Source: Agrococcus pavilionensis RW1 (lineage in GTDB: Bacteria > Actinomycetota > Actinomycetes > Actinomycetales > Microbacteriaceae). Taken from it: a stretch of 35,258 bases of DNA. Under the pieces are notes generated by a model that made no database searches, was not told where the DNA came from, and saw nothing but the letters and a program-made list of their open reading frames with translations. A program made the translations under genes and the position numbers. Where the stretch lies: positions 1 to 35,258 of the forward strand of contig NZ_ASHR01000029.1 of assembly GCF_000400485.1 (NCBI RefSeq). Reading direction: 5' to 3'. Below are positions 1 through 35,258 of this stretch, piece by piece (position 1 is the stretch's first letter; each line of letters starts with the position of its first letter).

Positions 1-222
1 GCTCAAAGAAGCTGAGGCACGTCGGTCGGCAGCGGCCTGGCGGAGCACGTGCGCTAGACTTCCCGCAGCGTCCGACGGGCGCTCGCACAGGTTTTCCGGG
101 CGGCACCGCCGACCCGGGTCGTCCCCGCGAGGGGGCGGAAGGAAGGATTCGCGCCGGGGCGCGCCCCGTTCGCGACAGAGATGACGACCGGCGGCGCCGG
201 TCGTGGCAGGAGCGCGCCAGCG
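1..222 (+). promoter_or_regulatory. Upstream and leader region of the RNase E/G gene
   Basis: No convincing coding region is visible. A TAnnnT box (TAGACT, 55-60) could be a -10 element. A short perfect palindrome (155-168, CGGGGC-GC-GCCCCG) lies just before the first possible start. An AGGAG at 208-212 stands ten bases before the ATG at 223. The promoter call is an inference from one hexamer and is weak. Confidence 0.3.
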
Positions 223-2724
223 ATGGTGGACAACGACACGACCCTCCCCGAAGAGCCGACGACGGCGACGGGGGCAGCAGAGACGAGCGAGCCCGAGGCG
301 CAGAAGGCGCCCCGCAAGCGCGCCACGACGCGCCGCAAGGCGGCCGCGTCCCCGGAGACGGCGGATGCGTCGACGGACACGGCGGATGCGTCGCCCGAGC
401 AGGCGGTCGCGTCGCCCGAGCAGACGGCGGTCGCCGAGCCCGCGCAGCAGCCCGAGGCGCCGGCCCCAGACTCGCTCACCGAGTCGGGGGAGCAGGAGCC
501 CGGCCACGAGCCCGGCCTCGCCGACCCCGGGAAGCCTGCGGACGCATCCGGCTCGGAGGAGGCGACCCAGGTCGCGCCGAGCGAGGACGACCCCATCGCC
601 GCCGCACGCACGCTGCCCGAGCTGCCCGCCGGGCCCTTCGGCCTGCTCTTCCACGCCCCCGACCTCGAGCGGCTCCCGACGCTGCCGCCGCTGCGCGCGG
701 AGCTCGACGACGAGGACGACGAGGGCGACGACCAGCAGGACGGCCGGCGCTCGCGCCGCTCGCGCTCGCGGTCGCGCTCGCGCCGCAGCGAGGACGAGAA
801 GCCGCTCATCACCGAGCCGCAGAAGGTGCGCGGCTCGACCCGGCTCGAGGCGAAGCGCCAGCGCCGGCGCGAGGGCCGCGACGCCGGTCGTCGCCGCACG
901 GTCGTGACCGAGACCGAGTTCCTCGCTCGCCGCGAGGCCGTCGAGCGGCAGATGATCGTGCGCTCGAAGCACGACCGCGTGCAGCTCGCGGTGCTCGAGG
1001 ACGGCGTGCTCGTCGAGCACTACGTCGCGAAGGCGAGCGAGTCGAGCCTCATCGGCAACGTCTACCTCGGCCGCGTGCAGAACGTGCTGCCGAGCATGGA
1101 GGCCGCCTTCGTCGACATCGGCCGCGGCCGCAACGCCGTGCTCTACTCGGGCGAGGTCGACTGGGACGCCGCCGAGCTCGAGGGCCAGCCGCGCAAGATC
1201 GAGCTCGCGCTCAAGCCCGGCGACACCGTGCTCGTGCAGGTCACGAAGGATCCGGTCGGCCACAAGGGCGCCCGGCTCACGAGCCAGATCTCGCTGCCCG
1301 GCCGCTACCTCGTGTCGGTGCCCGGCGGCTCGATGAACGGCATCTCGCGCAAGCTGCCCGACACGGAGCGCGCGCGCCTCAAGAAGATCCTCAAGCAGGT
1401 GCTGCCCGAGGGCGTCGGCGTCATCGTGCGCACCGCCGCCGAGGGCGCGACCGAGGAGCAGCTCACGCGCGACGTCGAGCGCCTCACACGCCAGTGGGAG
1501 CGCATCCAGCAGCTCCGGAACGGCTCCGCGCCGCAGCGACTGCACGCCGAGCCCGACCTGCTCGTGAAGATCGTCCGCGACGTCTTCAACGAGGACTTCT
1601 CGAAGCTCATCATCCAGGGCTCGGAGGCGCTCACCACGATCCGGGAGTACCTCGAGGCCATCGCGCCCGACCTGCTCGACCGGGTCGAGGCCTACGACGG
1701 CACCGACGACCCCTTCGACCACTTCCGCATCGCGGAGCAGATCGACAAGGCGCTCGACCGCAAGGTGTGGCTGCCCTCCGGCGGCTCGCTCGTCATCGAC
1801 CGCACCGAGGCGATGACCGTCGTCGACGTCAACACCGGCCGCTTCGTCGGCGCGGGCGGCAACCTCGAGGAGACGGTCACCAAGAACAACCTCGAGGCGG
1901 CCGAGGAGATCGTGCGCCAGCTGCGGCTGCGCGACATCGGCGGCATCATCGTGATCGACTTCATCGACATGGTGCTCGAGTCGAACCGCGACCTCGTGCA
2001 GCGGCGCCTCATCGAGTGCTTGAGCCGCGACCGCACGAAGCACCAGGTGGCGGAGGTCACGAGCCTCGGCCTCGTGCAGATGACGCGCAAGAAGCTCGGC
2101 CTCGGCCTGCTCGAGACCTACTCGGAGCCGTGCGAGATCTGCGCCGGCCGCGGCGTCATCGTGCACCACGAGCCCGTCTCGAAGCCGCAGCGCCAGCAGC
2201 AGGAGAACGGCGGCCAGGGCGGCGGTCGCCGACGCGGCCGCGGCAAGCAGGGCGAGCAGCAGCCCGAGCAGCACCAGCAGCAGCAGGGCGGCGGCAACGG
2301 CGGCGGCACGCACGCGATCACCGACGACATGCGCAAGGGGCTGTCGCAGATCGCGGCCGCCGCGAAGGGCAAGCCGGTCGACGCCGAGCAGCCGGTCGTC
2401 GAGCAGCCGGTCGTCGAGCAGCCTGTCGTCGAGCAGCCCAAGGGCGAGCAGGGCCGGCGCGAGCGCCCCTCCGGCAAGGTGCAGCCCTCGAAGGCCGCGG
2501 TCGAGGCCGTCGCCGCCGAGCCGGTCGTGACGATCCTCGACATCCCCGTCGAGGCGAAGCAGGAGCCCGTGGCCGAGAAGGCGACGGAGCGCGACCTCGA
2601 CGGGCTGCTCGGCGGGGCGCTCGACGCACTCGCGGCGCCCGCGCCCGGCACCGGCAAGGCCGCGCGCCGCTCGCGCCGCGCCTCCTCGGGCGTCATCACG
2701 GCGAAGCCCGACGACGACCGCTGA
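223..2724 (+). CDS. rne: Ribonuclease E/G (Rne/Rng family)
   Basis: Endoribonuclease of the RNase E/G family, which cleaves single-stranded RNA in rRNA processing and mRNA turnover. From the ATG at 223 the protein has 833 residues. A disordered acidic/Ala-Pro-rich N-terminus contains an RSRRSRSRSRSRRS basic tract. An S1-like RNA-binding segment follows at about 267-350 (SSLIGNVYLGRVQNVL). The catalytic core has the metal-binding motif DVNTG near 535, LEAAEEIVRQLRLRD, and IDFIDM near 579. The zinc-link CEIC is near 637. The C-terminal tail is Gln/Gly-rich and low-complexity. An in-frame ATG at 181 would add 14 residues but has no nearby ribosome site, while AGGAG at 208-212 fits 223. The catalytic core flanked by long disordered tails is the usual actinobacterial arrangement. 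Its transcript probably ends at the hairpin at 2755-2804. Confidence 0.93.
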   Translation: MVDNDTTLPEEPTTATGAAETSEPEAQKAPRKRATTRRKAAASPETADASTDTADASPEQAVASPEQTAVAEPAQQPEAPAPDSLTESGEQEPGHEPGLADPGKPADASGSEEATQVAPSEDDPIAAARTLPELPAGPFGLLFHAPDLERLPTLPPLRAELDDEDDEGDDQQDGRRSRRSRSRSRSRRSEDEKPLITEPQKVRGSTRLEAKRQRRREGRDAGRRRTVVTETEFLARREAVERQMIVRSKHDRVQLAVLEDGVLVEHYVAKASESSLIGNVYLGRVQNVLPSMEAAFVDIGRGRNAVLYSGEVDWDAAELEGQPRKIELALKPGDTVLVQVTKDPVGHKGARLTSQISLPGRYLVSVPGGSMNGISRKLPDTERARLKKILKQVLPEGVGVIVRTAAEGATEEQLTRDVERLTRQWERIQQLRNGSAPQRLHAEPDLLVKIVRDVFNEDFSKLIIQGSEALTTIREYLEAIAPDLLDRVEAYDGTDDPFDHFRIAEQIDKALDRKVWLPSGGSLVIDRTEAMTVVDVNTGRFVGAGGNLEETVTKNNLEAAEEIVRQLRLRDIGGIIVIDFIDMVLESNRDLVQRRLIECLSRDRTKHQVAEVTSLGLVQMTRKKLGLGLLETYSEPCEICAGRGVIVHHEPVSKPQRQQQENGGQGGGRRRGRGKQGEQQPEQHQQQQGGGNGGGTHAITDDMRKGLSQIAAAAKGKPVDAEQPVVEQPVVEQPVVEQPKGEQGRRERPSGKVQPSKAAVEAVAAEPVVTILDIPVEAKQEPVAEKATERDLDGLLGGALDALAAPAPGTGKAARRSRRASSGVITAKPDDDR
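2386..2439 (+). repeat. 15-bp tandem repeat in the RNase E/G tail
   Basis: The unit GAGCAGCCGGTCGTC occurs three times head to tail (2386-2400, 2401-2415, 2416-2430, the last with one change) plus a partial fourth copy. It encodes a repeated five-residue unit, EQPVV, in the disordered C-terminal tail. Copy number is likely to vary between strains by slippage (inference). Confidence 0.9.
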
Positions 2725-2754
2725 TCGAGCAGGCCGCCCCTGCGTCGATCGAAG

Positions 2755-2804
2755 AGGCGCGCAGCGCCGCATCGAGATCCGTCTCGATGCGGCGCTGCGC
2801 GCCT
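2755..2804. terminator. Bidirectional hairpin terminator between rne and the DUF4031 gene
   Basis: A perfect 23-bp inverted repeat (2755-2777 and 2782-2804) closes a four-base loop TCCG. It lies between two convergent genes and overlaps the first base pairs of the DUF4031 stop codon. There is no clear T tract on either side, as is common in high-GC actinobacteria. Placement between convergent genes supports use in both directions. Confidence 0.8.
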
Positions 2805-3084
2805 ACTCGACGAGCGGAGGCCGCCGGTCGCGCTCCTTCACGCGCAGCCCGCTCGCGATGAGGCGCTTCACGAGCACCTTCGGCGCCACCTGCTCGGCGC
2901 CCATCGCCACGAGCTCGGCGATCCGCTCGGCGGGCACGTCGTAGTGGTCGTGGTCGAACCCGCGCCGAGGGATGCCCGCCGCGCGCGCGAACCCGTGCAG
3001 CTCGTCGAGCGACGAGTCGCTCACGAGGTGCGCCCACATCGTGCCGTGATTGGGCCAGAGCGGCTCGTCCACCAGGATCGCCAT
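2803..3084 (-). CDS. DUF4031 domain-containing protein
   Basis: A 93-residue protein starting MAILVDEPLWPNHGTMWAHL. The DEPxWPxHGxxWAHLVSD block and the following HGFARAAGIPRRGFDHDHYDVP match what I recall of the DUF4031 family, whose function is unknown. The conserved His and Asp residues (HGTMWAH, DHDHYD) could bind metal, but this is only an inference. An in-frame ATG 16 codons upstream (3132) would add a low-complexity extension, so the MAILVDEP start is preferred. It is divergent from rplU and convergent with rne, a position often seen in Microbacteriaceae. The stop codon lies inside the shared terminator hairpin. Confidence 0.85.
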   Translation of the reverse strand: MAILVDEPLWPNHGTMWAHLVSDSSLDELHGFARAAGIPRRGFDHDHYDVPAERIAELVAMGAEQVAPKVLVKRLIASGLRVKERDRRPPLVE

Positions 3085-3121
3085 GCGCCCCACGGTAGCG
3101 GCGGCACGCGGGGCGGCGCTG

Positions 3122-3151
3122 TTGACCGGCATGGCTCGCGGCGTGTATCGT
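3122..3151 (+). promoter_or_regulatory. Candidate promoter of rplU-rpmA
   Basis: TTGACC (3122-3127) and TATCGT (3146-3151) are separated by 18 bases. This fits a housekeeping sigma-70-type -35 and an actinobacterial TAnnnT -10. Transcription would start near 3158, giving a leader of about 80 bases before rplU. Confidence 0.5.
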
Positions 3152-3240
3152 TGTTCGCTGGCGCTCGTCGCAATTCCTTGCGCGCGCTACAAGCTTCGTC
3201 CCGGCCCCGCCGGGAGTCGTTCCAACAGTGAGGATCCAAC

Positions 3241-3549
3241 GTGGTGTACGCAATCGTGCGCGCCGGCGGCCGGCAGGAGAAGGTCGAGGTCGGCACCGTG
3301 CTCGTCGTCGACCGCATCGCCGGTGACGACAACGGCAACGTCGAGCTGGCCCCCGTGCTGCTCGTCGACGGCGACAAGGTCACGACCGACGCCGACGCGC
3401 TCGCCAAGGTCAAGGTGACGGCCGAGGTCGTCACCGACCTGCGCGGCCCGAAGATCCGCATCCAGCACTACCGCAACAAGACCGGCTACAAGCGCCGCAT
3501 GGGCCACCGCTCGGAGCTCACGCGCCTCAAGGTCACCGGCATCAAGTAA
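3241..3549 (+). CDS. rplU: 50S ribosomal protein L21
   Basis: L21 of the large ribosomal subunit, 102 residues, the usual length. The N-terminus ([18 protein letters not shown]) and the C-terminal block ([19 protein letters not shown]) are the family signature. Two GTG codons stand in a row at the start (3241 and 3244). GTGAGGA at 3228-3234 is the likely ribosome site, and either GTG could be used. rpmA follows after 13 bases, so the two form the usual L21-L27 operon. Confidence 0.97.
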
Positions 3550-3562
3550 GGGAGCCGCAGAC

Positions 3563-3817
3563 ATGGCACACAAGAAGGGCGCATCGTCCACCCGCAACGG
3601 CCGTGACTCGAACGCGCAGCGCCTCGGCGTGAAGCGCTTCGGCGGCCAGGTCGTCAAGGCCGGCGAGATCATCGTCCGCCAGCGCGGCACCCACTTCCAC
3701 CCCGGCGCCGGCGTCGGCCGTGGCGGCGACGACACGCTGTTCGCCCTCGAGGCGGGCGCGGTCGAGTTCGGTACGAAGGGCGGCCGCAAGGTCGTCAACA
3801 TCGTCGCCGCGGGCTGA
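3563..3817 (+). CDS. rpmA: 50S ribosomal protein L27
   Basis: L27 of the large ribosomal subunit, 84 residues. The N-terminus [20 protein letters not shown] has no cleavable extension of the kind found in Firmicutes, and [20 protein letters not shown] is the family signature. The flexible N-terminal arm reaches the peptidyl-transferase centre (established for the family). It is co-transcribed with rplU. A UUCG-capped hairpin follows and separates it from obgE. Confidence 0.97.
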
Positions 3818-3834
3818 CACCAGACACACCCGAT

Positions 3835-3864
3835 GAACGGGGCGGGCTTCGGCTCGCCCCGTTC
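3835..3864 (+). terminator. UUCG-capped hairpin between rpmA and obgE
   Basis: A 13-pair stem (ten perfect pairs, GAACGGGGCG with CGCCCCGTTC, plus an inner G.U, G-C and C-G) closes a C(UUCG)G tetraloop, an exceptionally stable cap. Only a weak T run follows. obgE starts 21 bases later in the same direction, so it may be a partial terminator that lowers read-through, or a processing site. Confidence 0.6.
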
Positions 3865-3885
3865 TCGCATCGAGAGGAGGCCTCC

Positions 3886-5418
3886 GTGGCGACATTCGTC
3901 GACCAGGTGACGCTGCACCTGCGCGCAGGGAACGGCGGCCACGGCTGCGTCTCCGTCAAGCGCGAGAAGTTCAAGCCGCTCGCCGGCCCCGACGGCGGCA
4001 ACGGCGGCGACGGCGGCGACATCGTGCTCGTCGCCGACAACCAGGTGACGACGCTGCTCGGCTACCACCGCAACCCGCACCGCGCGAGCGAGAACGGGCA
4101 GCCGGGCATGGGCGACCACCGCTCCGGCACGACGGGCGCCGACCTCGTGCTGCCCGTGCCGGTCGGCACGGTGGTGTCGGATGCGTCGGGCGAGCAGCTC
4201 GCGGACCTCTCGCAAGCGGGCATGCGGGTCGTCGTCGCCGAGGGCGGCCAGGGCGGGCTCGGCAACGCCGCGCTCTCCAACCAGAAGCGCCGCGCGCCCG
4301 GCTTCGCGCTCCTCGGCACGCCGGGCTTCGAGGGCGACGTCACGCTCGAGCTCAAGACCGTCGCCGACGTCGCGCTCGTGGGCTTCCCGAGCGCCGGCAA
4401 GTCGAGCCTCGTCGCCGCGATGTCGGCCGCGCGGCCGAAGATCGCCGACTACCCGTTCACGACGCTGCACCCGAACCTCGGCGTCGTCGAGTCCGGCCAG
4501 ACGCGCTACACGATCGCCGACGTGCCGGGCCTCATCGAGGGCGCGAGCGAGGGCAAGGGCCTCGGGCTCGAGTTCCTCCGCCACGTCGAGCGCTGCTCGG
4601 CGCTCCTGCATGTCATCGACTGCGCGACGCTCGAGCCGGGCCGCGACCCGGTGAGCGACCTGCAGGTCATCCTCGCGGAGCTCGCCGCCTACCCGGTGCC
4701 CGAGGGCCAGACGCCGCTGCTCGAGCGCCAGCAGCTCGTCGCGCTCAACAAGATCGACGTGCCCGAGGCCGCCGAGCTCGCCGCGTTCGTGCGCGAGGAC
4801 ATCGAGGCGATGGGCTTCCGGGTCTTCGAGATCTCGACCGTCGCGCACAAGGGCCTGCGCGAGCTCTCGTTCGCGCTCGCCGAGATCGTCGAGGCCGACC
4901 GCGCGGCGAAGGCCGCCGAGCCGGTGCCCGAGCGCATCGTGCTGCGGCCGCGCGCGATCGACGACGCCGGCTTCACCATCAAGGTCGAGGGCTCGCACGC
5001 CGGACCGGTGTACCGCATCCTCGGTGCGAAGCCCGAGCGCTGGGTGCAGCAGACCGACTTCCAGAACGACGAGGCGGTCGGCTACCTCGCCGACCGGCTC
5101 GCGAAGCTCGGCACGGAGGAGGCGCTGCTCAAGGCCGGCGCCGTCCCGGGCGCGACCGTCGTCATCGGGCCCGGCGCGGGCATCGTCTTCGACTGGGAGC
5201 CGACGATCGTCTCGGCCGCCGAGCTCGTCGGCAACCGCGGCACCGACCCGCGGCTCGACCGGAACGACCGCCGCACGACCGCGGAGCGGCGCGACGAGTA
5301 CCACCGCCGCATGGACGCGAAGCAGGCCGCGCGCGACGAGCTCGGCACCGAGCGCGAGGCGGGCCTGTGGACCGACGACGAGGGCTTCGAGGTGCAGCGC
5401 TGGGAAGACGAGGGATGA
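3886..5418 (+). CDS. obgE: GTPase ObgE/CgtA
   Basis: Large-subunit assembly GTPase of the Obg family, 510 residues from a GTG start. The N-terminal glycine-rich Obg fold (about 1-158) includes [18 protein letters not shown] and GGNGGDGGD. The G domain follows with P-loop GFPSAGKSS at about 166-174, DVPGLIEGA near 212 and NKID near 288. The C-terminal OCT domain (about 345-425) is followed by a charged tail of roughly 60 residues. The presence of the OCT domain is usual for Gram-positive and actinobacterial Obg. The rplU-rpmA-obgE order is widely conserved. The stop overlaps the proB start (ATGA), so the two are translationally coupled. Confidence 0.96.
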
Positions 5419-6206
5419 CGCGGCTCGACCTCACCGCCGGCGAGCGAGTCGTCGTCAAGGTCGGCTCCTCGTCGATCTCGGGCGAGCGGCGCGGCCAGAT
5501 CGAGCCGCTCGTCGACGCCCTCGCCCGGCTGCACCGCTCAGCCGAGGTCATCCTCGTGTCCTCCGGCGCGATCTCGACCGGCATGCCGTACCTCGGCCTC
5601 GAGTCGCGGCCCGTCGACCTGCCGATGCAGCAGGCCGCGGCCGCGGTCGGGCAGAACGTGCTCATGAACCGCTACCAGCGGAGCCTCTCGCGGCACGAGG
5701 TCGTCGCGGCGCAGATCCTCTTGACCGCCTCCGACATGGAGCTCGGCTCGCACCGCATCAACGCGAGGAACGCGCTCGAGCGGCTGCTCGAGCTGCGGAT
5801 GCTGCCGATCGTCAACGAGAACGACACGGTCGCGACCCATGAGATCCGCTTCGGCGACAACGACCGGCTCGCGGCGCTCGTCGCGCGGCTCGTGGGCGCC
5901 GACCGGCTCATCCTGCTCTCGGACATCGAGGCGCTCCGCACCGCGCCGCCGGACGAGCCCGGCTCCGAGCCGATCGAGCGCGTGCCCTTCGGCGACCCGC
6001 TCGAGGGCGTGCGCCTCGGCGCCTCCGGCTCGCACATCGGCTCGGGCGGCGCGATGACGAAGGTCGACGCGGCCCGGCTCGCGGCCGACGCGGGCGTCAC
6101 GGTCACCGTCACCGCGACGCCGCTGCTCGACCGGCTGCTCTCGGGCGAGCGGCTCGGCACCGAGTTCGAGCCGAATCCCGCGGTCCGCGCGCCCGTCGCC
6201 GGATGA
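5415..6206 (+). CDS. proB: Glutamate 5-kinase
   Basis: Phosphorylates L-glutamate to glutamyl 5-phosphate, the first step of proline synthesis, in the cytoplasm. The start at 5415 overlaps the obgE stop as ATGA and gives 263 residues. Amino-acid-kinase motifs are clear: [10 protein letters not shown] near the start, [22 protein letters not shown] and [12 protein letters not shown] for substrate and ATP contacts, and [12 protein letters not shown]. The C-terminal PUA domain found in E. coli-type ProB (about 365 residues) is absent, so this is the short form. proA lies two genes downstream in the same transcript. Confidence 0.95.
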
Positions 6207-6628
6207 GCGTCGTCGAGCTCGGCCCGGCCGACGCTCCAGCGGCGATCGCGCTCTGGGAGGCCACCGCGCTCACGCGCCCGTGGAACCCGCCGCGCGCCGA
6301 CTTCGACCGCGCGATCTCCGACAGCGCATCCGCCGTGCTCGGCATCCGCGACGGCGACGCGCTCGTCGCGACCGCGATGGTCGGCCACGACGGCCACCGC
6401 GGCTGGCTCTACTACCTCGCCGTCGCGCCCGACCAGCAGCGCCGCGGGCTCGGCGCGGCGCTCGTGCGCGCGGCCGAGGCCTGGATCGTCGCGCGCGGCG
6501 GCGTGAAGCTGCAGCTCATGGTGCGGGGCGAGAACGACGCGGTCGCGGCGTTCTACCGCGCGCTCGGCTACGACGAGCAGCCCGTCGTGGTGCACGGGCG
6601 CCGCCTCGAGGCATCCGGCGGCTCCTAG
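6203..6628 (+). CDS. GNAT family N-acetyltransferase
   Basis: A 141-residue single-domain GNAT enzyme that transfers an acetyl group from acetyl-CoA to an unknown amine. Motif A, the acetyl-CoA pyrophosphate loop, is visible as LAVAPDQQRRGLGAALVRAAE (QRRGLG). Motif B follows as LMVRGENDAVAAFYRALGY. Its layout resembles the YpeA-type subgroup (inference from memory of that family). The start overlaps the proB stop as ATGA. It sits between proB and proA, where no such gene is needed for proline synthesis, so it is probably a passenger in the operon. Confidence 0.85.
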   Translation: MSVVELGPADAPAAIALWEATALTRPWNPPRADFDRAISDSASAVLGIRDGDALVATAMVGHDGHRGWLYYLAVAPDQQRRGLGAALVRAAEAWIVARGGVKLQLMVRGENDAVAAFYRALGYDEQPVVVHGRRLEASGGS

Positions 6629-6631
6629 GAT
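6626..6631 (+). promoter_or_regulatory. Leaderless-type -10 box before proA
   Basis: TAGGAT is followed by exactly six bases and then the proA ATG. This is the spacing expected when transcription starts at the start codon. The box includes the TAG stop of the GNAT gene, so proA could have its own leaderless promoter inside the operon. Confidence 0.45.
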
Positions 6632-6637
6632 CGAGGC

Positions 6638-7885
6638 ATGGCCGATGACCTCGACGCGCTGCTGACCGACTCGAAGCGGGCCTCCCGCGCCCTCGGCGTC
6701 GCGCCGGCGGGCCAGCGGCACGAGGCGATCCGCGCGATCGCGACCGCGATCGAGCGCGCGACCGACCGCATCCTCGCCGCGAACGCCGAGGACCTCGAGC
6801 GCGGGCGCGAGAGCGGCCTCGCCGAGGGCATGCTCGACCGGCTGCTGCTCGACGAGCGCCGCATCGCGGGCCTCGCCGCGGCCGCCCGCGCGCTCGCCGA
6901 GCTGCCCGACCCCATCGGCGAGGTGCTGCGCGAGCGCACGCTGCCGAACGGGCTCGAGCTCACCGAGGTGCGCGTGCCGTTCGGCGTCGTCGGCGTCATC
7001 TACGAGGCGCGCCCCAACGTCACGGTCGACCTCGCGTGCATCGGGCTCGGCTCCGGCAACGCGGTCGTGCTGCGCGGCGGCTCGGCCGCCGAGCGCACGA
7101 ACGCCGCGCTCGTCGAGGCGATCCAGGATGCGGTGGAGGGCGAGGGCCTGCCGCGCGAGGTCGTGCAGACGATCGACCGCTTCGGCCGCGACGGCGCCGG
7201 CCGGCTCATGCGCGCCCGCGGCCTCATCGACCTGCTCGTGCCGCGGGGGAGCGCCGCGCTCATCGACCGCGTCGTGACCGAGTCGACCGTGCCCGTCATC
7301 GAGACCGGCGCGGGCGTCGTGCACGCGTTCGTCGACCGCGCCGCCGACCTCCCAATGGCGCTCGACATCGTGCTCAACGCCAAGACGCAGCGCACGAGCG
7401 TCTGCAACGCGCTCGAGACGTTGCTCGTGCACCGCGACATCGCCGAGACCGCCGTGCCGACCATCGCGGTCGCGCTGCAGCAGGCGGGCGTCACGATCCA
7501 CGCCGACGGCGCGCTGCCCGGCGTCGACGCGGCCGCGCCGCTCGGCGACGGCGGCTGGGCGACCGAGCACCTCTCGATGGACGTCGCGATCGGCGTCGTC
7601 GACGACCTCGACGCCGCGATCGAGCACGTCAACGCCTTCGGCACCCACCACACCGACACGATCATCACCGACGACGAGGATGCGGCGGCGCGGTTCCTCG
7701 CGGAGGTCGACTCCGCCGTCGTCATGCACAACGCATCCACCCGGTTCACCGACGGCGGCGAGTTCGGCTTCGGCGCCGAGGTGGGCATCTCGACCCAGAA
7801 GGCGCACGCGCGCGGCCCGATGGGGCTGCCCGAGCTCACGAGCACGAAGTGGATCGTGCGGGGCACCGGCCAGGTGCGGGCCTGA
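6638..7885 (+). CDS. proA: Glutamate-5-semialdehyde dehydrogenase
   Basis: Reduces glutamyl 5-phosphate to glutamate 5-semialdehyde with NADPH, the second step of proline synthesis. It has 415 residues, the normal length. Signatures include VPFGVVGVIYEARPNVTVD, the nucleotide-binding region with VLRGGSAAERTN, and the catalytic cysteine in AKTQRTSVCNALETLLVH. ALDH-type elements GEFGFGAEVGISTQKAHARGP lie near the C-terminus. The only genes between proB and proA are the GNAT gene and a nine-base spacer. Expression could come from the upstream operon or the leaderless-type box. Confidence 0.96.
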   Translation: MADDLDALLTDSKRASRALGVAPAGQRHEAIRAIATAIERATDRILAANAEDLERGRESGLAEGMLDRLLLDERRIAGLAAAARALAELPDPIGEVLRERTLPNGLELTEVRVPFGVVGVIYEARPNVTVDLACIGLGSGNAVVLRGGSAAERTNAALVEAIQDAVEGEGLPREVVQTIDRFGRDGAGRLMRARGLIDLLVPRGSAALIDRVVTESTVPVIETGAGVVHAFVDRAADLPMALDIVLNAKTQRTSVCNALETLLVHRDIAETAVPTIAVALQQAGVTIHADGALPGVDAAAPLGDGGWATEHLSMDVAIGVVDDLDAAIEHVNAFGTHHTDTIITDDEDAAARFLAEVDSAVVMHNASTRFTDGGEFGFGAEVGISTQKAHARGPMGLPELTSTKWIVRGTGQVRA

Positions 7886-7900
7886 CCGATCCGACCGCGA

Positions 7901-7906
7901 TAGGCT
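7901..7906 (+). promoter_or_regulatory. Leaderless-type -10 box before the 64-residue membrane protein gene
   Basis: TAGGCT, seven bases, then ATG at 7914. This spacing fits a leaderless transcript that could also carry nadD, the next gene and rsfS. Confidence 0.4.
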
Positions 7907-7913
7907 TGCACCC

Positions 7914-8108
7914 ATGACGCTGATCACGCTGACCTCGGCCCTGCTCGAGGCCTCGCTCGAGGCCGAGGGCGACGCCGCTGCGGGCTTCGGCCCCTACATC
8001 GCCGCGGGCATCACCGCCGCCGTCTTCATCATCTCGGCGGTCGTGCTGCGATCGTTCCGCGACGTCGCGCACCGCTCCGAGCGGCACGACGTGCACGGCA
8101 ACGCCTGA
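7914..8108 (+). CDS. Small single-pass membrane protein
   Basis: A 64-residue protein (MTLITLTSALLEASLEAEGD...). One hydrophobic segment lies at about residues 25-47 (FGPYIAAGITAAVFIISAVVL), followed by a positively charged, histidine-containing tail, which predicts an N-out/C-in orientation. I do not recognise a family. The ATG at 7914 has a TAnnnT box seven bases upstream and no Shine-Dalgarno sequence. It is followed by nadD after nine bases, so the two are probably in one transcript. The function is unknown. Confidence 0.7.
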   Translation: MTLITLTSALLEASLEAEGDAAAGFGPYIAAGITAAVFIISAVVLRSFRDVAHRSERHDVHGNA

Positions 8109-8117
8109 TCCGCCTCC

Positions 8118-8714
8118 GTGGCTGAGCGCCGCCGACGCCTCGGCATCATGGGCGGCACGTTCGATCCCGTCCACAACGGCCACCTCGTCGCCGCGAGCGA
8201 GGTCGCGCACCACTTCGCGCTCGACGAGGTCGTGTTCGTGCCGACGGGCGAGCCGTACCAGAAGCGCAACGTCTCGCCGAGCGAGGACCGCTACCTCATG
8301 ACGGTCATCGCGACGGCGTCGAACCCGCGCTTCCGCGTCAGCCGCATCGACATCGACCGCGGCGGGCCGACCTACACGATCGACACCCTCCGCGACGTGC
8401 GGGCGGCGCACCCCGACGCCGAGCTCTTCTTCATCACCGGGGCGGATGCGTTCACCTCGATCGTGGAGTGGAAGGACGCCGACGAGCTCTGGGAGCTCGC
8501 GCACTTCGTCGCGGTCACCCGCCCGGGCCACCACCTCTCGGTGCAGGACTATCCGAGGGAGCGTGTCTCGGAGCTGGAGATCCCCGCCCTTGCGATATCC
8601 TCGACCGATTGCCGAGCGCGCGTTCGCGCCGGCTATCCCGTCTGGTACCTCGTGCCCGACGGGGTGGTTCAATACATCAGCAAGCACGACCTGTACCGGA
8701 GACTGACAGCATGA
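8118..8714 (+). CDS. nadD: Nicotinate-nucleotide adenylyltransferase
   Basis: Adenylates nicotinic acid mononucleotide with ATP to form deamido-NAD, a required step in NAD synthesis. It has 198 residues from a GTG start. The nucleotidyltransferase motif [19 protein letters not shown] carries the HxGH catalytic pair, and [10 protein letters not shown] lines the substrate site. The C-terminal [21 protein letters not shown] is the ISSTxxR motif, with Cys where Ile is usual. The stop overlaps the next start (ATGA). The nadD-...-rsfS neighbourhood is conserved across bacteria. Confidence 0.95.
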
Positions 8715-9913
8715 CCGATGCGAACGAGGGGCGCCCGCTCACCCGGCGTCAGCTTCGCGAGCTCGAGCGCGCTGCAGAGCTGGCCCGCACCGGCGGCGTC
8801 CCGCCGGTCCCCGATGCAGCCGAGCGCGAGCAGCTGAGCGACGAGCCCGAGCGGCTCGGCCGCCACTCCACCCCGAGCGTCCCCGCGGCGCCGGCCGAGA
8901 CCCAGCCCATCGAGCCGCTCGAAGCGCAGCTCGCGGTCGACGCGCCCGAGCCCGCCGCCGACGATGCGACCGAGCTCGCGCCGCAGCCGGAGCTCGCGCC
9001 CGAGCCCGCGCCGCAGCCCTCGAAGCCGCTCGGCCGCTTCTTCGGTCGCAAGAAGGCCGCCGAGGCGCCCCAGGCGCCGATCGACCTGCCCGAGACCGTC
9101 GCGATGGATCGCGTCGACGCCGTCGAGGCTGAGCGCTCCGAGGTCATCGAGGCCGAGGTCGAGCCGGCCCCGCCCGCCCAGCAGCCCACCGCATCCGTGC
9201 CCGCGCCCTCGTCGGCGCGCCGCTCGAGCGTGCAGGTCGACGACGTGCAGGGCCTCGACACCGTCGACGACCACGAGCTCGACAGCCTCGAGATCGACGA
9301 GGTCGTCGTCGAGCAGCCGCGCGTCTCAGCGCACCGCGTCGCCGAGTCGACGCCCGCGCAGCTCGAGGACAAGCGGGCCGCCGAGGCCGAGGAGGAGCCG
9401 ACCCCGACGGGGCCGAGCCGCGGCCAGTCGCAGCGCCTGCCCGTCATCGTCAACGTCGTCTCCGACACCTCCGAGCACCACATCGCCGACCTCCGCGACC
9501 AGGGCGTCGCGACGAGCGGCAGCGGCTCGTCGACGTCGTCGTTCACGGCGAACGCGCTCGTGCTGCCGGCCGGCACCGACAGCCCCGACTTCCAGCTCGA
9601 GGGCGAGGACGGACTGCTCGTCACCGGCTCGATCGACGTGCCCGAGGGCTTCGCCTCGTCGGGCCGCGGCAGCGCCTCGATCGACGGCAGCGACGTCGAC
9701 GCCGAGGTCGCCGAGGGCGAGGTGACGAGCCCCGAGACCGCGCCCGTGCGCGCCTCGAAGGCCGTCTCGTCGTACGCGAACGCCCGCGTGCAGATCGCGC
9801 CGCAGAAGCAGCGCACGAACGTCGTCCCGGTCGCCATCGGCGCGGGCGCGGGCGTGTTCGTCGCGGGCGTCGTCGGCGTCATCTTCTGGGCCCTCTCGCA
9901 GGGGATCCTCTGA
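8711..9913 (+). CDS. Low-complexity protein with a C-terminal membrane anchor
   Basis: A 400-residue protein of unknown function. The N-terminus has a charged helix ([19 protein letters not shown]). A long disordered region rich in Ala, Pro, Glu and Asp follows, with a short basic patch ([11 protein letters not shown]) near 110. A Ser/Thr/Gly-rich part reads [11 protein letters not shown] single hydrophobic helix lies at the C-terminus (about 375-397, [25 protein letters not shown]) with almost nothing after it, so it would be tail-anchored with the acidic region in the cytoplasm. It is coupled to nadD by an ATGA overlap and lies 16 bases before rsfS. In other actinobacteria a LytR-CpsA-Psr gene often occupies this place, but no such domain is seen here. 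Confidence 0.75.
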
Positions 9914-9929
9914 ACATCAGGAGTGCACG

Positions 9930-10313
9930 ATGAGTGCCGATCAGCGGGCGATCGAACTCGCCCGAGCCGCGGCGCGCGCCGCCGACAAGGCGCTCGCCGT
10001 CGACCAGGTGGCGCTCGACGTCTCGGGGCAGCTGCCGCTCACCGACGTCTTCCTCATCGCGACGGGCCGCAACGAGCGGCAGGTGAGCGCGATCGCGCGC
10101 GAGATCGAGGACGCGCTCATCGTCGACGGCGCGAAGCCCATCCGGCGCGAGGGCCGGGCGGACGGGCGCTGGGTGCTGCTCGACTTCTCCGACATCGTCG
10201 TGCACGTCTTCCACGAGGAGGAGCGCACCTACTACCAGCTCGAGCGGCTCTGGCGCGATGCGCCGGTCGTCGACCTGCAGCTGCCCGAGCAGGCGGCGCC
10301 CGCGGGCGAGTAG
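9930..10313 (+). CDS. rsfS: Ribosome silencing factor RsfS (YbeB/Iojap family)
   Basis: Binds ribosomal protein L14 and blocks subunit joining when nutrients are short (established for the family). It has 127 residues, the usual length. The family core is visible as ALDVSGQLPLTDVFLIATG, ERQVSAIAREIED, and the terminal DFSDIVVHVFHEEERTYYQLERLW. AGGAG at 9920-9924 precedes the ATG by five bases. It is the last gene of the plus-strand core cluster and converges with the amidase gene across only 23 bases. Confidence 0.95.
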   Translation: MSADQRAIELARAAARAADKALAVDQVALDVSGQLPLTDVFLIATGRNERQVSAIAREIEDALIVDGAKPIRREGRADGRWVLLDFSDIVVHVFHEEERTYYQLERLWRDAPVVDLQLPEQAAPAGE

Positions 10314-10336
10314 CCGGACGGCACCGCGCCGCAGCC

Positions 10337-12289
10337 TCAGGCCCGCGCGAACGCTCCCGCGTCGCCGCCGCGAGTGCGCACGAGCGCGACGACCATGCTG
10401 CCGGGCCCGCGGGCGGTGAAGCGCTCGCCCTCGAGCGTCGGCTCCAGCTGGGCGCCGTCGATCCAGAGGGCGATCGCGTCGCCGGTCGCGCGACCGGTGA
10501 CGACGAGCGCATCGCCGTCGCGCTCCGCGCGCAGCTCGACGCTCGCTGCGTCATCAGCGCTGGCGGCCGACTCGGGGAGCGCGGTCCAGCGCGTCGCCGG
10601 GAGCTCCGGCGTGCGCGGCGGCACCGTGCGCCGCTGCCGCTGCGCCTCGATCGCGAGCCCGATGCGCAGCAGCCGCTCGTCGTCGTAGGGGCGACCGGCG
10701 ATCGTGAGCCCGACGGGCATCCCGATGTCGTGCATCGTGCCCATGGGTACCGTGACGGTCGGGATGCCGAAGTGCCGCCAGACGAGGTTGCCGTTCGCGA
10801 CCCACGTGCCGTTCCGCCACGCGAGGTCGGAAGAGGCCGGGTTCCTGTCTGCGTCGGCCGGTGCGACGTCGGCGAGCGTCGGCATCACGACGATGTCGAT
10901 GCCGTGCGCGTCGAGCCACTCGTCCCAGTCGACGCGGCGCGTCTCCTCGAGCCCGGCGATGCCGGCCGCCATCTCGGGGATGTCCTCGAGCTCGGGCACG
11001 GGCAGCGACGGGAGCTCCGCGAGGTCGACGCTCGCCGCAGGCTCGAACGCGGGCGAGCTGCGCTCGAAGCGGTCGGGGAGCGCACCGGGCGGATGCGGGA
11101 AGATGCGCTCGCCGTCGACGTCGCGGAGGTGCAGGAGGGCGGGATCACCGTTGCGCTGCAGGAACCCCTCCCACGCCCACACCGCGAGCTCGCGCAGCTC
11201 GCTCTCGATGAAGCGGGGCGGCACGATGCCGCGGTCGAGGATGTGCGGGGCGCCGTCGCGGTCGCCCTCGTAGTTCGACACGAGCGGCAGGTCGGTCTCG
11301 ACGACGGTCGCGCCGGCGGTGCGGAGGTCGTCGGCCATCGCCCGCCACAGCTCGAGCACGCTCTCGCGCGTCGGGATGGGGTCGCGGAGGTCGGGGTCGG
11401 CGCCGATGTGCATGCGCGGCACCGCGATCGTGAGGCCGGCGAGCGACGCGGGCTCGAGCGCGGCGAAGGAGGCCGGCCGCACGTCGGCGACGGCCGGCAC
11501 GTCGAGCCACGGCTGCTGCCGCCAGAAGTCGCCGTCGGTGCGCTCATCCGGCACCACGAGCACGTCGAGCGCCGCGAGCAGGTCGGCCATCGAGCGGGTG
11601 TGCGGCACGACGACGTCCATCGTCGGCACGAGCGCCCAGTTGCCGCGCATCGAGATGAGGCCGCGCGAGGGGGTGTAGGCGCACAGCGCGTTGCAGCTCG
11701 CGGGCGCCCGGCCTGACGACCACGTCTCCTCGCCGAGCCCGATGACGCCGATCGAGGCGCCCGTCGCGCTGCCCGACCCGTTCGAGGAGCCGGAGCCGAA
11801 CGCACTCGTCAGCCACTCGGCGCTGTAGGGGCTCTCGGCGCGGCCGCGGAGGCCGCGCTGCATGCCGCCGTTCGCCATCGGGGGCATCGTCGTGAGGCCG
11901 ATGAGCACGGCGCCAGCGTCGCGCATCCGCTCGATCGCGAACGCGTCCTCGCCGGCCACGAGGTGCTCGAAGGCGGGGCTGCCGGCCGAGACCGTCATGC
12001 CGCGCGCCGAGTAGCTCTCCTTGGCGGTGAAGGGGATGCCGTCGAGCGGCCCCGCGGCGCGGCCGGCGCGGACCCGCTCATCGGCGGCCGCGGCCGCCTC
12101 GAAGAGGTCCGGCGCGAGCACGGGCACGGCGTTCAGTCGCGGCCCCGCGACGTCGAACGCGGCGATCCGCGCGAGCGTGAGCGCCGCGAGCTCGGTCGCG
12201 GTCGTGCGCCCCGCGTCGAGTGCGGCCCGGAGCGACCGCACGCTCGCCTCGACGAGCCGCACTCCTCCCTCCGGACGCTCCTCGCTCAC
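10337..12289 (-). CDS. Amidase-signature family amidase
   Basis: Hydrolase of the amidase-signature (AS) superfamily, 650 residues from a GTG start. The triad lysine is in GIPFTAKESY, the cis-serine in the Ser/Gly-rich block GSGSSNGSGSATGAS, and the nucleophile in the GEETWSSGRAPAS segment, which aligns with the usual GTDTGGSIRxPA. After the AS core, about 70 residues form a predicted beta-rich extra C-terminal domain. GAGGAG six bases before the GTG supports this start, and the GTGA overlaps the stop of the agmatine deiminase gene, so the pair is translationally coupled. The substrate is unproven. In this context N-carbamoylputrescine or another amide from polyamine breakdown is plausible (inference). 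Confidence 0.85.
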   Translation of the reverse strand: MSEERPEGGVRLVEASVRSLRAALDAGRTTATELAALTLARIAAFDVAGPRLNAVPVLAPDLFEAAAAADERVRAGRAAGPLDGIPFTAKESYSARGMTVSAGSPAFEHLVAGEDAFAIERMRDAGAVLIGLTTMPPMANGGMQRGLRGRAESPYSAEWLTSAFGSGSSNGSGSATGASIGVIGLGEETWSSGRAPASCNALCAYTPSRGLISMRGNWALVPTMDVVVPHTRSMADLLAALDVLVVPDERTDGDFWRQQPWLDVPAVADVRPASFAALEPASLAGLTIAVPRMHIGADPDLRDPIPTRESVLELWRAMADDLRTAGATVVETDLPLVSNYEGDRDGAPHILDRGIVPPRFIESELRELAVWAWEGFLQRNGDPALLHLRDVDGERIFPHPPGALPDRFERSSPAFEPAASVDLAELPSLPVPELEDIPEMAAGIAGLEETRRVDWDEWLDAHGIDIVVMPTLADVAPADADRNPASSDLAWRNGTWVANGNLVWRHFGIPTVTVPMGTMHDIGMPVGLTIAGRPYDDERLLRIGLAIEAQRQRRTVPPRTPELPATRWTALPESAASADDAASVELRAERDGDALVVTGRATGDAIALWIDGAQLEPTLEGERFTARGPGSMVVALVRTRGGDAGAFARA

Positions 12290-13311
12290 GAGCCGCTCCT
12301 CGGCTGCTGCTGTGTGATGCAGTGGATGCCGCCGCCGCGCGCGAAGAGCTCGCGGGCGTCGACCGTCACGGCGCTCCGGCCCGGGTAGACCGCCTCGAGC
12401 ACCTCGCGCGCGGCCTCGTCGGCGACGGGGTCGTCGAAGCCGCACACGATGACGCCGTCGTTGACGACCACGTGGTTGACGTACGACCAGTCGACCCAGC
12501 CCTCGTCATCGCGGAGCGTCGCGGGGGCCGGCAGCGGCACGACCTCGAGCCGAGCACCGCTCGCGTCGACCGCCTCGGCGAGCAGGCGCGCGGTGTCGCG
12601 CGAGACGGTGTGGTCAGGATGCTCGGGGGAGCGCTGGTCGTGCACGAGCACCCGGCCGTCGCCGACGAGCGACGCGACGATGTCGACGTGGCCGCGCGTG
12701 CCGAAGCGCTCGTAGTCGCGCGTGAGGCCGCGGGGGAGCCAGATGGGATGCGTCGCGCCGATCGTGCGCTCGAGCTCAGCCTCGACGTCGGCGCGCGAGA
12801 TGCCGAGGTTCCGGCCGGGGTCGCGCTGCACCGTCTCGGTGAGCAGCACGGTGCCGCGGCCGTCGACGTGGATCGCGCCGCCCTCGTTGACGAGCGGGGA
12901 GGGGATGCGCTCGGCGCCCGCGAGCTCGGCGACGATCGCGCCGATGCGAGAGTCGTGCTCCCAGCTCGCCCAGTCCTGCGCGCCCCAGCCGTTGAAGACC
13001 CAGTCGACGGCGCCGAGCCTCCCGCGCTCGTCGAGCACGAACGTCGGCCCGATGTCGCGCATCCACGCGTCGTCGAGCGGCGCCTCGACGAGCGTCACGG
13101 CGCTCGAGAGCAGTCGTCGCGCGGCACCACGCTCCTCGGGATCGACGACCATCGTCACGGGCTCGAGCTCGCTCGCGGCGTTCGCGACCGCGGCCCAGGC
13201 CTCGTGCGCGGCCGCGGCCTCCGCGGGCGAATCGCCCGCGTTCGGGCCGTGCGGGAACGCCATCCACAGCCGCTCGTGCGGAGCCGACTCGACGGGCATG
13301 CGCCAGGTCAT
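12286..13311 (-). CDS. aguA: Agmatine deiminase (porphyromonas-type peptidylarginine deiminase family)
   Basis: Converts agmatine to N-carbamoylputrescine and ammonia. It has 341 residues from ATG at 13311, preceded by GGAGG at a spacing of seven. Family motifs are the N-terminal MPVESAPHERLWMAFPHG, DDAWMRDIGPTFV, NEGGAIHVDGRGT, GHVDIVASLV, and the catalytic cysteine in GGGIHCITQQQP near residue 331. It is followed by the amidase gene through a GTGA overlap. It diverges from a tetR gene, with a perfect palindrome in the shared promoter region. A small chance remains that the substrate is another guanidino compound. Confidence 0.9.
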   Translation of the reverse strand: MTWRMPVESAPHERLWMAFPHGPNAGDSPAEAAAAHEAWAAVANAASELEPVTMVVDPEERGAARRLLSSAVTLVEAPLDDAWMRDIGPTFVLDERGRLGAVDWVFNGWGAQDWASWEHDSRIGAIVAELAGAERIPSPLVNEGGAIHVDGRGTVLLTETVQRDPGRNLGISRADVEAELERTIGATHPIWLPRGLTRDYERFGTRGHVDIVASLVGDGRVLVHDQRSPEHPDHTVSRDTARLLAEAVDASGARLEVVPLPAPATLRDDEGWVDWSYVNHVVVNDGVIVCGFDDPVADEAAREVLEAVYPGRSAVTVDARELFARGGGIHCITQQQPRSGS

Positions 13312-13334
13312 CCCTCTCCCTCCATCGCGATCGG

Positions 13335-13354
13335 TATTGATCGGTTGATCAATA
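13335..13354. promoter_or_regulatory. Candidate TetR operator in the aguA-tetR divergent promoter
   Basis: A perfect palindrome, TATTGATC-GGTT-GATCAATA, lies 23 bases upstream of the aguA start and 40 bases upstream of tetR. A possible tetR -10 box (TACTGT, 13371-13376) follows on the plus strand, so the palindrome would cover its -35 region. An almost identical site lies at 14015-14036, at the other end of tetR. Confidence 0.75.
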
Positions 13355-13394
13355 GCCTGGGTCGACAAGTTACTGTGGTCGCGGCGAGGAAGCA

Positions 13395-14021
13395 ATGACC
13401 CCAGCGAAGCGAGTGCGGAAGAGTCCCGAGGAGCGGCGCGCCGACGTGCACGGCGCGGCGCGCTCGATCGCGCTCGAATCTGGCTTGAGCGCCGTCACGC
13501 AGCGCGCGGTCGCCGAGCGAGCGGGCGTCGCGCCCGGCCTCGTCACGCACTACGCCGATCGCATGGAGCTCCTCGTGGCCGAGGTCTTCCGCGACATCGT
13601 GCAGGAGGAGCTCGAGAGCGTCCGGTCGGCGGTCGAGGCCGTCGAGGGCGACGACGTCGAGCGAGTGATCGCGCTGCTCCACGGGCTCATCCGCGACTAC
13701 CGGCGCGACGTCGCGCTCGTCTGGCTCGACGGCTGGAGCCTCTCGCGGCGCAACGAGGAGCTCGCCGCGACGCTCGTCGACCAGGCGCGGGCGTGGGAGG
13801 ACTTCGTCGCCGCGGTCTTCGAGCGGGGGGATGCCTCGGGCGCCTTCCGCGCGCCCGACCCGCTCGCGCTCGCGCGCTTCGTCATCGGCGCGACCGACGG
13901 CTTGAGCGCGCAGGCCACCGTGTGGGCGGGGCACGAGGAGGAGACGGTGCGCTACGTCACGCGCACGGTCGCCGGGCTGCTCGGCATCCCCACCTCGGCG
14001 CTCGCGCGAACCGCCTATTGA
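13395..14021 (+). CDS. TetR family transcriptional regulator
   Basis: A 208-residue DNA-binding regulator. The N-terminal TetR helix-turn-helix lies at about 12-58 (ADVHGAARSIALESGLSAVTQRAVAERAGVAPGLVTHYADRMELL), with the recognition helix around GVAPGLVTHY. The C-terminal domain is the ligand-binding and dimer part. GAGGA lies five bases before the ATG. Matching palindromes on both sides suggest that it represses itself, aguA-amidase, and the putrescine oxidase-permease pair (inference). The likely inducer is agmatine, putrescine or a breakdown product, judged only from the neighbouring genes. Confidence 0.9.
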   Translation: MTPAKRVRKSPEERRADVHGAARSIALESGLSAVTQRAVAERAGVAPGLVTHYADRMELLVAEVFRDIVQEELESVRSAVEAVEGDDVERVIALLHGLIRDYRRDVALVWLDGWSLSRRNEELAATLVDQARAWEDFVAAVFERGDASGAFRAPDPLALARFVIGATDGLSAQATVWAGHEEETVRYVTRTVAGLLGIPTSALARTAY

Positions 14022-14036
14022 TCAACTGACCAATAG
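14015..14036. promoter_or_regulatory. Second candidate TetR operator, before the putrescine oxidase gene
   Basis: CTATTGATC-AACT-GACCAATAG, an inverted repeat with one mismatch in nine, matches the 13335-13354 site in 15 of its 16 arm positions. It overlaps the tetR stop codon and a possible -10 box (TAGTGT, 14034-14039) for the oxidase-permease operon. Confidence 0.7.
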
Positions 14037-14093
14037 TGTGCGACACTCGCCCCCGCGGCGCGGAGCAGCGCCGGCGACGGAGGGATCCACACC

Positions 14094-15455
14094 ATGCTGG
14101 AACGCGCTAGCGACGTGCTCGTGATCGGTGCCGGGGCCGCGGGCCTCAGCGCTGCGACGCGCCTGGTCGAAGCGGGGCTGACGGTCACCGTGCTCGAGGC
14201 GCGCGACCGCGTCGGCGGCCGCACCTGGACGCGGGAGATCGACGGCGCCATGCTCGAGATCGGCGGCCAGTGGGTGTCGCCCGACCAGGAGGCGCTGCTC
14301 GAGACCCTCGATCGGCTCGGGCTCGAGACCTTCGCGCGCTACCGCGAGGGCGAGAGCATCTACGTCGACCGCGAGGGGCAGCGCCACCGGTACACGGGCG
14401 AGATCTTCCCCGCGGGCGCCGAGACCGAGGCCGAGATCGAGCGCCTCATCGGCATCCTCGACGAGCTCGCGCCCGAGGTCGGCGCGACCGCGCCCTGGGC
14501 GCACCCCCGCGCCGCCGAGTTCGACGCCATCTCCTGGCACCACTGGCTCCGCACCCAGTCCGACGACGAATCCGCGTGCGAGATCGTCTCGATCTACGTC
14601 GCCGAGGCGATGCTCACGAAGCCCGCCCACTCGTTCAGCCTGCTGCAGGCGCTGCTCATGGCCGCGTCGGCCGGCGGCTTCGCCAACCTCGTCGACGAGG
14701 ACTTCATCCTCGACCGCCGCGTCGTCGGCGGCATGCAGCAGGTCTCGCTGCGGCTCGCCGAGCAGCTCGGCGACGCGGTCGTGCTGAACGCGCCCGTGCG
14801 CCGGCTCGAGCACGCGGCCGAGGGCGTCGTCGCGCACGCCGACGGCGACGTGGTCGTCCGCGCGAAGCGCGCGGTCGTCGCGGTGCCGCCCAACCTCTAC
14901 GCCCGCATCGACTTCCAGCCGCCGCTGCCGCGCCTGCACCAGCAGATGCACCAGCACGTCTCGCTCGGGCTCGTCATCAAGGTGCACGCCGTCTACGACT
15001 CGCCGTTCTGGCGCGAGGACGGCCTCTCCGGCACGGTCTTCGCCCCGCACAGCCCCGTGCACGAGGTCTACGACAACACGAACCACGAGGACGACAAGGG
15101 CACGCTCGTCGCGTTCGTCTCCGACCTGCAGGCGGATGCGTCGTTCAAGCTCGGCCCGGACGCGCAGCGCGCCGCGATCCTCGAGCAGCTCGCCGCCTGC
15201 TTCGGCCCGCGGGCACTCGAGCCCGAGGTCTTCTACCTCTCCGACTGGGGTGCGGAGGAGTGGACGCGCGGCGCCTACGCCGCGAGCTTCGACATCGGCG
15301 GCCTCTCGCGCTACGGCGCGATGCAGCGCGAGCCGCTCGGCCCGCTGCACTGGGCGTGCAGCGACATCGCCGCCGAGGGCTACCAGCACGTCGACGGCGC
15401 GATCCGCCGCGGCTGGGCCGCGGCCGACGAGATCATCCACGCGCTCGGCGACTGA
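14094..15455 (+). CDS. puo: Flavin amine oxidase, probably putrescine oxidase
   Basis: Oxidises a primary amine with FAD, releasing ammonia and hydrogen peroxide; putrescine would give 4-aminobutanal. It has 453 residues. The Rossmann FAD motif is VIGAGAAGLSAATRLVEAG at about 10-28, followed by EARDRVGGRTW. Blocks LEIGGQWVSPDQ, AEAMLTKPAHSFS, VDEDFILDRRVVGGMQQVS, HEVYDNTNHEDD and SDIAAEGYQHVDGA closely match what I recall of Rhodococcus putrescine oxidase. The conserved Glu in the EVYDNTNHEDD region is the one I would expect to hold the far amino group of putrescine. GGAGGG lies nine bases before the ATG. The permease gene follows after 28 bases, so they are probably one operon. Confidence 0.88.
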   Translation: MLERASDVLVIGAGAAGLSAATRLVEAGLTVTVLEARDRVGGRTWTREIDGAMLEIGGQWVSPDQEALLETLDRLGLETFARYREGESIYVDREGQRHRYTGEIFPAGAETEAEIERLIGILDELAPEVGATAPWAHPRAAEFDAISWHHWLRTQSDDESACEIVSIYVAEAMLTKPAHSFSLLQALLMAASAGGFANLVDEDFILDRRVVGGMQQVSLRLAEQLGDAVVLNAPVRRLEHAAEGVVAHADGDVVVRAKRAVVAVPPNLYARIDFQPPLPRLHQQMHQHVSLGLVIKVHAVYDSPFWREDGLSGTVFAPHSPVHEVYDNTNHEDDKGTLVAFVSDLQADASFKLGPDAQRAAILEQLAACFGPRALEPEVFYLSDWGAEEWTRGAYAASFDIGGLSRYGAMQREPLGPLHWACSDIAAEGYQHVDGAIRRGWAAADEIIHALGD

Positions 15456-15483
15456 CCGAGCGAGGACCACACAAGAGGAGTCG

Positions 15484-17028
15484 ATGGTGACTGCAACACG
15501 AGCGACCGACGAAGCGGTCTCGAACAAGGGGCTCGCGCCCGGCACCGTCGGGGTGCTCGGCGCGGTCGTGATCGGCGTCTCGACGATCGCGCCCGCCTAC
15601 ACCTTCACGGCGGCGATCGGTCCGACGGTGAGCGCCGTCGGGGTGCAGGTGCCGGCGATCATCCTGCTCGGCTTCGTGCCGATGCTGCTCGTCGCGTTCG
15701 GCTACCGCGAGCTCAACCGCGCGATGCCCGACGCCGGCACGTCGTTCACGTGGGCGACGCGGGCCTTCGGCCCCTACGTCGGCTGGATGGCTGGCTGGGG
15801 CCTCGTGATCGCGACGGTGCTCGTGCTCTCGAACCTCGCGGGCATCGCGGTCGACTTCCTCTACCTGCTCATCGCGCAGATCACGGGCAACGAGTCGATC
15901 GCCGAGCTCGCGGCGAACCCGTTCATCAACGTCATCACGTGCCTCGCCTTCATGGCCGCGGCGACGTTCATCTCCTACCGCGACATCGAGACGACGCAGC
16001 GCGTGCAGCTCGGGCTCGTCGCGTTCCAGGTGCTCGTGCTGCTCGTCTTCGGCATCACCGCGCTCGTGCGCGCGTCGTCGGGCGAGGCGATCGACCACAC
16101 GCCCATCGACCCGTCGTGGTTCAACGTGCTCCAGGCGCCCTCGGTGAGCGCTGTCATCGCCGGCCTCTCGCTCTCGATCTTCATCTTCTGGGGCTGGGAC
16201 GTCGTGCTGACGATGAACGAGGAGGCGAAGGACCCGGCGCGCACGCCCGGTCGCGCCGCCGCCCTCACCATCGTCGTCGTGCTCGGCCTCTACCTGCTGC
16301 TCGCGATCGCGCTGCTCGCCTTCGCGGGCAACGGCGAGACCGGCCTGGGGCTCGGCAACCCCGACATCCAGGACAACGTGCTGTTCTTCCTCTCCGACCC
16401 GATCATGGGACCGCTCGGGTGGCTCATCTCGCTCGCCGTGCTGTCGTCGTCGGCGGCGTCGCTGCAGTCGACCGCGCTCTCGCCAGCGCGCACGCTCCTC
16501 GCGATGGGGCACTACGGCGCCGTGCCGGCGCGCTTCGCGACCGTGCACCCGCGCTACCGCACGCCGGGCTTCGCGGCCGTCGTCGCGGCGCTCGTCGCGA
16601 GCGGCTTCTACGCCGTCATGCGCTTCGTGAGCGAGAACGTGCTGTGGGACACCATCACGGCACTCGGCATGATGGTCTGCTTCTACTACGGGCTCACCGC
16701 GCTCAGCGCGGTCTGGTACTTCCGGAAGACCGCGACCTCGTCGGTCAAGGCGTTCCTCGTGCAGCTGCTGTGCCCGCTCGTCGGCGGCGTCATGCTCGTG
16801 GTGCTCTTCGTGCAGACCCTCGTCGACAGCCTCGACCCGGCCTACGGCTCGGGCTCCGAGATCGGCGGCGTCGGCCTGGTCGGCATCCTCGGCGTCGGCA
16901 TGCTGCTGCTGGGCGTCGTGCTCATGCTCATCATGCGCAAGCTGCGCCCGGCGTTCTTCCGCGGCGAGGTGCTGCCGATGGGCTTCAACAAGGGCGACCT
17001 CGACACGAAGGCGCTCTTCATCAAGTAG
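15484..17028 (+). CDS. APC family amino acid/polyamine permease
   Basis: An integral membrane transporter of the amino acid-polyamine-organocation superfamily, 514 residues from ATG at 15484, with an AGAGGAG ribosome site. About 12 hydrophobic segments are visible. The first contains the unwound motif VVIGVSTIAPAYTFTAAIGP, and FGYRELNRAMPDAGTSFTWATRAFGP is the conserved loop after TM2. FIFWGWDVVLTMNEEAKDPARTPGRAA marks the TM6-loop region. In this operon putrescine or agmatine is the most likely substrate (inference). It ends before a strong hairpin that also faces the convergent VOC gene. Confidence 0.9.
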   Translation: MVTATRATDEAVSNKGLAPGTVGVLGAVVIGVSTIAPAYTFTAAIGPTVSAVGVQVPAIILLGFVPMLLVAFGYRELNRAMPDAGTSFTWATRAFGPYVGWMAGWGLVIATVLVLSNLAGIAVDFLYLLIAQITGNESIAELAANPFINVITCLAFMAAATFISYRDIETTQRVQLGLVAFQVLVLLVFGITALVRASSGEAIDHTPIDPSWFNVLQAPSVSAVIAGLSLSIFIFWGWDVVLTMNEEAKDPARTPGRAAALTIVVVLGLYLLLAIALLAFAGNGETGLGLGNPDIQDNVLFFLSDPIMGPLGWLISLAVLSSSAASLQSTALSPARTLLAMGHYGAVPARFATVHPRYRTPGFAAVVAALVASGFYAVMRFVSENVLWDTITALGMMVCFYYGLTALSAVWYFRKTATSSVKAFLVQLLCPLVGGVMLVVLFVQTLVDSLDPAYGSGSEIGGVGLVGILGVGMLLLGVVLMLIMRKLRPAFFRGEVLPMGFNKGDLDTKALFIK

Positions 17029-17044
17029 CGGCGGCACCCACGAC

Positions 17045-17093
17045 GACGGATGCGTCCGGCCGGTCCGCGCGGACCGAGCCGGACGCATCCGTC
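17045..17093. terminator. Nested-palindrome terminator between the permease and VOC genes
   Basis: A perfect 16-bp stem (17045-17060 with 17078-17093) encloses a second palindrome, GGTCCGCGCGGACC (17062-17075), giving a stacked hairpin. It lies between two convergent genes, so it probably stops both. Each arm contains the over-used word GGATGCG or its complement CGCATCC. Confidence 0.8.
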
Positions 17094-17104
17094 TGTCTGC
17101 CTGC

Positions 17105-17983
17105 CTAGCCGGCGAGCGCGGGCGTGAGCGTGATGACGTTCGCCCACGGGTCCTCGAAGCGGAGGCTCCGGCCGTCATCGGCGACCGCGACGCCCGCCGA
17201 CGTGAGCCGCTCGCGCGCCGCGCCGAGCGCATCCGCGTCCGGCACCTGGATCTCGACCCGCCCGAGCCCGAGCGTTTCGGCGCGGCGGCCGGCGCCGCGC
17301 GAGTTCCAGACGTTCATCGCCATGTGGTGGTGGTAGCCGCCCGCGCTCACGAACAGCGCGGTGCTGCCGAGCGACGTCGTCTCGGCGAAGCCGAGCGCGT
17401 CGACGTAGAAGTCGCGCGCGGTCGCGACGTCGCCGACCTGCAGGTGCACGTGGCCGACCTTGGCGCCGACCGGCGCGGTCGGCGACTGCCCGAACGAGCC
17501 GCGGTCGAGGTGCTCGTTCACGAAGCGGTTGGGGTCGATGAACTCGGTCGTCATGTAGACCTGGCCGTTCGACCAGCGCCACTGGTCGCGCGGCCGGTCG
17601 ACGTAGAGCTCGACGCCGTTGCCGTCGGGGTCGGCGAAGTAGAAGGCCTCCGACACGTGGTGGTCGCCCGTGCCGGCGAACTGAATGCCGGGGATCTGCG
17701 TCATGCGCACGACGGCCGCCGCGAGGGCCGCGTGGGTGGGGTAGAGGATCGCGGTGTGGAACAGGCCCGCGTCGGCGGGGTTCGGGCCGCGGAGGTCGGG
17801 CGCCTCCTCGAGCACGAGGATCGTGCGGCCGCCGACGCCGAGCTCGACGACGCCGGGCCGCTCGGCGATGTGCTCGAGGCCGACGCCCGCGGTGTACCAG
17901 TGCACGAGCCGTGCGAGCTTCGCGGTCTTGAGCATCACCGGGCCCATGTCGGTGGCGTCAGGCAGCAGGTCGATGGTGTTCAT
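17105..17983 (-). CDS. VOC family protein with two glyoxalase/dioxygenase domains
   Basis: A 292-residue protein with two vicinal-oxygen-chelate modules. The first runs from about 15 to 130 (MLKTAKLARLVHWYTAGVGL ... VSEAFYFADPDGNGVELYVDRP). The second runs from about 170 to 285 (VGHVHLQVGDVATARDFYVDALGF). The HVHLQV histidine, the HHHMAMN block and a late VEI glutamate are candidate metal ligands, as in catechol 2,3-dioxygenase-like (CatE) proteins. The substrate is unknown. The ATG at 17983 is preceded by GGAGG at a good distance; an upstream ATG at 18004 is less likely. It diverges from the cyclodeaminase gene. Confidence 0.85.
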   Translation of the reverse strand: MNTIDLLPDATDMGPVMLKTAKLARLVHWYTAGVGLEHIAERPGVVELGVGGRTILVLEEAPDLRGPNPADAGLFHTAILYPTHAALAAAVVRMTQIPGIQFAGTGDHHVSEAFYFADPDGNGVELYVDRPRDQWRWSNGQVYMTTEFIDPNRFVNEHLDRGSFGQSPTAPVGAKVGHVHLQVGDVATARDFYVDALGFAETTSLGSTALFVSAGGYHHHMAMNVWNSRGAGRRAETLGLGRVEIQVPDADALGAARERLTSAGVAVADDGRSLRFEDPWANVITLTPALAG

Positions 17984-18052
17984 GAGTTCCTCCGACAGGG
18001 GCAACGCCGCCCGCCGCCGGGCATTCCGGGCGGCCGCTCGGGCACCGCCGGG

Positions 18053-18058
18053 TAGGGT
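18053..18058 (+). promoter_or_regulatory. Leaderless-type -10 box before the cyclodeaminase gene
   Basis: TAGGGT, eight bases, then ATG at 18067, with no Shine-Dalgarno sequence. A short inverted repeat (GCCGCCCG at 18006-18013 with CGGGCGGC at 18027-18034) sits between the two divergent starts and could be an operator. Confidence 0.4.
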
Positions 18059-18066
18059 CGCGCTCC

Positions 18067-18606
18067 ATGGGCGAGAGCGTGTGGACCGACCGTGCCGACG
18101 AGCTGCTGCTGCGCACCGCGTCGGCCGAGCCGACGCCGGGCAGCGGCGTCGCGGCGGCGGTCGCCGGCGCGTTCGGCATCGCGCTCGTGCTCAAGGCGCT
18201 CACGATCACCGACGACGACGGATGCGCTGCGGCGCGCTCCAGGGGAGAGGCGCTCGTCGAGCGCGTGGTGGCGGCGGCCGATGCGGACTCCCACGCGTTC
18301 GCCGAGGTGATCGACGCGGACGGCGATGCGGACGCCGAGCGGGCCCTCGCCCGGGCCGCCGCGGTGCCGCTCGACCTCGCCGCCGCGCTCGTCGACGCGC
18401 TCGCACTCGCGCGGGAGACCGAGCCGATCGTCAAGCCGGCGCTCGAGAGCGACGTGCTCGGCGGCGCCGACCTCGTGCGCGGTGCGGCGTCGGTCGCGCT
18501 GCGGGCGGCCGAGCTCAACGTGGCGTCGCTCGAGGACCGTGACGCCGCCGACGCACCGGCGCTGCGGCAGCGCCTCGCTGAGCTGGAGCAGCAGCTCGCC
18601 GAGTAG
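18067..18606 (+). CDS. Cyclodeaminase/cyclohydrolase family protein (FTCD-C/FchA fold)
   Basis: A 179-residue all-helical protein. PTPGSGVAAAVAGAFGIAL aligns with the family motif PAPGGGSVAAxxGALGAAL near the N-terminus. Later features are EALVERVVAAADADSHAFAEVI and a region resembling PLDLAAALVDAL. Family members act as formimidoyl-tetrahydrofolate cyclodeaminase or methenyl-tetrahydrofolate cyclohydrolase in one-carbon metabolism. No partner folate gene is nearby, so the exact reaction is unsure. The C-terminus (LRQRLAELEQQLAE) looks like a short coiled coil. Confidence 0.8.
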   Translation: MGESVWTDRADELLLRTASAEPTPGSGVAAAVAGAFGIALVLKALTITDDDGCAAARSRGEALVERVVAAADADSHAFAEVIDADGDADAERALARAAAVPLDLAAALVDALALARETEPIVKPALESDVLGGADLVRGAASVALRAAELNVASLEDRDAADAPALRQRLAELEQQLAE

Positions 18607-18628
18607 CCGGCCCGCCCGCTGAGCCACG

Positions 18629-18686
18629 TGCCGCGGCGACGCGACCCGGACCCGCGCGAAGCGACTTGCCGCGGCGACGCGACCCG
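18629..18686. repeat. Direct repeat pair, 20 bp, 38-bp period
   Basis: TGCCGCGGCGACGCGACCCG occurs at 18629-18648 and again, identical, at 18667-18686, in the gene-free stretch between the cyclodeaminase and lrp stops. Its right half, GACGCGACCC, is one base different from the complement of the GGGTCGAGTC units further right, so both sets belong to one repeat family in opposite orientations. Confidence 0.85.
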
Positions 18687-18741
18687 TTCTCGCCGAGCCG
18701 ATCCGTTGCAGCAGGTCGAGTCGGCGAGAGCGGGTCGAGTC
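18676..18741. terminator. Long intergenic hairpin (18 of 20 positions paired)
   Basis: 18676-18695 is the complement of 18722-18741 at 18 of 20 positions, one of the two exceptions being a possible G.U pair. The loop is 26 bases. It lies between convergent genes, so a terminator role is plausible. The arms are built from the repeats described here. Confidence 0.55.
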
Positions 18742-18781
18742 GTTGTCGGAACCGGTCGAGTCAGCGGGAACGGGTCGAGTC
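18714..18781 (+). repeat. Four GGTCGAGTC iterons spaced about two helical turns apart
   Basis: GGTCGAGTC occurs at 18714, 18733, 18754 and 18773, with spacings of 19, 21 and 19 bases. All four are in the same orientation. The intervening bases differ, so only the nonamer is conserved. This pattern is typical of protein-binding sites, but no protein is known here. Confidence 0.85.
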
Positions 18782-18797
18782 GCCCGCGAAACGCGCA

Positions 18798-18859
18798 GCG
18801 GACCCCGCTTCGGCGCGCGGACCCGAGATCTCAGGTCCCGTTGCCGAGGAGGGGTCCGC
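18798..18859. repeat. Nested inverted repeats upstream of the lrp stop
   Basis: GCGGACCCC (18798-18806) pairs with GGGGTCCGC (18851-18859). Inside it is a nearly perfect 20-bp palindrome at 18819-18838 centred on GAGATCTC, with one mismatched pair. It may end lrp transcription, which reads leftward from here. Confidence 0.6.
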
Positions 18860-18891
18860 GGGGGCGGCCGCAGGTCCGAGCGTGCCGAGCC

Positions 18892-19365
18892 TCAGCGCGC
18901 CTGCAGATCCCGCTCGAGCACCGGCGCGAGCCGGAAGGGGATGAGCTCGCCCATCGACAGCCACGTCTCGGTGCGCTCGACCCCGTCGCACGCGAGCACG
19001 AGCTTGTTGATGCGGTAGAGGTCCTCCGCGTCGCGGCACACCGCGCGCACGAGCACATCCGCCTGGCCCGAGAGCCCGAACGCCTGCACGACCTCGGGGA
19101 TCCGCCGCAGCTGCTCGACGACCTCGTCGATGCGCGGCTGGTCGACGTGCGTCGCCATGAAGACCGTGAGCGGGTAGCCGAGCGCCGCCGCGTGGAACCT
19201 GCGGTCGAAGCCCTGCAGCGCATCCGACGCCTCGAGCGCCGCCACCCGGTTCTGCACCGTGTTGCGCGCGAGGCCGAGCTGCTCGGCGATCGCCGCGTTC
19301 GTGATTCGCGGGTGCCGCGTGAGCTCGAGCAGGATCCGGCGGTCGGTGTCATCGACGATGCGCAT
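18892..19365 (-). CDS. Lrp/AsnC family transcriptional regulator (BkdR-like)
   Basis: A 157-residue regulator. The N-terminal winged HTH spans about 5-50 (DDTDRRILLELTRHPRITNAAIAEQLGLARNTVQNRVAALE), with the recognition helix at GLARNTVQNRV. The C-terminal RAM ligand-binding domain follows, with VFMATHVDQPRIDEVVEQL and GLSGQADVLVRAVCRD. It is divergent from the branched-chain oxoacid dehydrogenase operon, the same arrangement as BkdR and bkd in Pseudomonas. It therefore probably controls that operon in response to a branched-chain amino or oxo acid (inference). A pair of inverted half-sites lies in the shared promoter region. Codon use is like that of its neighbours. Confidence 0.88.
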   Translation of the reverse strand: MRIVDDTDRRILLELTRHPRITNAAIAEQLGLARNTVQNRVAALEASDALQGFDRRFHAAALGYPLTVFMATHVDQPRIDEVVEQLRRIPEVVQAFGLSGQADVLVRAVCRDAEDLYRINKLVLACDGVERTETWLSMGELIPFRLAPVLERDLQAR

Positions 19366-19367
19366 GC

Positions 19368-19438
19368 TGCGCAATCTAGCGCAGCCCGAGCGCGCCCGGA
19401 ATGCGCGGCCCGCGCAGCGCGCGTGTCGCGGATTGCGC
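19368..19438. promoter_or_regulatory. Candidate Lrp binding sites between lrp and bkdA
   Basis: TGCGCAATCTAGCGCA (19368-19383) is an inverted repeat, TGCGC-N6-GCGCA, three bases upstream of the lrp start. GCGCAATC within it (19369-19376) recurs inverted as GATTGCGC at 19431-19438, overlapping the likely -35 of bkdA. Two sites about six turns apart suit wrapping by an Lrp octamer. Confidence 0.5.
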
Positions 19439-19461
19439 GGAGTGACTTCCGGCGGTACGGT
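19433..19461 (+). promoter_or_regulatory. Candidate promoter of the bkd-acc operon
   Basis: TTGCGC (19433-19438), a 17-base spacer and TACGGT (19456-19461) fit -35 and -10 elements. The -35 lies within the inverted half-site GATTGCGC. The leader would be about 75 bases, with AAGGAGG just before the bkdA start. Confidence 0.55.
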
Positions 19462-19542
19462 CTCTCCACGATCGTCGAGGCGCACCAGCCTGGCCGATCC
19501 GACCGGCGCCCACGAGGCGCTCACGAACAAGGAGGTTCGCTC

Positions 19543-20667
19543 GTGTCGATCACCGTGCCCGCTCCCGACCCCGCGCTCGCCGCCGGCCTCGACTGCCCGC
19601 TGCGCGTCCTCGACCTCGACGGCACCCGTCTGCACGACCCGCTGCTCGACGCCCACCTCGGCGACATCGACGAGTCGGCGCTCGCCGACCTCTACCTCGA
19701 CATGGTGCGCGTGCGCCGCCTCGACACCGAGGCGTTCGCCCTCACCCGCCAGGGCCACCTCGTGCTGTGGCCGCCGCTGCTCGGCCAGGAGGCCGCCCAG
19801 GTCGGCGCCGCCCGCTCGCTCGAGCAGCGCGACTGGGTCTTCGGCTCCTACCGCGAGCACGGCTTCGCGCTGCTGCGCGGCGCCGACATGGCCGAGTTCG
19901 CGCGCATCTGGAAGGCCTACGCGCACGGCGGCTGGGACCCGCACGAGATCAACATGGCCCCGTCGCAGATCATCATCGGCGCGCAGAGCCTGCACGGCGT
20001 CGGCTACGCGATGGCGGCGAAGATGGATGGGTCGGACGAGGTCGCGCTCACCGCGTTCGGCGACGGCGCCACGAGCGAGGGCGACGTCAACGAGGCGCTC
20101 GTGTGGGCCTCCGCGTTCCAGGCGCCCGTCGTGTTCCTCTGCCAGAACAACCAGTACGCGATCTCGGAGCCCGTCGCCGTGCAGTCGGGTGGCCTGCCGC
20201 TCGCGCTGCGCCCGACCGGCTTCGGCATCCCCTCGATGCGCGTCGACGGCAACGACGTGCTCGCGATGCTCGCCGCGGGCCGCATCGCCGTCGAGCGTGC
20301 CCGTGCCGGCGGCGGCCCGACCTTCATCGAGGCCGTCACCTACCGCCGCGGCCCCCACACGACGACCGACGACCCGAAGCGCTACCGCGACGAGGCGGAG
20401 GTCGAGGCGTGGGTCGCGAAGGACCCGATCGACCGCGTCGAGCGCGCGCTCGAGCGCATGGGCGTCGACATGGACCCCGTGCGCGCCGAGGCGAAGGTGC
20501 GCGCCGACCGGCTCGCGAAGGAGTTCCGCGCCGCCGCGGAGCACGCCGAGCCGCCCGCCGCCGAGGAGATCTTCGACAACGTCTACGCGCAGCCGAGCCG
20601 CCGGCTCGAGCGCCAGCGCGCCGAGCACCTCGCGTTCGTCGCGAGCCTCGCGGAGGAGAGCAAGTGA
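19543..20667 (+). CDS. bkdA: Branched-chain 2-oxoacid dehydrogenase E1 component, alpha subunit
   Basis: The thiamine-diphosphate subunit that decarboxylates the 2-oxo acid. It has 374 residues from GTG at 19543, with a strong AAGGAGG site at 19529-19535 and seven bases of spacing. The ThDP motif begins at about residue 172 (GDGATSEGDVNEALVWASAF) and ends with QNNQYAIS. HGVGYAMAAKM and TYRRGPHTTTDD are typical of the BCKDH/PDH E1alpha group. The carboxylase, MaoC and CitE genes that follow favour branched-chain oxoacid over pyruvate as substrate. It overlaps bkdB by GTGA. Confidence 0.88.
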   Translation: MSITVPAPDPALAAGLDCPLRVLDLDGTRLHDPLLDAHLGDIDESALADLYLDMVRVRRLDTEAFALTRQGHLVLWPPLLGQEAAQVGAARSLEQRDWVFGSYREHGFALLRGADMAEFARIWKAYAHGGWDPHEINMAPSQIIIGAQSLHGVGYAMAAKMDGSDEVALTAFGDGATSEGDVNEALVWASAFQAPVVFLCQNNQYAISEPVAVQSGGLPLALRPTGFGIPSMRVDGNDVLAMLAAGRIAVERARAGGGPTFIEAVTYRRGPHTTTDDPKRYRDEAEVEAWVAKDPIDRVERALERMGVDMDPVRAEAKVRADRLAKEFRAAAEHAEPPAAEEIFDNVYAQPSRRLERQRAEHLAFVASLAEESK

Positions 20668-21689
20668 CCGAAACGCTCACGCTCGCGAAGGCCGTCAACG
20701 CCGCCCTCGCCGACGCCCTCGAGGGCGACGACCGGGTGCTGCTCATGGGCGAGGACATCGGCCAGCTCGGCGGCGTCTTCCGCGTCACCGACGGCCTGCA
20801 GGCGCGCTTCGGCGCGCAGCGCGTCATCGACTCGCCGCTCGCCGAGTCGGCCATCATCGGCACGGCGATCGGCATGAGCTACCGCGGGTTCCGCGTCGTG
20901 ACCGAGATCCAGTTCGACGGCTTCATCTACCCCGCGTTCGACCAGATCGTCGCGCAGGTCGCGAAGCTCCGCTACCGCTCGCGCGGCCGCGTCTCGATGC
21001 CGCTCACCATCCGTGTGCCCTACGGCGGCGCGATCGGCTCGGTCGAGCACCACTCCGAGAGCCCCGAGTCGTACTTCGCGCACACCGCGGGGCTCCGCGT
21101 CGTGACCGCGTCGACGCCGCAGGAGGCGTACTCGACGCTCCGCGCCGCGATCGCGAGCGACGACCCCGTGCTGTTCTTCGAGCCGAAGGGCAAGTACTAC
21201 ACGAAGGGCGAGGTCGATCGCTCCATCGTCCGCGACCTCGAGACGGCCAACGTCGTCGCGAGCGGCCGCGACGTGACGATCGCCGCCTACGGCCCGACGG
21301 TCGAGACGGCGCTCCGCGCCGCGATCGCCGCCGCCGACGAGGGCATCGAGGTCGAGGTCATCGACCTCCGCTCGATCTCGCCGCTCGACGTCGACACCGT
21401 CGTCGAGTCGGTGCAGCGCACGGGCCGGCTCGTCGTCACGCACGAGGCGCCCGCCGAGGCATCCGTCTCCTCCGAGCTCATCACCTCGGTCGTCGAGCGC
21501 GCCTTCTCGAGCCTCGAGGCGCCGCCCGAGCGCGTGACCGGCTACGACACGCCCTACCCGCCGTCGGCCGTCGAGCACGACTACCTCCCGAGCCTCGACC
21601 GGCTGCTCGACGCCGTCGACCGCACCCTCGGCCGCCGCAACTCCCGCACCGAGCTCGACTACGCATCCGTCATGGGAGCCGCCCGATGA
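20664..21689 (+). CDS. bkdB: Branched-chain 2-oxoacid dehydrogenase E1 component, beta subunit
   Basis: Partner of the alpha subunit, completing the ThDP site of the E1 heterotetramer. It has 341 residues from a GTG start that overlaps the bkdA stop. Visible signatures are LLMGEDIGQLGGVFRVT, VIDSPLAESAIIGTAIGMS, RVPYGGAIGSVEHHSESPES, the transketolase C-terminal block EVIDLRSISPLDVDTV and VTHEAPAEASVSSELIT. The stop overlaps the E2 start (ATGA), so subunit production is coupled across all three genes. Confidence 0.9.
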   Translation: MTETLTLAKAVNAALADALEGDDRVLLMGEDIGQLGGVFRVTDGLQARFGAQRVIDSPLAESAIIGTAIGMSYRGFRVVTEIQFDGFIYPAFDQIVAQVAKLRYRSRGRVSMPLTIRVPYGGAIGSVEHHSESPESYFAHTAGLRVVTASTPQEAYSTLRAAIASDDPVLFFEPKGKYYTKGEVDRSIVRDLETANVVASGRDVTIAAYGPTVETALRAAIAAADEGIEVEVIDLRSISPLDVDTVVESVQRTGRLVVTHEAPAEASVSSELITSVVERAFSSLEAPPERVTGYDTPYPPSAVEHDYLPSLDRLLDAVDRTLGRRNSRTELDYASVMGAAR

Positions 21690-22996
21690 AGACGTTCCTG
21701 CTGCCCGACCTCGGCGAGGGCCTCACCGACAGCGAGATCGTCGCGTGGCGCGTCAAGGAGGGCGACGCGGTCGAGCTCAACCAGCCGCTCGCCGACATCG
21801 AGACGGCCAAGGCCGTCGTCGAGCTGCCGAGCCCCTACGAGGGCACGATCGCCAAGCTGCACGCCGCCGAGGGCGAGACCGTCGACGTCGGCGCGCCGCT
21901 CATCGACTTCGAGCTCGCGGGCGACGAAGCGCCGGCCCCGTCGGGGTCGGATGCGTCAGCCGAGGACGAGCCGGCGCCCTCGCCCGAGGGCGGCCCGGTC
22001 GCGACGCCGGCCGACACCGTCGCCGAGGTGCGCGACGCCCCCGCGCCGGAGGAGAAGCCCGAGAAGGTCTCGGTGCTCGTCGGCCACATCACGGTGCACG
22101 GCGGCAAGCCCACCCGGAAGCGCCGCGCGTGGGACGTCGAGCCGTTCACGCGGCAGGAGCGGCCGAGCGGCCGGCCCAACCGCGCGATGCCGCCCGTGCG
22201 GAAGCTCGCGAAGGAGCGCGGCATCGACCTGCAGTCGGTGCGCCCGTCGGGCCGTGACGGCCTCGTGACGCGCGCCGACCTCGAGGCCGCCGGCACCGCA
22301 TCCGGCCCGCAGGCCCAGCCGCAGCCCGCCTCGACGCGCGAGAAGGTCACGGGCCTGCGCAAGCACACCGCCGCCGCGATGACGCAGTCGGCGCTCACGG
22401 TGCCGCACGCGGCGACGTTCCACCAGGTGGACGTCACCGAGACGCTCGCGCTCGCCCGCTCGGGCGACGCGTCGTTCCTCGCGCTCGCGAGCCGGGCCAT
22501 CCTGCTCGCCGCGAAGCGCTGGCCCGACGTCACGGCCGCCTTCCACGCCGACACGATGGAGCTCGAGCGCTTCGCGCACATCAACCTCGGCATCGCCGTC
22601 TCGACCGACCGCGGCCTCGTGGTCGCGTCGATCGACGAGGCGGAGTCGATGGACGCGCTCGAGCTCACGGCCGCGATCAAGGACCGCGCGACGCGTGCCC
22701 GCGAGGGCTCGCTCACGATGGCCGAGCTCACCTCGTCGAACATCACGATCTCGAACGTCGGCGTCTTCGGCGTCGACGGCGGCATCCCGATCCTCAACCC
22801 GGGGGAGTCGGCGATCATCGCGCTCGGCGCCGTGCGGCGGATGCCGTGGGAGCACGAGGGCGAGATCGTGCTGCGCGACGTGTGCACCGTGACCGTCTCG
22901 TTCGACCACCGCGTGCTCGACGGGCGCGAGGCGGCGGGCTTTCTCGCCGACATCGCGGCCGTGCTCGAGCGGCCGGCGCTCGCGCTGGCGCGCTGA
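21686..22996 (+). CDS. bkdC: Dihydrolipoamide acyltransferase (E2) of the 2-oxoacid dehydrogenase
   Basis: Carries the acyl group on lipoate and transfers it to CoA. It has 436 residues. There is one lipoyl domain at about 1-78, with lipoyl lysine K42 in IETAKAVVE. An Ala/Pro/Glu linker follows. The peripheral subunit-binding domain is at about 166-202 (RAMPPVRKLAKERGIDL ... GRDGLVTRADLEAA). The catalytic acyltransferase domain runs from about 215 and ends in SFDHRVLDGR, with H408 and D412 as the expected catalytic pair. No E3 (lipoamide dehydrogenase) gene is in the window, so a shared E3 encoded elsewhere is expected. Confidence 0.92.
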   Translation: MKTFLLPDLGEGLTDSEIVAWRVKEGDAVELNQPLADIETAKAVVELPSPYEGTIAKLHAAEGETVDVGAPLIDFELAGDEAPAPSGSDASAEDEPAPSPEGGPVATPADTVAEVRDAPAPEEKPEKVSVLVGHITVHGGKPTRKRRAWDVEPFTRQERPSGRPNRAMPPVRKLAKERGIDLQSVRPSGRDGLVTRADLEAAGTASGPQAQPQPASTREKVTGLRKHTAAAMTQSALTVPHAATFHQVDVTETLALARSGDASFLALASRAILLAAKRWPDVTAAFHADTMELERFAHINLGIAVSTDRGLVVASIDEAESMDALELTAAIKDRATRAREGSLTMAELTSSNITISNVGVFGVDGGIPILNPGESAIIALGAVRRMPWEHEGEIVLRDVCTVTVSFDHRVLDGREAAGFLADIAAVLERPALALAR

Positions 22997-23032
22997 TGCC
23001 GGCTCTCGGCCACGGCATGGCACGGTAGGGCC

Positions 23033-24708
23033 ATGCACCAACTCGAAACCCGCGTCGACGTCGCGGGCGAGCAGGCTCGCGCCAACCGCGCGGCGATGGA
23101 GGCGCTCGTCGCGCAGCTGCGCGAGCGGCTCGCCCAGGTGGCGCTCGGCGGCCCCGAGAAGTCGCGCGAGCGGCACGTCGCGCGCGGCAAGCTGCTCGCC
23201 CGCGAGCGCATCGACGCGCTGCTCGACCCCGGCAGCCCCTTCCTCGAGGTCGCGCCGCTCGCGGCGTGGGGGGTCTACGGGGAGGACGGCCAGGATGCGC
23301 CGAGCGCCGGCATCGTCGCGGGCATCGGACTCGTGCACGGCCGGCACGTCATGGTGATCGCGAACGACGCGACCGTGAAGGGCGGCACCTACTACCCGCT
23401 CACGGTGAAGAAGCACCTGCGCGCGCAGCAGATCGCGCGCGAGAACCGGCTGCCGTGCATCGCGCTCGTCGACTCCGGCGGCGCGTTCCTGCCGATGCAG
23501 GACGAGGTGTTCCCCGACCGCGAGCACTTCGGCCGCATCTTCTTCAACCAGGCGCAGCTCTCGGCGCAGGCCATCCCGCAGCTCGCGGCCGTCATGGGCT
23601 CGTCGACCGCGGGCGGCGCGTACGTGCCGGCGATGAGCGACGAGACCGTCATCGTGCGCGAGCAGGGCACGATCTTCCTCGGCGGACCGCCGCTCGTGAA
23701 GGCCGCGACGGGCGAGGTCGTCGACGCGGAGTCGCTCGGCGGCGGCGAGCTGCACGCCGAGGTCTCGGGCGTCGTCGACCACCTCGCCGACGACGACGAG
23801 CACGCGCTCGAGATCGTGCGCGACATGGTGCAGGCGCTCCCGCCGGGCGACCGCGCCGCGACGAGCGGCGCCGTGCCCGCGAAGCGGCAGTCGTTCGGCT
23901 GGTTCGCCTACGCGCCCCTCAGCGCGCTCGACGACGAGAGCGCGCCCGCGGTCGACCCATCCACCCTCTACGACGTCATCCCGCCCGACCTGCAGACGCC
24001 GTACGACGTGCGCGAGGTCATCGCCCGCATCGTCGACCGCAGCGAGTTCCACGAGTTCAAGGCCGGCTACGGCGACACGCTCGTCACCGGCTTCGCCGAG
24101 CTGCACGGCCACACCGTCGGCATCGTCGCGAACAACGGCGTGCTCTTCTCGGAGTCGGCGATGAAGGGCGCGCACTTCATCGAGCTGTGCGACCAGCGGG
24201 GCGTGCCGCTCGTGTTCCTGCAGAACATCACCGGCTTCATGGTCGGCTCGGAGGCCGAGCGCGGCGGCATCGCCAAGCACGGCGCCAAGATGGTCACCGC
24301 GGTCGCGACGACGCGCGTGCCGAAGCTCACCGTCGTCGTCGGCGGCTCCTTCGGCGCCGGCACCTACTCGATGTGCGGCCGCGCCTACGACCCGCGCTTC
24401 CTGTGGCTGTGGCCCAACGCGCGCGTGAGCGTCATGGGCGGCCCGCAGGCCGCATCCGTGCTCTCGACCGTCAAGCGCGAGCAGCTCGAGGCCGCGGGCG
24501 AGGAGTGGTCGGCCGATGCGCAGGCAGAGTTCGAGCGCCCCGTGCGCGAGCAGTATGAGCGGCAGGGCAACCCCTACTACTCCTCGGCGCGCCTGTGGGA
24601 CGACGGCGTGATCGACCCCGCCGACACCCGCCGCATCCTCGGGATGGCGCTCGACGTCGTCACCGCCGTGCCGATGCCCGAGCCGCGCTTCGGCGTCTTC
24701 CGGATGTG

Positions 24709-24709
<1 letters not shown>
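23033..24709 (+). CDS. accD1: Acyl-CoA carboxylase, carboxyltransferase (beta) subunit, probably methylcrotonyl-CoA type
   Basis: Transfers CO2 from carboxybiotin to an acyl-CoA. It has 558 residues, with two crotonase-like halves. The N-terminal half has [40 protein letters not shown] and [16 protein letters not shown]. The C-terminal half has [33 protein letters not shown] and [20 protein letters not shown]. These blocks closely match 3-methylcrotonyl-CoA carboxylase beta chains (MCCB, AccD1), not propionyl-CoA carboxylase. It starts 36 bases after bkdC with no clear Shine-Dalgarno; GGTAGGG lies directly before the ATG. The biotin carboxylase gene follows with a one-base TGATG overlap. Confidence 0.9.
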
Positions 24710-26690
<1,981 letters not shown>

Positions 26691-26694
<4 letters not shown>

Positions 26695-27173
26695 GCGAGC
26701 GCCGCATCACGCAGAGGGGCCTCTACTTCGACGAGCTCGAGGAGGGCGTCGTCTACGAGCACCGGCCCGGCCGCACGATGACCGAGACCGACAACGTGCT
26801 CTTCACGACGCTCACGATGAACCCGCAGCCGCTGCACCTCGACCGCGCCTGGAGCGAGGGCACCGAGTTCGGCGAGCCGCTCATGAACTCGATGCACACG
26901 CTCGCGACCATGGTCGGCCTCTCGGTCGGGCAGCTCACGCAGGGCACGATCGTCGCGAACCTCGGCTTCAGCGAGGTGACGTTCCCCGCGCCCGTGCGGC
27001 ACGGCGACACCATCTACTGCGAGACGCGCGTGCTCGAGAAGCGCGCCTCGAGGTCGCGGCCCGGGCAGGGCATCGCGACCTTCGAGCACCGGGCGCTCAA
27101 CCAGCACGGCGAGGTCGTCGCGACTGCCGTGCGGAAGGTGCTCATGCAGGGCAAGCCCGAGGCGGAGGCGTGA
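26691..27173 (+). CDS. MaoC family dehydratase/hydratase
   Basis: A hot-dog fold (R)-specific enoyl-CoA hydratase-like protein, 160 residues. The hydratase-2 motif is seen in [29 protein letters not shown], where the LHLD aspartate/histidine pair and the GEPL-xx-S segment match the catalytic site. The start overlaps the accA1 stop as ATGA, and the stop overlaps the CitE-like start as GTGA. Its counterpart in M. tuberculosis (Rv2499c) sits in the same gene group. A role in hydrating an unsaturated CoA intermediate of leucine or itaconate breakdown is likely (inference). Confidence 0.88.
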
Positions 27174-28012
27174 GCGCCGGCATGCAGGCGCTCGGCATGG
27201 GCCCCGCGCTGCTCTTCTGCCCCGGCGACCGGCCCGACCGGTTCCGGAAGGCGGCCGAGCGGTCGGATGCGGTCATCCTCGACCTCGAGGACGCCGTCGG
27301 CCCCGAGTCCAAGTCCCAGGCCCGCGAGGCGGTGCGAGCCGCCGACCTCGACCCCGAGCGCACCCTCGTGCGGGTGCAGGACGCATCCGCCCCCGGCTTC
27401 GACGACGATCTCGCCGCCGTCGCGGCGTCGCCGTTCCGCACCGTCATGCTCGCGAAGGCCGAGTCGGCCGCGCAGGTCGACCGGGTCGTCGCTGCGGTGC
27501 CGGGCGCGCGCGTCGTCGTGCTGTGCGAGACGGCGCGCGGCGTGCTCGCCGCGGAGCAGCTCGCGGCGCACGACGCGGTCGTCGGCATGATGTGGGGCGC
27601 CGAGGATCTCGTCGCCTCGATCGGCGGCACCTCGAGCCGCGACGAGAGCGGCGCCTACCGCGACGTCGCGATGCACGCGCGCAGCCGCATCCTGCTCGCC
27701 GCCGCCGCGTTCGGCATCACCGCGATCGACGCGATCCGCGCCGACATCCAGGACCTCGAGGGCGCGCACGCCGAGGCCGTCGACGCAGCAGCGTCGGGCT
27801 TCGGCGCGAAGGCGGCGATCCACCCGAGCCACGTCGAGCCGTACCGGCGGGCGTTCGCGCCGACGGATGCGGAGCTCGAGCAGGCGCGCCGGATCCTCGA
27901 CGCGGCGACCCGCAACCCCGGTGTCTTCTCCTTCGAGGGGCAGATGGTCGACGAGCCGATCCTGCGGCACGCTCGCAGCGTCGTCGCGCGGGCGCCCCGC
28001 TCGGCGGGCTGA
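27170..28012 (+). CDS. HpcH/HpaI aldolase/citrate lyase (CitE-like) family CoA-ester lyase
   Basis: A 280-residue TIM-barrel lyase that splits a beta-hydroxyacyl-CoA. Motifs are [16 protein letters not shown] near the N-terminus, [16 protein letters not shown] (metal-binding region), [17 protein letters not shown] with the metal-ligand Glu, and [13 protein letters not shown] with [20 protein letters not shown] near the C-terminus. The GTG at 27170 overlaps the MaoC stop; ATG codons at 27182 and 27197 are alternatives. The M. tuberculosis homologue in the same context (Rv2498c) is known to act on HMG-CoA and citramalyl-CoA, so this gene may do the final cleavage of leucine degradation. It is the last gene of the operon. 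Confidence 0.88.
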
Positions 28013-28027
28013 AGCGGACTGCTCGAT

Positions 28028-28057
28028 GTGACTTCGAAGCCGGGCATCCTGTATGCT
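28028..28057 (+). promoter_or_regulatory. Candidate promoter of tRNA-Ala
   Basis: GTGACT (28028-28033), an 18-base spacer and TATGCT (28052-28057) fit -35 and -10 elements. Transcription would begin near 28064, about 22 bases before the mature tRNA. Confidence 0.55.
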
Positions 28058-28085
28058 GTTCAGGTTGCTTCGACGAGCACACCAC

Positions 28086-28161
28086 GGGTCTGTGGCGCAG
28101 CTGGTAGCGCACCTGCATGGCATGCAGGGGGTCGGGGGTTCGAGTCCCCCCAGATCCACCA
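28086..28161 (+). tRNA. tRNA-Ala (anticodon GGC)
   Basis: A complete 76-base cloverleaf. Acceptor GGGTCTG pairs with CAGATCC (one G.U). The D arm is GCGC-AGCTGGTA-GCGC. The anticodon arm is CCTGC-ATGGCAT-GCAGG, with GGC at positions 34-36, reading GCC alanine codons. The T arm is GGGGG-TTCGAGT-CCCCC. A discriminator and CCA are encoded. It is a common phage and island integration site, and an integrase gene follows in the same direction. Confidence 0.96.
28132..28161 (+). other. Putative attL at the 3' end of tRNA-Ala
   Basis: Tyrosine integrases of this kind usually recombine at the T-arm and acceptor end of a tRNA gene and leave it intact, with the integrase next to it. That is the arrangement here. 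The exact core cannot be defined because no long second copy is visible in the window; the best partial match is 13 bases at 34196-34208. Confidence 0.4.
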
Positions 28162-28187
28162 AAAACCCCCGGTCAGCCGGGGGTTTT
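28162..28187 (+). terminator. Intrinsic terminator of tRNA-Ala
   Basis: AAAACCCCCGG (28162-28172), loop TCAG, CCGGGGGTTTT (28177-28187) make a perfect 11-bp stem whose right arm ends in four T, a classic rho-independent terminator directly after the CCA end. Confidence 0.9.
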
Positions 28188-28368
28188 CCGTATCGGGACC
28201 CATGTTCGCATCTGCTTCGGGTGCAGCGAGTGGGTCAGCTTAATCCGCGACGCGACGCGGCGAGTACGCGCTTCGCCTAACGAGTCCGTTCCGTCGCGAT
28301 CCTGTCCTAGTGGTCGGCCGAGGCCGCCCGCCTCCGCCGTCTATGTCGGTAGCGTGACCTCCGACCCC

Positions 28369-28590
28369 ATGACCTCCAGCGGATCGAACCTCGTGCGTCT
28401 TGACCTGTTCGGGCTCGCGCCCGGTGTGCTGCTGACCGAGCAAGAGCTCGCGGCCGCGATGAACTACAGCCGGAAGACGCTTCAGTACTGGCGACAGAGC
28501 GGGCAAGGCCCCCCGTTCATCCGCCTCGGCCGGCAAGTGCGGTATCGCGTCGGCGAGGTCGTGAAGTGGCTGGAGCACAGCGATGCCTGA
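28369..28590 (+). CDS. Small helix-turn-helix protein, excisionase-like
   Basis: A 73-residue protein with a MerR/AlpA-type HTH: VLLTEQELAAAMNYSRKTLQYWRQSG followed by PPFIRLGRQVRYRVGEVVKWLE, a wing typical of excisionases and DNA-binding Helix-turn-helix_17 proteins. It lies between the tRNA and the integrase and overlaps the integrase start by eight bases. It may direct excision or control integrase expression. No clear Shine-Dalgarno sequence precedes the ATG. A GTG at 28354 would add five residues and has TATGTC six bases upstream, a possible leaderless start. Confidence 0.75.
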   Translation: MTSSGSNLVRLDLFGLAPGVLLTEQELAAAMNYSRKTLQYWRQSGQGPPFIRLGRQVRYRVGEVVKWLEHSDA

Positions 28591-29800
28591 GCGGGGCCGA
28601 CCGCGACTCGCACCGGGCACCTTCGGTGCCGTGAGGTTCAGCGATACGAGGAGCGGACGTGTCAGTGCACGCAGTCAGTACCGCGACTTCGCGGGCGTGA
28701 TCCATCACAAGCGAGCGACGGGCGACTCCCGTGAGGACGCGGAGCGCAAGCTCCGGGCCTCCGTGGTGGGCAGCGCTCGTGGCGAGATCTGGCTGACGCT
28801 CGATTCGAAGATCGGCGAGCTCGGTCACTGGTGGCTTGCCGGCCTGCGGTCGCTCGGCGCGGTTCAGAGGTCCACGCTCCAGAACTACGAGTACGATGCG
28901 CGGATCGTGGAGGTCAGTCTGCGAGAGGTTCGGCTCCGGGAGCTCACCGCCAGGGTCGTCGATGGCGTGGTCACGAGTCTGGCGGAGAGCGATCCAGCAC
29001 GCGCTCGCCGACTCCACTCCACGCTCGGACGCATGTGCGACGAAGCCGTGAGAATGGGAATCCTCGACGAGAACCCAGTCGACCGCGTCCGAGCACCTCG
29101 AAAGGCCAAGCGGCTTCCCTACGCCCTCGGCTTCGAGCAGACGCGAATGCTGAGGTCAGAACTGGCGGCTTGGCTGAAGGCAAATTCCCGCCCAGGTCCG
29201 CAACCAGATCAACGCATCGCGATCATGGTAGATGTGATGATCGCATCGAGCGCCCGGATCGGCGAGCTCCTGGCTCTTCGCCACTGCGATGTCGACCTCT
29301 ACGCAACTCCGCCAACGCTTCTCATCGGCGCCACGCTCGTTGACGACGAGCGTGGCGTCCCGAGCCGGCAAGCACACACGAAGGACGAGCGACAGAAGCG
29401 CGTTATCGTTCTACCGCCGGCGATCGTGGCGGCGCTCGAGCCCCTCGTAGGGTCGCGAACTGACGAAGCGCCCATCTTCGGGAATCGCAAGGGCTCGTGG
29501 AAGCGCGCGGGAACCGTGCAGCGCGTCCTGCGGGAGTTTGTCCGAGACCGGAGGGACGTACTCGAGGCCGTCGGCATCAGGACCGATGAGATCACGCCGC
29601 ACCTGTTCCGGCGGATCTCTGCGACGCTCATCGCGGCCGAGCTGGGCGTGTACGAGGCTCAACGGCAACTGGGGCACGCATCGGTGCAGACCACCGAACG
29701 CCACTACGTCATGCCCGCGCCTCTGACTGGGGCAGCTGCGGCCGAGACGATGGACCGGCTGTTTGAGTCGATCGTTGCTGACAATTTCGATGCTGCCTAA
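28583..29800 (+). CDS. int: Tyrosine-type site-specific integrase
   Basis: A 405-residue recombinase that would insert and remove the island. The N-terminal region resembles an Arm-binding/AP2-like segment (YRDFAGVIHHKRATG). A SAM-like core-binding domain lies at about 75-170. The catalytic domain spans about 185-390. The active-site residues are visible: R225 in SSARIGELLAL, K267 in the beta-hairpin, H340 and R343 in TPHLFRRISAT, H365 in QLGHASVQTTERHY, and nucleophile Y375. All are intact, so the enzyme is probably active. Codon use is less GC-biased than upstream genes, which supports transfer. It overlaps the small HTH gene. Confidence 0.94.
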   Translation: MPERGRPRLAPGTFGAVRFSDTRSGRVSARSQYRDFAGVIHHKRATGDSREDAERKLRASVVGSARGEIWLTLDSKIGELGHWWLAGLRSLGAVQRSTLQNYEYDARIVEVSLREVRLRELTARVVDGVVTSLAESDPARARRLHSTLGRMCDEAVRMGILDENPVDRVRAPRKAKRLPYALGFEQTRMLRSELAAWLKANSRPGPQPDQRIAIMVDVMIASSARIGELLALRHCDVDLYATPPTLLIGATLVDDERGVPSRQAHTKDERQKRVIVLPPAIVAALEPLVGSRTDEAPIFGNRKGSWKRAGTVQRVLREFVRDRRDVLEAVGIRTDEITPHLFRRISATLIAAELGVYEAQRQLGHASVQTTERHYVMPAPLTGAAAAETMDRLFESIVADNFDAA

Positions 29801-30438
29801 ACAGGCCACACCGCGCACGCCGCAACGGCCTAGCGGCCTATCGCGGCGTCAGCAGCGCTGTCGAGCGTGGTGGACCGGCGCAGATTGACTGCGACGCGAG
29901 CGCACGGTGCGAACGCAGTGCCGGACAGGATGCCAGGCCGAGCGGCAAGGTCGGATGGATTCGCACCCTTGTTCCCGTGAAGCACAGCACCGCAATTCTC
30001 GGCACTTCGCGCGGCCCGAGCGGCTAGTTCTATGCCGTGCGTGCTCGCCGCACCCACTGCGTGCATCGCCAATCTGAGCCACCGGAGGTTGTTGCTCACA
30101 CGCGCGATGCTCGGCGAAGGCGCCATGAGCCGGCTTCACGTCTCAGCGAGTCGCAGCCGACGGCGGCGCATGGCGCGCGTCGGGGTGCTTTAGGTCCGGA
30201 CGAGACTCCGCTCCGGGCAAACCCACGCAGTACCTCGGGCGCTCGTCAATCGCACGAGGACCGAGCGCTCTAGCCAGATGGGGGTGCCCATGCTGTCGGA
30301 CGAGTCGCCGAGAATATGGCGATCCTGGCAGTACGGGATCCAAGTTGACGGTTTCTCGGCGCGCGGGTCGGAGGGACGGATGCTTCAGCTTCGACGCCTC
30401 GGCGCCTCGGCGCTCGCGGCGCGTTGTGGATACGGCAG
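29801..30438. other. Gene-poor stretch between the integrase and the SIR2 gene
   Basis: I see no gene I can support in this stretch of about 640 bases. A minus-strand frame at 29830-30126 (98 codons) has no ribosome site, TAnnnT box or recognisable domain. Near the right end, GCCTCGGC is repeated in tandem (30396-30412), giving small hairpins before the SIR2 promoter. The stretch may hold decayed genes. Confidence 0.5.
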
Positions 30439-30444
30439 TAAAGT
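30439..30444 (+). promoter_or_regulatory. Leaderless-type -10 box before the SIR2 gene
   Basis: TAAAGT is followed by exactly six bases and then ATG at 30451, so transcription would start at that ATG. This ATG opens only a seven-codon frame that overlaps the SIR2-protein start. Confidence 0.5.
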
Positions 30445-30450
30445 GAGCGT

Positions 30451-30474
30451 ATGAAAAAGAGTGCGTCGTGGTGA
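30451..30474 (+). CDS. Seven-codon leaderless upstream frame overlapping the SIR2 gene start
   Basis: ATG AAA AAG AGT GCG TCG TGG TGA (MKKSASW). Its stop overlaps the second GTG of the SIR2 gene as GTGA, so a ribosome ending here could restart on the large gene. The large gene has no strong Shine-Dalgarno sequence of its own. Translation of the short frame is an inference from the TAAAGT-N6-ATG arrangement. Confidence 0.4.
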   Translation: MKKSASW

Positions 30475-33413
30475 CGACCCTTGAGCGCTTGAAGCGGGCG
30501 CTTGCCCGCCGCGAGGTAGTGGTCGTGACCGGGACCGGAATCAGTACGGCGCTTGGATCAGGGCAACCTCAGCTGAGTTGGATTGGGCTTCTGAAGGACG
30601 GCGTGCAGCGAATCGCCGACCGCAATTCAGCTCGCGCCGACGTGCTGAGTCAGCAGATCGAGATCGCCTCGTCCGCGGCAGACTTGGCCGCTGTAGCAGC
30701 TGAGGTGAAGCGTCATCTGGGCGATGACTTCGGCCGATGGATCTCCATCGCCTTAGGGGACATCAAACCATCAAATCAGCGCCTGGCGAACGCAATAGCC
30801 GCCTTGGACTGCCCGATCCTCACCACCAACTACGACACGCTGCTCGAGACAGCCTTAGGTCGCGACTCCGTGAGCTGGGCGCAACCCACCTCGATCCGAG
30901 ATGTAGTTCGCCACGCACGACCGAGCATTGGCCACTTGCACGGTGTTTGGAGCGACCCGTCGTCCCTCGTGTTTTCCACTTCGGACTACGAGGCGCTACT
31001 GCGGCAAGAGGGGGCGCAGGAGATCCAGTCGAGCGCCTTCACAATGAAGACGTTCCTCTTCGTCGGTGTCGGGGCGGGCCTGGACGACCCCAACTTCAGC
31101 CCGATGGTTGACGCCTACGGCAGGCACTTCCATGCAGCCGACGGGTCGCACTTCAGGTTGTGTCGCGATGCCGACGTAGATGCGGCGACCGACGTCGGGG
31201 TCGTAGCTGACGTCGGCTACGGCACAAGTCATGACGACCTTGCAGCGTTCCTGGAAGGTCTGGTCGCAAGCATCGTCCCAGATCGATCAGGAGAGGTGTT
31301 AGCCCGGTCGCGCGCAGTCCTGGTAGATCAGCTGCGGGACAACTCCGCACTTTGGCGAGACGACGAATCCATACTCGTGGGCGGCCTCACTGACCTCATT
31401 GTGGAGCCGATCTTCCTGCCCGCTCCCCATGATCAGTTCGTGAACGACTCTGCGCTGGTGGGCCGTTCAAGCGTTTCCGAGCCGTTGGACGCCGACCAAC
31501 TGATCGACCAGGGCGGGATCGTGTTGGTCGCGGGAGAGGCTAGCGCTGGGGTAACAACGGCTGTGATCTGGCTTCTCGACAGAGCAAGCGAGCGCAAGAG
31601 TCTGCCGCCCGTCCTTGTGAGTGAGCCGCACGCGGCGGGTCACCATCCTGTCTCACGGGTGGTGGAGCGCTCACTGAAGTCTTGGGACTGCGACCTCGCC
31701 CATGCCAATCCAGTTGTCGTGGGAGTCGACAACCTCCGACGCGAGCCCGCAAAGACATATCGCCGCGCCCTCGCGGACGTCCACGATCTGAACGGCCCGC
31801 TGAAGGTCGTGGGGGTGCGTCAGGAAGATGCGCTTGAGATCGCCGCTGCCCTGCAAGCGTCCGACGACGGCGTGGCGATTGCGATTGCATTCCTTGGTCG
31901 CTTCAGTGATCGCGAGGCTCTAGCGCTCGCCTCACGCATCGCACCCGCAAAGGGCGAAGAGGTTGCGCAGGCGGCCATGGAAATGGTCCGCTCTAGAAAC
32001 CTGCCTAGGACACCTGTAACGATCACTCTGGTCATCGAACTCCTCGCCGCTGGCATCGCGCTCGAGGACGGCGACACCGACAGTTGGGTCCTGAGTAAGT
32101 ACTTAGACCTACTGCTGGAGAAGCATCTGCCGCCAATGGTCCCGCAGACCACCATGCTCCTTCGCAACAAGCGAGTCGCGTTGGAGGAGATCGCTTCGGG
32201 CTTCGTTGAGACGCGCACGGACTCCGCTCGAAGGGAGGAACTGACAGCTCGCCTCGAAGCCCTCTTCACGAGGCTCGGTTGGGACTTCGACGCCGTCCAG
32301 CTCCTGAACGAGCTCATCGCTCGCCAAGTCCTCAAGCGTCGCGAGGACGGTTCTATCAGTTTTCAACGCTCCGTCTACCTCGAACTTTCGGCGGGCATGG
32401 CCGCTCGCAAGAACGAGGCGCTCCGTCAGGCGATGTTGGACCATCCGATCGAGATGGCTCCAATTGTTCGCAGTTACGTCGCGATGACACGCAGCGACGA
32501 AGCCATGCTGGAGGTGGTCGACCGCGAACTGGACCGAATCTTCAATGAGAAGCCCACGGGAAACATCTTTGCCTCAGTCAAGCAGCAGCCGGCGAGGAAG
32601 GAACTCTTTGCCGATCGAGGCGAGCCGGAGGAAGGCGAGGATCAGAACGAAAGTGAAGTTGCTCGCGATGGGCTGATGTACGACGCGTCTGACGATTCTG
32701 ATTCGCCCGCCTTCTTGCAGGGCCACTTGGATGAGCTGTCGGGGGGACGGCTCGCGATGCTCGTCGTCGACCTCGCGTCTCGAGTGCTGCGTGACTCGGA
32801 CGAGGTGCCCAATCAAGAGCTGAAACAACGAGTCCTGATCAAGTTGTTGCATTGCTGGTCGGTCTTCACGGATCTGTACGAAGCGGATTTGCGAGAGCTC
32901 CCCAACCTCGATGAGACCGTAGCGAGACTGCACCCGGAGGACGAGCCATCTCCGGAGCAGGTCGAGGACCTAAAGACGGCCCTAGTGAGCGTTGTACCGA
33001 TGTTCCTCACGCTGTCCGGCATGCGGACCTGTTTGGCTGCGGCAAGTCTGCACCGAGCCTTGAGTGACGTGGCGTTGGAGGACGGTTCAACTGCGTCGCT
33101 GATGCGGGTCCTCGCTCTCTACGCAAGCGACAGCCGCCGATGGGTCGCAGCCCTCAACGACCTGGACGACGCAGCGGCAAGAACGTTCTTCGGCGCATCC
33201 TTCCTCGCGAGTCTTGCCCGCTACTCGTTCCTAGCTGACGACTCTTTGACCGACGGGGAGAGGGCGCAGCTGCGAGCGTTCCTGAGGCGCATCGTGCAGT
33301 TGCGCTACCGCTTCAATGGTGTGCAGGAGCGCAATGAGGCGCTGAACCGGTTCGAGCAGCGACTCCGGCAAGACCGGTTGGCCCGAGGGCGGACTATCGC
33401 GATCGAGGTGTGA
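30468..33413 (+). CDS. SIR2-like domain protein with a STAND/NACHT-like middle region (candidate anti-phage defence)
   Basis: A 981-residue protein from GTG at 30468 (or GTG at 30471). The N-terminal SIR2-like domain (about 5-275) has VVVVTGTGISTALGSG at 17-32, ILTTNYDTLLE at 117-127 with N121, SIGHLHG at 153-159 with the catalytic-type histidine, and FLFVGVGAGLDDPNF at 196-210. In defence proteins this type hydrolyses NAD. The middle region resembles a STAND NTPase: GEASAGVTT at 356-364 aligns with the Walker A GxxxxGK(S/T) but has V362 in place of lysine. PVVVGVDNL at 415-423 is a Walker B candidate. The rest (about 450-981) is mostly helical, with an acidic linker near 725-755, and could be a sensor. 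The overall plan recalls Avs5-type and DSR proteins, but I cannot assign a named family. Codon use is markedly less GC-rich than in the core genes. Confidence 0.85.
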   Translation: MVTTLERLKRALARREVVVVTGTGISTALGSGQPQLSWIGLLKDGVQRIADRNSARADVLSQQIEIASSAADLAAVAAEVKRHLGDDFGRWISIALGDIKPSNQRLANAIAALDCPILTTNYDTLLETALGRDSVSWAQPTSIRDVVRHARPSIGHLHGVWSDPSSLVFSTSDYEALLRQEGAQEIQSSAFTMKTFLFVGVGAGLDDPNFSPMVDAYGRHFHAADGSHFRLCRDADVDAATDVGVVADVGYGTSHDDLAAFLEGLVASIVPDRSGEVLARSRAVLVDQLRDNSALWRDDESILVGGLTDLIVEPIFLPAPHDQFVNDSALVGRSSVSEPLDADQLIDQGGIVLVAGEASAGVTTAVIWLLDRASERKSLPPVLVSEPHAAGHHPVSRVVERSLKSWDCDLAHANPVVVGVDNLRREPAKTYRRALADVHDLNGPLKVVGVRQEDALEIAAALQASDDGVAIAIAFLGRFSDREALALASRIAPAKGEEVAQAAMEMVRSRNLPRTPVTITLVIELLAAGIALEDGDTDSWVLSKYLDLLLEKHLPPMVPQTTMLLRNKRVALEEIASGFVETRTDSARREELTARLEALFTRLGWDFDAVQLLNELIARQVLKRREDGSISFQRSVYLELSAGMAARKNEALRQAMLDHPIEMAPIVRSYVAMTRSDEAMLEVVDRELDRIFNEKPTGNIFASVKQQPARKELFADRGEPEEGEDQNESEVARDGLMYDASDDSDSPAFLQGHLDELSGGRLAMLVVDLASRVLRDSDEVPNQELKQRVLIKLLHCWSVFTDLYEADLRELPNLDETVARLHPEDEPSPEQVEDLKTALVSVVPMFLTLSGMRTCLAAASLHRALSDVALEDGSTASLMRVLALYASDSRRWVAALNDLDDAAARTFFGASFLASLARYSFLADDSLTDGERAQLRAFLRRIVQLRYRFNGVQERNEALNRFEQRLRQDRLARGRTIAIEV

Positions 33414-33574
33414 TGCGGTCGTTCATCGTTCACGACAAGCCTCAGTGTGGTGGTCGAGGCCAACCAGACGCCTCGTGAGGATCGTCTGATCGTTCGTTCG
33501 TGCGGCCGTCGCCCTATCACAGCAACGAGGCAGTGCGGCAGCGTCGCGCTTTCACTGCACGGGCGCAGTCACGG
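33414..33574. other. Short intergenic stretch after the SIR2 gene
   Basis: There are 161 bases between the SIR2 stop and the stop of the convergent 75-residue gene. GATCGTCTGATCGTTCGTTCG is a run of imperfect repeats, but I see no clear terminator or gene. Confidence 0.4.
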
Positions 33575-33802
33575 TCACACCCCAGCGTCCTTGAACGTGG
33601 CAACTATCCATTCGTCGGGCAGCTGGTCGAATGCTCCATCGCTCTCGATCGAGTTGTACGCGTCGCGTGCTCCGTCCGCATACCACCGTTTCGCAGCGGC
33701 CTCTAGAGCGGCTGGCCAGCTCGTTTCCCTGGCTCGCGCCATAAGGTCCGACATCGACTGCTCGTCGATTAGAGCCGGCACAGCAAAGTCAGCGTCCTCC
33801 AT
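33575..33802 (-). CDS. Small acidic hypothetical protein
   Basis: A 75-residue protein (MEDADFAVPALIDEQSMSDL...), acidic, probably helical in the middle (LMARARETSWPAALEAAAKRW) and with several Trp/Tyr residues (RWYADGARDAYNS). I do not recognise a family. TACCAT lies exactly six bases before the ATG (33809-33814 on the plus strand), the leaderless spacing seen at other starts in the window, which supports this start and a real gene. It converges with the SIR2 gene. Confidence 0.55.
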   Translation of the reverse strand: MEDADFAVPALIDEQSMSDLMARARETSWPAALEAAAKRWYADGARDAYNSIESDGAFDQLPDEWIVATFKDAGV

Positions 33803-33808
33803 GCACCG

Positions 33809-33814
33809 ATGGTA
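33809..33814 (-). promoter_or_regulatory. Leaderless-type -10 box of the 75-residue gene
   Basis: TACCAT on the minus strand, six bases, then ATG at 33802. Confidence 0.45.
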
Positions 33815-33841
33815 CGCGGTGCCAGGGGCCGCCGGGGGCTG

Positions 33842-34057
33842 CTAGAACGCCGGTGATCGCACAGGTGACCCGCTTGAATCCCCGTTAACGTAGTGAACTT
33901 CGATGTCGGGACGCCGGCCCATCCAATCGCTGGGCGAGCCTGCCGAGTTGGTGAGAAGGCGGCGATCGGAATCTTCGAACAGATCGCGTCGTGCCTCGGC
34001 CCGCTCCAGACTGAGGCGGTCGCGGCCGGCAAGCACTGCGATCAGGTGGTCTTGCAC
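33842..34057 (-). pseudogene. Possible small or decayed reading frame
   Basis: A minus-strand frame of 71 codons from GTG at 34057 (QDHLIAVLAGRDRLSLERAEARRDLFEDS...). The first half has a charged helical look, the rest (NSAGSPSDWMGRRPDIEVHYVNGD) less so. No ribosome site or promoter box is placed well, and the frame stays open into the recombinase scrap upstream. It may be a remnant of an element; I cannot name a product. Confidence 0.2.
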
Positions 34058-34100
34058 CGCCTCGTGAGCGTCGGGAGTCCCTATGGTTGCTCCGTGTGGG

Positions 34101-34172
34101 GTCAATCGCGCGATAGATCGTGGACCGCGCAACCCTGAACGGTTCCGCGATTTCAGCCGCGGTGTGTTCAAA
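34101..34172 (-). pseudogene. Remnant of a serine recombinase (Hin/resolvase C-terminal HTH)
   Basis: A minus-strand frame reads FEHTAAEIAEPFRVARSTIYRAID, which matches the C-terminal helix-turn-helix of Hin/Tn3-type resolvases (TAAEIAxxFGVxRxTIYR). Nothing of the catalytic domain is found upstream: the frame runs instead into a tRNA T-arm relic at 34194-34217. Only the tail of the gene remains, so it cannot be active. Confidence 0.6.
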
Positions 34173-34193
34173 ATGCGCTCCTCTCGCGAGGGT

Positions 34194-34217
34194 GTGGGTT
34201 CGAGTCCCACCGCCGGT
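34194..34217 (+). other. tRNA T-arm relic
   Basis: GTGGG-TTCGAGT-CCCAC (34194-34210) is a perfect five-pair T arm with a canonical loop, followed by CGCCGGT like an acceptor strand. CTCTCGCGAGGG just before it could be a long variable arm of the Ser/Leu type. No matching 5' acceptor, D arm or anticodon arm is found upstream, so this is a fragment. It shares 13 identical bases (GGGTTCGAGTCCC) with tRNA-Ala, which is expected of any related T arm. Confidence 0.55.
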
Positions 34218-34218
34218 A

Positions 34219-34374
34219 CTAGCCGCCGTGGATGCCTGGAAGGCCTTCGTCCGGATCGTACGGCGGCCGCTCACCTCCAACGGGTCGTGACGCCCAGCCG
34301 CCCGACGGGCACGCGCCGTCGCGGGGCGTGTGCATGCAGCGCTCGCACACGTCGCCGGGAAAGTCGAACGTCAT
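34219..34374 (-). CDS. Tiny cysteine-containing hypothetical protein
   Basis: A 51-residue protein (MTFDFPGDVCERCMHTPRDG...). Its start overlaps the stop of the 69-residue gene as ATGA, so it is translationally coupled. It has three cysteines and a histidine in CERCMHTPRDGAC, which could form a small metal site (inference), and a Pro/Gly-rich tail. I do not recognise a family. It ends just beside the tRNA relic. Confidence 0.5.
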   Translation of the reverse strand: MTFDFPGDVCERCMHTPRDGACPSGGWASRPVGGERPPYDPDEGLPGIHGG

Positions 34375-34580
34375 CCGCGCTCGCGGAGTCGTTGCAGGAT
34401 CGCGGCGAGCTCGTCGTCGTCGGCGAGCCGCCAGTTGTCGGTCAGGCTGTTGCGCGGCTCGTGCTTGAGTGCTTCGCGCTGGATGTCGCCGAATCGGAGG
34501 CCCGCCGTGTCGTGCTCTTTGAGCATCCCGCGGAGCTGCTCTTCGGCTTGACCGTGATCGCGGTAGTTGGTGCTCCCCAT
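34371..34580 (-). CDS. Small charged hypothetical protein
   Basis: A 69-residue protein (MGSTNYRDHGQAEEQLRGML...), strongly charged and probably helical (GDIQREALKHEPRN, DDDELAAILQRLRERG). The family is not recognised. TACGCT on the minus strand (34587-34592) lies exactly six bases before the ATG at 34580, a leaderless start; an upstream ATG at 34604 lacks this. The next gene starts inside its stop codon. The two small coupled genes form a mini-operon of unknown role. Confidence 0.6.
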   Translation of the reverse strand: MGSTNYRDHGQAEEQLRGMLKEHDTAGLRFGDIQREALKHEPRNSLTDNWRLADDDELAAILQRLRERG

Positions 34581-34586
34581 ACGGGG

Positions 34587-34592
34587 AGCGTA
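34587..34592 (-). promoter_or_regulatory. Leaderless-type -10 box of the two-gene mini-operon
   Basis: TACGCT on the minus strand, six bases, then ATG at 34580. Confidence 0.5.
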
Positions 34593-34650
34593 GCCGTGCC
34601 GCACTATCCATCACCCAAGGATCAAACAGCTGGCTACCACCTGCACTAGC

Positions 34651-35258
34651 TGTACCGGGTCATGACCTTGGTGCGGTTCGGGTGATGGGTGGGGCTCCGA
34701 TGGCTGAGTGGATGCGTTCAGTGTTGTAGCGCTGGAGCCAGGGGGCAAGGGCGGCGGCGCGTTCGGCGTTCGAGGTGAAGGGCTGCCGGTAGGCCCATTC
34801 GCTCTGCAGAGTGCGGTTGAATCGTTCGACCTTGCCGTTCTGCCACGGGCAGTGGGGGCGGATGAACACCTGACGTGCACCGAGCTCCGCAACGGTCTCC
34901 CGCAGCGAGTAGCGGTACGCCCAGGCATTGTCGGTCATGATCCGCTCGATCGAGGCGATGCCGTGCGCGGCGAAGAACGCAGCCGCTCGGCGCAGGAAGC
35001 CGGCGCAGGTGGCGCCCTTCTCGTCCGCGAGGATCTCCGAGTACGCGAGCCGGGAGTGGTCGTCGACGAGCGAGTGGACGAAGTCGTAGCCCGAGCGGCG
35101 GTCCCGATCCCGGTCCGCGCCCACGCCGCGGCCGAGCGCGCGCCAGCCGCCGCCGTCGGGGATGCGGCCGAGCTTCTTCACGTCCATGTGGACCAGCTCG
35201 CCCGGCCGCTCCCGCTCGTAGCGGATCGCGGTCTGCTTCGAGGTGCGGATCAGCTCCC
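34651..35258 (-). mobile_element. IS481-family insertion sequence, cut by the window edge
   Basis: The element appears to end at TGTACCGGGTCATGACC, starting at 34651. This begins with TGT, as IS481-family ends do, and the transposase stop lies nine bases inside. The six bases just outside, ACTAGC (34645-34650), fit the NCTAGN target duplicated by IS481. The other end is beyond the window. Confidence 0.75.
34660..35258 (-). CDS. IS481-family transposase (partial, N-terminus outside the window)
   Basis: The catalytic half of a DDE transposase. The frame is open through the right edge (ELIRTSKQTAIRYERERPG precedes the block below). The integrase-like core shows GELVHMDVKKLGRIPDGG with the first Asp, VHSLVDDHSRLAYSEIL, ERIMTDNAWAYRYS with the second Asp, and HCPWQNGKVERFNRTLQSEW with the Glu. 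The C-terminus ends LQRYNTERIHSAIG, typical of IS481 proteins. The N-terminal HTH is not in the window. All visible catalytic residues are intact, so the copy may be functional. Confidence 0.92.
   Translation of the reverse strand, partial: ELIRTSKQTAIRYERERPGELVHMDVKKLGRIPDGGGWRALGRGVGADRDRDRRSGYDFVHSLVDDHSRLAYSEILADEKGATCAGFLRRAAAFFAAHGIASIERIMTDNAWAYRYSLRETVAELGARQVFIRPHCPWQNGKVERFNRTLQSEWAYRQPFTSNAERAAALAPWLQRYNTERIHSAIGAPPITRTAPRS

Follow-up and report, generated by a model that had tools for sequence, protein, structure and literature searches.

A SIR2-STAND protein carried by a tRNA-Ala integrative element of Agrococcus pavilionensis belongs to a clade lacking the Walker A lysine

STAND switches such as NLRs, Apaf-1, and Avs proteins are usually described as ATP-driven, and this raises the question of what a STAND-like module is doing when its P-loop lacks the Walker A lysine. 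Such a module is encoded in a 35,258-nucleotide stretch of the Agrococcus pavilionensis RW1 genome (contig NZ_ASHR01000029.1, positions 1 to 35,258; the window hereafter), in a gene at 30468..33413 on the + strand that specifies a protein of 981 residues. Its start is the GTG at 30468, with a second GTG at 30471 being possibly the real one. An earlier note on this DNA had proposed an N-terminal SIR2-type domain, a STAND-like middle region with valine in place of the P-loop lysine, and a position between an integrase and an IS element; each of these claims holds up in the analysis below.

The head of the protein (residues 1-271; 30468..31280, + strand) is of the SIR2 NADase type, with a predicted SIR2 fold and an intact NAD-site asparagine and histidine (N121 and H158), as in SIR2_2/antiphage-type sirtuins. 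By profile, the nearest sequence of solved structure is that of FAM118B (3.2e-31), and N121 and H158 align with its N163 and H206, mutants of which are described in the excerpted text of PMC12700824. The head is followed by a STAND/NACHT-like module (residues ~272-641; 31281..32390, + strand), for which the predicted models give, in order, a P-loop NTPase fold, a helical domain, and a winged helix. NLRP3 and NLRC4 are fold matches of these models (via VIA-align for the better model), and kin of the window protein match PDC-S60 and nSTAND_NTPase4 in profile searches, which supports the STAND assignment. The structure comparison that had been named beforehand as a possible refutation thus returned both a SIR2 and a NACHT/STAND fold.

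Within the module, the NTPase fold and the acidic residue of Walker B are present and the Walker A lysine is absent. The P-loop reads GEASAGVTT (residues 356-364; 31533..31559, + strand), with V362, encoded at 31551-31553, at the lysine position. Walker B carries an Asp-Asn pair (D421 and N422; 31728..31733, + strand), and a GxP-like motif, LPRTP, lies at residues 512-516 (32001..32015, + strand). The C-terminal region (residues 642-981; 32391..33410, + strand) is helical by the predicted model and was examined in the column test described below; within it, a linker at ~717-736 is modelled poorly and residues ~771-786 are conserved, and the region is presumed to be the sensor.

The same order of SIR2 head, STAND NTPase module, and helical tail is found in Avs5 (AVAST type 5), which also heads the Foldseek matches listed for the first model (9jap, 9.7e-12). 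The 11 PADLOC matches of the window protein include no Avs-named family, the presence of an Avs5 model in that library being unconfirmed. The two differ in Walker A: according to the part of PMC12931631 available to us, the SIR2-STAND protein PaAvs5 needs both the glycine and the lysine of this motif, and changing the lysine to alanine abolished immunity, whereas the window protein has V362 at the position of this essential residue. Loss of the lysine would therefore be expected to break a conventional STAND module, and proteins that lack it must hold nucleotide differently or do without. ThsA, DSR1/DSR2, KomC, and FAM118B have a SIR2 domain and the NAD-site residues in common with the window protein but differ in their regulatory parts, and their sequence matches are confined to the SIR2 part. 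Assignment to DSR1/DSR2 or ThsA fails over the whole length: the NCBIfam Dsr2 match scores 16.2 bits where 1400 would be required and spans residues 117-174 only, the PADLOC Dsr1 (100-202) and Dsr2 (117-174) matches cover the SIR2 part only, and the match to ThsA (Thoeris) is limited to residues 6-237, the remainder being STAND-like instead of a SLOG/STALD or macro domain.

Relatives were collected by several searches. A class-wide search with the window protein matched 7 of 394 genomes. A family search matched 8 of 299, and seven of these, counting the window's, gave a full-length gene; across the order, the module was present in 2 of 347 genomes, again counting the window's own. A scan of all genome contigs, whose pattern was built from five closer tails and hence favours close relatives, gave 10 loci. 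A search around the relative L004 matched 80 of 249 genomes, with full-length members only from G112 and G1116. A plasmid search also fed the set of 18 distinct members that we call the clade, and further plasmid searches, from which seven matching records were examined (H4, H20-H24, and H28), supplied six outside relatives. The whole-genome searches covered the window's phylum and the contig and plasmid searches a wider range; all clade members with a named host are Actinomycetota. Left out of the 18 were duplicates (L025, L027, and L103, identical in protein to L018, L016, and L024, respectively), repeats of counted loci (L002, L012, L013, L022, L023, L070, and L102), and weak matches (G830, G465, and low-scoring rows). 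Three proteins with a similar head and a STAND part of another type, L010, L035, and L068, all have the lysine and were excluded from the tree and the column test, both of which used 24 tails (18 clade members and six outside relatives). For the Deinococcus protein L067, "nuclease head" is a label given by eye.

None of the 18 clade members, the window's included, has a lysine at the Walker A position, which is leucine in 13 and valine in five. The same position in the six outside relatives is lysine in four, arginine in one, and serine in one, and all 12 of the more distant STAND matches looked at among the other genomes of the L004 search (L072-L082 and L088) carry lysine, as judged by pattern. 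Homologues with a normal lysine beside a single decayed copy had been the other outcome named in advance as fatal to the proposal, and decay of the window copy alone can be set aside on this alignment, the more so as leucine or valine is held despite differing codons (GTA, GTC, GTT, CTC, and CTG in the 7 of 18 copies examined). When the 680 clade columns are ranked by variability, column 362 comes at the 9.7th percentile; no dN/dS value is given because synonymous sites are saturated.

In the column test, the rest of the nucleotide pocket is retained around this one position. The loop glycine (G361) and the Walker B aspartate (D421) are each present in 24 of 24 rows, outside relatives too, and residue 363 is threonine or serine in 18/18 clade members and 5/6 outside relatives. 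Other residues set the clade apart: a tryptophan six residues past V362 (W368) in 17/18 members vs 0/6 outside, arginine or lysine at 514, in the GxP-like motif, in 18/18 vs 2/6, and W605 in 18/18 vs 1/6. The second Walker B position is variable on both sides, being Asn in 12 clade members, Asp in five, and Val in one (hence acidic in 5/18), and N, N, D, D, G, and R in the outside relatives; weak hydrolysis may accordingly predate the loss of the lysine. Taken from the alignment, the combination of kept residues and one altered position is the pattern of a pocket in use.

The STAND module and C-terminal tail of the clade are homologous to those of PDC-S60, a PADLOC candidate defence family (PDLC05051) of metallophosphoesterase-STAND proteins, and the clade's tails align and tree with proteins of this type. 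P0005, an outside relative with a phosphoesterase head, matches PDC-S60 at 3.5e-109 over 6-980, and the clade members L004 and L009 match it at 1.3e-67 (two stretches, the best being 1-300) and 9.9e-9 (over 330-715), respectively; in the set A7, two of seven members match, and the window protein alone gives no PDC-S60 match at E up to 1. The window protein differs from PDC-S60 in having, by Pfam, a SIR2 head instead of a phosphoesterase, and its clade differs in having leucine or valine for the P-loop lysine. Both kinds of head occur within the clade, SIR2 in 16 members and metallophosphoesterase in two, L004 and L071, which contain the corresponding motifs. L004 came from the class-wide search and joins such a head to a window-like middle and C-terminus with the P-loop GEASSGLTS.

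In the tree of 24 tails, the 18 lysine-less proteins fall on one side of a branch with support of 100/99, a split that recurs at 100/100 when three long-branched rows are removed. In that reduced tree, a further branch (98/97) sets off the 16 SIR2-headed proteins, next to which stand the two lysine-less proteins with a phosphoesterase head, and the five valine proteins group together as a sub-clade (100/99). The outside relatives have diverged strongly, with end branches up to 4.3 and a long-branch warning from the tree program, and the order of events assumes a root among them, which the tree does not prove. Under that root, the lysine would have been lost in a phosphoesterase-headed ancestor, the SIR2 head acquired later, and leucine changed to valine once. 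We offer only as a tentative history, possible but short of probable, that a STAND lineage lost its Walker A lysine a single time while the remaining pocket stayed intact, and that its phosphoesterase head later gave way to a SIR2 NADase. The persistence of leucine or valine beside two kinds of head makes the module look like a working part that tolerates exchange of its effector.

The gene sits in an integrative element at a tRNA-Ala gene (GGC anticodon; 28086..28161, + strand), the 3' end of which forms the left edge of the island. This tRNA gene and the gene before it are present in all five same-genus genomes, and similarity to the two of these that were read stops at 28161, the last base of the tRNA, beyond which each continues differently. 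Next comes an ORF for a small helix-turn-helix protein (28117..28590, + strand; Pfam HTH_17, 1.9e-10 at residues 105-153), the listed start of which lies inside the tRNA gene, so that its real start must be further down; by position, it is judged excisionase-like. It is followed by the tyrosine integrase of the element (28583..29800, + strand; Pfam Phage_integrase, 1.7e-12). On the other side of the SIR2-STAND gene, short ORFs only separate it from an IS481 transposase (34660..35256, - strand; NCBIfam IS481, 8.9e-60) that is truncated where the contig stops, 1.8 kb past the gene; its 202.6 bits miss the whole-protein cut-off (224), as a truncated copy should. For the right end (attR), the 3' end of the tRNA was found once in the genome, with no second copy.

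The composition of the gene also sets it apart from its surroundings, with a GC content of 61.8% vs 73.1% for bases 1-28000. The same holds for nine relatives (49.5-56.7% vs 61.5-72.0% around them), the gene lying 6.6 to 17.2 points under its surroundings at 9/9 of the other loci measured. The Cryobacterium relative and the Mycobacterium relative each have an integrase no more than 4 kb away, that of the former being 31% identical to the window integrase, and tRNA genes occur at three of the 10 loci scanned (Cryobacterium, Mycobacterium, and Galbitalea). No relative was found in phage records, and none in viral contigs, where 54 stretches matched the pattern and 0 were confirmed. Among ten neighbouring ORFs taken in all from seven relatives' loci, Pfam gave one defence- or toxin-like match, a RES protein by L027. 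This patchy, mobile distribution is consistent with a defence gene and is not proof of one; the label "defence NADase" is one that we infer from sequence.

With a probability of roughly 0.55, we read the protein as an abortive-infection NADase, single-gene and island-borne, in which the STAND module functions without the usual ATP hydrolysis. In the proposed mechanism, the C-terminal helical region, as the putative sensor, would recognise a phage product, upon which the central module would change conformation and drive oligomerisation; the SIR2 heads, brought together in this way, would hydrolyse NAD, as their intact catalytic residues suggest. A ligand would stay bound in the module in a structural role, either a nucleotide (probably ADP or ATP with Mg) or an equivalent of one, and the switch would be set by binding of the trigger to the sensor instead of by ATP hydrolysis. 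Retained binding of a Mg-nucleotide is favoured because the threonine or serine of the loop and the Walker B aspartate are kept.

Alternatively, the pocket may hold no nucleotide, the leucine or valine and the conserved tryptophan filling the phosphate region and the module being a hinge restrained by the C-terminal domain alone, which would make it a ligand-only switch. The lysine position is indeed hydrophobic in 18/18 members and the co-conserved tryptophan is missing from the six outside relatives, and inactive STAND modules with lacking or eroded Walker motifs have been published from multi-gene conflict systems such as MoxR-vWA systems and BREX, with MoxR, vWA, or PglZ as partners (iSTAND, iSTAND2, and BrxB, in the excerpts of PMC7159879, PMC8195603, and PMC12839542). 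Unlike the iSTAND modules, however, the clade has lost the lysine alone, and its invariant loop glycine, kept threonine or serine, and universal Walker B aspartate would be difficult to account for if no Mg-nucleotide or similar ligand were bound. We consider an empty pocket rather doubtful for this reason. Less likely still is a module that acts as a nucleic-acid receptor, with the SIR2 head firing on binding of phage DNA or RNA. Such a role is proposed for inactive STANDs in the part of PMC8195603 available to us, and a winged helix is present in the predicted model; but a winged helix is a standard STAND component, and several of the conserved residues fall in nucleotide motifs.

The protein might also do the sensing for an unlinked partner. 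Some plant NLRs work in pairs in which one member senses and the other supplies ATP-driven assembly, and a normal STAND protein elsewhere in the genome could serve a solitary gene in this way. A conflict system with two STAND proteins, one having eroded NTP-binding motifs, appears in the excerpt of PMC8195603, and an AAA_16/DAP3-like ATPase (8.4e-10) is encoded ~2 kb from the L030 gene. That ATPase is, however, the sole NTPase or SIR2 match among the ten neighbouring ORFs at the seven loci (Pfam), the window shows no adjacent second STAND gene, and its protein already carries an effector head of its own, all of which makes a paired sensor very improbable. Hardly credible, finally, is a copy that has decayed or is neutral, the lysine having drifted away from a tail of no use to the SIR2 enzyme: two outside relatives also lack the lysine (Arg and Ser) and the clade copies L026 and L028 have broken reading frames, but the rest of the loop is conserved in a clade with no lysine, the residue is held across saturated synonymous divergence, the module of the pair L030/L031 is more conserved than the SIR2 head (64% vs 57% identical), and by the genetic code lysine to leucine or valine takes at least two base changes.

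As far as the searches reach, what appears new at the level of sequence is the clade itself, the exchange of lysine for leucine or valine in an otherwise kept pocket, and the pairing of this module with two effector heads; among the matches listed, the open-access literature contained no paper on the lysine-less clade and none for PDC-S60. A partial counterpart exists in SAMD9, in which, by the excerpts of PMC5445408 and PMC13245274, a SIR2-like domain stands beside a STAND-like P-loop domain with the Walker A lysine changed to glycine. SAMD9/SAMD9L has glycine where the clade has none (Gly 0, n=18), and SAMD9 further contains an AlbA/tRNase domain, TPR, and OB-fold, for which the window protein gave no Pfam match (E up to 1).

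If the tentative history of a single lysine loss followed by exchange of the head is true, a STAND sensor would be able to gate a lethal NADase without ATP hydrolysis, by way of a hydrophobic P-loop residue, a new tryptophan, and the basic residue of the GxP-like motif, with ADP or another nucleotide perhaps held permanently or a different ligand read. The clade also parallels in bacteria, down to the order of SIR2 and STAND parts, the loss of the lysine in human antiviral SAMD9, and this lysine-less, head-swapping lineage, its other pocket residues retained, offers a natural set of proteins for asking whether a STAND switch needs ATP turnover.

Among solved sequences, the vertebrate protein FAM118B comes closest to the SIR2 head of the window protein (residues 1-271; 30468-31280) in profile comparison (3e-31), with bacterial ThsA far behind (3e-10). 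A close SIR2 head is also found at L003, a relative's locus in genome G052 (match at 1501-2298; 32% identity over residues 6-269, 3e-40), where it is joined to a C-terminal region unlike that of the window protein, forming a further head/tail combination.

At the start of the SIR2-STAND gene, an ORF of seven codons can be discerned by eye on the forward strand (30451-30474). Because its stop overlaps the GTG at 30471, the arrangement suggests translational coupling of the SIR2-STAND gene to this short ORF, with GTG 30471 as the real start. To the right of the gene, a forward-strand stretch at 34192-34219 resembles, by eye, the 3' end of a tRNA, comprising the T-arm and acceptor end. This fragment is single copy in a genome search, lies outside every tRNA predicted in the window, and is possibly an old attachment site.

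Two members of the lysine-less clade have interrupted reading frames: in Gordonia otitidis (L026) most of the SIR2 head is missing, and in Rhodococcus aetherivorans (L028) the frame is split close to the C-terminus. Directly upstream of the Agreia relative, a HEPN/RES-domain protein (at 5543-6799 of locus L027, + strand; RES 2e-24) represents a possible defence or toxin neighbour. At the locus of the Pseudarthrobacter relative (L030), an AAA_16/DAP3-like ATPase (3892-4974, - strand; 8.4e-10) lies upstream of the relative at a distance of ~2 kb; it could conceivably be a partner and was observed at this single locus.

Outside the clade, the P-loop lysine is replaced by arginine in a phosphoesterase-STAND protein of Sinorhizobium (L064, 2929-6153) and by serine in one of Paracoccus (L069, 2920-6078); this is a separate change, or changes, within the wider family.
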